Below are positions 1-64,000 of a DNA stretch of 64,000 nucleotides, piece by piece. The position numbers and the translations under genes were made by a program. This stretch comes from Reyranella soli. GTDB lineage: Bacteria; Pseudomonadota; Alphaproteobacteria; Reyranellales; Reyranellaceae. The DNA is taken from the NCBI RefSeq assembly GCF_007992495.1, contig NZ_BKAJ01000032.1, positions 124,001 through 188,000 on the forward strand, written 5' to 3'. Each line of letters starts with the position of its first letter. Within the stretch, counting starts at the first letter, position 1. The notes under the pieces were generated by a model, which did no database searches, had not been told where the DNA came from, and saw only the letters and a list, made by a program, of their open reading frames with translations.

Positions 1-87
1 TGGAAGGTCTTCCTGCCCGTGTCGCTGGGCTGGGTCGTGCTCACCGCCGCCGTGCTGCAGTTCGGCGGCTGGGTTCCGAAGCTTTAG
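1..87 (+). CDS. nuoH: NADH-quinone oxidoreductase subunit H, C-terminal end (partial)
   Basis: Only the last 28 codons are present; the gene enters from the left edge and stops at TAG 85-87. The residues form one hydrophobic, aromatic-rich segment ending in GGWVPKL, which fits the last membrane helix of NuoH, the ubiquinone-site membrane subunit of complex I. The identification rests mainly on position, directly before nuoI in the standard nuoH-I-J-K-L-M-N order, 11 bases from the next start. Confidence 0.8.
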
Positions 88-98
88 GGAGTCGCAGG

Positions 99-587
99 AT
101 GGCCTCTCTCGACCGTACCGCGCGTTCGTTCCTGCTCTCCGAGCTGGTGACGGGCTTCGCGCTCACCCTGAAGTACATGTTCAAGCCCAAGGTGACGGTG
201 AACTATCCCTATGAAAAGGGACCGCTCAGCCCGCGCTTCCGCGGCGAGCACGCGCTGCGCCGTTATCCCAATGGCGAGGAACGCTGCATCGCCTGCAAGC
301 TCTGCGAGGCCATTTGTCCGGCCCAGGCCATCACCATCGAGGCCGAGCCGCGCGACGACGGCAGCCGGCGCACGACGCGCTACGACATCGACATGACCAA
401 GTGCATCTACTGCGGCTTCTGCCAGGAAGCCTGCCCGGTCGATGCCATCGTCGAGGGCCCCAACTTCGAGTTCTCGACGGAGACCCGCGAGGAGCTGATG
501 TACAACAAGGACAAGCTGCTCGCGAACGGCGACCGTTGGGAGCCGATGCTCGCGGCCAACCTCCACGCCGACGCGCCGTATCGGTGA
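99..587 (+). CDS. nuoI: NADH-quinone oxidoreductase subunit I
   Basis: A 162-residue ferredoxin-like subunit of complex I that carries clusters N6a and N6b and passes electrons from the peripheral arm to N2 and quinone at the cytoplasmic membrane face. Two CxxCxxCxxxCP motifs are visible, with cysteines near 63/66/69/73 and 102/105/108/112. The amphipathic N-terminus ([19 protein letters not shown]) is the usual membrane-contact helix. Length is typical of alphaproteobacterial and mitochondrial (TYKY-type) subunits. It lies between nuoH and nuoJ in the operon and starts with ATG after GGAGTCGCAGG. Confidence 0.97.
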
Positions 588-610
588 GCCGGGACGGGTA
601 GGGGGAGACA

Positions 611-1225
611 ATGATTCTTCAGGCTCTGGCCTTTTATGTGTTCGCGTTCGTGGTCATGGCGTCTGCCGCCATGGTCGTGGTGTCGCGCAATCCCGTCTAC
701 TCGGTGCTGTTCCTGATCCTGGCCTTCTTCAACGCCGCCGCGCTGTTCGTGCTGATAGGCGCCGAGTTCATCGCCATGATCCTGGTCATCGTCTATGTCG
801 GCGCCGTCGCCGTGCTGTTCCTGTTCGTGGTCATGATGCTCGACATCAACCTGACGGAGCTGCGCGAGGGCTTCCTGAAATACCTGCCGGTCGGCGCGCT
901 GATCGGGCTCGTCCTGCTGGCCGAGATCCTGCTGGGACTGGGCGTGATCGGCGGCGGCACGACCAGCCTGACGGGCCTCGACAAAGCCACGCCGCAGGTC
1001 ATCGCAATTGACAACACCCGCGCAATCGGGCGTGTGCTCTACACCCAGTACTTCTACCTGTTCCAGGTCGCGGGCCTGGTGCTGCTGGTCGCCATGATCG
1101 GCGCCATCGTGCTGACCCTGCGCACCCGTCCCGGCGTGCGCCGCCAGAGGGTCAGCGAGCAGCTCTACCGGCCCAAGGGCGACGCCGTCACCGTGGTCAA
1201 GGTGCCGACCCGGGGAGGCGTGTGA
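611..1225 (+). CDS. nuoJ: NADH-quinone oxidoreductase subunit J
   Basis: A 204-residue integral membrane subunit of complex I. Hydrophobic segments lie near residues 5-25, 30-50, 55-78, 92-112 and 145-168, matching the five-helix NuoJ/ND6 fold. The region [22 protein letters not shown] corresponds to the conserved third helix, with its pi-bulge, that takes part in coupling electron transfer to proton pumping. The tail after the last helix is basic and cytoplasmic. GGGGGAGACA precedes the ATG. The TGA stop overlaps the nuoK ATG by one base, so the two are probably translationally coupled. Confidence 0.96.
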
Positions 1226-1533
1226 TGGTGATCGGGCTCGGCCACTACCTGTTCGTCGCCGCGGTGCTCTTTACCCTGGGCATCCTCGGCATCTTCCTGA
1301 ACCGCAAGAACGTCATCGTCATCCTGATGTGCGTCGAGCTGATGCTGCTCGCGGTCAATATCAACCTCGTCGCCTTCTCGGTCTTCCAGGGCAACGTCGT
1401 GGGCCAGGTCTTCGCCATGCTGGTGCTGACCGTGGCCGCCGCCGAGGCGGCGATCGGCCTTGCCATCCTCGTGGTCTATTTCCGCAACCGCGGGACCATC
1501 GAGGTCGAAGACATCAACGCGATGAAGGGCTAG
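1225..1533 (+). CDS. nuoK: NADH-quinone oxidoreductase subunit K
   Basis: A 102-residue, three-helix membrane subunit of complex I (ND4L homologue). The second helix carries the conserved acidic residue in the stretch VELMLLAVN, and the third carries a second one in [10 protein letters not shown]; both glutamates are part of the proton-translocating axis. I chose the ATG at 1225, which overlaps the nuoJ stop as TGATG; an in-frame GTG at 1222 would add one residue. It ends 12 bases before nuoL. Confidence 0.96.
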
Positions 1534-1545
1534 GGACGCCGCGTC

Positions 1546-3516
1546 ATGGATCTCGCCATCAAGCTCATCGTCCTGCTGCCGCTGCTCGCCGCCGCAATCG
1601 CCGGGCTTTTCTGTCGCGTGATCGGCGACCGCCCGGCGCAGATCGTCACCTGCGCGGCGCTCCTGATCGCCGCGGCGCTCTCGATCTTCGTGTTCGTCAA
1701 GATCGGCTTCGGCCCGGAGAACGCCAAGCTGATCGTGGTCAAGCTCTTCACCTGGATCGATTCCGGCACCTTCGACGTCGCCTGGTCGCTGCGCGTCGAC
1801 ACGCTGACGGCCGTCATGCTGATCGTCGTCACCGGCGTGTCGTCGATGGTCCACGTCTACTCGATCGGTTACATGGCGGAGGATCCCAGCATCCCTCGCT
1901 TCATGTCGTATCTCAGCCTGTTCACCTTCTTCATGCTGATGCTGGTGACGTCGGACAACCTGGTGCAGCTGTTCTTCGGCTGGGAAGGCGTGGGCCTGGC
2001 GTCCTACCTGCTGATCGGTTTCTGGTACGACAAGCCCTCGGCCAACGCCGCCGCCATCAAGGCCTTCATCGTGAACCGCGTCGGCGACTTCGGCTTCGCG
2101 CTCGGCATCTTCGCCGTCTGGATGCTGTCGGGCTCGGTGAACTTCGCCGAGATCTTCGCCAAGGCGCCTGAGATCGCGCAGATGCGCATCCACTTCCTGG
2201 GCATGGACCTGCCGGCGATCGAGACGGCCTGCCTGCTGCTGTTCGTCGGCGCCATGGGCAAGTCGGCCCAGCTCGGCCTGCACACCTGGCTGCCGGATGC
2301 CATGGAAGGCCCGACACCGGTCTCGGCGCTGATCCATGCCGCCACGATGGTGACGGCCGGTGTGTTCATGGTTTGCCGGCTCTCGCCGCTGTTCGAGCTG
2401 GCGCCGACCGCATCGACGGTCGTGACGCTGATCGGCGCTGCGACGGCCTTCTTTGCCGCAACGATCGGCCTCACCCAGTTCGACATCAAGCGGGTGGTTG
2501 CCTATTCGACCTGCAGCCAGCTCGGCTACATGTTCTTCGCCGCCGGCGTCGGCTCCTATCAGGCGGCGATGTTCCACCTCACGACGCACGCCTTCTTCAA
2601 GGCGCTGCTGTTCCTGGGCTCGGGCTCGGTCATCATGGCCCTGCATCACGAGCAGGACATGCGCAAGATGGGTGGCGTGAAGGAGAAGGCGCCGCAGACC
2701 TTCTATCTCATGTGGGTCGGTACCTTGGCCTTGTCGGGAATCGGCGTGCCATTCCTGCTCGGCAACGGCATCGGCTTCGCTGGCTTCTACTCCAAGGACA
2801 TCATGCTCGAATCGGCCTACGGCGTGCACACCACGGTGGGCCTGATCGCCTTCTGGCTGGGCACGATCGCAGCCGGCCTGACGGCGTTCTACTCGACCCG
2901 CCTGATGTTCATGACCTTCTACGGTAAGTACCGCGGCGACCATCACACCTGGGACCACGCCCACGAATCGCCCGCCGTCGTGCTGATCCCACTTTACGTG
3001 CTGGGCGCCGGCGCGGCCCTGTCGGGCTTCATCGCCTACGACTGGTTCGTCGGCCACGACTGGCACCACTTCTGGGGCAACTCGGTCGCCGTCAAGGTGA
3101 GCGAGGAGGTGCTGCATCACGCCCACGAGGTGCCGCTATGGGTGAAGCTGGCGCCGCTGGTCTTCGCACTCTCGGGCATCGCGTTGAGCTACATGTACTA
3201 CATCACCATGCCCTGGCTGCCCGACGCGACGGTCAAACGCTTCCCAGGCCTGCACGCGCTGTTCTACAACAAGTGGTACTTCGACGAGATCTACGAGGCG
3301 ATGATCGTCCAGCCGGCGCTCCGGATCGGACGCTTCTTCTGGAAGAAGGGCGATGGCGCCACCATCGACGGTCTCGGCGCGGACAACATCGCCGCGCGCG
3401 CCCAGGACATGGCGGGCGTGCTGATGCGCTTCCAGTCGGGCTACCTCTACCACTACGCCTTCGTGATGCTGGTCGGCGTGGCGGCCCTCGTCACCTACTT
3501 CATGTTCGTGAGGTAG
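1546..3516 (+). CDS. nuoL: NADH-quinone oxidoreductase subunit L
   Basis: A 656-residue antiporter-like proton-pumping subunit at the distal end of the complex I membrane arm. It has the expected repeated membrane helices, the signature [20 protein letters not shown] around residues 249-268, and the [19 protein letters not shown] region with the conserved glutamate of the proton channel. The C-terminal part (KWYFDEIYE onwards) is the lateral amphipathic helix HL plus the final anchor helix. Length is normal for the family. It follows nuoK by 12 bases and precedes nuoM by 4. Confidence 0.97.
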
Positions 3517-3520
3517 GACG

Positions 3521-5032
3521 ATGACGAGCTGGCCCATCCTCTCGCTGGTCACCTTCCTGCCCCTGGTCGGCGCGTTCTTCTGCCTGATCGTCAACGGGCC
3601 GAAGGAGGCGGTGGAGCGCAACTGCCGCAGCATTGCGCTCGTCACCTCGGGCGTCACCTTCCTGATCTCGCTGATCCTGTGGGCGCGTTTCGATCCCACC
3701 AAGGCGGGCTTCCAGTTTGAGGAGAAGCTCGACTGGGTGCCGGCGCTCGGCATCGGCTACCACATGGGCATCGACGGCATCTCGCTGTTCTTCGTCCTGC
3801 TGTCGACCCTGCTGACGCCGATCTGCATCCTGGCGAGCTGGGAATCGGTCCATGTGCGCGTCAAGGAGTACATGGTCGCCTTCCTGGTCCTCGAGACCTT
3901 CATGGTCGGCATGTTCTGCGCGCTCGATCTCGCGCTGTTCTATGTCTTCTTCGAGGGCGTCCTGATCCCGATGTTCCTGATCATCGGCGTCTGGGGTGGC
4001 CCGCGGCGCGTCTATGCCGCTTTCAAGTTCTTCCTCTACACGCTGCTCGGCTCCGTGCTGATGCTGCTGGCCATCATCGCCATCTACTGGCAGCTCGGCA
4101 CCACCGATCTCGTGGTGGCAATGGAGCGCCTGCAGCTGCCGTTCACCTGGCAGTGCTACCTGTGGCTCGCCTTCTTCGCCTCCTTCGCCGTCAAGGTGCC
4201 GATGTGGCCGGTCCATACCTGGCTGCCCGACGCTCACGTCGAGGCCCCGACGGCAGGCTCGGTGATCCTGGCCGGCGTGCTGCTGAAGATGGGCGGGTAC
4301 GGCTTCCTGCGGCTCTCCATCCCGCTGCTGCCCGAGGCGACGCAGTACTTCGCGCCGCTGATCTTCGGCCTCTCGGTCGTGGCCGTGATCTACACCTCGC
4401 TGGTGGCGCTGGTGCAGGAGGACATGAAGAAGCTGATCGCCTATTCGTCGGTTGCCCATATGGGCCTGGTGACGATCGGCGCCTTCATCCTCAACATACA
4501 GGGCGTGCAGGGCTCGCTGTTTCAGATGCTGAGCCACGGCATCGTCTCGGCCGCGCTCTTCCTTTGCGTCGGGGTGGTCTATGACCGCATGCACACCCGC
4601 GAGATCGCGGCCTATGGCGGCCTGGTCCATCGCATGCCGCGCTATGCCTTCACCTTCATGGTGTTCACCCTGGCAAGCGTCGGTCTGCCCGGCCTGTCGG
4701 GTTTCGTCGGCGAGTTCCTGGTCCTGGTCGGTGCCTTCAAGGCCAACACCTGGGTGGCGACCCTGGCGGCGACCGGCCTGATCCTGGGTGCGGCCTACGC
4801 GCTCTGGCTCTACCGCAAGATCATCTTCGGCGAGCTCACCAAGGATTCGTTGAAGGGCATCGTAGACATGAACCGCCGCGAGATCGTGGTGTTCCTGCCG
4901 CTCTTGCTGCTCAGCCTGTGGATGGGCATCTATCCGGCCTCCTTCCTCGATCCCATGGCGGCCTCGGTCGACAAGCTGGTCGGCGACTACCAGGCAGCCA
5001 TCAAGCTCGCCCGCACGGCGGCGTTGCCGTGA
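3521..5032 (+). CDS. nuoM: NADH-quinone oxidoreductase subunit M
   Basis: A 503-residue antiporter-like proton-pumping subunit of complex I (ND4 homologue). Visible landmarks are the [15 protein letters not shown] segment with the conserved glutamate, the [22 protein letters not shown]-type loop with its lysine-containing neighbouring helix, and [13 protein letters not shown]. Length and helix pattern are standard. It starts four bases after the nuoL stop and ends eight bases before the GTG alternative start of nuoN. Confidence 0.97.
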
Positions 5033-5048
5033 CCCGGGAGTGACGAAC

Positions 5049-6494
5049 ATGGTTGTCGGTCTCGAATCCTGGACCCTGGCTCGGCCCGAGCTGTTCCTCG
5101 CGGCGGTCACGGCCCTGCTGTTGATCTACGGCGTGGTGCGCGGCGAGGCCTCGACCGCCTTCGTGGCGGTGTCGACGTCGGCGGCGTTGCTGGTCACCGC
5201 CGTCCTGCTGTTCATGCCCTATCGCGAGGGCACGGCCTTCGCCTCGCTGTTCATCGTCGACCGGCTGACCACGACCATGAAGGCGCTGGTGCTGGTGGGG
5301 GCGGCCGTCACCGTCCTGATGTCGCGGGCTTATTTCGAGCAGGCCAAGGCCTGGCGCTTCGAGTATCCGCTGCTGGTGGCGCTGGCCACCCTCGGCATGA
5401 TGCTGATGATCTCGGCCAACGACCTGATGGCCCTGTATGTCGGCCTCGAGCTGCAATCGCTGGCGCTCTACGTCGTCGCCGCCTTCCAGAGGGACAGCAT
5501 CCGTTCGACCGAAGCGGGCGTGAAGTACTTCGTCCTGGGCTCGGTCGCCTCGGGCATGCTGCTGTTCGGCGCCTCGTTGATCTACGGCTTCTGCGGCGGC
5601 ACCGCCTTCGTGGAGATCTCCAAGGCCCTGATCGACGGCAAGGGTGCCGAGGCCGGCGTCATCATCGGCTTGGTGTTCGTGGTCGCGGGCCTCGCCTTCA
5701 AGGTCTCGGCCGTGCCGTTCCACATGTGGACGCCCGACGTCTACGAGGGCGCGCCGACGCCGGTGACTGCGCTGTTCGCGGTCGCGCCCAAGATCGCCGC
5801 CATGTCGCTGCTGGTCTCGGTCCTGATGGGCCCGTTCAAGCCGTTGTTCGCGCAGTGGCAGCAGATCATCGTCGCGGCTTCGGTGCTGTCGATGGCGCTC
5901 GGCGCCTTCGCGGCGCTCCGCCAGCAGAACATCAAGCGCCTGATGGCCTATTCCTCGATCGGCAATGTCGGCTACATCCTGCTGGGCTTGGCGAGCGGCA
6001 GCGAGAAGGGCATCCAGGCGGTGGTCTTCTACCTCGCCATCTACCTGGTCATGACGCTGGGCGTATTCGCCACCATCCTGCTGATGAAGCGTCGCGGCGT
6101 CATGGTCGAGGGCATCGGCGACCTCTCGGGCCTGGCGCGCAGCCACCCGATGATGGCCTTCGCGCTGCTGCTGTTCATGTTCTCGCTGGCTGGCATCCCG
6201 CCGCTCGCGGGCTTCTGGGGCAAGCTCTACATCTTCATGGCGGCCGTCGAAGCCAAGCTCTACTGGCCGGCCGTGCTCGGCGTGCTGGCCTCGGTGGTGG
6301 CGTCCTACTACTACCTGCGCATCGTCAAGGTGATGTACTTCGACGAGCCGGCGGCCGAGGCACTCGACCAGCCCGTGTTCGGCGTCAACCGCGTCGTGGC
6401 CTTCGCGTCCGCCGTCCTCGTGGCGGTGTTCTCGCTGGCGCCGCAGCCGCTCAGCGTCGTCGCCGCGGCCGCGGCCAAGGGCCTCTTCCCGTGA
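5049..6494 (+). CDS. nuoN: NADH-quinone oxidoreductase subunit N
   Basis: A 481-residue antiporter-like subunit of complex I (ND2 homologue), the last nuo gene of the operon. The signature WTPDVYEGAPTPVTALFAVAPK and the helix LMAYSSIGNVGYILLGLA are clear. I chose ATG 5049 because GGGAG at 5036-5040 sits eight bases upstream; an in-frame GTG at 5040 would add three residues. Its stop overlaps the birA GTG start (GTGA), so birA is probably translated from the nuo message. Confidence 0.96.
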   Translation: MVVGLESWTLARPELFLAAVTALLLIYGVVRGEASTAFVAVSTSAALLVTAVLLFMPYREGTAFASLFIVDRLTTTMKALVLVGAAVTVLMSRAYFEQAKAWRFEYPLLVALATLGMMLMISANDLMALYVGLELQSLALYVVAAFQRDSIRSTEAGVKYFVLGSVASGMLLFGASLIYGFCGGTAFVEISKALIDGKGAEAGVIIGLVFVVAGLAFKVSAVPFHMWTPDVYEGAPTPVTALFAVAPKIAAMSLLVSVLMGPFKPLFAQWQQIIVAASVLSMALGAFAALRQQNIKRLMAYSSIGNVGYILLGLASGSEKGIQAVVFYLAIYLVMTLGVFATILLMKRRGVMVEGIGDLSGLARSHPMMAFALLLFMFSLAGIPPLAGFWGKLYIFMAAVEAKLYWPAVLGVLASVVASYYYLRIVKVMYFDEPAAEALDQPVFGVNRVVAFASAVLVAVFSLAPQPLSVVAAAAAKGLFP

Positions 6495-7225
6495 GTTCCG
6501 CACCCGTCCTGCCGGACGGGTGGCGGCTGGTCGCGCTAGAGAGCGTCGGCAGCACCAACGACGAGGCCGCACGCCTGGCCGATGACGGCGCGACCGAAGG
6601 CACCGTCGTGTGGGCGCGCGAGCAGACCGGGGGCAGGGGCCGCCGCGGCCGCCGCTGGGCCTCCCCGGTGGGCAACCTCTACACCTCGACCATCCTGCGG
6701 CCCGACTGCCCGGCCGCGCGCGCCGCCGAGCTGGGCTTCGTCTCGGCGCTTGCCGTCGCCGACATCGTGCCGGCTGGCCGCACGGTCCGCGTGAAATGGC
6801 CCAACGACGTGCTTGTCGACGGCGGCAAGGTCGCCGGCATCCTGCTCGAGAGCGCGATCGCCCAGACCGGCGTGGTGCAGCACGTCATCGCCGGCATCGG
6901 CATCAATGTCGGCTTCGCGCCCGAGCTGCCCGAGATGCGATATCCAGGTGCAGCGCTGGGCGGCTCGGTAGAGACGACGCTGGAGAAATTCACGGCAGCG
7001 CTCGCCGCGCGGCTGGCCGAATGGCGGCGTGACGGCTTCGCCGCGGTGCGCGCCCATTGGCTGGCCAAGGCCGGCCCGCTCGGCGCCGAGGTCGACGTCA
7101 AGCTGGGCGAGGAGCTGGTGCGCGGCCGTTTCGGCGGTGTCGATCACGAGGGCGCCCTACTGCTGGAGACAGCATCCGGTCCGCGCCGGATCGTGTCGGG
7201 TGAGCTGTTGGGCCGCGCGGCCTGA
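6491..7225 (+). CDS. birA: Biotin--[acetyl-CoA-carboxylase] ligase
   Basis: A 244-residue biotin protein ligase that activates biotin with ATP and attaches it to the carboxyl-carrier lysine of biotin enzymes. The biotinyl-adenylate loop GRGRRGR is at residues 48-54, KWPNDVLVDGGKVAGILLE at 102-120, and a small SH3-like C-terminal domain ends the protein. The DNA-binding helix-turn-helix of E. coli BirA is absent, so this is a group I, non-repressor ligase. The GTG start is inferred from its GTGA overlap with the nuoN stop. Open reading continues upstream in the same frame, but that part is nuoN antiframe without homology. Confidence 0.93.
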   Translation: MSSAPVLPDGWRLVALESVGSTNDEAARLADDGATEGTVVWAREQTGGRGRRGRRWASPVGNLYTSTILRPDCPAARAAELGFVSALAVADIVPAGRTVRVKWPNDVLVDGGKVAGILLESAIAQTGVVQHVIAGIGINVGFAPELPEMRYPGAALGGSVETTLEKFTAALAARLAEWRRDGFAAVRAHWLAKAGPLGAEVDVKLGEELVRGRFGGVDHEGALLLETASGPRRIVSGELLGRAA

Positions 7226-7243
7226 GTTGAGTAGGAGGACGTC

Positions 7244-8014
7244 ATGCTGCTCGCCATCAACTGCAACAACACGAACATCAAGTTCGGCGTCGTCGACGGC
7301 GACCGCATCGTCGGCGAATGGCGTCAGCACACCTCGGCCATGCGCACCGCCGACGAGCATGCGGTCTGGCTGTTCGAGCTGATGCGCATGGAAGGCATTG
7401 ATCCCAAGACGGTCACCGACGCCATCATTGGCAGCGTCGTGCCCCAGGCCAATTTCAACCTGCGCCGGCTGTGCACGCGCTACCTCAATTGCGAGCCGCT
7501 GTTCATCGGCGAGCCTAACGTCATCCACGGCATCAAGATCAAGGGCGTGGGCGCGGGCGCCGACCGGATCTGCAATACGGTCGGCGCGAGCCTGATGTTC
7601 CCCCGGACGCCGGTGGTCGTCGTTGATTTCGGCACGGCCACCAACTTCGACGTCGTCGACGAGGAAGGCAGCTACTGCGGTGGCGCCATCGCGCCAGGCC
7701 CAAATCTCAGCATCGAGGCGTTGGTCAGGGCCGCGGCGCTGCTGCCGCGAATTGTCGTGGAGAAGCCGCAGAATGTGATCGGGACTACGACGGTGGCCTG
7801 CATGCATACGGGCGTGTTCTGGGGCTATGTCGGGCTGATCGAAGGTATCGTCACCCGCATCAAAGCCGAGTTCGGCAAGCCGATGAGGGTCGTCTCGACC
7901 GGCGGCCTCGCCCCGGTGTTCGAAGGCCACATCTCGGTGATCGACCAGGTCGCGCCCGATATCACGGCGCGCGGCCTGATCGAGATCTGGAAGCGCAGCA
8001 AGAACGTGGCATGA
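7244..8014 (+). CDS. coaX: Type III pantothenate kinase
   Basis: A 256-residue ASKHA-fold enzyme that phosphorylates pantothenate in the first step of coenzyme A synthesis. N-terminal MLLAINCNNTNIKFG is the phosphate-1 motif, although most family members have D-x-GNT-N here and this protein has NCNNTN. GADRICNTVGA and DFGTATNFDVV (about residues 104-140) are the substrate and phosphate-2 motifs. birA-coaX-rnj is a recurrent alphaproteobacterial string. The stop overlaps the rnj start as ATGA. GGAGGA lies upstream of the ATG. Confidence 0.94.
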   Translation: MLLAINCNNTNIKFGVVDGDRIVGEWRQHTSAMRTADEHAVWLFELMRMEGIDPKTVTDAIIGSVVPQANFNLRRLCTRYLNCEPLFIGEPNVIHGIKIKGVGAGADRICNTVGASLMFPRTPVVVVDFGTATNFDVVDEEGSYCGGAIAPGPNLSIEALVRAAALLPRIVVEKPQNVIGTTTVACMHTGVFWGYVGLIEGIVTRIKAEFGKPMRVVSTGGLAPVFEGHISVIDQVAPDITARGLIEIWKRSKNVA

Positions 8015-9663
8015 CCGTTCCGGGCAAGGACGAGCTGCTGTTCCTCGCGCTGGGCGGTGCGGGCGAGATCGGCATGAACCTCAACCTCTACGGCCATGCC
8101 GGCAAGTGGTTGATGATCGATCTCGGCATCGGCTTCGCTGACGATTCCATGCCGGGCGTCGAGGTCGTGATGCCCGATCCCGCCTTCATCGAGGAGCGCC
8201 GGGCCGACCTTTTGGGCATCGTGCTGACCCACGCCCACGAGGACCATCTCGGCGCCGTCGCCGATCTGTGGCCGCGGCTCAAGGCACCGGTCTACGCCAC
8301 GCCATTCGCGGCCTCGGTGCTGCGCCGCAAGCTCGTCGAGGCGGGCCTCGTCAATGAGGTGCCGATCACCGAGATCCCGTTGGGCGGCAAGCTCAGCCTG
8401 CCGCCGTTCGAGCTCGAGCTGATCACCATGACGCACTCGATCCTCGAGCCCAATGCGCTGGCGATCCGCACCAAGCTCGGCACGGTATTCCATACCGGCG
8501 ACTGGAAGATCGACCCCGAGCCGCTTCTGGGCGAGGTCACCGACGAGGCGATGCTGCGGCGCATCGGCGATGAGGGCGCTCTCGCCATGGTGTGTGACAG
8601 CACCAACGTCTTCGTCGAGGGCGAGGCGGGGTCGGAGTCGACGGTGCGCGCCAACCTCGAGAAGCTGGTGAAAACGGCCAAGTGCCGCGTCGCCGTGACC
8701 TGCTTTGCCTCCAATCTCGCCCGCGTCGAGAGCGTGGCGCTGGCGGCCGTGGCGGCCGGGCGCCACCCCGTGCTGTCGGGCCGGGCGCTGACGCGCATGG
8801 TCGAATCGGCCCAGGAATGCGGCTACCTGCTCGACTTTCCGCAATGCATCCCCGAGCAGCAAGCAGGCTACCTGCCGCGCGAAAAAGTCCTGTTCATCTG
8901 CACCGGCAGCCAGGGCGAGCCGCGCGCCACCATGGCCAAGCTCGCCAGCGGCGATCATCGCGACCTGGTGCTGGAAGACGGGGACACCGCGATCTTCTCC
9001 TCGCGCGTCATCCCGGGCAACGAACGGGCGGTCGGCCGCCTGCAGAACGCGCTGATGGCGCGCGGCGTCGAAATCATCACCGACAGCGAGGCCAATATCC
9101 ACGTCTCCGGCCATCCGGCGCGCGACGAGCTGGTCCGGGTCTATCAGTGGATCCGGCCCGAGATCGCCGTGCCGGTCCATGGCGAGGTCCGCCACATGGT
9201 CGAGCACGCGGCCCTCGCCCGGGCCTGCCAGGTGCCGGAGACGGTTTTGGCGCCCAACGGCACGCTGGTCCGCCTGGCACCGGGGCCGGCCGAGATCATC
9301 GATCACGTCCATGCCGGCCGGCTGGCGCGCGACGGCGACGGGTTGGTGCCGCTCGACGGCGAATCGCTGCGCGAGCGGCGCAAGCTCCTGTGGAATGGCG
9401 CGGCGGCGGCCACGCTGGTGATCGACAAGGGTGGCCGGGCCGTGGCGCCGCCCAAGGTGTCGCTGCGCGGCATCGACGACGGCGACGGCACGCTGGGCGA
9501 GGCCATCACCGCGGGGCTGAGCGAGATGCTGGCCGATCTCAGCGCCGCCGAACGGCGCGACGATGGCCGGATCGAGGAGGCGGCGCGCCAGGCGGTGCGG
9601 CGCGTCGTGCGCGCGCACCTCGGCAAGAAGCCGTTGACGGACGTGCACATCGTCCGCATCTAA
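8011..9663 (+). CDS. rnj: Ribonuclease J
   Basis: A 550-residue beta-CASP metallo-beta-lactamase ribonuclease, which in alphaproteobacteria acts in 5'-end trimming of RNA, including rRNA. The metal motif HAHEDH sits at residues 74-79. Further landmarks are HTGDWKID, the second-domain CFASNLARV, the CTGSQGEP segment, and the C-terminal histidines in HVSGHPARDE and PVHGEVRHMVEH. The long C-terminal domain after about residue 440 is usual for RNase J. It overlaps coaX by four bases. Confidence 0.95.
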   Translation: MTVPGKDELLFLALGGAGEIGMNLNLYGHAGKWLMIDLGIGFADDSMPGVEVVMPDPAFIEERRADLLGIVLTHAHEDHLGAVADLWPRLKAPVYATPFAASVLRRKLVEAGLVNEVPITEIPLGGKLSLPPFELELITMTHSILEPNALAIRTKLGTVFHTGDWKIDPEPLLGEVTDEAMLRRIGDEGALAMVCDSTNVFVEGEAGSESTVRANLEKLVKTAKCRVAVTCFASNLARVESVALAAVAAGRHPVLSGRALTRMVESAQECGYLLDFPQCIPEQQAGYLPREKVLFICTGSQGEPRATMAKLASGDHRDLVLEDGDTAIFSSRVIPGNERAVGRLQNALMARGVEIITDSEANIHVSGHPARDELVRVYQWIRPEIAVPVHGEVRHMVEHAALARACQVPETVLAPNGTLVRLAPGPAEIIDHVHAGRLARDGDGLVPLDGESLRERRKLLWNGAAAATLVIDKGGRAVAPPKVSLRGIDDGDGTLGEAITAGLSEMLADLSAAERRDDGRIEEAARQAVRRVVRAHLGKKPLTDVHIVRI

Positions 9664-9680
9664 GTCCGCAGGAGACCCCG

Positions 9681-10085
9681 ATGATCGGACGCCTGAACCA
9701 CATCGCCATCGCCGTGCCCGACCTCGCCAAGGCGGCTGAGCTCTATCGCACGGTCATGGGCGCCAAGGTGAGCGCGCCCAAGGCGCAGCCGGCCCACGGC
9801 GTCACCGTGGTGTTCGTGGAACTGCCCAACACCAAGATCGAGCTCCTGCATCCACTCGGTGAGAAGTCGCCCATCGCCAACTTCCTGGCGCGCAACGCCG
9901 ATGGCGGCATTCACCACGTCTGCTACGAGGTCGAGGACATCTACGCCGCTCGTGACAAGCTGAAGGCCGGCGGCGCCCGCGTGCTGGGCGACGGCGAGCC
10001 CAAGATCGGCGCCCACGACAAGCCCGTGCTGTTCCTGCACCCCAAGGATTTCACGGGCACGCTGATCGAATTGGAGCAGGTCTGA
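9681..10085 (+). CDS. mce: Methylmalonyl-CoA epimerase
   Basis: A 134-residue vicinal-oxygen-chelate protein with two beta-alpha-beta-beta-beta modules. It interconverts the R and S forms of methylmalonyl-CoA in propionate catabolism. The metal ligands fit H9 (LNHIAIAVPDL), E51-type residues in ELPNTKIELLHPLG, H81 in GGIHHVCYEV, and the C-terminal glutamate in GTLIELEQV. It follows rnj by 17 bases with an AGGAGA ribosome site. The rnj-mce-DUF1467 order is common in this class. Confidence 0.93.
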   Translation: MIGRLNHIAIAVPDLAKAAELYRTVMGAKVSAPKAQPAHGVTVVFVELPNTKIELLHPLGEKSPIANFLARNADGGIHHVCYEVEDIYAARDKLKAGGARVLGDGEPKIGAHDKPVLFLHPKDFTGTLIELEQV

Positions 10086-10089
10086 GCGG

Positions 10090-10160
10090 TGTCATCCCGA
10101 GCGCAGCGAGGGACCTTTGATCGGCACCGCGACAGGTCCCTCGCTGCGCTCGGGATGACA
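10090..10160. repeat. 27-bp inverted repeat, intergenic hairpin
   Basis: Perfect arms at 10090-10116 and 10134-10160 (starting TGTCATCCCGAGCGCAGCG) surround a 17-base loop, right after the mce stop. Each arm also contains short self-complementary parts. There is no T-run after the stem. It may end or protect the mce transcript, but it looks like a dispersed REP-type element rather than a simple terminator. Confidence 0.9.
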
Positions 10161-10176
10161 GCGAGCAGGTAGCACC

Positions 10177-10419
10177 ATGTCTTGGGCCACCGGCATCATG
10201 GTCTACTTGGTGATCTGGTGGACGATCCTGTTCACCGTGCTGCCGCTCGGCGTGCGCAGGGTGGAAAATCCCGGTAAGGGGGAGGATCGGGGCGCCCCGG
10301 AGCGGCCACAGCTCCTCCGCAAGGCGATCATCACTTCGATCGTCGCCGCCGTTCTGTGGATCGGCTTCTATTTCCTCCACCAATCGGACGTCTTCAGCTT
10401 CCGCCGCATGGTGGAATGA
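10177..10419 (+). CDS. DUF1467 family small membrane protein
   Basis: An 80-residue protein with two predicted membrane helices, about residues 5-24 (GIMVYLVIWWTILFTVLPLG) and 50-67 (AIITSIVAAVLWIGFYFLH), joined by a polar loop with VENPGKGEDRGAP. This is the pattern of the DUF1467 family, found next to mce and proS in alphaproteobacteria. The function is unknown. A hairpin element separates it from mce, so co-transcription is likely but may be attenuated. Confidence 0.85.
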   Translation: MSWATGIMVYLVIWWTILFTVLPLGVRRVENPGKGEDRGAPERPQLLRKAIITSIVAAVLWIGFYFLHQSDVFSFRRMVE

Positions 10420-10460
10420 CCTTAATCCAATTTCTCAAGATCGTTGCCTAACCTATTGTC

Positions 10461-10490
10461 CCAAAAAGAAACAGCGGGCCCATGGCCCGC
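10461..10490 (-). terminator. Probable Rho-independent terminator for the reverse-strand permease transcript
   Basis: A 7-bp GC stem (GCGGGCC at 10474-10480, GGCCCGC at 10484-10490) with a three-base loop. Read on the reverse strand it is followed by a T-rich tract, complementary to 10461-10473 (ccaaaaagaaaca). That is the orientation expected for transcripts coming from the NCS2 permease or from an RNA in the 10491-10693 gap. Confidence 0.55.
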
Positions 10491-10693
10491 CGTTCCTCTA
10501 CCCCCGAAACTCGTCACAGGCAGCTTGCGCTGCTCTCCTCCCTAAAACTCGGGCTGTGCCCAAGACCCAGGCTACTTAGCCGGAAGCCAGCGTCTTGCCA
10601 AGACCTTTTCTTTCGATCACCCGCTTTCAATTAGAACAATTGTAAGCGCAATGATCGTTCGACGACAAACAAATGACCGCGCTTCGGATGTGA
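10491..10693 (-). other. Non-coding stretch before the terminator; possible structured RNA or 3' UTR
   Basis: No convincing reading frame. On the reverse strand it can form a GCAGC-GCAA-GCTGC hairpin (10521-10534 region) with a GNRA loop, enclosed by CCCGA/TCGGG pairing (about 10504-10552), and it ends at the terminator at 10461-10490. This could be the 3' UTR of the permease or a separate small RNA. It does not match 4.5S, RNase P or tmRNA core motifs that I know, and I cannot establish 6S. Confidence 0.3.
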
Positions 10694-11986
10694 TCATCCG
10701 ATGTACACGTATTTGATCACGAAGAGGACAGCGAGAATTCCGACTGCCGGATGGACATCGCGATAGCGTCCGGTCGCGACCTTGATTGCGGCGTACGAAA
10801 TGAATCCGAACGCGATGCCTTCGGCAATCGAGAAGGTGAAGGGCATCGTGATCGCCGTGACGACGGCGGGCGCCGCTTCGGTCACGTCGCCCCACGCGAC
10901 CTCGGTGAGGCTGCGGACCATCAGGCAGGCGACATAGAACAGCGCGGGAGCCGTGGCGTAGGCGGGGATCGAGCCCGCCAGCGGCGACAGGAACAACGCC
11001 AGGATGAAGAGGATGCCGACGGTCGCCGCCGTGAGGCCGGTGCGGCCGCCTTCGTTGATGCCCGAGGCGCTCTCGATATAGCTGGTCGTCGTCGAGGTGC
11101 CGACGGCGGCGCCGATCATGGCCGCACCGCTGTCGGCCATCAGGGCGCGATGCAGGCGCGGCACCGTGCCGTCCGGCTTCATGAAACCGCCACGATGGGC
11201 GAGCGCGATCAACGTGCCGGTGTTGTCGAACAAGTCGACGAACAGGAAGGCGAAGACCACGGTCACCAGCCCGACCTTCATTGCACCGGACAGATCCATC
11301 TGCAGCAGCACCGGGCTGAGCGACGGCGGCGTGTCGAAGATTCCGGCGAATTTCTGCTGGCCGGCGGCGATGGCGACGATGGTGACGACCAGGATGCCGA
11401 TGATCACGCCGCCCATGATCCGGCGGCGTTCCAGCGCGACGATCAGGAAGAAGCCGAGCGTCGCCATGACGACGGGGAAGCTCGTGAGCTTGCCGTGCGT
11501 CACCAAGGTCGCCGGATGGGCGACGACGATGCCGGAGTTCTTGAGCGCGATCAGCGCCAGGAACAGGCCGATACCGGCGGCGATCGCCATCTTGAGCGAC
11601 ATCGGGATGGCGTTGACGATCCATTCGCGAATCGGCAGCACGCTGATGATGAAGAAGATGACGCCCGAGATGAAGACGCAGCCCAGCGCCACCTGCCAGC
11701 TGTGGCCCATGCCGCCGACCACGCCGAAGGCGAAGTAGGCGTTGAGCCCCATGCCGGGCGCCAGCGCGATCGGGTAGTTGGCCAGGAAGGCCATCAGGAA
11801 GCAGCCGATGGCGGCGGCCACGCAGGTCGCGGCGAATACCGCGCCGAACGGCATCTTGGCCTCGGCCAGGATCGCCGGGTTGACGAAGATGATGTAGGCC
11901 ATCGTCAGGAAGGTCGTGATGCCGGCCACGATCTCGGTCCGGACGTTGGTCTTGTTCTCGCTGAGCTTGAAGACCTGCTCGAGCAT
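10694..11986 (-). CDS. NCS2 family purine permease (adenine/guanine/hypoxanthine type)
   Basis: A 430-residue membrane protein of the AzgA/PbuG-like branch of the NCS2 family, which imports purine bases by proton symport. Near the N-terminus is TFLTMAYIIFVNPAIL, followed by the NYPIALAPGMGLNAYFAF motif that forms the substrate site, DLFDNTGTLIALA near the middle, and ATVGILFILALFLSPLAGSIPAYATAPAL. About 12-14 membrane segments are expected. The ATG at 11984-11986 follows GGGGGAGAA on the reverse strand. It stands alone, divergent from proS. Exact substrate is not decided by sequence. Confidence 0.9.
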   Translation of the reverse strand: MLEQVFKLSENKTNVRTEIVAGITTFLTMAYIIFVNPAILAEAKMPFGAVFAATCVAAAIGCFLMAFLANYPIALAPGMGLNAYFAFGVVGGMGHSWQVALGCVFISGVIFFIISVLPIREWIVNAIPMSLKMAIAAGIGLFLALIALKNSGIVVAHPATLVTHGKLTSFPVVMATLGFFLIVALERRRIMGGVIIGILVVTIVAIAAGQQKFAGIFDTPPSLSPVLLQMDLSGAMKVGLVTVVFAFLFVDLFDNTGTLIALAHRGGFMKPDGTVPRLHRALMADSGAAMIGAAVGTSTTTSYIESASGINEGGRTGLTAATVGILFILALFLSPLAGSIPAYATAPALFYVACLMVRSLTEVAWGDVTEAAPAVVTAITMPFTFSIAEGIAFGFISYAAIKVATGRYRDVHPAVGILAVLFVIKYVYIG

Positions 11987-12175
11987 TGTTGTTCTCCCCC
12001 GATTGTCGCGTGAAGTGTGCGGGCATCCGCCTGTGCAAAGCTAGCCAGCCTCTCGTTCCTCCCCCAGTTTGCCTTTAGACCCCCCGTTTCCTACAGTCCG
12101 CGGCCACCCCGCCTGCGCGGCCGAAGCCGCTACGGCGCGGCGAAGGCCCGCCAGCCCAGCAAGGATCAAACCAGA
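11987..12175. other. Divergent intergenic region between the permease and proS
   Basis: This 189-base gap must carry the promoters of both flanking genes. I see no clear -35/-10 pair. The part next to proS (about 12110-12155) is an imperfect GC hairpin of the GCCTGCGCGGCCG...CGGCGCGGCGAAGGC type, resembling a dispersed repeat. The reading frame of proS is open here, but the added residues do not look like ProRS. No purine-riboswitch core was recognised on the permease side. Confidence 0.5.
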
Positions 12176-13489
12176 ATGCGGATGAGTCAGTACTTTCTGC
12201 CGACCATGAAGGAAAACCCGGCAGAGGCGCAGATCGTATCGCACCGCCTGATGCTGCGCGCCGGCCTGATCCGCCAGACCTCGGCCGGCATCTATGCCTG
12301 GCTGCCCCTGGGCTTCCGCGTGCTGAAGAACATCGAGCGCATCGTGCGCGAGGAGCAGGACCGCTCGGGCGCCCAGGAAGTGCTGATGCCGACCATCCAG
12401 TCGGCCGACCTGTGGCGCGAGAGCGGCCGCTACGACGCCTACGGGGCGGAAATGCTGCGCATAAAAGACCGGCACGACCGCGAGATGCTCTACGGTCCGA
12501 CCAACGAGGAAGTGATCACCGTGCTCTTCCGCGACGGCGTGAAGAGCTACCGCGACCTGCCGAGGAACCTCTATCACATCCAGTGGAAGTTCCGTGACGA
12601 GGTCCGCCCGCGCTTCGGCGTGATGCGCGGCCGCGAATTCCTGATGAAGGACAACTACTCCTTCGACATCGACAAGAAGGGCGCTATCCACTCCTACAAC
12701 AAGATGTTCGTCACCTACCTGCGCACCTTCGCGCGCATGGGCCTGAAGGCGATCCCGATGCGCGCCGACACCGGTCCGATCGGCGGCGACCTCAGCCACG
12801 AGTTCATCGTACTGGCCGACACCGGCGAGAGCGCCGTGTTCTGCCACAAAGGCCTGGTCGACAAGGACATCCTCAGCCGCAAGATCGACTACGATTCCGA
12901 CCTGCAGCCGATCGTGAACGAATGGACGTCGCTCTACGCCGCGACCGACGACATGCACGACAAGGCCGCCTTCGAGGAGATCCCCGAAGGCGAGCGGCTT
13001 TCAGCGCGCGGCATCGAGGTCGGCCATATCTTCTACTTCGGCACCCAGTATTCGGCGCCCATGAAGGCGGTGGTGGCGGGCCCCGGCGGCGAGCAGATCA
13101 CGGTCGAGATGGGCTCCTACGGCATCGGCGTGTCGCGCCTGGTCGGCGGCATCATCGAGGCGAGCCACGACGAGGCCGGCATCGTCTGGCCGGAGGCGGT
13201 GGCGCCCTTCAAGGTGGCGATCGTCAACCTCAAGCCCGACGACGGCGCGGTGTCGGGCGCCTGCCAGAAGCTCTATGACGGGCTTGCCGCCAAGGGCATC
13301 GAGGCTCTGCACGACGACCGTGACCTCAGGCCAGGCGCCAAGTTCGCCGACATGGACCTGATCGGCATCCCCTGGCAGGTCATCGTCGGACCCAAGGGCG
13401 TGTCGGCCGGCAAGGCCGAGGTCAAGGACCGCAAGACCGGCCAGCGCGAGGAAGTGCCGTTCGACCAGGTCGTCCAACGCTTCGGCTGA
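12176..13489 (+). CDS. proS: Proline--tRNA ligase
   Basis: A 437-residue class II aminoacyl-tRNA synthetase of the short alphaproteobacterial form, which lacks the long INS editing insertion. Motif 2 (about [23 protein letters not shown]) and motif 3 ([16 protein letters not shown]) are clear, and the C-terminal anticodon-binding domain starts near [11 protein letters not shown] start at ATG 12176 (MRMSQYFLP), which matches family N-termini; the open frame back to 12017 is not family-like. It is three bases upstream of the first Lol permease gene, a conserved neighbourhood. Confidence 0.95.
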
Positions 13490-13492
13490 GAC

Positions 13493-14806
13493 ATGGCCTT
13501 CGCCGCCGTCGAACGCCTCATCGCCTTCCGCTATCTGCGCGCCCGCCGCGAGGAGGGCTTCATCTCGGTGATCGCCGCCTTCTCGTTGATCGGCATCACC
13601 CTGGGCGTCGGCACCCTGATCGTCGTCATGTCGGTCATGAACGGCTTTCGCTTCGAGATGCTGCGCCAGATGTCGAGCATCAGCGGCCAGCTCGGCGTGC
13701 AGGGCAGCCGCGCTGGCATCGACGCCACGCCCGAGCTGCTGGCCGCCATGACCAAGGTGCCGGGCGTGCTGAGCGCCACGCCGACCGCCGAGGGCCAGGT
13801 CATGGCCGTGGCCGGTGACAAGGTGAGGGGGGTGGTCCTGCGCGGCGTCCGGCCCGAGGATTTCAAGGCGCGCGCACCGCTTTCGGCGGCGATCGAGGGG
13901 CCAGCAGAGCTGCGCGACCGCTATCGCGGCCTGTGCCGCGCCGACGACGACAAGCCGATCGACTGGGGATCATTGAAGGATTTCGGCAAGGACTTCTCGG
14001 TCGTGGTCGGCCGTCGGTTGGCCGACCTGTTGAAGCTCAAGATCGGTGACACCTTCCAGCTCGTCTCGCCGGTCGAGGTGGCAACGCCGTTGGGTGTCGT
14101 GCCGCGTGCGGTGCAGGCACGCGTCGCGGCGGTCTTCTGCGCCGGCATGTACGACTACGACGCCAACTTCGTCTACGCGCCGCTGCCTGACGTTCAGCGC
14201 CTGCTGAACTACGGCGACATGGTCACGGGCATAGAGGTCTTCGTGGCCGACGATGCCTCGCTCGCCGGCGCCCGCCGCCAGCTCTCACAGATCGTCGGCA
14301 CGCAGGCCTGGGTGTTCGACTGGTGGCAGGCCAATATCGGCTTCTTCGCGGCGATCCAGGGCCAGACCAACGTCATGTTCATCGTGCTGTCGATGATCGT
14401 GCTGGTTGCCGCCTTCAACATCGTGTCGAGCCTGGTGATGCTGGTGCGCACCAAGACCGCCGACATCGCCATCCTGCGCACCATGGGGGCGACGCGCGGC
14501 GCCATCATGCGCATTTTCCTGCTCGACGGCATGGCGATCGGCGGCATCGGCACGCTGCTGGGTCTCGCGCTGGGCCTGGCCTTCGCCCGCAACATCGAGG
14601 CGATCCGGCAATGGCTGCAGCGCACCTTCGACATCGTCCTGTTCGACGAGACGCTCTACCTGCTGGCTGAGATGCCCTCGCGCATCGAATGGAACGAGAT
14701 CGCGGTCATCGCCGTCATGGCGCTGGTCTTCGCGCTGCTCGCCTCGCTCTATCCGGCGGCGAAGGCGGCGCGGCTCGATCCGGTCGAAGGACTGCACCGT
14801 GAATGA
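13493..14806 (+). CDS. lolC: Lipoprotein-releasing ABC transporter permease (LolC/LolE family), first copy
   Basis: A 437-residue inner-membrane permease. One N-terminal helix (about 22-45, ISVIAAFSLIGITLGVGTLIVVMSV), a periplasmic MacB-like domain of about 230 residues, then three helices near 285-310, 330-355 and 390-412. This is the FtsX/LolCE layout that lifts mature lipoproteins from the inner membrane to LolA. Two periplasmic cysteines occur (GLCRADD and FCAGMYD). It overlaps the next permease gene by eight bases and forms lolC-lolE-lolD. Which copy plays the LolC and which the LolE role is not clear. Confidence 0.9.
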   Translation: MAFAAVERLIAFRYLRARREEGFISVIAAFSLIGITLGVGTLIVVMSVMNGFRFEMLRQMSSISGQLGVQGSRAGIDATPELLAAMTKVPGVLSATPTAEGQVMAVAGDKVRGVVLRGVRPEDFKARAPLSAAIEGPAELRDRYRGLCRADDDKPIDWGSLKDFGKDFSVVVGRRLADLLKLKIGDTFQLVSPVEVATPLGVVPRAVQARVAAVFCAGMYDYDANFVYAPLPDVQRLLNYGDMVTGIEVFVADDASLAGARRQLSQIVGTQAWVFDWWQANIGFFAAIQGQTNVMFIVLSMIVLVAAFNIVSSLVMLVRTKTADIAILRTMGATRGAIMRIFLLDGMAIGGIGTLLGLALGLAFARNIEAIRQWLQRTFDIVLFDETLYLLAEMPSRIEWNEIAVIAVMALVFALLASLYPAAKAARLDPVEGLHRE

Positions 14807-16062
14807 CCGCGCCGGCACGGTCGAACGCTGGCTGGCCTGGCGTTATCTCGCCACCCGCCAGCGCGAGGGCTTCGTCTCGTTCATCGCCATCTTCTCCCTG
14901 ATCGGCGTGGCGCTGGGCGTGGCGACGCTGATCGTCGTGCTGTCGGTGATGGGCGGCTTTCGACAGCAGCTTCTCGGCCGCATCATCGGGCTGAACGGCC
15001 ATATCGTGATCACCGCCCGCGACGGCGGCATGGTGCAGGCCACGCCCGACCTGCTGGCCAAGCTGAAGGCCTTCCCAGGCGTGCGCGCCGTCAACCTGAC
15101 CCTGGAGCGCCAGGCACTGGTCACCAACGCCAACAACCAGACGCGCGGCGCCCTGGTGCGGGGCGTGCGGCCGGAAGACCTGCAGGGGCGGGACATGGTG
15201 TCCAAGAACATCGTGCATGGCGACCTCAGCGCCTTTGGCACGCGGCCCGGCGTCGTCATCGGCGAGCGCCTGCGCCAGGCCCTGAACCTCAGGGCTGGCG
15301 ACAAGCTCACCCTGGTGACGCATCGGGTGAACGACAACGGCACGATCTCGCCGCGCTACTCCGACTACGAGATCCTGGCGAGCTTCATTACGCGCCGCTA
15401 CGAGTTCGACAATGGCCTGGTCTTCGTGCCGCTGCCGATGCTGCAGAGCGACCTCGAATACGGCGACGAGGCGGTGAGTTCGATCGACCTCGACATCGCC
15501 GACCCGCAGGCGGCGCCGCAGTTCGCCGAGGAGCTGCGCAAGGCGCTCGGCCGTGACGACCTCAGGATCGCGCACTGGCTCGGCCTCAATGCCCGCTTCG
15601 TCGGCGCCCTGCAGGTCGAGCGCGTGATGATGTTCATCATCCTCACCCTGATCGTCGTGGTCGCGGCCATGAACGTGGTGGCGAGCTTCACCATGCTGGT
15701 GCGCGTGAAGCGCGGCAGCATCGCCATCCTGCGCACCATGGGCGCGACGCCGGGCACGATCGTGCGCGCCTTCTTCCTGTCGGCGGCGGCGGTCGGGCTG
15801 GTCGGCACGGCCGTCGGTGCCGGCCTCGGCCTGCTGGTCTGCGCCAACATGCAGGGCATCGCCCGGCTGCTCGTGCTGCTCACCAACGCCGGCGGTCCGG
15901 GGGCGGGCTGGAGCGAGGTCGAGTTCATCACCTCGGCGCCGGTGCGCGTCCAGCCGATCGAGGTGCTCTCCATCATCGCCATCGCCATCCTGCTGTCGCT
16001 GGCGGCGGCGGCCTACCCTGCCTGGCGCAGCACGCGCGTCGAACCGGTCGAAGGGCTGCGTC

Positions 16063-16070
<8 letters not shown>
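14799..16070 (+). CDS. lolE: Lipoprotein-releasing ABC transporter permease (LolC/LolE family), second copy
   Basis: A 423-residue permease with the same layout as its upstream neighbour: N-terminal helix near 24-46 ([27 protein letters not shown]), a periplasmic domain, then three C-terminal helices. [23 protein letters not shown] is the coupling-helix region that contacts the ATPase. GTG start at 14799 inside the end of the previous gene; its own end overlaps lolD by eight bases. The two copies are clearly paralogous (shared MGATxGxIxRxF and QREGFxSxIA-type segments) but diverged. Confidence 0.9.
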
Positions 16071-16746
<676 letters not shown>

Positions 16747-16748
16747 CG

Positions 16749-16809
16749 TCATTGGAGCGCGGGCCTCTGGCCCGCATCATGAGCGGGCCAGAGGCCCGCG
16801 CTCCAATGA
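16749..16809. repeat. Nested palindrome between lolD and dnaE
   Basis: Perfect 27-bp arms at 16749-16775 and 16783-16809 (beginning TCATTGGAGCGCGGGCC) with a seven-base centre ATCATGA. Each arm contains its own hairpin, GGGCC-tct-GGCCC, so the element can form either one long stem or two short ones. Same design as the elements at 33204, 54784 and 59255. Confidence 0.9.
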
Positions 16810-16855
16810 CAAAACTTGCCTCGCTTTCCACAAGTTTGCGGCGCGATAGTGGCAC

Positions 16856-20298
<3,443 letters not shown>

Positions 20299-20302
<4 letters not shown>

Positions 20303-21312
20303 GCCGGCAACCCGGCCTGTTCGAACAACCCGCACCTCCGCCCAAGCGGCGCGCCGCAGCCGGCGAGGTCAGGCCGGCCTGGGATTCGCCCTTGCTTGGG
20401 GCGCCGACACTGCCGGTCGACATCCGGCTCGGCACGTCATCGTGGTTCTTTCCCGGCTGGCGCGGCCTTGTATACGACGGCGTCCATCCGCAGGTGGAGC
20501 TCAGCAAGCGCGGACTGGAAGCCTACGCCCAGATCCCGCTGCTGCGCACCGTCAGCCTCGACCGAACGTTCTACGCGCCGATCACCACCGTGCAGTACCA
20601 GGGCTACGCCCGCCAGGTGCCCGATCATTTCAGCTTCGTGGTCAAGGCGCCGGCGCTGGTATGCGATGCCGTGATGCGCGACGAGGAGGGCAGGGGAAAG
20701 GTGCCCAACCCGCACTTCCTCGACGCCGCCATCGCCACGCGCGAGTTCGTCGTGCCCTGCCTGGAAGGGTTGGGTGACAAGGCAGGCCCTCTGGTCTTCC
20801 AGGTGTCGCCCCTGCCGCGCAGCCTGGTCGAGGAGGCAACGACCCTCATCGAGCGACTGGCGGCGTTCTTCGCCGCCCTGCCACAGGAGCTCGGCAAGCA
20901 GCGTCCGCTCTACGCCCTGGAGCTGCGCAACGCCGAGCTGCTGACGCCGCGCCTGATGAAGATGCTGGCGTCGTCCGGCGTGCGCTATTGCGTCGGCCTG
21001 CATGACCGCATGCCCGAGGTCGAGCGCCAGGAAGCGGCACTCCGGGCGCTGGATGGCGATACGCCGGGACCTCTGGTCGTGCGCTGGAACCTGCACCGCG
21101 GCTTCCTCTACCAGGCCGCCAGGCAACGCTACGACCCGTTCGACCGCCTGGTCGACGAGGACCCCGAAACCCGGCTGGTCCTGGCGCGTATGGCCGTCAA
21201 TGCCTTCAAGGCCAAGCGCAAGGTCTGGATCACCGCCAACAATAAAGCCGAGGGGAGCGCGCCACTTTCGCTGCTCAAACTGGCCGAGGAAATCGCCAAG
21301 CTGCTTGCGTAA
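20299..21312 (+). CDS. DUF72 domain-containing protein
   Basis: A 337-residue protein of the DUF72 family (YecE-like TIM-barrel fold, unknown function). The hallmark opening RLGTSSWFFPGWRGLVYDG lies near 35-55, followed by SLDRTFYAPITTVQYQGYARQVPDHFSFVVKAP and the C-terminal RWNLHRGFLY. The first about 33 residues are proline- and arginine-rich and low in family similarity. The most plausible start is TTG 20299, which overlaps the dnaE stop; no ATG or GTG lies before the conserved domain. It is likely co-translated with dnaE. Confidence 0.85.
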
Positions 21313-21369
21313 GTCTGCGCTTAGAATTCCCCCAGCAAAACCAATCGCTAAAAAGGGGGAGGACACTCA

Positions 21370-22359
21370 ATGCAGGCCACGAAATGGTCCCGACGTGCTG
21401 CAGTCGCAGCAGCGATGGTGGGCATCGCCGCGGGGGCGATGCAGATACCGGCAGGCGCACAGGACTTTCCGAGCAAGCCGATTACGATCGTCGTTCCGTT
21501 CGGTCCTGGCACGGCCAACGACATTATTGCACGTCAGCTCGGGCAGGACATGACCGGGACGCTGGGCCAGAGCGTCATCGTCGACAATCGCGCCGGCGCC
21601 ACTGGCAACATTGCGACCGACTTCGTCGCGAAATCGCGACCCGACGGCTACACATTGCTGATCGCCTCTACGAGCCTCCTTCTGAACCAGGTCACCGGAA
21701 ACGCGACGGCTGACCTGACGAAGGATTTCACGCCTGTCGCCTTCAGCGGAAGCACAGTCTATTCGACGTTCGTGCCCAACGAGGTTCCGGCGAAGAATGT
21801 GGCCGAACTGGTCGAACTCGCCCGCCAGCAGCCCGGCAAACTCAACTACGCAGGCTATGTCGGCGGTCTGCCGCAGTTCTTGGGCGAGATGTTGAACCGT
21901 GCGGCCAAGATCAACACGGTTATGGTGCCTTACAAGAGCACCACTGACGCTCTGGTCGACTTGATGGCCAATCGCATCCAGATCTGGTTCACCCCTATCG
22001 CGTCGGGCGTTCCGGTCCAGAGCGCCAAGCAGGCCCGCATGATCGCCGTCACCGGCGAGACGCGGTCGCGCGTGCTGCCAGATATCCCGACGTTCAAGGA
22101 AGCGGGCTACCCCGACATGACTGTCGACGTCGCCTACTTTTTGCTCGCAGCGAAGGGTACACCGCAGCCGGTGGTCGACAAACTTGCCGGAGCGATCGGC
22201 AAGGCCCTCGAAAATCCAAAGATCAAAGAAGCGCTCCTCGCCCAGGGCGTTGAGGAAAAGCGGGGGACGCCCAGCGAGGTAGGCGCTTATCTCGCCGCAG
22301 AAATCCGCCGCTGGACCGATATCGCCAAGCTTTCAGCGCCGTCCGGTACCGGCAAATAG
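21370..22359 (+). CDS. Bug/TctC family tripartite tricarboxylate-type solute receptor
   Basis: A 329-residue periplasmic binding protein of the Bug family. A signal peptide is clear at 1-31 (basic MQATKWSRR, hydrophobic core, AGAQDFPSKPITIVVPFG after the cut). RPDGYTLLIAST and the late LPDIPTFKEAGYPDM are family signatures. No tctA/tctB membrane genes lie nearby, so it is an orphan receptor of unknown ligand, as is common where the family is expanded. It lies alone between the DUF72 gene and rpsB, with AAAGGGGGAGG before the ATG. Confidence 0.9.
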   Translation: MQATKWSRRAAVAAAMVGIAAGAMQIPAGAQDFPSKPITIVVPFGPGTANDIIARQLGQDMTGTLGQSVIVDNRAGATGNIATDFVAKSRPDGYTLLIASTSLLLNQVTGNATADLTKDFTPVAFSGSTVYSTFVPNEVPAKNVAELVELARQQPGKLNYAGYVGGLPQFLGEMLNRAAKINTVMVPYKSTTDALVDLMANRIQIWFTPIASGVPVQSAKQARMIAVTGETRSRVLPDIPTFKEAGYPDMTVDVAYFLLAAKGTPQPVVDKLAGAIGKALENPKIKEALLAQGVEEKRGTPSEVGAYLAAEIRRWTDIAKLSAPSGTGK

Positions 22360-22378
22360 CCCTAAGTCGCTGATTTTA

Positions 22379-22406
22379 TTGACACTTGCATTCGAGGGCG
22401 TAAGCC
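22379..22406 (+). promoter_or_regulatory. Candidate promoter for rpsB-tsf
   Basis: TTGACA at 22379-22384 and TAAGCC at 22401-22406, 16 bases apart, lie right after the Bug receptor stop and about 135 bases before rpsB. The -35 is a consensus match; the -10 is weak. Housekeeping promoters of this class often have a good -35 and a loose -10. Confidence 0.45.
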
Positions 22407-22461
22407 TTTAGAACCACGCCCACTTCGCACGCGGGTTTGCGGTCGACGGGGAGACATCCCG

Positions 22462-22515
22462 CCGCTCGCTCCGGTGCCCTCCGAAGCCTCGGCTGAGGAG
22501 AGCGACGCCCGCGGA
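22462..22515 (+). promoter_or_regulatory. rpsB: Possible structured mRNA leader of rpsB
   Basis: Between the candidate promoter and rpsB, TCGCTC (22466-22471) can pair with GAGCGA (22500-22505), enclosing an inner CCTC/GAGG hairpin, with outer CCGC/GCGG support. S2 autoregulates rpsB-tsf in other bacteria through its leader, so a leader structure is expected, but this one was found only by eye. Confidence 0.35.
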
Positions 22516-22541
22516 GGCCCAACCGGAAAAGGAGAAACGGC

Positions 22542-23336
22542 ATGGCTATGCCGACTTTTACAATGCGTCAGTTGCTGGAAGCGGGTGTCCATTTCGGTCA
22601 CCACACCCGGCGTTGGAACCCCAAGATGAAGCCGTACCTGTTCGGGGTGCGCAACGGGGTCCATATCATCGATCTCACCAAGACCGTGCCGCTGCTGGAG
22701 CAGGCGCTGCTGCAGGTCCGCCAGGTCGTGTCCAACGGCGGCCGCGTGCTGTTCGTCGGCACCAAGGCGGCCGCGGCCGAGCGCATCGCCGATGCCGCCA
22801 AGCGCTGCGGCCAGTACTACGTCAACCACCGCTGGCTGGGCGGCATGATCACCAACTGGCAGACCATCTCTGCCTCGATCAAGCGCCTGCGCGAGCTCGA
22901 TGACCGCCTGAAGGGCGACGTCGTCGGTCTGACGAAGAAGGAGCAGCTCGATCTCACGCGCGAGCGTGACAAGCTCGAGCGGTCGTTGGGCGGCATCAAG
23001 GAAATGGGCGGCACGCCCGACATGCTGTTCATCATCGACACCAACAAGGAAGCGATCGCGGTCCAGGAAGCCCGCAAGCGCGGCATTCCAATCGTGGCGG
23101 TGCTCGACAGCAACTCCGATCCCGACGGTGTTGATTACCCGATCCCGGGTAACGACGACGCCATCCGCGCTGTGTCGCTCTACTGCGAGCTGCTTTCGGG
23201 CGCCGTGCTCGATGGCATCCGTGCCGAGATCGCGGCTTCCGGCGGCGACGTCGGCGAGCTGAGCGAGCCGCCGGCCGATGAGGTTCCCGCCGCCGATACC
23301 GACGGCGCTGGCGCCGAGGCCTCGCCGGCCGAATAG
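22542..23336 (+). CDS. rpsB: 30S ribosomal protein S2
   Basis: A 264-residue ribosomal protein. [22 protein letters not shown] and [17 protein letters not shown] are hallmark segments, and [24 protein letters not shown] marks the end of the conserved core. The last about 30 residues are an acidic, alanine-rich tail ([16 protein letters not shown]), a common extension in alphaproteobacteria. GGAGAAACGGC precedes the ATG. It heads the conserved rpsB-tsf-pyrH-frr block. Confidence 0.97.
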
Positions 23337-23359
23337 CCGGCTCCGGCTCTTCCTCATAC

Positions 23360-23457
23360 TCCTGTCCCCCTTGGGGGAGAGGCTGGGTGAGGGGGTGATG
23401 CAGGAGACAGCCTTCTCGTTGACCCCCTCACCTAACCTCTCCCCCAAGGGGAGAGGA
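23360..23457. repeat. Long imperfect inverted repeat between rpsB and tsf
   Basis: Arms of about 36 bases at 23360-23396 and 23422-23457 differ at only a few positions. Each arm starts with its own palindrome (CCCCTTGGGG) and then GGTGAGGGGGT. The centre is 25 bases. This matches a dispersed type of repeat often met between genes of alphaproteobacteria. It may modulate rpsB-tsf readthrough or mRNA ends. Confidence 0.85.
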
Positions 23458-23535
23458 ACATGAGAGTCATGACGCGCCACTAGAGTGGCGCGCTTCAATC
23501 AGTGAACGCGCACGATGCGCGATACGGAGTGACAC

Positions 23536-24462
23536 ATGGCTGAGATCACGGCCTCCCTGGTCAAGGAACTGCGCGAGAAGACCGGCGCGGGCATGATGGA
23601 TTGCAAGAAGGCGCTGGGCGAGGTCGCGGGCGATCTCGAGAAGGCGATCGACTGGCTGCGTACCAAGGGCCTGTCGGCGGCCGCCAAGAAGGCGGGCCGC
23701 GTCGCGGCCGAGGGCCTGGTCGGCGTGGTCGCCAACGGCACCCGCGGCGCGGTCATCGAGGTCAACGCCGAGACCGACTTCGTCGGGCGCAACGACCTGT
23801 TCCAGAAGTTCGTGGGCGACGCCGCGAAGCTCGCGCTCGACAATGGCGGCGACCTCGCCAAGGTCGCGGCGACGCCGTACCCCGGCACTGGCCGCGACGT
23901 GCAGGGCGAGCTCACGCATCTGATCGCAACCATCGGCGAGAACATGTCGCTGCGCCGCGCCGGCATGCTGTCGGTCTCCGACGGCGTCGTGGCGTCCTAC
24001 ATGCACAACAAGGTGGCGACCGATCTCGGCAAGATCGGCGTCCTGGTGGCGCTCGAATCGACCGGCGACAAGGCCAAGCTCGAGGCGCTCGCCAAGCAGC
24101 TCGCCATGCATGTGGCCTCGGCCAACCCGCAGTCGCTGACGGTGGCCGAGCTCGACAAGGCGCTCGTCGAGCGCGAGCGCGCGGTGCTGAGCGAGAAGGC
24201 CGGCCAGAGCGGCAAGGCGGCCGACATTGTCGCCAAGATGGTCGAGGGCGGCATCCGCAAGTTCCACCAGGAGGTGGTGCTGCTCGAGCAGGCCTTCATC
24301 ATGGACGGCAAGACCAAGGTCTCGAAGGTCGTCGATGACGCTGCCAAGCAGGTCGGCGCCCCGGTCCGCCTGGCCGGCTACCTGCGCTTCGGCCTGGGCG
24401 AGGGCATCGAGAAGAAGTCCGAGGACTTCGCGGCAGAGGTGGCTGCCCAGCTTAAGAAGTAG
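23536..24462 (+). CDS. tsf: Elongation factor Ts
   Basis: A 308-residue guanine-nucleotide exchange factor for EF-Tu. N-terminal [19 protein letters not shown] is the UBA-like domain, and [19 protein letters not shown] is the core motif carrying the TDFV segment that contacts EF-Tu. [13 protein letters not shown] and the C-terminal dimerisation half are present at normal length. It follows rpsB after the repeat element and precedes pyrH. Confidence 0.97.
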
Positions 24463-24482
24463 TATGACAACGAACACTGGCG

Positions 24483-24502
24483 CGCGGGCCCCCGGGCCCG
24501 CG
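24483..24502. repeat. Perfect 9-bp palindromic hairpin between tsf and pyrH
   Basis: CGCGGGCCC and GGGCCCGCG with a two-base centre, preceded by actggcg. It resembles a single arm of the nested palindrome after lolD (16749-16775), as if only half of the element remained. No T-run follows, so readthrough into pyrH is likely. Confidence 0.75.
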
Positions 24503-24535
24503 TTGCCCAAGAAAACTGGAGTCTGAGGCACCCCG

Positions 24536-25261
24536 ATGCCGCCGAGCCCCCGCTATCGCCGCGTATTGCTGAAGCTCTCTGGCGAGGGGCTCATGGGGAA
24601 TCGGGAATATGGGCTCGATCCCGCCATGGTCACCATGGTGGCCCAGGAGATAAAGACCGTGCACGAGATGGGGGTGCAGGTCTGCCTGGTGATCGGCGGC
24701 GGCAACATCTTCCGTGGCGTGTCGGCCGCCGCATCGGGCATGGACCGGGCGAGCGGCGACTACATGGGCATGCTGGCGACCGTCATTAATTCACTGGCTA
24801 TGCAGAGCGCGCTCGAGCGCCAGGGCCTGCAGACACGTGTGCAGTCCGCCATTCCCATGACCACCGTGTGCGAGCCCTACATCCGCCGTCGCGCGGCGCG
24901 CCACATGGAGAAGGGACGCGTGGTGATCTTCGCCGCCGGCACGGGCAATCCGTTCTTCACGACCGATACAGCCGCCGCCCTGCGCGCCGCCGAGATGAGC
25001 GTCGATGCCATGCTGAAGGGCACCCAGGTCGACGGCGTCTATTCGTCCGATCCCAAGAAGGACAAGACGGCGAAGCGCTACGATTCGCTCACCTACATGG
25101 ATGTGCTGCAGCGCGACCTGCAGGTCATGGACGCCTCGGCGATCTCGCTGGCCCGCGAGAACCGCATCCCGATCATCGTGTTCGACATCCACAAGCCCGG
25201 CGCGTTCGCCGCCACGATGCGCGGGGAGGGGACCTTCACCATCATCAGAGACGAGGGCTGA
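24536..25261 (+). CDS. pyrH: UMP kinase
   Basis: A 241-residue amino-acid-kinase-fold enzyme that phosphorylates UMP to [16 protein letters not shown] (residues 8-20) is the phosphate-binding start, [13 protein letters not shown] the second glycine loop, and [20 protein letters not shown] the nucleotide region. Length is typical. The gene is in the tsf-pyrH-frr string, two bases before the frr start. Confidence 0.96.
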
Positions 25262-25263
25262 CG

Positions 25264-25818
25264 ATGACCGCCGATATCAAGGAACTTGAAAAACGCATGC
25301 ATGGCGCCATGGATGCGCTGAAGAAGGAGCTGGGCGGTCTCAGGACCGGCCGCGCTTCGGTGAACCTGCTCGACCCGGTCATGGTCGACGCTTACGGCCA
25401 ACGCATGCCCCTGAATCAGGTCGGCACGGTGAGCGCGCCCGAGCCGCGCCTGCTCGCCGTCAACGTCTGGGACAAGGGCCTGGTCGTCTCGGTCGCCAAG
25501 GCGATCCGCGAAGCAGGCCTCGGTCTCAACCCGTCGCCGGACGGACAGCTCGTCCGTGTGCCGATTCCCGAGCTCACCGCGGAGCGGCGCGGGGAGCTTG
25601 CCAAGCTCGCGCACAAGTATGCCGAGCATGGCCGGGTGGCCGTGCGCAACGTGCGCCGCGACGGCATGGAAGCGCTCAAGAAGCTCGAGAAGGACCACAA
25701 GATCTCGCAGGACGAGCACCGCCAGAAGTCCGACGAGGTGCAGAAGCTCACCGACCGCTACGTCAAGCAGGTCGACGAAGTGCTGGCCCACAAGGAAAAA
25801 GAGATCAAGACGGTCTGA
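25264..25818 (+). CDS. frr: Ribosome recycling factor
   Basis: A 184-residue protein that splits post-termination ribosomes with EF-G. The two-domain pattern is plain: helical ends plus the central [31 protein letters not shown], and the late [17 protein letters not shown] motif. ATG 25264 gives the normal length; the open frame upstream is pyrH antiframe. Its TGA shares one base with the uppS ATG. Confidence 0.96.
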
Positions 25819-26558
25819 TGTCGACTGCGTCGCTGCCCGCCGCTGCGGACCCGACACCGGGTCCCCACCACGTCGCCATCATCATGGATGGCAATGGACG
25901 GTGGGCCAAGGCGCGCGGGCTGCCAAGGGTCGCCGGGCACCGGCGCGGCGCCGATGCGGTGCGCCGCGTGGTGCGTGGGGCGGGCGAGCTCGGCATTCCC
26001 GTGCTGACGCTCTTTGCCTTCTCGACCGAGAACTGGACGCGCCCGGCCGACGAGGTCAACGACCTGATGGGCCTGCTGCGCCACTATCTGCGCAACGAGC
26101 TCGAGGAGCTGCACAAGAACGGCGCGCGCCTGCGTGTCATCGGCAACCGCGATGGCCTCGCCGCCGACATCGTGCGCGACATCGACGAAGCCCAGAAGAT
26201 GACGAAGGCCAACGCTCGCATCGACGTCAATATCTGCATCAACTACGGCGCACGTGACGAGATCCTGCAGGCGACGCGGAGCCTGGCGCGCAGTGTCGCC
26301 GCGGGCGAACTCGCCGCCGATGGAATCGACGAGGCGCGTTTTGAGCAGGAGCTGTTGACGGCGGGCGTGCCCGATCCGGACCTGCTGATCCGTACGAGCG
26401 GCGAGCAGCGCATCAGCAATTTCCTGCTCTGGCAGTGTGCCTACGCCGAGCTGGTGTTCGTCGACACGCTGTGGCCGGATTTCGGGAAGGAGCACCTGGA
26501 GCGGGCGATCGCCGAGTTCCGTCGACGTGAACGGCGATATGGCGGCGTCGGCGGCTGA
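25818..26558 (+). CDS. uppS: Isoprenyl transferase (undecaprenyl diphosphate synthase)
   Basis: A 246-residue cis-prenyltransferase that makes the C55 lipid carrier for cell-wall and polysaccharide synthesis. The first catalytic motif HVAIIMDGNGRWAKARGLPR (about 16-35) carries the essential aspartate, FAFSTENWTRP follows, and DLLIRTSGEQRISNFLLWQ is the C-terminal motif. It overlaps frr by one base and cdsA by 20. Confidence 0.95.
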   Translation: MSTASLPAAADPTPGPHHVAIIMDGNGRWAKARGLPRVAGHRRGADAVRRVVRGAGELGIPVLTLFAFSTENWTRPADEVNDLMGLLRHYLRNELEELHKNGARLRVIGNRDGLAADIVRDIDEAQKMTKANARIDVNICINYGARDEILQATRSLARSVAAGELAADGIDEARFEQELLTAGVPDPDLLIRTSGEQRISNFLLWQCAYAELVFVDTLWPDFGKEHLERAIAEFRRRERRYGGVGG

Positions 26559-27234
26559 CGCCCCAGTCGGGCGTTTCGGGCGGCATCGTAGTCTGGTGCT
26601 GCGCATCGTGTCGGCGGTCGTCCTGGGGCCGCTGCTGTTGGCGGCGCTCTGGGTCGGCTTTCCCTGGATCGACCTGGTGGCCGCCGTTGCGGCGCCGCTG
26701 TTGCTCTCGGAATGGATCGCGCTGACACGCGGACGATGGCTGCTCCGCCTCCTTGCGATCGTCTACACCCTGGCCGCCATTGTCGCGCTGCTGTGGTTGC
26801 GCCATCAGCCGGGGGACGGGCGCGAGACCATCATCTGGATCGTGGCCTGCATCTGGGCGACCGACATCGGCGCCTATGCCGTCGGCCGCGCCGCCGGCGG
26901 GGCCAAGCTCGCGCCGCGCATTAGCCCGGGCAAGACCTGGTCAGGGCTCATAGGCGGCATGGCGTGGGCGGCGGTAGCCAGTTCGGGTGTCGGCTACGCC
27001 TTTGGCCTGGGGCATACGTTCACCCTGGCCGCCATTGGCGCTGGCCTGGCGGTGGTGGGGCAGGTCGGCGACCTGCTCGAATCGGCGGCCAAGCGCCGGG
27101 CCGGCGTGAAGGACAGCGGCACGCTGATCCCCGGCCATGGCGGCCTGCTCGACCGCGTCGATGGGCTCCTGGCTGTCCTCGTCGTTGTGGCGTTGACTAG
27201 GCTGATCTTAGATGGAGGGTGGCCATGGACATGA
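26539..27234 (+). CDS. cdsA: Phosphatidate cytidylyltransferase
   Basis: A 231-residue membrane enzyme that makes CDP-diacylglycerol for phospholipid synthesis. Several helices are visible, and the C-terminal signature [28 protein letters not shown] (about 190-217) is diagnostic. [13 protein letters not shown] and [12 protein letters not shown] are the middle motifs. I start at ATG 26539, inside the end of uppS; a GTG at 26527 is possible. It is shorter at the N-terminus than the E. coli enzyme. It overlaps dxr by about ten bases. Confidence 0.93.
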
Positions 27235-28433
27235 CGGGCTGGCACGCGCCTTCCGCCGCGCGGCCGCGCGGCGTGACGATCCTGGGGTCGACCGGGTCGG
27301 TCGGTCAGAGCACCGTCGATCTCATTGCCCGCGATCCGGACAGCTATCGGGTCGAGGCGCTGGTCGCCGGCAACTCCGTTGAGGCATTGGCCGAGCAGGC
27401 GCGCCGACTGCGGGCGCGCATGGCCGTGGTGGCCAACGAGCAGCGCTACCGGGCGCTCAAGGATGCCCTGGTCGGCACCTCGATTGAGGCGGCGGCCGGC
27501 CCGGCTGCCGTCATCGAAGCGGCGGCGCGGCCGGCGGAGTGGGTGATGGCCGCCGTCGTGGGCTTTGCCGGCCTGGAATCGACGCTTGTGGCGGCGCGGC
27601 GTGGCGCCATGGTGGCGCTTGCCAACAAGGAAGCGCTGGTGTGCGCCGGCAGGCTTCTAATCGGGGCGATCGAGGAATCGGGCGGCGCACTGCTGCCGGT
27701 CGATTCCGAGCACAATGCGATCTTCCAGGTGCTCGAACCGCGCCATCGCCATGCCATCGACCGCCTGATCTTGACGGCGTCCGGCGGGCCGTTCCGCAAC
27801 TGGGCGCTCGCCGACATGGCCGAGGCCACGCCCGAGCAGGCGTTGGCCCATCCCAATTGGGACATGGGCGCCAAGATCTCGATCGATTCGGCGACCATGA
27901 TGAACAAGGGCCTCGAGCTGATCGAGGCGCATCTGCTGTTCGGCATGCCGGCCGAGCAGATCGAGATCGTCGTGCACCCGCAATCGGTGATCCATTCCAT
28001 GGTCGCATACCGCGACGGCTCGGTGCTGGCCCAGCTCGGCACGCCGGACATGCGCGTGCCGATCAGCCATGCGCTGGGCTGGCCGTCGCGCATCGACAGC
28101 CCTGCCGAGCGGCTCGATTTCACGACCTTGGCGCCGCTCACCTTCGAGCGGCCCGATTCCGGCCGCTTTCCCTCGCTACGTCTGGCGCGAGAGGCTCTGG
28201 CTCTGGGTGGATTTGCACCGACCGTGCTCAATGCGGCCAATGAGGTGGCGGTGGCGGAGTTCCTGGCGCGTCGCATCGGCTTCCTCGACATTGCCCGCGT
28301 GGTCGAGGAGGTGCTGGCAACAAGCACCCTGTCGTCGGAGCGGGTGGAATCGGTCCAGCAGGTCCAGGCCGCCGATCGGGAGGCCCGTAGCCGGGCCGAG
28401 AAAGCCGTGAAGGGTCGCTTGCTAAGTAATTGA
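27225..28433 (+). CDS. dxr: 1-deoxy-D-xylulose 5-phosphate reductoisomerase
   Basis: A 402-residue enzyme of the MEP isoprenoid pathway; it reduces and rearranges DXP to MEP with [19 protein letters not shown] near 23-36 is the nucleotide-binding start, [12 protein letters not shown] follows, and [11 protein letters not shown] holds the metal-binding Asp and Glu. LTASGGPFR and [18 protein letters not shown] are further signatures. Starts at 27219 (GTG), 27225 and 27231 are in frame; 27225 has GGAGGG five bases upstream. The C-terminus ends in a basic helix. Confidence 0.95.
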
Positions 28434-28463
28434 AGTGAAAAGAAATTCGTGGTGTACTGAACC

Positions 28464-29840
28464 ATGTCGCTGTTCACGACCTACCTGCCGTACTTCGTCC
28501 TGGTCCTGACGCTTCTCGTGTTCGTCCACGAGTACGGCCATTACTGGGTGGGTCGCCGCTTCGGCATTCATGCTGAAGTCTTTTCCATCGGCTTCGGACC
28601 CGAGCTGATCGGCTGGACCGACCGCAACGGCACGCGCTGGAAGATCTCTGCCGTGCCGCTTGGCGGCTACGTGAAGTTCCTCGGCGACAGCGATGCGACG
28701 AGCGCAACACCCTCGGGCGAGCCGCTGACGCCCGAGCAGCAAAAGCGCGCCTTCTTCAGCCAGCCACTCTATGCCCGCGCCGCCGTCGTGCTGGGCGGGC
28801 CGCTGGCGAATCTTATCTTCGCCTTCGTGGTGCTGACCGCCGTTTTCTTCGTCGCGGGCGAGCCCTATACGCCGACCACGGTTGCCGTGCAGGTCGACGG
28901 GCCGGCAGCGAAGGCGGGCCTTCGCACCGGCGATGAGGTCGTGCGGTTGGGGGACAGCCGGGTCAACCGTTACGAGGATATCACCGAGGCGCAGTTCCTC
29001 CATCTCAGCAAGCCGATGCCCGTCGAGTATCGACGCGGCAACCAGCTGCTGAAGGGCGTGATCGCTCCGAAGTACTGCGAGCGAACCGACCGGTTCAGCA
29101 ACACCATGCGGCTCGGCGATTACGGCCTGGACCAGCTGGTCCGGCCCGTGGTCGGCGGCTTCACGGCCGAAAGCCCCGCCGAGGCGGCTGGGCTCAAAGT
29201 CGGCGACCTGCTGATGGAGATCGACGGCAAGCCGGTCGACTACTTCTCGCGTATTCCGGAACTGATCGGCGATCGCGCCGGCAGCCCCGTCACCATCGCC
29301 TACGATCGCGACGGCAAGCGCGGCGAAGCGGTCGTCACCCCGATCGCCGACAAGGCCGTCGACTGCGCCGGCAAGGAATACACGATCGGCCGCCTGCGCA
29401 TCCGTCCGGCGAACGTCACCGAGGTCCGCAACCATGGCCTGCTCGGCGCGATGGGCGCCGGCGTGCGCGCCGTGTGGGGCATGACCTCGATGTTCTATAC
29501 GTCGATGGGTCAGATCCTGACCGCGGCTCGGCCTGTGGATGAATTGGGCGGACCGATCCGCATCGCCAAGGCGGCGGGCGAGGCGTCCTATGCCGGGTGG
29601 GCGGGTATTCTCAATCTTGTCATTGCCTTGTCGGTCGTGCTGGGCATCTTCAATCTCTTGCCGGTGCCGATGCTCGATGGCGGTCACCTGGCGATGTATC
29701 TCTACGAAGCTGTGCGCGGCAAACCGCTCAGCCTACGTGCACAGGAACTCGGTCTGAAGGTAGGCTTCAGCTTGGTGATCGGTCTCGCGCTGCTGGCGAC
29801 CTTTAACGACATAAAGCAGATCCTGCGCATGTTCACGTAA
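28464..29840 (+). CDS. rseP: RIP metalloprotease RseP
   Basis: A 458-residue site-2 protease that cuts membrane-spanning substrates such as anti-sigma factors. The zinc motif HEYGH is at 22-26 in the first helix, with two PDZ domains in the middle (about 128-220 and 225-300) and the second active-site motif PVPMLDGGHL near 397-406. The GxG loop (GPELIGWTDRNGTRW, GGYVKFLGD) follows the first helix. It sits between dxr and bamA as in most alphaproteobacteria. Confidence 0.94.
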   Translation: MSLFTTYLPYFVLVLTLLVFVHEYGHYWVGRRFGIHAEVFSIGFGPELIGWTDRNGTRWKISAVPLGGYVKFLGDSDATSATPSGEPLTPEQQKRAFFSQPLYARAAVVLGGPLANLIFAFVVLTAVFFVAGEPYTPTTVAVQVDGPAAKAGLRTGDEVVRLGDSRVNRYEDITEAQFLHLSKPMPVEYRRGNQLLKGVIAPKYCERTDRFSNTMRLGDYGLDQLVRPVVGGFTAESPAEAAGLKVGDLLMEIDGKPVDYFSRIPELIGDRAGSPVTIAYDRDGKRGEAVVTPIADKAVDCAGKEYTIGRLRIRPANVTEVRNHGLLGAMGAGVRAVWGMTSMFYTSMGQILTAARPVDELGGPIRIAKAAGEASYAGWAGILNLVIALSVVLGIFNLLPVPMLDGGHLAMYLYEAVRGKPLSLRAQELGLKVGFSLVIGLALLATFNDIKQILRMFT

Positions 29841-29966
29841 GCCTTTGCTGCGGTCACGTGACGCGATCTCCGGGCTGCGGACAACCGGGGACAAAGGGGT
29901 AGCTAAGTGCGTATTGCCGGTTTATGAAATTGCGGTCCTGAAACTGGCCGGCAGGTCGTCTGGGAG

Positions 29967-32279
29967 ATGCCCGGGGTGAGATTGATCGTTCGTTGGGCTG
30001 TTCTGGCCGTTGCGGCAATTCTGACGTTCGGCACGGCGGCGCATGCGCAGCGTGGGCCCGCCGCTGCGCCCGCTGGCGGCACGATCACGGGCGTGCAGAT
30101 CCAGGGCAATGTGCGTGCCGAGCCGGAGACCATCCGCTCCTACCTGCAGCTCAAGGAAGGGCAACCCTACGATCATGCGGCTGCCGACCGGTCGCTGAAG
30201 GCGCTGTTCGGCACCGGCCTTTTTTCCGACGTCACGATCGAGATGCAGGGCTCGACCCTGGTCGTGAAGGTCGTGGAAAACCCCATCATCAATCGCGTCG
30301 CCTTCGAAGGTAACCGCAAGATCGAGGACGACAAGCTGCGCGACGAGGTGCAGTCCAAGCCGCGCCAGGTCTTCACGCGCGCCCGTGTGCAGGCCGACGT
30401 CGAACGCATCCTGACGATCTATCGGCGCAGCGGCCGCTACAACGCCTCGGTCGAACCCAAGGTCATCAAGCTCGACCAGGGCCGCGTCGATCTCGTGTTC
30501 GAGATCAACGAAGGCGACGTCACCGGCGTGCAGCGCATCAGCTTCGTCGGCAACGAGGCGTTCAGCGACGGCACGCTGCGCGGCAAGATCAGGACCAGCG
30601 AGAGCGCCTGGTACCGCTTCCTGTCATCCGACGACCGCTACGATCCCGATCGCCTCAATCTCGATCGCGAGCTGCTGCGCAAGTTCTACCTCTCGGAGGG
30701 CTACGCCGACTTCCGCGTCGTGTCGGCGGTGGCCGAACTCGCGCCCAATCGCGAAGGCTTCTTCATCACCTTCACAATCAGCGAGGGCGACCGCTACAAG
30801 TTCGGCAAGGTCGAGGTGTCGACTCGCTTCCAGGGCCTCGATGTCGACGTGCTGCAGAGTTACCTGACCATGTCGGAAGGCGAGTGGTACGACGCCGACG
30901 AGGTCGAGAAGTCGGTGACGGCGCTGCAGGACATCGTTGGTTCGCTGGGCTACGCCTTCGTCGAGGTGCGCCCCAACATCCGGCGCAACAAGGACAATCT
31001 CACCGTCGACGTCACCTTCGAGATCCAGGAAGGTCCGCGCGTCTACGTCGAGCGCATCAACATCTCGGGCAACACGCGCACGCTGGACAAGGTGATCCGC
31101 CGCGAGTTCCGCCTGGCCGAGGGCGATGCCTTTTCGACCGCCAAGGTGCGGCGCAGCCAGCAGCGCCTGAAGAACCTCGGCTTCTTCGAGAAGGTCGACA
31201 TCTCCGCACAGCCCGGCTCGGCGCCGGACAAGACCAACCTCGAGGTCCAGGTGGTCGAGCAGAGCACCGGCGATATCTCGTTCGGCGCCGGCTTCTCGAC
31301 GACATCGGGCGTACTGGGCGACATCGCGATCAAGGAGCGCAACCTGCTCGGCAAGGGCCAGGAACTGCGGCTCGGCGTGTCGATCGGTACCTTGAGCACC
31401 TTGATCGACTTGAGCTTCACCGAGCCTTACTTCCTGGACCGCCCGATGGCGGCAGGCTTCGACATCTTCCGCACCTCCAACGACCGCCAGGCGGTGGCCT
31501 CGTACAGCGACCGCAGCATCGGCTTCGCGCTGCGCGCCGGCTGGGCCTATACCGAGCACTTGCGGCAGAACGTCCGCTACACGCTGCGCCAGACCGACAT
31601 CTACAACGTGCAGCCCTGGGCCTCGACCATCGTGCAGCTCAACGCCGGCACCTCGGTCGTCAACGAGGTCTCCGAGACCCTCGCCTGGGACACCCGCGAC
31701 ACCCGCCTCAACACGACCAAGGGCTTCCTGCTGCGCAACTCGATGGCAGTGGCGGGGCTGATCGGCACCGAGCAGTACTATCGAACGACGGCCGATGCGG
31801 TTTACTACCAGAGCATCTTCGAGGACGTCGTCGCCTCGATCGGCGGCTCGGCCGGCATGGTGCTGCCCTACAACGCCTCCTCGCTCAGGCTGAACAACCT
31901 GTTCTTCATTGGCGGCGATACGCTGCGCGGCTTCGCGGTCGGTGGCATCGGACCACGCGATTCGATCACTGCCGACGCGTTGGGCGGCACCTACTTCTAT
32001 ACCGCCACGACCGAGCTCAGCTTCCCGCTGGGCCTGCCCAAGGAAATCGGCATCTTCGGCAAGGCCTTCGTGGATGTCGGCTCGCTGTGGGGTCTGGGCG
32101 GGCCGGCGATCTACAGCAACACGGTGCTGACCAGCAATACCATGCGCATTTCGACCGGCGTCGGCGTCCAATGGATTTCGCCCTTTGGGCCGATCCGTAT
32201 AGACTACGCCTTCCCGCTGCAGCAGGACCCTTGGGACAAGACGGAGGCCATCCGCTTCAGCTTCGGCACGCGCTTCTGA
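29967..32279 (+). CDS. bamA: Outer membrane protein assembly factor BamA
   Basis: A 770-residue outer-membrane insertase. A signal peptide at about 1-27 ends in AAHAQ. Five POTRA repeats follow (about 38-420), each with the small GNxxxxD/ExIR-type strand, then a C-terminal 16-strand barrel starting near [11 protein letters not shown]. The lid motif LRGF is present ([13 protein letters not shown]), and the protein ends in an aromatic residue (FGTRF), the expected beta signal. The 126-base gap before it has no clear promoter. fabZ follows directly; the usual lpxD is missing. Confidence 0.96.
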
Positions 32280-32298
32280 TTGGGGGAATGGCGCCAGG

Positions 32299-32778
32299 AT
32301 GAACATGCAAACCGACAAGACCAGCATGGCGGGGACCACGACGGCGACCGTCGCCGACATCAAGCGGATCCTGCAGCTGATCCCGCACCGCTATCCCATG
32401 CTGATGGTCGACCGGGTAACCGAGATGCGGCTCGACAGCAGCGCCATCGGCATCAAGAACGTCAGCATCAACGAGCCCTTCTTCCAGGGCCACTTTCCGT
32501 CCGAGCCGGTGATGCCGGGCGTGCTGATCATCGAGGCCATGGCCCAGACCGCCGCCGTGCTGGTCATGTCGAGCCTCGGCCAGGAGGCCGACGGCAAGCT
32601 GGTCTATTTCATGTCGATCGACGACGTGCGCTTTCGCCGGCCGGTCGTGCCCGGCGACCGCCTGGAGCTGCATGTCGAGAAGATCCAGAGCCGGGCCAAT
32701 GTCTGGAGGTTCTCCGGCAAGGGGATTGTCGAAGGCAAGGTCTCGGCCGAGGCGACCTTCGCCGCCATGATCAGATAG
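32299..32778 (+). CDS. fabZ: 3-hydroxyacyl-[acyl-carrier-protein] dehydratase FabZ
   Basis: A 159-residue hotdog-fold dehydratase of type II fatty acid synthesis. The catalytic histidine is in [14 protein letters not shown] and the glutamate in [27 protein letters not shown] is the N-terminal motif. It lies 19 bases after bamA. In most relatives lpxD precedes it and lpxA follows; neither is here. The N-terminus is about 15 residues longer than usual, and later ATGs (32305, 32326) could serve. Confidence 0.95.
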
Positions 32779-32789
32779 AGGAGGGGACG

Positions 32790-33194
32790 ATGCCCGACGC
32801 CGTAACCAACGCCCGCATGCTGCACACGATGATCCGGGTGCACGATCTCGACAAGTCGATCGCCTTCTATACCGGCCCGATGGGCATGAAGCTTCTGCGC
32901 AAGCGCGACGTGCCCGAGGGCAAGTACACGCTGGCCTTCGTCGGCTACGGCGACGAGAGTGAACACTGTGCCGTCGAGCTCACCTACAACTATGGCCATG
33001 AGCCCTACGAGCTCGGGTCGGGCTTCGGCCATCTCGCGGTCGGCGTTCCCGACGTCGCCGGGATGTGCGCCGAGGTCGCCAAGGCCGGCGGCAAGGTCAC
33101 GCGCGCACCCGGGCCGGTGAAGTTCGGCACAACCGTGATCGCCTTCGTCGAGGATCCGGACGGTTACAAGATCGAGCTGATCGAGCGCAAGTAA
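32790..33194 (+). CDS. gloA: Lactoylglutathione lyase (glyoxalase I)
   Basis: A 134-residue glyoxalase I that turns the methylglyoxal-glutathione adduct into lactoylglutathione. Metal ligands fit H12 ([11 protein letters not shown]), E56-type ([10 protein letters not shown]), H76 (GFGHLAVGV) and E125-type ([11 protein letters not shown]). [19 protein letters not shown] is a family segment. Twelve bases after fabZ with a GAGGAGGGGAC site, so probably on the same transcript. This is where lpxA would normally be. Confidence 0.93.
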
Positions 33195-33203
33195 CCTCAT
33201 GCT

Positions 33204-33258
33204 CTTCCGGACTGCGCGCTCATGATCATGAGCGCGCAGGATGCGCGCGGTCCAGAAG
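33204..33258. repeat. Nested palindrome, partly degraded
   Basis: Outer arms CTTCCGGAC (33204-33212) and GGTCCAGAAG (33249-33258). The right half still contains an inner hairpin GCGCGC-aggat-GCGCGC, but the left half keeps only one GCGCGC, as if 11 bases were lost. The centre TCATGATCATGA is itself palindromic. Same family as the elements at 16749, 54784 and 59255. It lies between gloA and the next gene. Confidence 0.8.
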
Positions 33259-33291
33259 ACTCTGTTCACCAACCCATGTGATCCAGCCGTC

Positions 33292-33780
33292 ATGATGAAG
33301 CTTGCGCGATTCGTTTGCCTCTCGAGCCTTGTTGTCGGCCTGCTCGCCGGCGGAGATGGATCGGCAAACGCGGCGGATTGCGAAGCCACCATCGGCAAAT
33401 ACATGATCGGCCAGGCGCTGCTGGCGGCCAACTACGTCGCTGCCGCCGAGAAGGCCGGCATGAAGCCGGCCGAGATCAACGCCGCGCTGAAGGACATTGC
33501 CGCGAGCTCGCCGATCGAGGAGTTCTGGATCACCGATTCCAACGGCCGTGCCTATCTCACCAACACCGGCATCGATTTCACTTTCAATCGCGATCCGGCC
33601 ACGCAGCCGCAGGCTTCGGCCTTCTGGCGGCTGATCGCCGGCACGGCGACGGTGGTGGTGCAACCAGCGCAGAAGCGCGAGATCGACAACCGCGTCTTCA
33701 AGTATGTCGGCGTGGCCGGGGTCGACAAGCCGCGCATCGTCCAGGTCGGCGTCAGCGCCGATAACCTGGCCTGTCGCTAG
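33292..33780 (+). CDS. Small exported protein of unknown function
   Basis: A 162-residue protein with a signal peptide (MMKLARFVCLSSLVVGLLAGGDGSANA, cut before ADCEATIG). The mature part includes ITDSNGRAYLTNTGIDFTFNRDP, which reads like a small ligand-sensing or PAS/Cache-like domain, but I do not recognise the family. I reject the longer open frame from 33241 because its start lies inside a hairpin. The last about 40 codons are duplicated at 37109-37230 beyond the adjoining cassette. Confidence 0.7.
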   Translation: MMKLARFVCLSSLVVGLLAGGDGSANAADCEATIGKYMIGQALLAANYVAAAEKAGMKPAEINAALKDIAASSPIEEFWITDSNGRAYLTNTGIDFTFNRDPATQPQASAFWRLIAGTATVVVQPAQKREIDNRVFKYVGVAGVDKPRIVQVGVSADNLACR

Positions 33781-33781
33781 A

Positions 33782-34048
33782 TCAGGCGTCGTCCTCCCGA
33801 ATCGCCGGCATACGCGAGCCTTCCCGGGGCTTGATCGTGCAGCGCATGAGTGCGCCGGCAAGGCCGTCGCCATGACCCAGTGTCGCCGGCAGATCAGAAA
33901 TCTCGAACCGCCGCCACACCAAGGCGAAGCCGATCGATTTTCCATTGCTGGGCTCCTCTCCGAGCGAGAGGGCAGGCACGTCGGTGGGCATTCGCATGCC
34001 GGCCAGGCGGTACGGCTCTGGACGATGCCGGCGTGTACGCCGTAGCAT
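33782..34048 (-). CDS. Possible small hypothetical protein
   Basis: An 88-codon frame on the reverse strand, ATG at 34048, stop at 33782. The protein (starting MLRRTRRHRPEPYRLAGMRM) is mixed in character, with KSIGFALVWRRFEISDLPATLGHG in the middle, and codon choice looks coding. It has no recognised family, and its start is only about 18 bases from the divergent ACP start, which leaves little promoter room. It may be a remnant of a longer gene. Confidence 0.35.
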   Translation of the reverse strand: MLRRTRRHRPEPYRLAGMRMPTDVPALSLGEEPSNGKSIGFALVWRRFEISDLPATLGHGDGLAGALMRCTIKPREGSRMPAIREDDA

Positions 34049-34066
34049 CGTCGCAATCTTACATAC

Positions 34067-34345
34067 TTGGGGCCACCTTTGGAAAATCTGAATGAAGTAG
34101 TTCAGTGGGTGCGAGCCGAGCTGGCCCAAGTCCTCGATCGTCCGATCGAGGAAATCGATTCGAAGCAGAACTTCTCTCGACTCGGCGTGGACTCCGCTAC
34201 GGCCACGCACCTCATGATCGCATTGGAAGATGCGTTGCAGGTCGAGCTCGATCCTGATGTCGTTGACCGGCTGTTCACGATCGATTCACTTGCTGCCTAT
34301 GCCTTCAACCTGACCCGGGGCCAAGAGTGGAAGCCGCCGCAGTGA
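34067..34345 (+). CDS. Acyl carrier protein (stand-alone)
   Basis: A 92-residue phosphopantetheine carrier. The attachment motif is GVDSATATHLM, serine near residue 43; the helices before and after it (VVQWVRAELAQVLDRPIEEI and DVVDRLFTIDSLAAYAF) fit the four-helix ACP fold. It starts with TTG 34067 or TTG 34079. It overlaps the following ligase gene by 19 bases, so it is almost surely the acceptor for that enzyme's acyl-AMP product. Base composition is lower in GC than the flanking core genes. Confidence 0.85.
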   Translation: MGPPLENLNEVVQWVRAELAQVLDRPIEEIDSKQNFSRLGVDSATATHLMIALEDALQVELDPDVVDRLFTIDSLAAYAFNLTRGQEWKPPQ

Positions 34346-35979
34346 ATATCGGTCGACGGCTCCTTCATTTGGCCGAACGAACGCCGGACGCTCCAGCTTT
34401 CGAGTTCGCCACGCGCGAAACGAAGATCGACAACCGGCTGACCTTTGGTAGTTTGGCCGCAAGATCAACTGCGCTCGCCGCGCAGCTACAGGTATTGGAT
34501 GGCCGCGGCAAACGAGCCGCGCTCATCTTCTCTCCGGGTCTCGACTTCATGGTGGCATTGCTCGGCTGCATGCTTGCAGGGGTCATTGCCGTGCCCATGG
34601 CGCTACCGCGCCGACTTGCATCGCGCGATTCGGCGGATGCCATCATCCAGAACTGCACGCCGCATTTTGTTCTCACGACAAAAGCTCTGGTAACCCGTCT
34701 GAGCGCCGGCCTCGCCGACCGCCCACAGTGGCAAGGACGCACCTGGTTGGTGACCGATGCCGACGCCGAATACACCGCAATAGCAGCGAACTTCACGCCC
34801 ACGCCGATCGATATTGCCATTTTGCAATACACCTCCGGTTCCACTTCAGCGCCAAAGGGCGTGATGGTCAGTCACGCCAATCTTCTCAGCAATCTCTCCA
34901 TGATGCGGAAGTCCTTTGGTACATCGAGCGCTTCGACTTTCGCGTGCTGGGTTCCGTTGTTCCATGACATGGGATTGGTGGCGAATGCGTTGCATGCTTT
35001 GTTCGTCGGCGGTCGTTGCATTCTGATGGCTCCGTTGTCATTCATGCAGCGGCCGTTAGCCTGGCTGAAGGTGATCTCCGACCATCGGGTAGACGTCGCC
35101 GGGTGTCCCAATTTCGGCTATGACCATTGCGTCGACTACCTGCGGAATCGTCCCGTTGAGGGAATCGACCTGTCGTCCTGGCGAGTGGCGTTCAATGGCG
35201 CCGAGCCCATCCGGTCGGCGACTCTCGACCGGTTCGCGACCGCTTTCGCCCCATTCGGTTTCGACCGACGCGCGCTCTTTCCCTGCTACGGGATGGCCGA
35301 AGCCACTGTCATCATTTCAGGCAAGACCGATCGCAATGGTCCCGTACTCGAGTGCAGGGTCGGTAACAGGTCGCTCGTAAGCTGTGGGAGCGCCCTTGAC
35401 GGCGAGGAAGTCGCGGTGGTGCATCCCGACACCTGCTCCAGGCAGGCCGCCGGCATTGAGGGCGAAATCTGGGTGCGCGGCCCACACATCGCGGCAGGTT
35501 ATTGGGAGAATGCCGAGGCCACCGCCACGAACTTCAATGCCTGCGTCGAGGGTGAAGACGGGGGATGGTTGCGGACTGGAGATTTGGGATTCCTCGACGC
35601 GCGCGGCGAACTTTTCGTCACAGGGCGGTTGAAGGACCTGATTGTCGTGCGCGGACAGAACTATTACCCACAGGACATCGAGCTCTCCGTACAGGAGGGG
35701 CATGCCGCATTCGGGCAACAACTCGGTGCGGCTTTCGTCGCACCTGCGGGTCGCAACGAGTCGGCGGTCGTCGTGGTACAAGAGGCCGATCACCGCCTGC
35801 TCCGGCTGGCCTCGCCGGGCGAGCTTGAGGCGGCTGTCCGTGAAGCGGTCGCGCTGGATCATGGTCTTGCAGTGCATAAGGCCGTCATCGTGGCGCCCGG
35901 CGCCGTGCCGCGTACGACAAGCGGAAAGGTTCAGAGAGCCAAGGCGCGTGCGCTATGGTTGGCTGGCTTTTTTGGGTGA
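34327..35979 (+). CDS. Fatty-acyl-AMP ligase (FAAL-like adenylating enzyme)
   Basis: A 550-residue ANL-superfamily enzyme. The ATP-binding loop YTSGSTSAPKGVMVSH is near 165-180, FHDMGLV is the motif typical of fatty-acyl-AMP ligases, CYGMAEAT is near 320, and the hinge TGDLGFLDARGELFVTGRLKD and C-terminal TTSGKVQRAKAR carry the catalytic lysine. Such enzymes load fatty acids on an ACP, not on CoA. GTG start at 34327 is preceded by GGGG; GTG 34342 is an alternative. It overlaps the ACP gene and the next frame. Probable role: priming a lipid or lipopeptide-like product. Confidence 0.85.
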   Translation: MEAAAVNIGRRLLHLAERTPDAPAFEFATRETKIDNRLTFGSLAARSTALAAQLQVLDGRGKRAALIFSPGLDFMVALLGCMLAGVIAVPMALPRRLASRDSADAIIQNCTPHFVLTTKALVTRLSAGLADRPQWQGRTWLVTDADAEYTAIAANFTPTPIDIAILQYTSGSTSAPKGVMVSHANLLSNLSMMRKSFGTSSASTFACWVPLFHDMGLVANALHALFVGGRCILMAPLSFMQRPLAWLKVISDHRVDVAGCPNFGYDHCVDYLRNRPVEGIDLSSWRVAFNGAEPIRSATLDRFATAFAPFGFDRRALFPCYGMAEATVIISGKTDRNGPVLECRVGNRSLVSCGSALDGEEVAVVHPDTCSRQAAGIEGEIWVRGPHIAAGYWENAEATATNFNACVEGEDGGWLRTGDLGFLDARGELFVTGRLKDLIVVRGQNYYPQDIELSVQEGHAAFGQQLGAAFVAPAGRNESAVVVVQEADHRLLRLASPGELEAAVREAVALDHGLAVHKAVIVAPGAVPRTTSGKVQRAKARALWLAGFFG

Positions 35980-35990
35980 GATCGGATCGT

Positions 35991-37082
35991 ATGTCAGGTG
36001 CACCCCAGGTTTTCGAGATTTTTAGGAGTGCGCAGTTGGTGGCGCGTGCCGTGCTGGGCATGTCGGCTGATCGATGCGTTGTGACGTTTTCACCGTTCGA
36101 TGACAATCGCTCACTGGGTCGTCCCGGCTTCGAGCAGGGTTCCTTCCGCAAATCTCGAATAGATGCCATTCATGTAATCCCCGGAGGAAATCAAGGGTAT
36201 CAGTACCCGGAGCTTCCGCAATTGTGCTCGCAGATAGCGGAAGTGACGGCGACCTATGAGCACGTCGTTGCTTATGGGTCGAGCATGGGCGGATATGCAG
36301 CAATACGGTACGGAGGATGGGCTGGAGCCCATGTAGCCCTTGCCCTGTCACCTCAGTTCACACTTGATCCTTCGCAGCGGCCTTACGATGGACGTTGGCG
36401 GAAGCATGTCAAAGAGGTTCGGTTTCTGCACGAGCACGGGAACAATGCCGTCAGGCAAGCCATCGTATTGTATGATCCATCGGATGACTACGATTGTGCT
36501 CACGCAGGGCTTCTCCACACGATCACAAACGTCGTCGCTGTGCCTCTGCCCGGAAGCGGTCATCCAAGCACCAGCTTCCTCTCCGAACTGGATTTACTTC
36601 ATCGGATTGCTATCGAGGTCTGTTATGAGAGGTTCGTCCCCGAGCCTTTCCTCGCGGAAGTTAACCGTCGACGAGAAGAGTCGCCGCAATTTCATGTTGT
36701 GCGTGCATTGCGCGCGCGCAATCGCAAGGAGCGGTATCGCCTCATATCTCAGGCAGCAGCGCGCACGCCAACGCACTCGGGGACACTTCACGCTCTTGCT
36801 GAGATAGCCATTGAGGCAGGATTTCCGGAAGTAGCCCTGGACGCATTGGACAGAACTACAAGGGCGGAGCCGGGACGTACGCAGTATCTGCGCAGTCTGG
36901 CTCACGAGAAGGCCGGCCAGCTCGAGCAGGCCATCGAGATCATGGAAGAGCTGTGCCGGCCCAACACCGAATCGCCAGTCTATCGGTCGGCATTGTCGAG
37001 GCTCAAGCGACGAAGGACGCTTCAGGCGTGGGTACGCCAGCCCTGGCGATGGCTTGCGCGCCGCCGCCATGCCAATGACTAG
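35991..37082 (+). CDS. Alpha/beta-hydrolase-like protein with C-terminal helical repeats
   Basis: A 363-residue protein (375 if ATG 35955 is used, which overlaps the ligase gene). The first about 210 residues look like an alpha/beta hydrolase: nucleophile elbow YGSSMGGYAA with serine near 98, an acidic YDPSDDYD segment, and a late histidine in GSGHPST. The last about 130 residues are alpha-helical and TPR-like (TLHALAEIAIEAGFPEVALDAL, HEKAGQLEQAIEIMEEL). No signal peptide. It probably acts on, or releases, the acyl product of the ACP/ligase pair, but that is inference from position. GC is visibly lower than in the core genes. Confidence 0.65.
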   Translation: MSGAPQVFEIFRSAQLVARAVLGMSADRCVVTFSPFDDNRSLGRPGFEQGSFRKSRIDAIHVIPGGNQGYQYPELPQLCSQIAEVTATYEHVVAYGSSMGGYAAIRYGGWAGAHVALALSPQFTLDPSQRPYDGRWRKHVKEVRFLHEHGNNAVRQAIVLYDPSDDYDCAHAGLLHTITNVVAVPLPGSGHPSTSFLSELDLLHRIAIEVCYERFVPEPFLAEVNRRREESPQFHVVRALRARNRKERYRLISQAAARTPTHSGTLHALAEIAIEAGFPEVALDALDRTTRAEPGRTQYLRSLAHEKAGQLEQAIEIMEELCRPNTESPVYRSALSRLKRRRTLQAWVRQPWRWLARRRHAND

Positions 37083-37087
37083 ACTCG

Positions 37088-37230
37088 CCGTGATGATGAA
37101 GGGAGCCAGTGCAGCCGGCTCAGAAGCGCGAGATCGACAATCGCATCTTCAAGTATGTCGGCGTGGCCGGGGTCGACAAGCCGCGCATCGTCCAGGTCGG
37201 CGTCAGCGCCGACAACCGGGTCTGCAAGTG
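37088..37230 (+). pseudogene. Remnant copy of the small exported protein gene (3' end, internally deleted)
   Basis: From 37109 the sequence repeats the end of the gene at 33292-33780 (offset 3451): 67 bases are identical (33695-33761) and most others match. Just upstream, CCGTGATGATGAAG (37088-37101) resembles the start region CCGTCATGATGAAG of the complete gene, so this looks like a copy that lost its middle. It runs past the original stop position towards the fdxA end. Not expected to make a product. Confidence 0.8.
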
Positions 37231-37237
37231 GGCTGCT

Positions 37238-37570
37238 TCAGGGTTTGCCGACGCGAAAGGCCCCGACGAGGGGAGCGTCGAGCTTGCTGACGTGGTCAAG
37301 GGTAATGCCGCCGGGACTTCCCCAACCGGTGACCCCGGCTCCGAAGAATTCGACGTTGGCGGCAATGAAGGCCTGCTCCGCAGCCGGCACGTCGGCATCC
37401 TCATAGATCGCCTGCACCGGGCAGACCGAGACGCAGATGCCGCAATTGATGCACTCGTCGGGCTGGATGTACATCATGCGGCCGCCCTCGTAGATGCATT
37501 CTACGGGGCAGACTTTCTGGCAGATGCCGTCCTTCACGTCGATGCAGGTCGAGGTGACGACATAGGTCAT
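37238..37570 (-). CDS. fdxA: 7Fe ferredoxin (FdxA family)
   Basis: A 110-residue ferredoxin. By comparison with Azotobacter ferredoxin I, C9, C17 and C50 would hold a 3Fe-4S cluster and C21, C40, C43 and C46 a 4Fe-4S cluster ([39 protein letters not shown]). The acidic C-terminal helix region is normal. It is the last gene of a reverse-strand run and overlaps the stop of the upstream enoyl-CoA-hydratase-like gene by one base, which suggests it serves a redox enzyme of this cluster. Confidence 0.9.
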
Positions 37571-38346
37571 TAGCGGCCCTGCCACTGCGGCGGGCGCTTC
37601 TCGATGAACGCCTGCACGCCTTCATCCTGATCCGTCGACTGGAGGGCAGCGACCAGAGCGGGCAGGCGCAGCTGCTGTGCCTCTCGCGGCGAGAGGCCGG
37701 CGCCGCTGCGCACCATCTGCTTGATCGCCTTGACCGAGAGCGGCGCGCAGGCAAGGACGTCGGCAAGCCAACGCTCGACCGCTGCGTCGAGATCGGCCGG
37801 AGGCACGACTTCGTTGACCAGGCCGAGGCGCAGCGCCTCTGCCGCCGGCACGCGCCGGCCGGTCAGCAGCATGCCCATCGCCCAGACGTGCGGGATGCGC
37901 CGCGGCAGGATGGCGATTCCGCCGTCCAGCGCCAGCCGCCCAACGCGCGGTTCGGGCAAGCCGAAGCTGGCATTCTCGGCGGCGACGACGATATCGCAGC
38001 CCAGCACCATCTCCATGCCGCCGCCCAGGGCGTGGCCGTTGACGCGGGCGATCACCGGGACATCGAGGGTATCGCGCAACGCCAGGCCGCCGAAGCCGCC
38101 GGGCCGCGCCGCTGCCCAGTATTCCAGTCCGGTCTTGTTGCCGCTCTGCTTCATGTCGGCGCCGGTGCAGAAGGCGCGCTCGCCGGCGCCGGTGAGAACG
38201 ACGCAGCGCACCTGTTCGTCGCGTTCTATAGCCGACCAGATGTGCATCAGCTCGGCTTCGGACGCCTCGTCGATGGCGTTCATGCGGTCGGGGCGGTCGA
38301 TCGTGACGCGCGCGACGTGGTTCTCCACGGCAAAGCGGATGGTCAT
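37570..38346 (-). CDS. Enoyl-CoA hydratase/isomerase family protein
   Basis: A 258-residue crotonase-fold protein. Oxyanion-hole segments are [10 protein letters not shown] (about 58-67) and [16 protein letters not shown] (about 103-118). The first catalytic glutamate position looks kept (FGLPEPRVG), but where true hydratases have the second glutamate (AMEMVLTG in the rat enzyme) this protein has WAMGMLLTG, so simple hydration may not be its reaction. It overlaps the CoA-transferase gene by four bases and fdxA by one. Part of a CoA-thioester catabolic operon; substrate unknown. Confidence 0.88.
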
Positions 38347-39539
38347 GAAAGCACCTTGCCCTTGCGCAGCTCGGCGATGCGGTCGGGCGCGTAGCCCAGC
38401 TCGCCCAGGATCTCCGAACCATGCTCGCCGAGGCTTGGCGGCGCATGGCGCAGCCGGAACGCCGAGGCGTCCATGGTGATCGGCGAGGCGACCAGCTTCA
38501 GCGGCTCGTTGCGGCCGCTGCCGTTGGCGTCGAGCGACACGATCATGTTGTTCGCGGCGGTCTGATCCGACGACAGCGCCTCGCCCAGGGTCTGCACCGG
38601 CGCGCACAGGAGATCCTGCTCTTCGAGCCTGGCGAGCCAGTGTGCCGTCGTGTCGGTCGAGAGCTTGCTGCGGAACAGGCGGTGCAGTTCTGCCTTGTTC
38701 TCCACCTGCTTGGCGAAGGTGGCGTAGTTCTGGTCAGCCGACAGGTCGGGCAAGCCCAGCGCGCGGCAGATGTCCTGCAGCGGATTGGCCTTGAAGGCGC
38801 CGACGATCACCAGCGCGCCGTCGGTGGTCACGAACACGCCGGTTAGCGGGAAGGCGCCCCAGTTCAGCTCGCGCTTGCGCTGCAGCCACATCGCTGCTTC
38901 CTGCATCTGCATGGCGAGCATGGAATCGTAGAGCGACACCGAGAGGGCCTGCCCGACGCCGGTCTTCTCACGCTGCATCAGGGCGAGAAGAATGCCCTGC
39001 ACGAGATGCATTCCGGCCGAATAGTCCGCCAGCGCCGTGGCATAGACCGACGTCGGCAGACTTTGGTCGGGCTTGCGCGCCATCACGCCGCTCAGCGCCT
39101 GGGCCAGGATGTCCTGGCCGCCCTTGTGCGACAGCGGTCCGCTCTGGCCGAAGCCCGAACCGAAGGCGCAGATGATGCGTGGGTTTATCTTGGAGAGCGC
39201 CTCGTAGCCGAAGCCCATGCGGTCCATGACGCCGGCGCGGAAATTGTTCACCACCACGTCGGCGGTCTTCACCAGATCATAGACGACCGCCTTGCCGGCC
39301 TCGCCGCGCAGGTCGAGGGCGATCGAGCGCTTGTTGCGGTTGAGGCTTCTGAACACTGGATTGTTGAGCCCATCCGGATCGTCGGCCAGCGACGTCCTTG
39401 ACAGGTCGCCCGCGCCTGGCCGCTCGATCTTGACGACGTCGGCGCCGTAGTCGGCGAGCATTTGCGTGGCGCACGGTCCCATCATGACCTGCGTGAAATC
39501 GAGCACTTTTATGCCGGTGAGGGGCTGGGCGGCAGTCAT
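38343..39539 (-). CDS. CaiB/BaiF family CoA transferase
   Basis: A 398-residue family III CoA transferase, which moves CoA between carboxylic acids through an aspartyl intermediate. GIKVLDFTQVMMGPCATQMLADYGADVVKIE is the N-terminal signature, and the catalytic aspartate fits ALADYSAGMHLVQG near 170. FRSLNRNKRSIALDLR is also typical. The frame is open further upstream, but ATG 39539 gives the family start. It overlaps the upstream FAD oxidoreductase gene and the downstream hydratase-like gene by four bases each. Confidence 0.93.
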   Translation of the reverse strand: MTAAQPLTGIKVLDFTQVMMGPCATQMLADYGADVVKIERPGAGDLSRTSLADDPDGLNNPVFRSLNRNKRSIALDLRGEAGKAVVYDLVKTADVVVNNFRAGVMDRMGFGYEALSKINPRIICAFGSGFGQSGPLSHKGGQDILAQALSGVMARKPDQSLPTSVYATALADYSAGMHLVQGILLALMQREKTGVGQALSVSLYDSMLAMQMQEAAMWLQRKRELNWGAFPLTGVFVTTDGALVIVGAFKANPLQDICRALGLPDLSADQNYATFAKQVENKAELHRLFRSKLSTDTTAHWLARLEEQDLLCAPVQTLGEALSSDQTAANNMIVSLDANGSGRNEPLKLVASPITMDASAFRLRHAPPSLGEHGSEILGELGYAPDRIAELRKGKVLS

Positions 39540-40891
39540 TCGGCGGCCCTCAGGACGGTGGCGTTGGCTGCCGGTCGGTCTCCCGGATCGGCGCCGCGGT
39601 CGCGCAGGCGAGCCTGCAGCTTGCCGACGTCGACGCGGTCGAGCGCGACATCGCCTTCCAGCGCCAGCGCCGCCGCTTCGCCCGCGGCCTCGCCCATCGC
39701 CATGCAGGGCGGGATCTCGCGCGACATGCGCTGGGCCGACGAGGTCGCTGAATAATGCCGGCCGGCGACGATCAGGCCCTTGATCTCGCGCGGCAGCAGC
39801 GCGCGGTAGGGCGTGTAGTAGTCGCGGCCGCGCGCCACGCTGTCGGCGAAGTGCCGGCGTTCGGTCACGTCCTCCTTGGTCACGACATAGAGGCCCTCGA
39901 GCAGCCGGGTCTGGCGGATGCCGAGCTGGGGCGCCACGTCGACCACGAAGCAGTCGCGGAAGCCTGGCATCTTCTCGTGCAGATAATCGACCAGCTTGGC
40001 GATCCGCTTGCGGCCCTCGAAGTCGGCGCGCGTGAGGTCGTCGACCTTGAGGCCGTCGTAGTTGGCCATGTGCGGGCAGTTGCACCAGACGACGCCGGGC
40101 AGCGGCGTCTTCAGCCACCACTTGTCCCACGAGCCGCCGATCAGGCGCTTGGCCTCGCGGTCGATCGCCTTGAACGCCTCGGGCTCCTCGTATTCGAAGC
40201 GCTCGGCCGCCTCGACCTCGACGCCGCCCAGGCGAAACACGGTGGTGACGATGTAGGCGCCTTCGATGAACGGCGCGCCGGCCGAGGCGGCGACGTCGAG
40301 ATCGCCGGTGGCGTCGACGACGATCTTGCCGAGGATCGCCTGGCGGCCTTCCTTGCTCTCGCAGACGACGCCCTTGATCACGCCATCCTCGACGATGGCG
40401 CGGCTGAACCAGCTATGCAGGCGCAGATTGACCTTGGCCTCGGCGATCATGTCGTTGGACACGCGCTTGAAGCCGTCGGGATCGAAGGCCGCGGCATAGA
40501 CGATGGGCTGCGGCTTCAGGTGCGAGGTGAAATCGAACACGCCCCAACGCGACCATTTGTGCCACATAGCGGCATCGGACCGGCGATCGGCTTCAGGCGG
40601 TGTCACCGCGAGCCCAAGCCGCTCCAGCCGCGCGATGAGGTCGGCACAGAGGCCGCGCACGGCGATCTCCTGGCCATTGCACATGTCGTCGAGCACCAGG
40701 ACCATGCCGCCGGAGGCGAGGCCGCCAAGATACGGGTAGCGCTCGAGCAAGGTGACGCTGAGGCCGTTGCGCGCGCCGGCCAGCGCCGCGGCGATCCCGG
40801 CCGGGCCGCCGCCGACGACCACGAGATCGGATACCGCAGCGACGGGCGCTTGGCCGGCCGGCTCGCTGATGAACTGGGGGGTCGAGGTCAT
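39536..40891 (-). CDS. FAD-dependent oxidoreductase (FAD_oxidored family)
   Basis: A 451-residue flavoprotein. The Rossmann motif VVVGGGPAGIAAALAGARNG is at about 24-43 with the acidic end LLERYPYLGGLASGG. GKIVVDATGDLDVAA and the late LPREIKGLIVAGRHYSATSSAQ are typical of the FAD_oxidored group related to fumarate-reductase-like and glucose-inhibited-type proteins. No signal peptide. First gene of the CoA-transferase/hydratase/ferredoxin run, so the ferredoxin may be its partner. Substrate unknown. Confidence 0.85.
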   Translation of the reverse strand: MTSTPQFISEPAGQAPVAAVSDLVVVGGGPAGIAAALAGARNGLSVTLLERYPYLGGLASGGMVLVLDDMCNGQEIAVRGLCADLIARLERLGLAVTPPEADRRSDAAMWHKWSRWGVFDFTSHLKPQPIVYAAAFDPDGFKRVSNDMIAEAKVNLRLHSWFSRAIVEDGVIKGVVCESKEGRQAILGKIVVDATGDLDVAASAGAPFIEGAYIVTTVFRLGGVEVEAAERFEYEEPEAFKAIDREAKRLIGGSWDKWWLKTPLPGVVWCNCPHMANYDGLKVDDLTRADFEGRKRIAKLVDYLHEKMPGFRDCFVVDVAPQLGIRQTRLLEGLYVVTKEDVTERRHFADSVARGRDYYTPYRALLPREIKGLIVAGRHYSATSSAQRMSREIPPCMAMGEAAGEAAALALEGDVALDRVDVGKLQARLRDRGADPGDRPAANATVLRAAE

Positions 40892-40916
40892 GAGGCCTCC
40901 TTGGCTGATGAGGGGA

Positions 40917-41762
40917 TCAGGCGTTGTGCGCTACGTTCCAGCGCAGCAGGCGCTTCTCGGCGAGCGAGATGACGCCGAAGAACAGGGCCGAGAAAGTCGA
41001 GCCGACGACGATGGTGGCGTAGAGCAACGGCGAATCGAAATTGTAGGTCGACTGGATGATCAGCGCGCCGATGCCCTTGGTCGATCCGATCCACTCGCCG
41101 ACGATGGCGCCGATCACGGCGGTGGACGCGGCGATCTTCAGCGCGGAGAACAGGTAGGGGAGCGCGTTGGGCACGCGGATGCGCAGGAAGACCTCGCGCG
41201 GCGTGGCCGACAGGATGCGCATCAGCTCGAGCTGCTCGGCGCGCACGTCGCGCAGGCCGCGCGTCATGTTCACGAGCGTCGGGAAGAAGCAGATGATGGC
41301 GGCTATGGCGATCTTGGGTTCCATCCCATTGCCCAGCAGCAGCACCAGGATCGGCGCCTTGGCGACGACCGGGATGGTGTTGACCATCACGGCGATGGGG
41401 AACAGCGCCTCTTCCATGGTCTTGCGATAGACGAAGGCGGTGGCGAGCGTGATGGCGGCCAGGTTGCCCAGGATGAAGCCTGAGACGGCCTCGATCGCCG
41501 TCGGCAGCAGATTGGCCATCAGCATGTCGAAGCGATCGTAGAGCACTTTGGCCACCGCCACCGGCGAGGGCGCGATGAACGGTTGGATGTCGAAGATCTC
41601 GACCGCCTGCCACCACAGCAGCAGGAAGATGGCCACTGCGGCGACCGGCAGCAGGCGGCCGCGCCAAGCGAGATAGCGCTTGTGGGCGCGGAAGCGCGCC
41701 TGCGCCTCGGCGTCCTCGGCGAAGGCGGTGGCCATGGTGACCGGTTCGGCCTGGTTCGCCAT
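40917..41762 (-). CDS. ABC transporter permease (SsuC/TauC type)
   Basis: A 281-residue inner-membrane permease of the nitrate/sulfonate/taurine family. About six helices; the cytoplasmic EAA loop fits LRIRVPNALPYLFSALKIAAS near 190-210. It overlaps the ATPase gene by one base and is followed 25 bases later by the oxidoreductase gene. With the ATPase and binding protein it forms one importer, probably bringing in the substrate of the neighbouring enzymes. Confidence 0.92.
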   Translation of the reverse strand: MANQAEPVTMATAFAEDAEAQARFRAHKRYLAWRGRLLPVAAVAIFLLLWWQAVEIFDIQPFIAPSPVAVAKVLYDRFDMLMANLLPTAIEAVSGFILGNLAAITLATAFVYRKTMEEALFPIAVMVNTIPVVAKAPILVLLLGNGMEPKIAIAAIICFFPTLVNMTRGLRDVRAEQLELMRILSATPREVFLRIRVPNALPYLFSALKIAASTAVIGAIVGEWIGSTKGIGALIIQSTYNFDSPLLYATIVVGSTFSALFFGVISLAEKRLLRWNVAHNA

Positions 41763-42526
41763 CAGCAGGTCTCCAGCACGCGGCGCAAATGGCCGGCGAG
41801 GGCCACGAACTCCGGCGTCTCGCGCATCGCCAGCCGCCGCGGCGTCGGCAGGGTGACCGGCACCAGCTCTCGCACCCGGCCCGGCCGGGCCGCCAGCAGC
41901 AGCACCTTCTGGCCGAGGAAAGCCGCCTCGTAGATCGAATGGGTGACGAACACGATCGTGGTTCCGGTCGATTCCCAGACCTGCAGCAGTTCCTCGTTCA
42001 GGCGATCGCGGGTGATTTCGTCGAGGGCGCCAAACGGCTCGTCCATCAGCAGCAGCCGCGGGCCCGAGACCAGGGCGCGGGCGATTGCCACGCGCTGGCG
42101 CATGCCGCCCGACAGCTCATGCGGATAGGCCTGCTCCCAGCCGGTAAGGCCGACCAGGGTCAGCAGGTCCTGCGGCGAGCGCGCGCCGGGCAGGGCCTTG
42201 CCGCCGCCCACTTCGAGCGGCAGCGTGACGTTCTCGAGCACGGTGCGCCACGGCAGGAGAGCGGCGTCCTGGAAGACGAAGCCGATCTCGCGGTTCTGCC
42301 GCGCGGTCGCGGGCGCATCGTCCAGCACGGAGATCCGTCCGCCGGTGGGCTCGATCAGGTCGGCCATCACCCGCAGCAAGGTCGACTTGCCGCAACCCGA
42401 GGGGCCGAGCAGGGTGAGGAAGCTGCCGCGCGGGATCGTGAGATCGATGTTTTCCAGCGCTGTGACCGTGCCGCGCTCCGTGGTGAAGCGTACGGTGATC
42501 CGCTCGCACTGAACGGCGATGGCCAT
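41762..42526 (-). CDS. ABC transporter ATP-binding protein (SsuB/TauB type)
   Basis: A 254-residue ATPase. Walker A GPSGCGKST at 41-49, Q-loop in FVFQDAALLPWRTV, signature LSGGMRQR, Walker B LLLMDEPFGALD, and H-loop THS. It is coupled to the permease by a one-base overlap and follows the binding-protein gene by four bases. It belongs to the nitrate/sulfonate/taurine-type subfamily. Confidence 0.93.
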   Translation of the reverse strand: MAIAVQCERITVRFTTERGTVTALENIDLTIPRGSFLTLLGPSGCGKSTLLRVMADLIEPTGGRISVLDDAPATARQNREIGFVFQDAALLPWRTVLENVTLPLEVGGGKALPGARSPQDLLTLVGLTGWEQAYPHELSGGMRQRVAIARALVSGPRLLLMDEPFGALDEITRDRLNEELLQVWESTGTTIVFVTHSIYEAAFLGQKVLLLAARPGRVRELVPVTLPTPRRLAMRETPEFVALAGHLRRVLETC

Positions 42527-42530
42527 CGGC

Positions 42531-43568
42531 TCAGCCGACCTTGGCGCGGGCGCCCTTGGTGGCTTCGAGGATCTTGGTGGTGATCACGTCCTCGAGCTTG
42601 GGGGCGCCGGCGGAGAACTGCTTCAGGTCGTCGTAGAGCGCGATCTGCTCCTGCCAGATCGCCGGGTCGAAGGCGCCCCAGCCGTTGGCCTGCGTGTTGG
42701 CATTGAAGGCGAAGGTGAGCAGCACCTTGCTGCCCTCGACCTCGTCGGCGAGGTTGAGGTTGGAGTACTCCTTGACCAGCATCGCCGCGGCCTTGTCGGG
42801 ATTCTTGAGCGCATATTCCCAGCCGCGCGACGCGGCGCGGACATAGGCGGCGAGCATCTCGGGCTTCTTCTCGATCGTGGTCTTGGTCGCGTAGTAGGGC
42901 AGTGCATAGAGCCGCACGCCGGCGTCCCACAGGCGGAGGTCGATGCGGTCGGGGCCGAGCGGCTTCAAGGTCGTGGTGTTGGTGATCCAGCCGCTCACCA
43001 CATCGGTCTGGCCGGTCAGGATCGGCGTCATCTCCGAGCCGATGATCACGATCTCGACGTCCTTCTCGGCGATGCCGTGCTTCTTCATCAGCGCATTCAG
43101 GAGGACCTTGGCGGTCGCCTGGATGCCGACCTTCTTGCCGATGAAGTCCTTGGGCGCCCGTACCGGCTTCTTGGGCAGCGAGAAGTAGGCGTAGGGATGC
43201 TGCTGCAGGCCGGTGGCGAAGCACATCACCGGGATCTTCTGCGAGGCCGCCAGCATCAGCGAGGGGCTGGACGAGACCTGGCCGATGTCGTGACGTCCCG
43301 AGGCGACGACGGCGACGCCGTCGATGCTGGGCCCGCCGGGATGGATCACGACGTTGAGCTTCTCCTCCTCGAAGTAGCCGAGCTGCTTGGCGGCGATCTC
43401 GCCGATCTGGTTGTTGCCGGCGAGCCAGCCGAGCTGGAGATTGACGGTCTGGGTCTTGGCCTGGGCGAAGCCGCCTGAGGGCAGGAGGCCGGCGGCGGCG
43501 AAGCCGGTGGCCGCGGCTCCGGTCTTGAGCAGTGAGCGGCGGCGGATGCTGGAACCGAGCTGGCGCAT
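42531..43568 (-). CDS. ABC transporter substrate-binding protein (NMT1/THI5-like), Tat-exported
   Basis: A 345-residue periplasmic binding protein. The N-terminus (RRRSLLKTGAAATGFAAAGLL, with a twin-arginine motif at about 9-15) is a Tat-type signal cut near GFAQA. The mature part begins VNLQLGWLAGNNQIGEIAAK, as in receptors for pyrimidine, sulfonate or related ring compounds. I chose ATG 43568; an open frame reaches 43634 without family support. First gene of the reverse-strand catabolic/importer operon, divergent from the LysR gene. Confidence 0.9.
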   Translation of the reverse strand: MRQLGSSIRRRSLLKTGAAATGFAAAGLLPSGGFAQAKTQTVNLQLGWLAGNNQIGEIAAKQLGYFEEEKLNVVIHPGGPSIDGVAVVASGRHDIGQVSSSPSLMLAASQKIPVMCFATGLQQHPYAYFSLPKKPVRAPKDFIGKKVGIQATAKVLLNALMKKHGIAEKDVEIVIIGSEMTPILTGQTDVVSGWITNTTTLKPLGPDRIDLRLWDAGVRLYALPYYATKTTIEKKPEMLAAYVRAASRGWEYALKNPDKAAAMLVKEYSNLNLADEVEGSKVLLTFAFNANTQANGWGAFDPAIWQEQIALYDDLKQFSAGAPKLEDVITTKILEATKGARAKVG

Positions 43569-43702
43569 GGCGACTTCCCCTTCGTCGTTCCCCGGTGAAA
43601 CGCTATTGACGCGCGGTGCTCTAGAAAAGAACATTAATTCGCGCGGTGTGCTGCTATTTCGGCATCACCCCGCCCAGGGCCAAAAGGGGAGGCCGAATCG
43701 CC
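43569..43702. promoter_or_regulatory. Divergent control region with two direct repeats, between the importer operon and lysR
   Basis: The 134-base gap holds two copies of CGCGCGGTG at 43610-43618 and 43640-43648, exactly 30 bases (about three helical turns) apart, flanking an AT-rich stretch (CTAGAAAAGAACATTAATT). TTGACG at 43606-43611 could be a -35 for the forward strand. LysR regulators usually bind the gap to their divergent targets, so these are candidate sites. Confidence 0.45.
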
Positions 43703-44647
43703 ATGCATGCCGCGGTCCTGCGCTACTTCGACCATGTCGCGCGCCACGGCTCGATCCGCAAGGCCGCCGATGCCCTGAGCGTCGCCTCGTCGGCGGTCAA
43801 CCGGCAGATCCTGCGGCTCGAGGACGAGATGGGCGTGACGCTGTTCGAGCGCGGCCGCAGCGGCGTGCGCCCGACGGCGGCCGGCGAATTGCTGCTGCGC
43901 CACGTGCGCGAGACGCAGAACGAATACCAGCGCACGCGGGCGGAGATCGCGAGCCTCGGCGGCACGGTGAGCGGCGACGTCCGCATCATCTCCCTGGAAT
44001 CGATGCTGGTGCGCTTCCTGCCGCAGGTCGTCGACGAGATGTCGGCGCGCCATCCCAAGGTGACCTTCACCGTCCTCGCGGTGCATCCCAGCGAGATCGG
44101 CGAGGCGCTGCGGTCGGGCGACAACGACTTCGGCGTGCTGTTCGTCGATGCCCGCCATCGCGGCGTCGACGTCATCGCCGAGTTCCCGACCTCGGTCGGC
44201 GCGCTGATGCGGCCCGACCATCCGCTGGCCGGGCGAAAGTCGTTGACCTTGACCGAGTGCGTCGGCCACCCGGTGGTCATGCTGCAGGACCGCTGGCTGC
44301 TCGACGCCATCATGGCGATGGAGTTCGCGGGTTCGGGCGCGCGCCTGTCGCCACGCGTCGTCTCCAACTCCATCGAGTTCATGCGCCAAGTGATCCGCTC
44401 GGGCCTCGGCATCGGCTTCTTCACGCCGATCGGCTTCATCGACGAGATCCGTCGTGGCGAGCTGGTGCACGTGCCGTTGGTCGAGCCGGGCCTGGCGCAG
44501 AGCCGCATCGGCATCCTGGTGCCGCGCTATCGCCGCCTGTCGCCGCCCGCCCGGCTGATGATCAATCACATCAGCGAGCGGTTGGGCGCGTTCGCCGATT
44601 TTTTAGCCGCGCCGCCGCGCCGGCCGAAGCGACGGGGCAGGACCTGA
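43703..44647 (+). CDS. LysR family transcriptional regulator
   Basis: A 314-residue regulator. N-terminal winged helix-turn-helix (about 1-60: YFDHVARHGSIRKAADALSVASSAVNRQILRLEDEMGV) and a C-terminal periplasmic-binding-type effector domain. It is divergent from the importer and catabolic operon and two bases upstream of the amidohydrolase gene, so it most likely controls both. The ATG at 43703 is chosen by family length; an open frame starts at 43646. Confidence 0.93.
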   Translation: MHAAVLRYFDHVARHGSIRKAADALSVASSAVNRQILRLEDEMGVTLFERGRSGVRPTAAGELLLRHVRETQNEYQRTRAEIASLGGTVSGDVRIISLESMLVRFLPQVVDEMSARHPKVTFTVLAVHPSEIGEALRSGDNDFGVLFVDARHRGVDVIAEFPTSVGALMRPDHPLAGRKSLTLTECVGHPVVMLQDRWLLDAIMAMEFAGSGARLSPRVVSNSIEFMRQVIRSGLGIGFFTPIGFIDEIRRGELVHVPLVEPGLAQSRIGILVPRYRRLSPPARLMINHISERLGAFADFLAAPPRRPKRRGRT

Positions 44648-44648
44648 C

Positions 44649-45923
44649 ATGGCGATCGTTCTCACCGGCGGCGCCGTCCTCACGGTCAATGCTGCCAACG
44701 AATTCCTGCCGTCGGCCGATATCCGGATCGAAGGCGAGGTCATCGCGGCACTCGGCCCGGCGGGCAGCCTGGCCCGGCCGAGCGACACGCTGCTCGACTG
44801 CAGCGAGGCGCTGATCACGCCCGGGCTGGTCAACGTCCACACTCATGCCGCGACCGCCTTCTATCGCGGCATGGCCGAGGACCAGCCGCGCGAATTCTGG
44901 TCGGCGGGCTATGCGATGCCTGGCCAGGAGAGCTTCACGGTCGAGGACCACGTGCTCTCCGTACGCGCCGCCTGCGCCGAGTTCCTGCTGAATGGCGTCA
45001 CCTGCATCGCCGATCGGCTGGGCAACATGGACCGCATCGCGCCGGGCATCGAGGCTTCGGGCATCCGCGCCGTGGTCGGCCATTCCCTGGTCGATGCCAG
45101 GGCGCCGGCCGACTGGAAGACGGCCGACGCGGTCATCGAGCGCTATGGCACCGACCCGAGCTGCCGCATCTTCGCCGGCATCGCCCCGCACGCTCTCGAT
45201 ACCTGCTCCGATGCGCTCCTGAGGGAGTGCGCGCGGCGCGCCGAGAAGACGGGCGCCCGTGTCTTCATCCATGTTGCGCAGAACGAGCCGGAGGTCGCCG
45301 CCGTGCGGCGGCGCGGCCATGACGGTGCGCTGGCCTGCCTGATCGCGACCGGTCTCGCGACGCCGAGCACCGTCGCCGCGCACGCGATCTATCTCAGCGA
45401 CGCGGAATTCGATGCCTGGCCGACCTATGGCATCGCCATCGCCCATTGCCCGGCGAGCAATCTAAAGATCGAGGCGCGAACTCTGCCGCTGGCATGCCTG
45501 GCAGGCCGCGTGACGATCGGGCTCGGCACCGACTGGACCGCCTCGAACAACGCCATGGACATGTTGGCCGAGGCGCGACTTGCCGCGCTGGTCGGCAAGA
45601 TGCGGGCCGACGATCCGCAGGCGCTGCCGGTCCAGCAGATGGTGCGCATGCTGACCATCGACGGCGCGCGCGCCCTTGGCCTCGACGGACTCACAGGCAG
45701 CATCGAAGTCGGCAAGCGCGCGGACCTCGTCGTGTTCGACGGCAACAAGCTCGAGGCCACGCCGGTGCATGATCCGGCGGCGAACCTGATCTATTCGCTC
45801 AATCCGCGTGCGGTGCGCGACGTGCTGGTCGACGGTGCGCTGTTGGTGCGCAATGGCAAGCTGACATGGGACGACGAGGCTGCCCTGGCGCGGCAGCAGC
45901 GGACGCGTGGCGCCAGACGCTAG
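44649..45923 (+). CDS. TRZ/ATZ-like amidohydrolase
   Basis: A 424-residue metal-dependent hydrolase of the chlorohydrolase/deaminase group (the group of SAH/MTA deaminase and triazine hydrolases). Metal ligands fit HTHAAT (64-66), the HVAQNE histidine near 205, HAIYLSDAEF, and the aspartate in GLGTDWTASNNAMD. The C-terminal composite beta domain (GSIEVGKRADLVVFDG) is usual. It starts two bases after the lysR stop and probably removes an amino or chloro group from the imported compound. Substrate unknown. Confidence 0.88.
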   Translation: MAIVLTGGAVLTVNAANEFLPSADIRIEGEVIAALGPAGSLARPSDTLLDCSEALITPGLVNVHTHAATAFYRGMAEDQPREFWSAGYAMPGQESFTVEDHVLSVRAACAEFLLNGVTCIADRLGNMDRIAPGIEASGIRAVVGHSLVDARAPADWKTADAVIERYGTDPSCRIFAGIAPHALDTCSDALLRECARRAEKTGARVFIHVAQNEPEVAAVRRRGHDGALACLIATGLATPSTVAAHAIYLSDAEFDAWPTYGIAIAHCPASNLKIEARTLPLACLAGRVTIGLGTDWTASNNAMDMLAEARLAALVGKMRADDPQALPVQQMVRMLTIDGARALGLDGLTGSIEVGKRADLVVFDGNKLEATPVHDPAANLIYSLNPRAVRDVLVDGALLVRNGKLTWDDEAALARQQRTRGARR

Positions 45924-45925
45924 AT

Positions 45926-46010
45926 AGCAGCTGCCCTTAGATCAGCTGCCCTTAGATCAGCTGCCCTTAGATCAGCTGCCCTTAGATCAGCTGCCCTTAG
46001 ATCAGCTGCC
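45926..46010. repeat. 15-bp tandem repeat array
   Basis: Five full units and one partial copy of a 15-base unit (ATCAGCTGCCCTTAG), starting at 45926, 45941, 45956, 45971, 45986 and 46001; the first differs at one base. It fills the space between two convergent genes. Read on the reverse strand each unit is CAG CTG ATC TAA GGG, so every copy carries the stop codon of the small gene at 45997. Confidence 0.95.
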
Positions 46011-46197
46011 AGTGCACCAAGGCACACAGGGCGACGGCAGCAGCGAACGTCCCGTACAGCGCGAGCGTCAGCGGTCGGAGCTGGCGGACATTGTCGTTGG
46101 CCGGCCGGCCGAGCCGCACGATGCGCGGCAGCGGCCTGGAGTTCTGCTCGGCCGCCCAAGTCGTTGCCAGGCGCGGCCCTCGCGATGATCTTGCCAT
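45997..46197 (-). CDS. Small hypothetical protein with C-terminal membrane helix
   Basis: A 66-residue protein. A basic N-terminal half (MARSSRGPRLATTWAAEQ, then RIVRLGRPANDNVRQL) is followed by one membrane helix (LALYGTFAAAVALCALVHW). GGGAGGAAG seven bases before the ATG is a strong ribosome site, which supports it being real. Its stop codon lies in the tandem repeat array, and the last codons (QLI) are part of the repeated unit. Unknown function; gltA lies just upstream on the same strand. Confidence 0.6.
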   Translation of the reverse strand: MARSSRGPRLATTWAAEQNSRPLPRIVRLGRPANDNVRQLRPLTLALYGTFAAAVALCALVHWQLI

Positions 46198-46231
46198 GTC
46201 TCGCTTCCTCCCAGGATAGCGATCTGGTTCT

Positions 46232-47530
<1,299 letters not shown>

Positions 47531-47578
47531 AGCTCACTCTTTCAGCTCGATTTCACGGGTTCGGGGGCACCCTAACAA

Positions 47579-47593
47579 GCCCCCTCCGGGGGC
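47579..47593 (-). terminator. Possible weak terminator between the EamA gene and gltA
   Basis: A 6-bp GC stem, GCCCCC and GGGGGC with a three-base loop. On the reverse strand it is followed by TTGTTAGG, a poor T-run. It may reduce readthrough from the transporter gene into gltA or act in the gltA leader. Confidence 0.35.
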
Positions 47594-47613
47594 GCAATTG
47601 TACTGGCCAGCCG

Positions 47614-48495
47614 CTATTTCGCGGCCCGCAGCAGCCCTGCGATCCGGCCGTCGATCAGCGCCAACCCGACGCCGATCAGGGCCATTCCCGCGAAATGCCG
47701 CGGCGCCAGCCGCTCGCCCAGCACGAGCGCTCCCAAAAGGATGGCGGTGACTGGGATCAGGAATGTGACAAGCAGCAGATTGGTGGCGCCGGCGGCCTCG
47801 AGGATGCGGAAATAGAGCACATAGGCCAGCGCCGTCGACAGCAGCGCCAGGCCGACCAGCGCCAGGCACACCGTGAGTGACGGCGGCGCGGGCAGCAGCC
47901 ATGGCTGGTCGACGAGCAACATGATCGGAAGAATCAACACTGCACTGGCCGTGACTTGTCCTGCCGCAGCCTCGGTCGGCGCGATCCCCATGCGCCGGAA
48001 GCGCCGGCCGTAGACGCCGGCGAAGGAATAGGAGAGGGCCGCCGCCAGGCAGGCCGTTTGGCCCCACAGCGCTGAGCCGCCGACCAGGGCGCTCCGTCCG
48101 ATCAGAGTGACGACGCCCAAAAGGCCCGTCAGCAGGGCTGCGATCTTGGTGCGGTCGATCTTCTCGTCGGCCGTGAGGAAGTGGGCGACGACCAGGGTGA
48201 AGAGCGGCGTGGTGGCGTTGAGGATCGAGGCCAGTCCTGACGCGATCTCGGTCTGGCCCCAGAAGATCAGGCTGAAGGGCAGCGCGTTGTTCAGCAGGCC
48301 CATGGTGAAATAGGCACGCCATGGCGCGTCGCGCCGTAGCGGCACGACCATCGCCAGCGCCAGCGCCGCCAGCGAAACGCGGACGAACACGACGGTGAAC
48401 GGACCGATCTCGCTCAACGCCACCTTGGCGAAGAAGAACGAGCCGCCCCACAGAACGGAGAGCGAGAGCAGCCAGATCCAGACGCGCGCAGCCAT
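47614..48495 (-). CDS. EamA family (drug/metabolite type) transporter
   Basis: A 293-residue membrane protein with ten predicted helices arranged as two EamA repeats (about 1-140 and 150-285). VWIWLLSLSVLWGGSFFFAKVAL and the mid LIGRSALVGGSALWGQTACLAAALSYSFAGVYGRRF segments are typical. Substrate unknown; many relatives export amino acids or metabolites. It interrupts the otherwise conserved gltX-gltA pair. Confidence 0.9.
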   Translation of the reverse strand: MAARVWIWLLSLSVLWGGSFFFAKVALSEIGPFTVVFVRVSLAALALAMVVPLRRDAPWRAYFTMGLLNNALPFSLIFWGQTEIASGLASILNATTPLFTLVVAHFLTADEKIDRTKIAALLTGLLGVVTLIGRSALVGGSALWGQTACLAAALSYSFAGVYGRRFRRMGIAPTEAAAGQVTASAVLILPIMLLVDQPWLLPAPPSLTVCLALVGLALLSTALAYVLYFRILEAAGATNLLLVTFLIPVTAILLGALVLGERLAPRHFAGMALIGVGLALIDGRIAGLLRAAK

Positions 48496-48528
48496 CCGCC
48501 GAGTGTGGCGGCCGGCTCGGCGCCGCTT

Positions 48529-49932
48529 CTATCCGCCGGCGGCCAGCAATCTTTTCTTGGTCTCGACGGGTCCGAGGATCGCCACGACCTCGAAGATGCC
48601 GGGCGACGCCGTCGAGCCGGTGAGGGCGACGCGCAACGGCTGGGCGACCTGGCCCAACTTCACGTTCTCGGCCTCGGCGAAGCGGCGCACGGCTTCCTCG
48701 AGCGGCTTCTCGCTCCAGTCCGTGACGCCGTCGAAAGCGGCGGCGAGCCGGGCGAGCAGCGCCTTGCTGTCGGGCGTGAGCTGGGCGCGCGCCTTGTCGT
48801 CGGCGATCGGCGGGGCGCCGTCGCTGGCATAGAAGACGAGGTTGTCGCCAAGCTCGGTCACCGTGCGCGAGCGCTGCTTGACCCCGCCCAGGCCGCGCGC
48901 GATGCGCGCCACACCGACCTGATCGACGGCGCGGCCGAGCTTCGCCTCGACGCGCGGCAGCACCAGCGGCAGCAGCTCGGCGTCGGGCGCCTCGCGCAGA
49001 TAGTGGGCGTTGAGGTTGGTGAGCTTCACCGTGTCGAAGCGCGACGCCGAGCGGCCGACGCCTGGCAAGTCGAACCACTCGATCGCCTGCTTGGTCGAGA
49101 TGATCTCGTCGTCGCCGTGGCCCCAGCCCAGCCGCAGCAGGTAGTTGCGCAGTGCCTCGGGCAGGAAGCCCATGTCGCGGTAGGCATCGACGCCGAGCGC
49201 GCCGTGGCGCTTGCTGAGCTTGGCGCCGTCGGATCCGTGGATCAGCGGGATGTGGGCATAGACCGGCTCGGGCCAGCCCATGGCCTTGATGATCTGCAGC
49301 TGGCGGAAGGCGTTGTTGAGATGGTCGTCGCCGCGGATCACGTGCGTGATGCCCATGTCGTGGTCGTCGACCACGACGGCATGCATGTAGGTCGGCGTGC
49401 CGTCGGCGCGCAGCAGGATCATGTCGTCGAGCTGGGCGTTCTCGACCTTGACCTCGCCCTGCACGGCGTCCTGGATCACCGTCTGGCCGTTCTGCGGCGC
49501 CTTCAGACGGATCACCGGCGCCACGCCCGGCGGCGCGTCTTTCGGGTCACGATCGCGCCAGCGGCCGTCGTAGCGCATCGGCACGCCGGCGCGCTTCTGT
49601 GCCTGGCGCATCTCGTCCAGTTCCTGGGGCGAGGCGTAGCAGTAGTAGGCCTTGCCCTCTGCCAGCATCTGGCGCGCGACCTCGGCATGCCGCTCGGCGC
49701 GCGGGAACTGGTAGATGACGTCGCCGTCCCAATCGAGGCCGAGCCACGACAGGCCGTCGATGATCGCCTCGACGGCCGCGGGCGTCGAGCGGGCGCGGTC
49801 GGTGTCCTCGATGCGCAGCAGGTACTTGCCACCGTGATGGCGGGCGTACAGCCAGTTGAAGAGCGCCGTGCGTGCGCCGCCGATATGCAGAAAGCCGGTG
49901 GGCGAGGGGGCGAAACGGGTGACGACGGTCAT
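48529..49932 (-). CDS. gltX: Glutamate--tRNA ligase
   Basis: A 467-residue class I synthetase. The HIGH-type motif is [20 protein letters not shown] near 8-27, and the KMSKS-type motif is [10 protein letters not shown] near 240. The middle stem-contact and C-terminal anticodon domains are normal. Several alphaproteobacteria carry two gltX genes; whether this one charges only tRNA-Glu or also tRNA-Gln cannot be told here. Divergent from comEC. Confidence 0.96.
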
Positions 49933-50048
49933 GACCTAGAGGGGCATTGTTCAGGGTTCGCGCGGGTTTTGCCGCATTTCGGCCGAAAAAGCGCGCCGTA
50001 GGTAGGCGAGCGTCCCAACGCTGTCAAACAACGGGAGGGGGAGACGGC

Positions 50049-52178
50049 GTGGCGGGCGCGCGTGCCTGGATCCTGAACCAGCTCGATGCCGAGCGCAGCC
50101 GCTGGATGCTGTGGCTGCCGGTGGCGCTGGGCCTGGGCATCGCGATCTACTTCGAACTGCCGAGCGAGCCCGCCCTGTGGCTGGGGCCGGTGCTGGCGGC
50201 CGTCGCCCTGGCGCTGGTGTTCTTCGCGCCGGCCGGCAGTCTTGCCCGCGCGGTGGCGATCGGACTGGTCGCGGCCGCCGTAGGCTTCGGCCTGATCGCC
50301 TGGCGCACGGCGAGCGTCGCTGCGCCGACGCTCAGCCGGCCATTGTTCAACGTCAACGTCGAGGGCCGCATCGCCGACATCCAGCGCCTGCCCGAGGGCG
50401 TGCGGGTCGTGCTCGAGGCGGTGCGGCTTAAGGGCAGCGGCGTGCCGCCGCCGGAGATGACGCCGGTGCGGCTGCGCGTCTCGCTGAGCAAGGGGGCACC
50501 GCCGCTGCATGTCGGCGATCGCATCCTTGTGCTGGCCAACATCTCGCCGCCCGCCGGGCCCGCGGCACCCGGCGCCTTCGATTTCCAGCGCGTCGCCTGG
50601 TACCAGCAGCTCGGCGCGGTGGGCTATGCGCTGGCGCCCGCCGCCGTCATCGAGCCCGGCAAGCCCGACGGCTTCGTGCGCGCCATCGATGCGCTCAGGG
50701 CCGACGTCGTCGACCGCATCATGAAGGCGCTGCCCGGGCCTGAAGGCGGTGTGGTCGCGGCCTTGCTGGCGGGCGAGCAGACCGCGGTCGACAAGGACGT
50801 CACCCAGGCGATGCGCGATTCGGGGCTGGCCCACATCCTGTCGATCTCGGGCCTGCACATCGTGTTCGTCGTCGCCCTGGTCATGGGCCTGGTGCGCCAC
50901 GGCATCGCGCTCATCCCGCCGCTCGCCTTGCGCATCGACGCCAAGAAGATCGCGGCCGTGCTCGCTCTCATGGTGGCGTTGTTCTACACCGCGCTCGCAG
51001 GCGCTCCTGTGCCCGCGCAGCGCGCCTGCGCCATGGCGGGCTTCGCCTTGCTCGCCATCCTGCTCGACCGGACGGCCTTGTCGCTGCGCCTGATCGCCTG
51101 GTCGGCGGTGATCGTGCTGGCCATCGCGCCCGACTCGCTGACCGGCGCCTCGTTCCAGATGTCGTTCGCCGCCGTGGTCGCCCTGATCGCGGCCTGGGAA
51201 GCGGCGGCCGGCTGGCGCCGCCGCCTGCATGAGCGCGCCGACCGCGCGCGCTATCGCTGGCTGTGGCGGCTCGGCGCCGCCATCGCGGCCAGCCTCGCCA
51301 CCACGCTGATCGCCTCGATCGCCACCGGCGCCTTCGCCGCCTACCACTTCAACCGCCTGTCGCTGCTCGGCGTCGTCGCCAACCTCTTTGGCGTGCCGCT
51401 CACCGGTTTCTGGATCATGCCGTGGGGGCTTCTGGCGATGCTGCTGATGCCGCTCGGGCTGGAGCGCTTCGCCCTGGTGCCCATGGGCTGGGGCGTCGAC
51501 TGGCTGAACGCCATCGCCAAGTATGTCGGCAACTGGCCGGATGCGGCGACCCTGGTGCCGTCGATGCCGGGCGCCAGCCTGTGGCTGATCACCGTCGGCG
51601 GGCTGTGGTTCTGCCTGTGGCGCCATCGCTGGCGCTTCGCCGGGCTGCCGGTCGTGGTGGCCGGCCTGCTGCTCGGCCCGCCACCGGCGCCCGACCTGCT
51701 GATGAGCGACGACGGCCGCGTGCTCGGCCTGCGCGACGAGAAGGGCGTGGTCCATGTCGCGTCCTCGCGCGTCGACCGTTTCGTCGCCGACACCTGGGCG
51801 CGGCGCAGCGGCCAGGAGGGCGCCAAGCGCTGGCTCGCCAGCGCCGACGAGGAGGCTGCCGGCCTCGGCTGCCGCACCGGCCTCTGCCGCTGGCGCAAGG
51901 GGCCGTGGCGCATCGCCCTGGTGAGCGACGACCGGCGGCTGGCCGAAGCCTGCGCCGACGCCGACATCGTGCTGGCGACCGTCGACGCCCAGGGCCGCTG
52001 CCGCGGCCCGCGCCTGGTGATCGACCGCCGCGACGCCTGGCGCGAGGGCGCGCAGGCGCTGTGGCTCGACGAGCAGGGCGTGCGGCGCGAGACCGCCAAT
52101 GCGCGACGCGGCGATCGGCCGTGGGTGCCGGGCAGCCCGAGCCGTCAGGCCGTGCCGGTGAAGGCGCCGGGAATCTGA
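50049..52178 (+). CDS. comEC: ComEC/Rec2 family competence-type membrane channel
   Basis: A 709-residue membrane protein. N-terminal helices and an OB-like DUF4131 domain (about 85-200, IADIQRLPEGVRVVLEAVRLK) precede the Competence domain, with ALLAGEQTAVDKDVTQAMRDSGLAHILSISGLHI as its signature near 235-270. The usual C-terminal metallo-beta-lactamase domain is replaced by a shorter, variable region of about 150 residues (from MSDDGRVLGLRDEKG), as in many alphaproteobacteria. GTG at 50049 is preceded by GGGAGGGGGAGA. Confidence 0.9.
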   Translation: MAGARAWILNQLDAERSRWMLWLPVALGLGIAIYFELPSEPALWLGPVLAAVALALVFFAPAGSLARAVAIGLVAAAVGFGLIAWRTASVAAPTLSRPLFNVNVEGRIADIQRLPEGVRVVLEAVRLKGSGVPPPEMTPVRLRVSLSKGAPPLHVGDRILVLANISPPAGPAAPGAFDFQRVAWYQQLGAVGYALAPAAVIEPGKPDGFVRAIDALRADVVDRIMKALPGPEGGVVAALLAGEQTAVDKDVTQAMRDSGLAHILSISGLHIVFVVALVMGLVRHGIALIPPLALRIDAKKIAAVLALMVALFYTALAGAPVPAQRACAMAGFALLAILLDRTALSLRLIAWSAVIVLAIAPDSLTGASFQMSFAAVVALIAAWEAAAGWRRRLHERADRARYRWLWRLGAAIAASLATTLIASIATGAFAAYHFNRLSLLGVVANLFGVPLTGFWIMPWGLLAMLLMPLGLERFALVPMGWGVDWLNAIAKYVGNWPDAATLVPSMPGASLWLITVGGLWFCLWRHRWRFAGLPVVVAGLLLGPPPAPDLLMSDDGRVLGLRDEKGVVHVASSRVDRFVADTWARRSGQEGAKRWLASADEEAAGLGCRTGLCRWRKGPWRIALVSDDRRLAEACADADIVLATVDAQGRCRGPRLVIDRRDAWREGAQALWLDEQGVRRETANARRGDRPWVPGSPSRQAVPVKAPGI

Positions 52179-52701
52179 GGTCGGCAGTAGGCGGCGAAGG
52201 GGTGGCGGGTTTCATCTCCCACGCGCGACGAGCGGGATCGCGTTCGCAGTGCTTCTCGCGAAATCGCCGCAAGCCATTGACGCCTCTGATCCTTCTGGCA
52301 CTGGCGGCGGCCGGGCACTGTCGCCTGAACAGCAACACAAGCGACAATGCGCATTCCTCGGCGCGTTGGCGGCCGAGTGCATGCAGTGCCGCCATTGTTG
52401 GCGGAGGTTTCCGAGGTTAGCGAGGTTTCCGAGAGAGGTCGTAGCGGTGCCTCGGAGACCGACCCACTATCAATGGGCCTCGCCGGCGAATTTCGATAGT
52501 TAAGATAGTTTAAATATGGGTTTCGACGCAGGAAAGGCCGACGCGGCGTCTGCCGGGCGCGATGGACTTCGGATGAACAATGCAAAGAGCGGAGCCGCCG
52601 GGAGGCGAGCACACCGCTAATATAACTTAAGTCCTCGACAAAGTCCACTAAAGTTATATTCGGCGCTGTGCAGGCGCGCCAAAAAACTCTGCGGCGAGCC
52701 G
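52179..52701. other. 523-base gap between comEC and lexA with repeats but no gene
   Basis: No convincing gene. Frames through it translate to low-complexity text. About 52395-52440 holds a triple 9-base repeat (GAGGTTTCC type), about 52495-52516 a GATAGTTAA/GATAGTTTA pair, and the right end an AT-rich inverted repeat (52619-52660). The region near 52480-52530 is distinctly AT-rich. It lies between the convergent ends of comEC and lexA. Confidence 0.6.
52619..52660. repeat. AT-rich 10-bp inverted repeat
   Basis: AATATAACTT (52619-52628) and AAGTTATATT (52651-52660) are perfect complements around a 22-base spacer that carries two AAGTCC copies. It stands 41 bases after the lexA end (reverse strand). 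No T-run; not a normal terminator. Confidence 0.7.
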
Positions 52702-53442
52702 CTAATTGTAGCGGCGGTACAGCCCGGCCAGCTTGCCCTGGATCTTGACCCGGTCGGGTCCGAAGATCCGCGTCTCGTAGGCGGCGTTGGCGGGCTCGAG
52801 CGCGATCGAGGCGCCTTTCTTGCGTAGCCGCTTCAGGGTGGCCTCGGCATCGTCGATCAGCGCGACGACGATCTCGCCCGATTCGGCGGTGTCGGCGCTC
52901 TTGATGATGGCGATGTCGCCGTTGTGGATGCCGGCCTCGACCATCGAATCGCCCTGGACCTCCAGGCAGTAATGCGCGCCCGAGCTCAGGAGCGTGACCG
53001 GCACATCGACGGTCGTGGAGTTGTCGCGCAACGCCTCGATCGGCGTACCGGCGGCGATCCGGCCGTAGAGGGGGAGGCTCAGCGCCTGCGCCTCGTTGGC
53101 GACCTGGATGGCGCCGGCCAGCGGCACCTTCTCGCCACGGATGATCTGCGGCACGAACCCTTCGCGGCTTTCGGCCAGACCCGGGCGGCTGAGCAGGGGC
53201 GTCACATTGGCTGCAGGCATCGCCGCGGCGTCGGGCAGCTTCAGAACCTGCAGGGCCCGCGCGCGATGCGGCAGGCGGCGCAGGAAGCCGCGCTCTTCGA
53301 GACCGGTGATCAGGCGATGGATGCCCGACTTTGATTTCAGGCGCAGCGCCTCTTTCATTTCGTCGAACGACGGCGACACCCCGTCGTCGTTGAGGCGCTT
53401 GTTGATGAACATGAGCAGTTCATTTTGCTTGCGGGTTAACAC
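52702..53442 (-). CDS. lexA: LexA repressor
   Basis: A 246-residue SOS repressor with an N-terminal winged helix ([17 protein letters not shown]) and C-terminal self-cleaving S24 peptidase domain. The cleavage bond fits A131-G132 (GRIAAGTP), the serine is S166 (QGDSMVEAG), and the lysine is K204 (ATLKRL). The start is GTG 53442, which gives the classical LexA N-terminus; an open frame to 53499 lies in the promoter. The gene has an SOS box 58 bases upstream, so it represses itself. Position between comEC and moeA is conserved. Confidence 0.96.
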
Positions 53443-53499
53443 CGTCTTCTCCCCAGACTGCCTACCAGATTTCGGAACAAATCCTGAAACCCAGCACAT

Positions 53500-53514
53500 G
53501 TTCTAGTTTAGTTC
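53500..53514 (-). promoter_or_regulatory. SOS (LexA) box upstream of lexA
   Basis: GTTC-N7-GTTC (GTTCTAGTTTAGTTC), an exact match to the alphaproteobacterial LexA site, lies 58 bases upstream of the lexA start. A second, imperfect site, GAAC-N7-GAAA at 53475-53489, sits between it and the gene. Together they suggest autorepression through two sites. Confidence 0.85.
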
Positions 53515-53571
53515 TTTCACAATGTCAACTTATCCCAAGGATACCGGGGACAGCCCAAGGATGAGGAGGGA

Positions 53572-54783
53572 TCAGTAGGCGCCAGGGAGAACAGAAAGAT
53601 CGATGACCTGCACGGTGTCTCCCGCTTTGCGGGCGGGATCGTGGGCCGGCCGGACCAAGAGCGCCGACGACCAGGCGAGCACGGACAGCATGGAACTGTC
53701 CTGCACGGGATGAGGTTCCACCAAAAGGCCGTCGGCCGTCCGTGTGAGCTTGGAGCGGACGTAGTCCTCGCGGGTGTCGTTCGCCTTCACGTCGACGGCA
53801 AGGCGAGCCGGCTCGGTTGCGACAAGCTCGCCCGGCTGGCCCAGCATGCGGTCGATCGCGGGCTTCAGGAACAGGAGCGCGCAGACCATGGTCGAGACCG
53901 GGTTGCCTGGCAGGCCGAGCACGCGGGCGCGGTCCTTGGCGGCGAACATCAGCGGCTTTCCCGGGCGCATGGCGATGCGCCAGAAATCCATGGCGAAGCC
54001 CTGCGCCTTGAGCGCGCCCTGGACCAGGTCGTGATCGCCCACAGAGGCGCCGCCCAGGGTGATCAGAAGGTCATGCTGGGCGCCGGCGGCGATGCGCTGC
54101 TGGATCAGCGCGGCGTCGTCGCGCGCGATGTCGAACAAGGTGGGCTCGCCGCCCCAGGCGCGCACCAGGGCGGCCACGGCGATGCCGGAGGAGGAGACGA
54201 TCTGGTTGCGGCCGACCGGCTCGCCCGGCATCACCAACTCATCGCCGGTCGACAGGATCGCGACCCTGGGCTTTCGATGGACCGACAGCCACGGCAGGTT
54301 CATGGCCGCAGCCAGCGCCACGTCGCGCGTGGTGAGCGTGCGGCCCGCGGCGAGAGGGCGGTCGCCCGTCGTGAAGTCGAGCCCGGCCTTGCGGATGTGG
54401 CGGCCGATGCGCGGCGCCTCGACGATGGTAATCGTGGTCCCGTCAGCCTTGGTGTCTTCCTGGATGACGATGGCGTCGGCGCCCATGGGCAGCGGCCCGC
54501 CGGTGAAGATGCGCACCGTCTCGCCGGGTTTCAGCGCATGGTCGTAGGAGCCGCCGGCCGGCGCCTCGCCAACCAGCTTCAGCGTCATCGGCGCGGCCGG
54601 CACGTCCTCGGCACGCACGGCATAGCCGTCCATGGCCGACAGGTCGGCGGGCGGCTGGGTGAGCCGCGCCGCGGGCGAGACCGCGAGCACGCGGCCGGCC
54701 GCGTCGGCGACCGAGACCATCTCAGCGGGCAGTGCATCGAAGGCCGCGATCACGCGGGCATGGGCGTCTCGAACGGTCAGCAT
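53572..54783 (-). CDS. moeA: Molybdopterin molybdenumtransferase
   Basis: A 403-residue enzyme that inserts molybdate into adenylated molybdopterin. The N-terminal MoeA_N domain has SAMDGYAVRAEDV, the middle MPGEPVGRNQIVSSSG and TLGGASVGDHDLVQGAL form the MoCF core, and domain IV ends the protein. The ATG at 54783 directly abuts a long hairpin (54784-54850) whose 3' end supplies GGAAG, with no normal spacer to the start. moaC and trpC lie upstream on the same strand. Confidence 0.95.
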   Translation of the reverse strand: MLTVRDAHARVIAAFDALPAEMVSVADAAGRVLAVSPAARLTQPPADLSAMDGYAVRAEDVPAAPMTLKLVGEAPAGGSYDHALKPGETVRIFTGGPLPMGADAIVIQEDTKADGTTITIVEAPRIGRHIRKAGLDFTTGDRPLAAGRTLTTRDVALAAAMNLPWLSVHRKPRVAILSTGDELVMPGEPVGRNQIVSSSGIAVAALVRAWGGEPTLFDIARDDAALIQQRIAAGAQHDLLITLGGASVGDHDLVQGALKAQGFAMDFWRIAMRPGKPLMFAAKDRARVLGLPGNPVSTMVCALLFLKPAIDRMLGQPGELVATEPARLAVDVKANDTREDYVRSKLTRTADGLLVEPHPVQDSSMLSVLAWSSALLVRPAHDPARKAGDTVQVIDLSVLPGAY

Positions 54784-54850
54784 CTTCCGGACCGCCGGCT
54801 TCCAGCCGGCTCATGCTCATGAGGCCGGCTGGAAGCCGGCGGTCCGGAAG
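54784..54850. repeat. Nested palindrome in the moaC-moeA gap
   Basis: Nearly perfect arms (CTTCCGGACCGCCGGCTTCC.. at 54784, mirrored to 54850). Each arm contains the hairpin GCCGGCT-tcc-AGCCGGC, and the centre TCATGCTCATGA is palindromic. It fills the gap between moaC (stop 54859) and moeA (start 54783), and forms the whole 5' untranslated region of moeA. Same family as 16749, 33204 and 59255. Confidence 0.9.
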
Positions 54851-54858
54851 AGCATGAG

Positions 54859-55344
54859 CTACGCATTGTACGTTCCCGATTTGCCGCCCGACTTATGTAG
54901 TAACCGGACGTCGGAAATCACCATGCCGCGATCGACCGCTTTGCACATGTCGTAGACGGTCAGCGCGGCGACCGAGGCCGCCGTCAGCGCCTCCATCTCC
55001 ACGCCGGTGCGGCCCTTCAGCTTGCAGGTCGCCTCGATGTCGACGGCGTTGCGCTCGGCATCGAGCGAGAGCTTCACGTTGACCGAGTTCAGGGCCAGCG
55101 GATGGCAGAGCGGGATCAGGTCGGGGGTCTTCTTGGCCGCCATGATGCCGGCAAGCTGAGCCACCGCCAGCACGTCGCCCTTCGCAGCCTTCTTGGCCGC
55201 GATCAGCTTGAGCGTCGCTGGCTGCATGCGGACGCTGGCACGCGCCACCGCGACGCGCTCGGTGACGTCCTTGGCGCCGACATCGACCATGTGCGCGTTG
55301 CCGCGCTCGTCGAAGTGCGTGAGCGTCTTCTTGCTCCTGCTCAT
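54859..55344 (-). CDS. moaC: Cyclic pyranopterin monophosphate synthase MoaC
   Basis: A 161-residue enzyme for the second step of molybdenum cofactor synthesis. [22 protein letters not shown] is the N-terminus, [15 protein letters not shown] the active-site segment, and [25 protein letters not shown] the C-terminal core with its conserved acidic and lysine residues. It overlaps the trpC end by four bases; trpC-moaC-moeA is a common alphaproteobacterial order. Confidence 0.96.
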
Positions 55345-56147
55345 GCCGCGGCAGCCTCGCGCACCAGGATTTCGCGCACGGCCGCCTCGACGTCGGGCTT
55401 GCGCATGAAGCTCTCGCCGATGAGGAAGGCCGAGGCGCCGACCTTGGACATGCGCAAAAGGTCAGCCGGGGAACCGAGCCCGCTCTCGGCCACCAGCACG
55501 CGGTCCTTGGGCACCTTGGGCGCGAGCTGCTCGGTCGTGGCCAGATCGACGGCCAACGTCTTGAGATTGCGGTTGTTGACACCGACAAGATCACTGTCGA
55601 TGCGCAGCGCCCGCTCCAACTCGGCCGCGTCGTGCACCTCGACCAGCACATCCATGCCCCAGCGATGCGCCAGCCTCGCCAGCTCACTTGCCAGCGCATC
55701 GTCCAGGCACGCCATGATCAGCAGCACGCAATCCGCTCCCAGCGCCCGCGCTTCGACGATCTGGTAGGGATCGATCATGAAGTCCTTGCGCAGCACCGGC
55801 AGCCCGGTCGCCGCGCGTGCCTGCACCAGGAACTCGTCTTTGCCCTGGAAGTAAGGCTCGTCGGTCAGCACGGACAGGCACGTCGCGCCGCCGCGTTCGT
55901 AGGCGCGGGCGAGGGCAGGCGGGTCGAAGTCGGGGCGGATCAGTCCTTTGCTGGGCGAGGCCTTCTTGATCTCGGCAATCAGGCCGTAATGGCCCGCGGC
56001 GATGGTGGCCTTGAGCGCCTTGGCGAAGCCGCGCGGCGAATCGGTGTCGCGCGCTAACGCCTCGACCATGCGCAGCGGCCTCTGGGCCATGCGGCCGCCG
56101 ACGTGACTGCGCTTGCGGGCGACGATTTTGTCGAGCGTGTCGCTCAT
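55341..56147 (-). CDS. trpC: Indole-3-glycerol phosphate synthase
   Basis: A 268-residue TIM-barrel enzyme of tryptophan synthesis. [20 protein letters not shown] holds the catalytic lysine and substrate loop near 58-77, [26 protein letters not shown] follows, and [11 protein letters not shown] is the late motif. It overlaps trpD and moaC by four bases each, so the four genes form one reverse operon. Confidence 0.96.
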
Positions 56148-57169
56148 GCGCAGATCCTTTGCAGGGTGGCGAGCGCGTGGGCCGCCTTGCCGTTGTCGAT
56201 CGATTGGATGGCGAGTGCGGCGCCCTGCTTGAGGTCGGCCGCCTTGCCTGAGACCATCAGGGCCGCCGCGCTGTTCAACACGACGATGTCGCGAAACGCG
56301 TTCTTCTCGCCGCCCAGTACGGCTTTGATGGCCGCGGCGTTGTGTGCGGCATCGCCGCCCTTGAGCTCGGTCATCGAGGCGCGCTTCACGCCGACATCCT
56401 CGGGCGCGATCTCGATCTCGTGCACCTTGCCGTCCTCGAGCGAGGCCGCCCAGCTCTTGGTCGTGGTGGTGAGCTCGTCCATGCCGTCCTGCCCATGCAC
56501 GACCAGCGCGCGTTCCAGCCCGAGCTGGCCCAGCGCCTCGGCCACCGGTTTCAGCCAGCGCCGGTCGAACACGCCCACGAGCTGGCGCTTCACCGCGGCG
56601 GGGTTCGACATTGGGCCCAGCAGATTGAAGATGGTGCGGGTAGGCGCGAGCTCGACGCGCGGGCCCGCGACGTTGCGCATGGAACCGTGATGGCGCGGCG
56701 CCATCAGGAAGCAGATGCGCGCCTCGACCAGCGCCTGCTCGAGCTTCTCGATCGGCAGTTCCAGGCCGATGCCCAGAGCCGACAGGACATCGGCCGCACC
56801 CGACTTGGAGGTGAAGGCGCGGTTGCCGTGCTTGGCTACCGGCACGCCGGCACCGGCGACCACGAAGGCCGAGCAGGAGGAGACGTTGTAGGTGCCATGG
56901 TGGTCGCCACCGGTGCCGACGATGTCGATGGCGCCGTCCGGCGCCTTCACGCCCTGCATCTTGGCGCGCAGCGCACGGGCGCCGCCGGCCAGTTCCTGGG
57001 CGGTCTCGCCGCGCACCTTCAGGCCCATCAGGAAGGCACCCATCTGGGCCGGGGTGGCGTCGCCCGAGGTCATGATGTCGAAGGCACGCTCGGCTTCACC
57101 GATGGTGAGCGTCTCGCCGTTGCCCACCTTGGCCAGAAGACCGCGAAAATCGTCGATGTCGCCGCTCAC
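56144..57169 (-). CDS. trpD: Anthranilate phosphoribosyltransferase
   Basis: A 341-residue enzyme that joins anthranilate and PRPP. The PRPP motif [19 protein letters not shown] is near 78-96, [21 protein letters not shown] follows, and [20 protein letters not shown] is the later signature. I chose GTG 57169 because GAGGGG lies eight bases upstream; GTG 57178 would touch it. No trpG/trpE is next to it here. First gene of the trpD-trpC-moaC-moeA run. Confidence 0.94.
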
Positions 57170-57241
57170 CAAAACCACCCCTCACCGAGCCCTGCGTATT
57201 TGCCCTTGCCGGCCGGGCCGGCGGGCGCGTAGCTATATCAC

Positions 57242-57442
57242 ATGGCTCAAGAACTCATCCTCAAGGTCACCGGCATGGATTGCGACGGCTGCGTAAAGGC
57301 CGTCACGCGTGCCGCCACGGGCGCGGGCACCGCGCCCATTTCCGTCGATCTCAAGAGCGGCGAGATGCGCCTGCCTGCCGGCGCCGACGTGCCCGCGATC
57401 AGCAAGGCGATCCAGCGCGCGGGCTTCGGCGTCGCGTCCTGA
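57242..57442 (+). CDS. Small heavy-metal-associated (HMA) domain protein
   Basis: A 66-residue single-domain metallochaperone. The metal motif GMDCDGC (cysteines 14 and 17) fits the MxCxxC pattern in a ferredoxin-like beta-alpha-beta fold that ends in IQRAGFGVAS. It probably carries copper or another soft metal in the cytoplasm. No metal ATPase gene is nearby, so its partner is elsewhere. It is divergent from trpD. Confidence 0.85.
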   Translation: MAQELILKVTGMDCDGCVKAVTRAATGAGTAPISVDLKSGEMRLPAGADVPAISKAIQRAGFGVAS

Positions 57443-57608
57443 GCCTATAACCGCAGTATAGAACGTAAGACGAACGTGCGCCAGCAGGATCTGGGCGCGA
57501 ACGCTTTTGCGTGCCTTTGCGCACGATAGTTTTTGCGCCCCATAGGCCGCATTAACTCCAAAAATTGGCAATGTTTTCAATGAGTTGGGGTTGGCTTGAA
57601 AATATCAT

Positions 57609-57636
57609 GAGCATGCTTATTTTAGGCATACTTAGG
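57609..57636 (+). promoter_or_regulatory. Candidate operator for the MarR-type regulator
   Basis: In an AT-rich stretch just before the marR start, GCATGCTTA (57611-57619) and GCATACTTA (57626-57634) are near-identical copies 15 bases apart, with an AGCATGCT palindrome at 57610. MarR proteins often repress their own operon by binding over the promoter, so this is a likely site. Confidence 0.4.
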
Positions 57637-57646
57637 AATAGGCCAA

Positions 57647-58114
57647 ATGGACCATCTCGATCGAAATCTCGGTTTCCTGCTGCACGACGTGGCGCGGCTG
57701 ATGCGCAAACGCTTCGAGCAGAATGCGCGCGAGCTCGGGCTCACGCGCTCGCAATGCTCGGTGCTGGCGCACCTGGCGCGGCACGACGGCATCCAGCAGG
57801 GCGTCCTGGCGGAAATCCTCGAGGTCGAGCCGATCACGCTGACCCGCCTGGTCGACCGCCTGGAGCAGATGGGCCTGGTCGAGCGGCAGTCCCATTCCAC
57901 CGACCGGCGTATCCGTCTGCTGCGGCTGACTGAGGCCGCGCGCCCCAAGCTGGCCGACATCTTTGCCGTCGGCGCGGTGACCCGTGGCGAGGCGATGGAA
58001 GGCGTGAGCGAGGAGGACCGCGAGCGCCTGCTCGACATTCTTTCCAGCATGAAGGCCAACCTGATCGGCAAATCGTCCGCCGTCGTTGGCGAGAGGAGAG
58101 CAAGCCATGGCTAA
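57647..58114 (+). CDS. MarR family transcriptional regulator
   Basis: A 155-residue winged helix-turn-helix regulator. DNA-binding region near 40-95 (LTRSQCSVLAHLARHDGIQQGVLAEILEVEPITLTRLVDRLEQMGLVERQ), with the wing STDRRIRLLRLTEAARP. It overlaps the emrA gene by eight bases and is the first gene of an efflux operon, so it most likely represses it and is released by a toxic ligand. Confidence 0.94.
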   Translation: MDHLDRNLGFLLHDVARLMRKRFEQNARELGLTRSQCSVLAHLARHDGIQQGVLAEILEVEPITLTRLVDRLEQMGLVERQSHSTDRRIRLLRLTEAARPKLADIFAVGAVTRGEAMEGVSEEDRERLLDILSSMKANLIGKSSAVVGERRASHG

Positions 58115-59246
58115 TCGCGATTTCTTCCGGCGGCTGGGGCTGGCCGACGAGGTCGCAGCCCCCGCCATTACGAAACTCGGCGCCAAGTTGAAACAGCCCA
58201 GGAACCTGCGCCGCGCCTTGCTGGCGCTCGGTCCGATCGTCGTGCTGGCGGGCGGCCTGTTCGCCTACACCACGGGCGGCCGCTATGTCTCGACCGACAA
58301 TGCCTATGTGCATGCCGGCAAGCTCACGGTCGCGACCGACGTGTCGGGCATCGTGGCCGACGTCGCGGTGAAGGAGAGCCAGAAGGTCGAGAAGGGGCAG
58401 GTGCTGTTCACCCTCGACCAGGAGCCGTTCAGGATCGCGCTAGCGGGCGCGGAGGCCAATCTCGGCACGGTGCGCAACCAGCTCGTGACGATGCAGGCGA
58501 CGTACCGTCAGAAGCTCGCTCAGGTGGCGCAAGCCAAGACCGACGTCGCCTTCTACGAGACCAGCTTCCAGCGCCAGCAGGATCTGTTGAAGCGCGGCGT
58601 CTCGGCCCAGGCGACCTACGACCAGGCCGGGCACGACCTCGACGCGGCGCGTGAGCGCGTGACCATGGCGCAGAACGACGCCGCGGCGACTCTGGCGCAG
58701 CTCGGCGGCAACGTCGACGCGCCGATCGAGCAGAACCCGAACTACCTCGCCGCGCAGGCGCAGGTCGACAAGGCCAAGCGCGACCTCACGCGCACCACCG
58801 TGCTGGCACCGATCCCAGGCATCGTCACCAATGTCGATGCCCTGCAGGTCGGCGAGTACCTGCCGGCGGCGCAGCCGGCGTTCAGCCTGGTGTCCTCGGC
58901 CGACGTGTGGATCGAGGCCAATCCGAAGGAATCCGACCTCACCTATCTGAAGGAGGGCGCGTCGGCCGTCGTCACGATCGACGCCTATCCCGGCCGCGAA
59001 TGGAAGGCGAAGGTGACCAGCGTGGCGCCCGCGACCGGCACCGAGTTCTCGGTCCTGCCGGCGCAGAACGCCACCGGCAACTGGGTGAAGGTGGTACAGC
59101 GCGTGCCGATCCGGCTGGCCGTACATATGCCGGCCGACGCCCCGTCGCTGCGCACCGGCATGAGCGCCACCGTCGAGATCGACACCGGGCACCAGCGCAG
59201 CATCGCCGACCTGTTTGGCTCGGCGAAATCGATGGTTGGGATGTGA
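58107..59246 (+). CDS. emrA: HlyD family efflux periplasmic adaptor (EmrA-like)
   Basis: A 379-residue membrane-fusion protein. One N-terminal helix (about 36-58, ALLALGPIVVLAGGLFAYTTGG), a lipoyl/barrel-sandwich domain split by a coiled-coil hairpin (about 100-210), then a beta-barrel. VSTDNAYVHAGKLTVATDVSGIVADV is the HlyD start. ATG 58107 is chosen because AGAGGAGAG precedes it. It bridges the EmrB pump to an outer-membrane channel, which is not encoded here. Confidence 0.93.
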   Translation: MANRDFFRRLGLADEVAAPAITKLGAKLKQPRNLRRALLALGPIVVLAGGLFAYTTGGRYVSTDNAYVHAGKLTVATDVSGIVADVAVKESQKVEKGQVLFTLDQEPFRIALAGAEANLGTVRNQLVTMQATYRQKLAQVAQAKTDVAFYETSFQRQQDLLKRGVSAQATYDQAGHDLDAARERVTMAQNDAAATLAQLGGNVDAPIEQNPNYLAAQAQVDKAKRDLTRTTVLAPIPGIVTNVDALQVGEYLPAAQPAFSLVSSADVWIEANPKESDLTYLKEGASAVVTIDAYPGREWKAKVTSVAPATGTEFSVLPAQNATGNWVKVVQRVPIRLAVHMPADAPSLRTGMSATVEIDTGHQRSIADLFGSAKSMVGM

Positions 59247-59254
59247 CTCATGAT

Positions 59255-59320
59255 CTTCCGGACCGCGAGCCTCCGGCCCGCTCAGGAGCTTGAGCGAGCC
59301 GGAGGCTCGCGGTCCGGAAG
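59255..59320. repeat. Nested palindrome in the emrA-emrB gap
   Basis: 29-base arms (59255-59283 and 59292-59320, starting CTTCCGGACCGCGAGCC) with one mismatch and an eight-base centre. The outer 12 bases of each arm are the same as at 54784-54850. The right arm ends in GGAAG ten bases before the emrB start, so it may act as the ribosome site. Confidence 0.9.
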
Positions 59321-59329
59321 ACGAAGAAC

Positions 59330-60865
59330 ATGACCATGCAGAGCAAACCCAAACACCTCGCGCTGCTGACCGTGTGCATCATGCTGGCCACGATCATGCA
59401 GGCGCTGGACACGACCATCGCCAACGTGGCGCTGCCCTACATGCAGGGCTCACTGTCGGCGACGGCCGACCAGATCAACTGGGTGCTGACCTCCTATATC
59501 GTCGCCGCTGCCATCGCGACGCCCGTCACCGGCTTCCTCGAGGCGCGGCTCGGCCGCAAGCGGCTGTTCCTGATCGCCGTCGCGGGCTTCACCGCGGCCT
59601 CGGTGCTGTGCGGCATTGCTGTCAGCCTGCCGGAGATGGTGGCATTCCGCCTGGTCCAGGGCCTGTTTGGCGCCTCGCTGGTGCCGCTGAGCCAGGCCGT
59701 GCTGCTCGACTCCTATCCGAAGGAGAAACACGGTTCGGCCATGGCAATGTGGGGCATGGGCGTGATGGTGGGCCCGATCCTGGGCCCGACCTTGGGCGGC
59801 TGGCTGACCGAGGCCTACAACTGGCGCTGGGTGTTCTATATCAACGTGCCGATCGGCATCGTCACGTTCCTCGGCCTGTCGGCCTATCTCAGCGAGACCA
59901 AGACGAGCAGGACCGGCTTCGACTGGTTCGGTTTCGCCATGCTGTCGATCGCCATCGGCTCGTTGCAGATGATGCTGGACCGCGGCGAGCAGCTCGACTG
60001 GTTCTCCGCGACCGAGATCTGGATCGAGGCGGTGCTGGCGGCGCTCGCCTTCTACCTCTTCCTGGTGCAGACCTTCACCATCAAGATCGCGGAGGGGAAG
60101 CAACCCTTCATCGATCCGTCGATCTTCAAGGACCGCAACTTCACCATCGGCCTCTGTTTCATCTTCGTGGTCGGCATCATCCTGCTGGCCTCGCTGGCTC
60201 TCATTACGCCGTACCTGCAGAACCTGATGGGCTATCCCGTGGTCACCGCCGGGCTGGTTCTGGCGCCGCGCGGCATGGGCACGATGGTGGCCATGATGAT
60301 CGTGGGCCGGCTGATCAACCGCGTCGATCCGCGGATCCTGCTGGCGAGCGGCCTGCTGATGACCGCGGCCGTGCTGTGGGAGATGACCGGCTTCACGCCC
60401 GACGTCTCGGAATGGACGCTGATCCGCACCGGCATCCTGCAAGGGATGGGGCTCGGCTTCATGTTCGTGCCGCTCAGCACGATCACCTTCGCCACACTGC
60501 CGGGCAGCCTGCGCACCCAGGGCACGGCCCTCTACAGCCTGGTGCGCAACCTCGGCTCCAGCATCGGCATCTCGCTGGTGATCTTCCTGCTGACGCGCAA
60601 TACACAGCTGGTGCATGCCGAGCTGGCGGGGCAGGTGACGCCATTCAACGATGCGCTGGCCGCCCTGGCGCCGGGCCGCATCTGGGACATGGCGACGACG
60701 CTTGGCAAAGCGGCGCTCAACGCCGAGGTCACCAAGCAGGCGGCGGTAGTGGCCTATGCCAACGACTTCAAGCTGATGATGGTCGTGGCGCTGGTGGCGC
60801 TGCCGCTGATCTTCCTGCTGAAGCGCGCCAAGGCGCGGCCGGGCGAGGCGGCGATCCTGGAGTAG
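59330..60865 (+). CDS. emrB: MFS multidrug efflux transporter, DHA2 family (EmrB-like)
   Basis: A 511-residue, 14-helix proton-driven efflux protein. LDTTIANVALPYMQG is the DHA2 start, GWLTEAYNWRWVFYINVPIG the motif C-like region, and LGFMFVPLSTITFATLP a late signature. ATG 59330 or 59336. It pairs with the EmrA-like adaptor upstream across the hairpin. Converges with pgm after 14 bases. Confidence 0.94.
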   Translation: MTMQSKPKHLALLTVCIMLATIMQALDTTIANVALPYMQGSLSATADQINWVLTSYIVAAAIATPVTGFLEARLGRKRLFLIAVAGFTAASVLCGIAVSLPEMVAFRLVQGLFGASLVPLSQAVLLDSYPKEKHGSAMAMWGMGVMVGPILGPTLGGWLTEAYNWRWVFYINVPIGIVTFLGLSAYLSETKTSRTGFDWFGFAMLSIAIGSLQMMLDRGEQLDWFSATEIWIEAVLAALAFYLFLVQTFTIKIAEGKQPFIDPSIFKDRNFTIGLCFIFVVGIILLASLALITPYLQNLMGYPVVTAGLVLAPRGMGTMVAMMIVGRLINRVDPRILLASGLLMTAAVLWEMTGFTPDVSEWTLIRTGILQGMGLGFMFVPLSTITFATLPGSLRTQGTALYSLVRNLGSSIGISLVIFLLTRNTQLVHAELAGQVTPFNDALAALAPGRIWDMATTLGKAALNAEVTKQAAVVAYANDFKLMMVVALVALPLIFLLKRAKARPGEAAILE

Positions 60866-60879
60866 GGGCGTCCCTGCCG

Positions 60880-62514
60880 TCACACGTCCTGTATGATCTG
60901 CCGCGCCTCATCCACGATGGTCTCGAGGTGTGCCTCGTCCCGGAAGCTCTCGGCGTAGATCTTGTAGACCGCCTCCGTGCCGGATGGGCGCGCCGCGAAC
61001 CAGCCATTGGCGGTGACGACCTTCAAGCCGCCGATCGGGGCGTCATTCCCCGGCGCGCGCGTCAGTTTCCGAATGATCGGTTCGCCGGCAAGGTCGGATG
61101 CCGTGACCGCCTCGGGCGACAGCCGGGCCAACGTCGCCTTTTGCTCCGGCGTCGCGGGCTCATCGATCCGGGTGTAATGAGCGGCACCGAATTCCTGCGT
61201 AAGCGTCTGATAAAGCTCTCCGGGATCCCGGCCAGTACATGCCGTGATCTCGGCGGCCAGCAAGTCCATGACCGGTCCGTCCTTGTCGGTCGTCCACACG
61301 CTGCCGTCGCGGCGCAGGAAGCTGGCGCCGGCACTCTCCTCGCCGCCAAAACAGTAGTCGCCGTTGAACAGGCCGGGTGCGAACCACTTGAATCCGACGG
61401 GCACCTCGGACAAGCGCCGGCCGCGCTTCTGCACGACCCGGTCGATCATGCTGCTGCTGACAAGGGTCTTGCCGATTGCGGCCGATGGCGACCAGCGGGG
61501 CCGGTGGGTCAGCAGATAGTCGATGGCCACCGCCAAATAGTGGTTGGGGTTCATCAGGCCGGCACTTGGCGTGACGATGCCGTGCCGATCGGAATCCGGG
61601 TCGTTGGCGAAGGCGAGTTGATAGCGGTCCTTGAGGCTGACGAGCCGGGCCATGGCGTATGGACTCGAGCAGTCCATCCGGATGACGCCGTCATGGTCGA
61701 CGGTCATGAATGAGAAGGTCGGGTCGATCACTGGATTGGTGACGACAATGTCGAGGCCGTAGAGCCGGTTGATGGGTTCCCAATACGCCAGCGCCGCGCC
61801 GCCAAGCGGGTCAACGGCAAGCGACAGCCGGGCGTTACGCACTGCGTCCATGTCGATGACATGTCGAAGGTCGTCGATATAGGGCGTCATCAGATCGCGC
61901 TGACGCGTCGTCTCCGCGGCGACCGCAACGGCAAACGCGACGCGCCGGACACCGGCATTGCCGGCAAGCAGCAACTCGTTCGCCCGGCGCTCGATCCACT
62001 GCGTCACGTCGGTGTCGGCCGGCCCGCCGTTGGTCGGATTGTACTTGAACCCGCCGTCCTCCGGCGGATTGTGCGAGGGCGTAATGACGATGCCGTCGGC
62101 GAGCCGGTCGTTCCGCCCCCGATTGTGGGTCAGGATGGCGTGCGAGATCACCGGCGTCGGCGTGAAGCCATCGTCGCGCTGGATGACGGCCTCGACATTA
62201 TTGGCCGCCAGCACCTCGAGCGTCGTGCATTGCGCCGGGTTCGACAGCGCGTGCGTGTCCTTGCCGACGAACAGCGGGCCGGTCACGGAGTGCGCCTGCC
62301 GGTAGTCGCAGATCGCCTGCGTGATGGCCAGGATATGGGCCTCCGTGAACGAGCCGCGCAGCGAGGATCCGCGATGCCCGCTGGTGCCGAAGCTCACACG
62401 CTGCGCCGGATCCGCCGGATCCGGTCGCGCGGCAAAATACTCCCGTTCCAGCCGGCCGAGATCGACCAGCATCTCCTTCGTGGCCGGCTTGCCGGCGAGG
62501 GGTGACAGGGCCAT
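60880..62514 (-). CDS. pgm: Phosphoglucomutase (alpha-D-glucose phosphate-specific)
   Basis: A 544-residue enzyme that interconverts glucose 1- and 6-phosphate. [16 protein letters not shown] is near 41-56, the phosphoserine motif TPSHNP holds S147, the metal loop DPDSDRHG is near 298, and the sugar loop ESAGASF and phosphate loop ([10 protein letters not shown]) follow. Length is typical of the bacterial type. It lies 12 bases downstream of the phosphorylase gene, which makes glucose 1-phosphate, so the two form a glycogen-use unit. Confidence 0.96.
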
Positions 62515-62526
62515 GTCGCCCGGAGC

Positions 62527-64000
62527 CTACGCGACCGGGCAGGGTTTGACGTGCCAGATTTCCCTCGCGTATTGCGCGATGGTCCGGTCGCTGGAGAACT
62601 TGCCCGAGCTCGCGACATTGAGGATCGCCTTGCGAGCCCATGCCTCGCGATCCGCGTACAGCGAGCACAGCGCCCGGTCCGCCTCCAGATAGGCGGTCAG
62701 GTCCGCGAGATGCATGTAGTGGTCGCCGTGTTTCAGCAGCGTGTCGTGCAGCAAGCGGAAGGCCCCGCGCTCGTTCCGACTGAAGTAGTCGCTGGCGATC
62801 AGGTCGAGCGCGGCCCGCGTCTCGGTGTCGTTCTCGTAATGCCAGTACGGGCTGTACCAGCCGCGACTGTCGACGACCTGCTGCGCGGTAAGCCCGAAGA
62901 GGAACAAATTCTCTTCGCCTGCCTCTTGCGCCATCTCGATGGTCGCGCCGTCCCGCGTGCCGACGGTCAACGCTCCGTTCATCATGAACTTCATGTTGCT
63001 CGTGCCGCTGGCTTCGAAGCCGGCCGTCGAGATCTGGTTCGAAACGTCCGCCGCCGGCATCAGCCGCTCGGCCAGCGAGACGCAGTATTCCGGGAGAAAG
63101 ACGACCTTGATCCGTCCGCGGATCGCGGGGTCGCCGTCGATCGTGCCTGCCAGGTTGTTGATGAACTTGATGATGAGCTTGGCAAGGCGATAGGCCGGCG
63201 CCGCCTTCCCTCCGAAGAAGAAGGTGCGGGGCGCCATATCGAGAGCCGGGTTCGCGCGCAGCCGGTTGTAGAGCACGACGATCCGCAGGGCATTGAGCAT
63301 CTGGCGCTTGTATTCATGGATGCGCTTGATCTGGCAGTCGAAGATGCTGTCGGGATCGACCACCTGGCCCGAGGTCGATTTCAGCCAGTTGGCGAACCGC
63401 GCCTTGGCGTCGCGCTTGGCTTGCAGAAAGGAGCGGCGGAACGCGGCGTCTTCGGCGGCAGGTTTCAGCCGGGCGATCTTGTCGAAGTCGGTCGTCCAAC
63501 CGTCGCCGATGGCACCGGTGATGGCGCCCGACAGAGCAGGGTTGGCCAGAAGCAGCCATCGCCGCGGCGTGACGCCATTGGTCTTGTTGTTGAAGCGCTC
63601 GGGAAAGAACTCCGCCAGGTCGCGAACCGTCGTCGTGCGCAGGAGCTCGGAATGGATGGCGGCAACGCCGTTCGTGCTGTGCGAGCCGACGATCGCCAAG
63701 TTTGCCATTCGGACCTTGTCCTTGTTGTCCGGGCCTTCCTCGATCAGGCTCACGCGTTCCACGCGGGCCTCGTCGCCGGGATAACGACGGCGCACGTCGC
63801 TGAGGAAGCGATGGTTGATCTCGTAGATGATCTCGAGGTGTCGCGGCAGCATCTGCTGGAAGTAGCGCAGCGGCCACTTCTCCAGCGCCTCGGGCAACAG
63901 CGTGTGGTTCGTGTAGGCCAAGGTCCGCTGCGTGAGGCCCCACGATTGTTCCCAGTCGAGGTGCGCCTCGTCGAGCAGGATGCGCATCAGTTCCGGCACC
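62527..64000 (-). CDS. glgP: Glycogen/alpha-glucan phosphorylase, C-terminal part (cut by window edge)
   Basis: 490 codons up to the stop at 62527; the N-terminal part lies beyond 64000. The fragment begins in the middle of the enzyme (TLLPEALEKWPL), and the pyridoxal-phosphate segment EASGTSNMKFMMNGAL near 330-345 carries the lysine that binds the cofactor. VDSIFDCQIKRIHEYKRQ-type residues are also present. The enzyme releases glucose 1-phosphate from glycogen for pgm downstream. Confidence 0.95.
   Translation of the reverse strand, partial: VPELMRILLDEAHLDWEQSWGLTQRTLAYTNHTLLPEALEKWPLRYFQQMLPRHLEIIYEINHRFLSDVRRRYPGDEARVERVSLIEEGPDNKDKVRMANLAIVGSHSTNGVAAIHSELLRTTTVRDLAEFFPERFNNKTNGVTPRRWLLLANPALSGAITGAIGDGWTTDFDKIARLKPAAEDAAFRRSFLQAKRDAKARFANWLKSTSGQVVDPDSIFDCQIKRIHEYKRQMLNALRIVVLYNRLRANPALDMAPRTFFFGGKAAPAYRLAKLIIKFINNLAGTIDGDPAIRGRIKVVFLPEYCVSLAERLMPAADVSNQISTAGFEASGTSNMKFMMNGALTVGTRDGATIEMAQEAGEENLFLFGLTAQQVVDSRGWYSPYWHYENDTETRAALDLIASDYFSRNERGAFRLLHDTLLKHGDHYMHLADLTAYLEADRALCSLYADREAWARKAILNVASSGKFSSDRTIAQYAREIWHVKPCPVA

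Follow-up and report, generated by a model that had tools for sequence, protein, structure and literature searches.

A repeat-bracketed insertion in Reyranella soli carries an ACP, a predicted FAAL-type ligase and a candidate glycan O-acyltransferase

In the window, which is the whole 64,000-nucleotide stretch of R. soli DNA that we analysed, a block of 3.45 kb has been inserted at a host gene's 3' end, because a 116-bp direct repeat of that gene's end flanks the block and two relatives carry the empty site. The block bears three open reading frames (34067-37082), for a stand-alone acyl carrier protein (ACP), a ligase of the fatty-acyl-AMP ligase (FAAL) type and an alpha/beta-hydrolase-TPR protein. 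We give about an even chance to the reading that these form a mobile glycan-acylation cassette, in which a fatty acid would become acyl-AMP, acyl-ACP, acyl-serine and finally an ester on a surface glycan. The features are as follows.

33241..33780, + strand: host gene, 179 aa, no Pfam match, 3' end bearing the insertion
33658..33773, + strand: left copy of the 116-bp repeat, the end of the host gene
33774..34066, no strand given: left arm of the insert, in which 33780-33932 matches G013 DNA
34067..34345, + strand: stand-alone ACP with a GVDS attachment site and an uncertain TTG start codon (PF00550, 5.9e-15)
34327..35979, + strand: predicted FAAL-type ligase, 550 aa (PF00501, 5.4e-64; PF23024, 8.9e-9)
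35991..37082, + strand: predicted glycan O-acyltransferase, an alpha/beta-hydrolase domain (about residues 1-215) with a TPR tail
36282..36284, + strand: codon of Ser98, predicted nucleophile, in YGSSMGGY
36354..36356, + strand: codon of Gln122, at Ser+24, like Gln138 of CsaC
36474..36476, + strand: codon of Asp162, predicted triad
36561..36563, + strand: codon of His191, predicted triad
36639..37037, + strand: TPR-like helical tail, helices 217-349 of the model
37109..37224, + strand: right copy of the 116-bp repeat, a host-gene fragment without the 5' part

The repeat, which the earlier note overlooked, brackets the insert on both sides, and its right copy runs into native downstream DNA unbroken. 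In the empty-site relative G004 the host gene continues directly into a ferredoxin gene, and between 32001 and 40000 both empty-site relatives share their gene order with the window. The GC content of the insert (0.599) is below that of 271 equally long, overlapping pieces taken outside the insert, which average 0.666 (sd 0.016, z -4.2). The ACP and ligase frames overlap by 19 bases, and the third gene follows the ligase after 11 bases if it starts at ATG 35991; this start is more probable than 35955 because the closest relative of the third protein begins there too. The earlier description of an overlapping or nearly touching trio of lower GC therefore holds. A tRNA-targeted element was rejected, as no tRNA was found at 30000-42000.

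The ligase is assigned to the FAAL type by its grouping with FAALs and by its predicted CoA-blocking residues. Its best single-enzyme NCBIfam models are FAALs; its best-scoring chain carries the label polyketide synthase (3.7e-125), chains with AMP or adenylate ligase in their names (FadD23, FadD32, 3pbk) match at 1e-71 to 1e-81, and those named 4-coumarate-CoA ligase appear only from 1e-27 on. In a 56-row tree it falls in a nine-row clade (support 100/99) of ACP-paired ligases, all nine with the ACP adjacent, and E. coli FadD, the sole acyl-CoA synthetase of known function in the tree, lies outside that clade on a long branch; the grouping with acyl-CoA synthetases that the earlier note had asked about was thus not seen. 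For EcFAAL, residues that block the CoA pocket, an FSH and a pocket proline are described (W224, P226, M231, F279 and T252-P259; PMC8460268). The window ligase has residues that match this CoA-excluding set at equal spacing (W208, P210, M215, R242-P243 and F263), FadD retains only the proline of P226, and the methionine is replaced by leucine in three of the nine clade members. The spacer of the FAAL-specific insertion, measured in the 31 of 56 rows where both anchors were found, appears shortened rather than absent in the window ligase, at 53 residues; it has 69 in the seven clade members from other genera, and FadD has 43. The FAAL structure modelled from three sequences reached a pLDDT of 54.9, too low to judge the insertion. 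Acyl-CoA synthetase identity was rejected on the chain matches, the tree and the CoA-blocking residues. As had been remarked before, the FAAL is paired with an ACP and has no assembly line in its vicinity: a KS-AT-DH query gave no match among the 367 window ORFs of at least 80 aa at E 1e-3, so a loading module for a polyketide synthase (PKS) in the window is rejected. At the same threshold, none of these ORFs matched single-sequence queries for KpsE, GT4, WcbI or polysaccharide export.

The third protein is a member of an unnamed, mostly alphaproteobacterial family. Its tail matches TPR_19 (1.7e-5), and no Pfam or NCBIfam model names the fusion of an alpha/beta-hydrolase with TPR, which agrees with the earlier suspicion that the combination is not a known family. 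Membership of XcbB/CpsF (NF033892) was rejected, since the window protein scores 14.3 bits against a cut-off of 125; a weak profile match occurs in 4 of 60 family members (best 9.3e-4). S98, D162 and H191 are found in 60/60 members of the family, for which the serine motif partly served as search pattern, and Gln122 (Q at S+24) in 58/60. Among scored members of the profile- or tblastn-found sets, Q lies exactly at S+24 in 7/10 and 12/12, where scoring required the nucleophile motif (10 motif-less matches were left out in the class set and 2 in the other), matches sharing one sequence around the serine entered the count a single time, and the sets overlap the 60 members (e.g. genes of L041 and L199-L201) and are not independent of them. 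The structure model (pLDDT 95.5, pTM 0.89) aligns best with the Gap2/Asp2-type chain 6oyc_B (Z 15.9, rmsd 3.4, 203 aligned), followed by four CsaC entries (Z 15.6-14.5, rmsd 3.2-3.4, 191-194 aligned); among the 50 entries shown, the rows after Gap2/CsaC start at Z 13.4. In this model the third protein's nearest folds are those of Gap2/Asp2 and CsaC, which are glycan O-acetyltransferases.

A single-protein scan of genome contigs returned no relatives of the third protein, and an alignment scan returned 102, of which 80 were kept. The trio also occurs in the genus genome G009 (75% identity for the ligase and 55% for the third protein). As for conservation with the pair, which the earlier note had asked about, the third gene is linked to a ligase-ACP pair in six genomes, but the pair is absent from the fetched flanks (up to 8 kb) of 78 of the 81 third-protein loci, two of which (L086 and L087) have it 11-20 kb off. 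Around Bosea, the pair and the third protein lie in shared polysaccharide loci, adjacent in one genome and 11-20 kb apart in three, with polysaccharide-export, ABC-2 or glycosyltransferase genes. Among 199 genomes around Bosea, the third-protein family is present in 4 of 7 with a clade ligase and in 13 of the 192 others (P = 0.001, Fisher's exact test, which overstates independence because the seven are kin); all four have one third-protein copy less than 21 kb from the ligase, and in three of the seven with the pair the third protein was not detected. WcbI (PF18588) is next to the ligase-ACP pair at five of seven sites; a WcbI search of G000 and 26 relatives gave no match, with the control silent as well, and G000 has seven polysaccharide-export matches. 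A set of 114 neighbours of third-protein genes (from L031-L033 and L064-L099, hand-thinned from 137, one gene added) includes only 6 Glycos_transf_1, 3 Poly_export and 3 ABC_tran by Pfam count, so most family members lie outside obvious glycan loci.

That the third protein is mostly seen without the pair would also fit a somewhat unlikely alternative, in which the ligase and ACP feed a lipid builder elsewhere (a PKS or an acyltransferase, making a lipid anchor or envelope lipid) and the third protein co-travels as an independent glycan O-acetyltransferase using acetyl-CoA. Acetyl is the group used by those relatives of its fold that have been described, and KS-AT-DH PKS genes are found close to the pair in G519 and, in Reyranella massiliensis, close to the third protein. 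However, no PKS was found in the window, the 8-kb contig of G009 has no PKS-sized ORF (it begins just before the ACP, its upstream side unseen), and the trio is kept together in these two diverged genus members. Less probable still is a third protein that acts as an acyl-ACP thioesterase or as an esterase, releasing free or modified fatty acids or deacylating glycans. Its top Foldseek match is a ferulic acid (feruloyl) esterase (1.1e-5), with CsaC second, and an esterase is best for the N-domain profile against the PDB (0.023; CsaC, E 0.34; Gap2, 0.89). Against this, Gln at Ser+24 is a CsaC feature, Gap2 and CsaC exceed the next rows by 1.1 to 2.5 Z units, and the relatives' setting is glycan building. 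The earlier idea of a free acyl group for the envelope is supported for the envelope, by the relatives in polysaccharide-export loci, but not for "free", as the nearest folds are glycan O-acetyltransferases. Passenger DNA from an odd recombination event, with no present function, is highly improbable: it would fit the low GC, presence in just 2 of the 25 genus genomes, a set with many drafts, and the truncated SRAP-like left end (33780-33932 has no Pfam match itself, and its G013 counterpart is within an SRAP gene, PF02586, on the minus strand), but the three frames are open, the predicted catalytic residues are intact and G009 has the same trio.

The earlier note placed the cassette at the expected site of lipid A genes, but nothing supports this as special to the cassette. 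LpxC turned up in none of the 17 genomes of the genus, nor in the order's one other genome, and both empty-site relatives have a gene order into which no lipid A gene would fit; the idea that the cassette replaced such genes is therefore rejected. We found no report in the open-access literature on Reyranella without lipid A.

In the glycan-acylation reading, the ligase would make fatty acyl-AMP and load the acyl group onto the neighbouring ACP, as its family and the gene pairing suggest. Judging from fold, active site and the linkage in relatives, the third protein may take the acyl group from acyl-ACP onto Ser98, with His191, Asp162 and the additional Gln122 assisting, and then transfer this group to a surface-glycan hydroxyl, the glycan coming from other loci of the genome; which donor, chain length and acceptor take part is our inference. 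As a guess, the TPR tail probably serves as a dock for the ACP or for the glycan machinery. Counting against this reading are the many third-protein loci with no pair in the fetched flanks, the scarcity of glycan genes among the neighbours and their absence from the window matches, the pairs for which no third protein was detected, the esterases that lead the sequence-profile and Foldseek results, and the acetyl rather than fatty-acyl chemistry described for CsaC and Asp2. A broader possibility, held tentatively, is that an alphaproteobacterial genus without lipid A gains portable cassettes that acylate surface glycans from ACP, an ACP-dependent branch of the CsaC/Asp2 acyltransferases, with WcbI-type enzymes taking the last step instead in other genera. 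Bacterial FAALs are described in PMC8460268 as always accompanied by PKS or PKS/NRPS genes, the terms "capsul" and "polysaccharide" are both absent from the text of a 2025 FAAL review (PMC11837247), and no report linking FAAL and capsule was found in the open-access literature. If a glycan acyltransferase is indeed supplied by FAAL and ACP, FAAL chemistry would have a new outlet and surface sugars a new route to becoming greasy, as ACP-borne fatty acids on glycans would give amphiphilic surface sugars. The unnamed hydrolase-TPR family, which is seen across Alphaproteobacteria, would then also have a function, and the CsaC-type glutamine a role open to testing.

Among known systems, the Caulobacter-type sphingolipid ACP/acyl-ACP synthetase pair is linked to serine palmitoyltransferase and ceramide genes. 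CsaC, the capsule O-acetyltransferase of Neisseria meningitidis serogroup A, is described as having an alpha/beta-hydrolase fold, Ser-Asp-His and a Gln at Ser+24, with S114 and Q138 spaced as S98 and Q122 are in the third protein, and as acting on capsular polysaccharide, similar to the role proposed here, whereas its donor is acetyl-CoA and it adds acetyl rather than fatty-acyl groups (PMC7501274). Its structures, of 241-246 residues, have no room for a TPR tail, and its sequence similarity to the third protein is not significant here. We know of no ligase or ACP partner of CsaC. Asp2/Gap2, the nearest fold, also has a Ser-Asp-His triad and is reported to O-acylate sugars during the export of serine-rich adhesins; it belongs to a Gram-positive accessory Sec system and adds acetyl (PMC5578698), where a fatty-acyl group is proposed for the third protein. 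JamA/JamB of natural-product clusters resemble the ligase and ACP as a separate FAAL beside its cognate ACP, but their acyl-ACP is described as entering a PKS/NRPS line (PMC11837247), which was not found in the window, whereas the relatives' pair adjoins glycan enzymes. WcbI belongs to a polysaccharide biosynthesis or capsule-enzyme family different from that of the third protein, and because it adjoins same-clade ligase-ACP pairs, it is possibly a functional stand-in for the third protein.

Three genes, all in the same direction, occupy 34067-37082:

34067-34345, same direction as the other two, ACP of 92 aa (PF00550)
34327-35979, same direction, FAAL-type ligase of 550 aa (PF00501, with the DIP2-like PF23024 as C-terminal domain)
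35991-37082, same direction, third protein, probably of 363 aa, with a hydrolase-like N-terminal half and a TPR tail

The start of the third protein was put at 35991 because its relative in another genome of the genus, G009, starts at the same residue. The GC content of the block is 0.599, versus 0.666 (sd 0.016) in the surroundings, and GC3 of its genes is 0.59-0.69, versus 0.82-0.93 in six native neighbour genes. The block is flanked by a 116-bp direct repeat (93%), which is a copy of the end of the upstream host gene (33241-33780). In G004, a relative with an empty site, the counterparts of window positions 33370-33773 and 37109-39994 overlap within one unbroken stretch that carries a single repeat copy; G013 shows the same, apart from a host gene that is incomplete and contains a stop. 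Over the 116 positions, the left and right copies differ from G004 at 8 and 11 sites, respectively, and from each other at 8. The two repeat copies and the single copy in both relatives therefore indicate a 3.45-kb insertion that duplicated the end of the host gene and left the gene open. Apart from the trio, the insert consists of a 293-base left arm and a handful of bases at the right end, too little for an integrase gene; no tRNA was found near it (30000-42000). The left arm includes a piece matching DNA within an SRAP (PF02586) gene of G013, and a match to the arm was tallied in 8 of 41 genomes. Carried at the left margin of the insert (33774-34066), this piece matches an SRAP gene end, and the matching DNA lies elsewhere in other genomes of the genus.

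The best PDB and NCBIfam matches of the ligase are FAALs or synthetases carrying a FAAL-like domain. Its residues W208, P210, M215, F263 and R242-P243 reproduce, with identical spacing, the CoA-excluding set and the FAAL-specific helix as described in PMC8460268; of the CoA-excluding set, E. coli FadD shares just the proline. The FAAL-specific-insertion spacer, for which both anchors were obtained in 31 of 56 rows, measures 53 residues in the two trio ligases of Reyranella, versus 69 in the seven other members of their clade and 43 in FadD; two further FAAL-like genes also have a short spacer (54 and 55). In a maximum-likelihood tree of the 56 rows, the window ligase falls within a nine-member clade (support 100/99); the sole acyl-CoA synthetase of known function in this tree is FadD, which sits on a long branch. 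The ligase is of FAAL kinship, an ACP gene adjoins it in all nine clade members, and the ACP is presumably its partner.

The earlier note had put the cassette where lipid A genes would be expected. PF03331 (LpxC) matched in 8 of 9 other genomes of the class and in 4 of 14 control genomes, including E. coli and Caulobacter; there was no match in the 17 genus genomes G000-G016, some of them incomplete drafts, or in G025 of the same order. The lineage probably lacks lipid A. What the note saw at this place thus belongs to the lineage and not to the insertion.

The third gene is present in 4 of 25 genus genomes (G000, the window's own, G009, G021 and G024), and the matching ligase and ACP accompany it in G000 and G009, with identities to the G009 trio of 75% for the ligase and 55% for the third protein. 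At the G024 locus (L032, 9696-10838), the hydrolase-TPR gene lies directly 3' of an ORF resembling secA by eye, and no ligase or ACP is there. Scanning GTDB contigs with a four-row alignment gave 102 relatives, of which 80 were kept, mostly from Alphaproteobacteria as judged by titles. Ligase and ACP occur inside the fetched flanks (up to 8 kb) at 3 of 81 loci (the 80 together with the window): those of the window, of G009 and of Bosea sp. Leaf344, where the order is ligase-ACP-third protein. Five loci (L098, L119, L113, L116 and L123) have at least two hydrolase-TPR profile matches each.

An ACP adjoins every one of the seven best ligase matches among 199 genomes from the family that includes Bosea Leaf344. 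At E 1e-15, third-protein relatives turned up in 17 of the 199: in 4 of the 7 ligase-match genomes versus 13 of the 192 others (P = 0.001, Fisher's exact test). Each of the 4 has a copy close to the ligase, directly adjacent in G409 and about 11, 13 and 20 kb away in G557, G519 and G585, respectively, and the joint chance of these proximities is about 2e-8 under a simple model ignoring relatedness. The pair and the third protein are physically linked in these relatives. The same search found no third-protein relative in G435, G418 or G459; the G435 contig ends shortly past the ACP and that of G459 just past the ligase, with a fatty-acid desaturase and a second ACP upstream. Around the four linked loci are KpsT- and KpsE-like genes, ABC-2 permease, Poly_export, glycosyltransferases and pyruvyl transferase, with a KS-AT-DH PKS also in G519. 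Proteins with WcbI (PF18588) adjoin the pair at five of the seven sites (Leaf344, G557, G519, G435 and G418), the neighbours of the other two having been scanned for WcbI only in part. Some proteins adjoining FAAL-ACP pairs, 578-593 aa long, carry WcbI as their C-terminal domain (L179 6168-7946, L180 9757-11529, L095 3851-5626, L181 6996-8729), and their N-terminal halves have no Pfam match. S. meliloti GR4 also has a third-protein relative, roughly 6 kb away from genes for an ABC-2 permease and a Capsule_synth protein, and the one in Reyranella massiliensis has an ABC transporter, a gene for polysaccharide export and a PKS close by.

The third-protein family is named by no entry in Pfam or NCBIfam. 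Of 60 members compared, all have D162 and H191, 58 have Q122 and 40 have a TPR_19 match; YGxSMGGY is nearly invariant but, having served among the search patterns, carries little weight. A GDSL lipase model matches four of the 60 as well. In sets gathered by profile or tblastn, Q lies at S+24 in 7 of the 10 and 12 of the 12 members that were scored, with 10 and 2 further matches without the serine motif left out of scoring. AlphaFold gave a confident model (pLDDT 95.5). Foldseek lists a feruloyl esterase at the top, with CsaC, the capsule O-acetyltransferase of Neisseria meningitidis serogroup A, second. VIA-align re-ranking of its 1000 best chains places Gap2 (Gap2/Asp2, a glycan O-acetyltransferase) of the Gap123 complex on top (Z 15.9), followed by four CsaC entries (15.6 to 14.5), with esterases and TPR chains at Z ≤13.4. 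A sequence profile of the N-domain against PDB significantly matched neither CsaC (E 0.34) nor Gap2 (0.89). We count the predicted fold and the active-site set as shown. The third protein may draw an acyl group from the neighbouring ACP, and the acceptor would be a glycan, which is plausible in G000 because of its seven polysaccharide-export matches. Acyl-ACP as donor is the weakest step, because the described relatives use acetyl and no ligase-ACP pair is seen next to most members of the family. In CsaC, the authors of PMC7501274 describe Q138, which follows S114 by 24 residues, as a glutamine extension and state that it is kept in uncharacterised proteins; Q122 of the window protein likewise lies 24 residues after S98.
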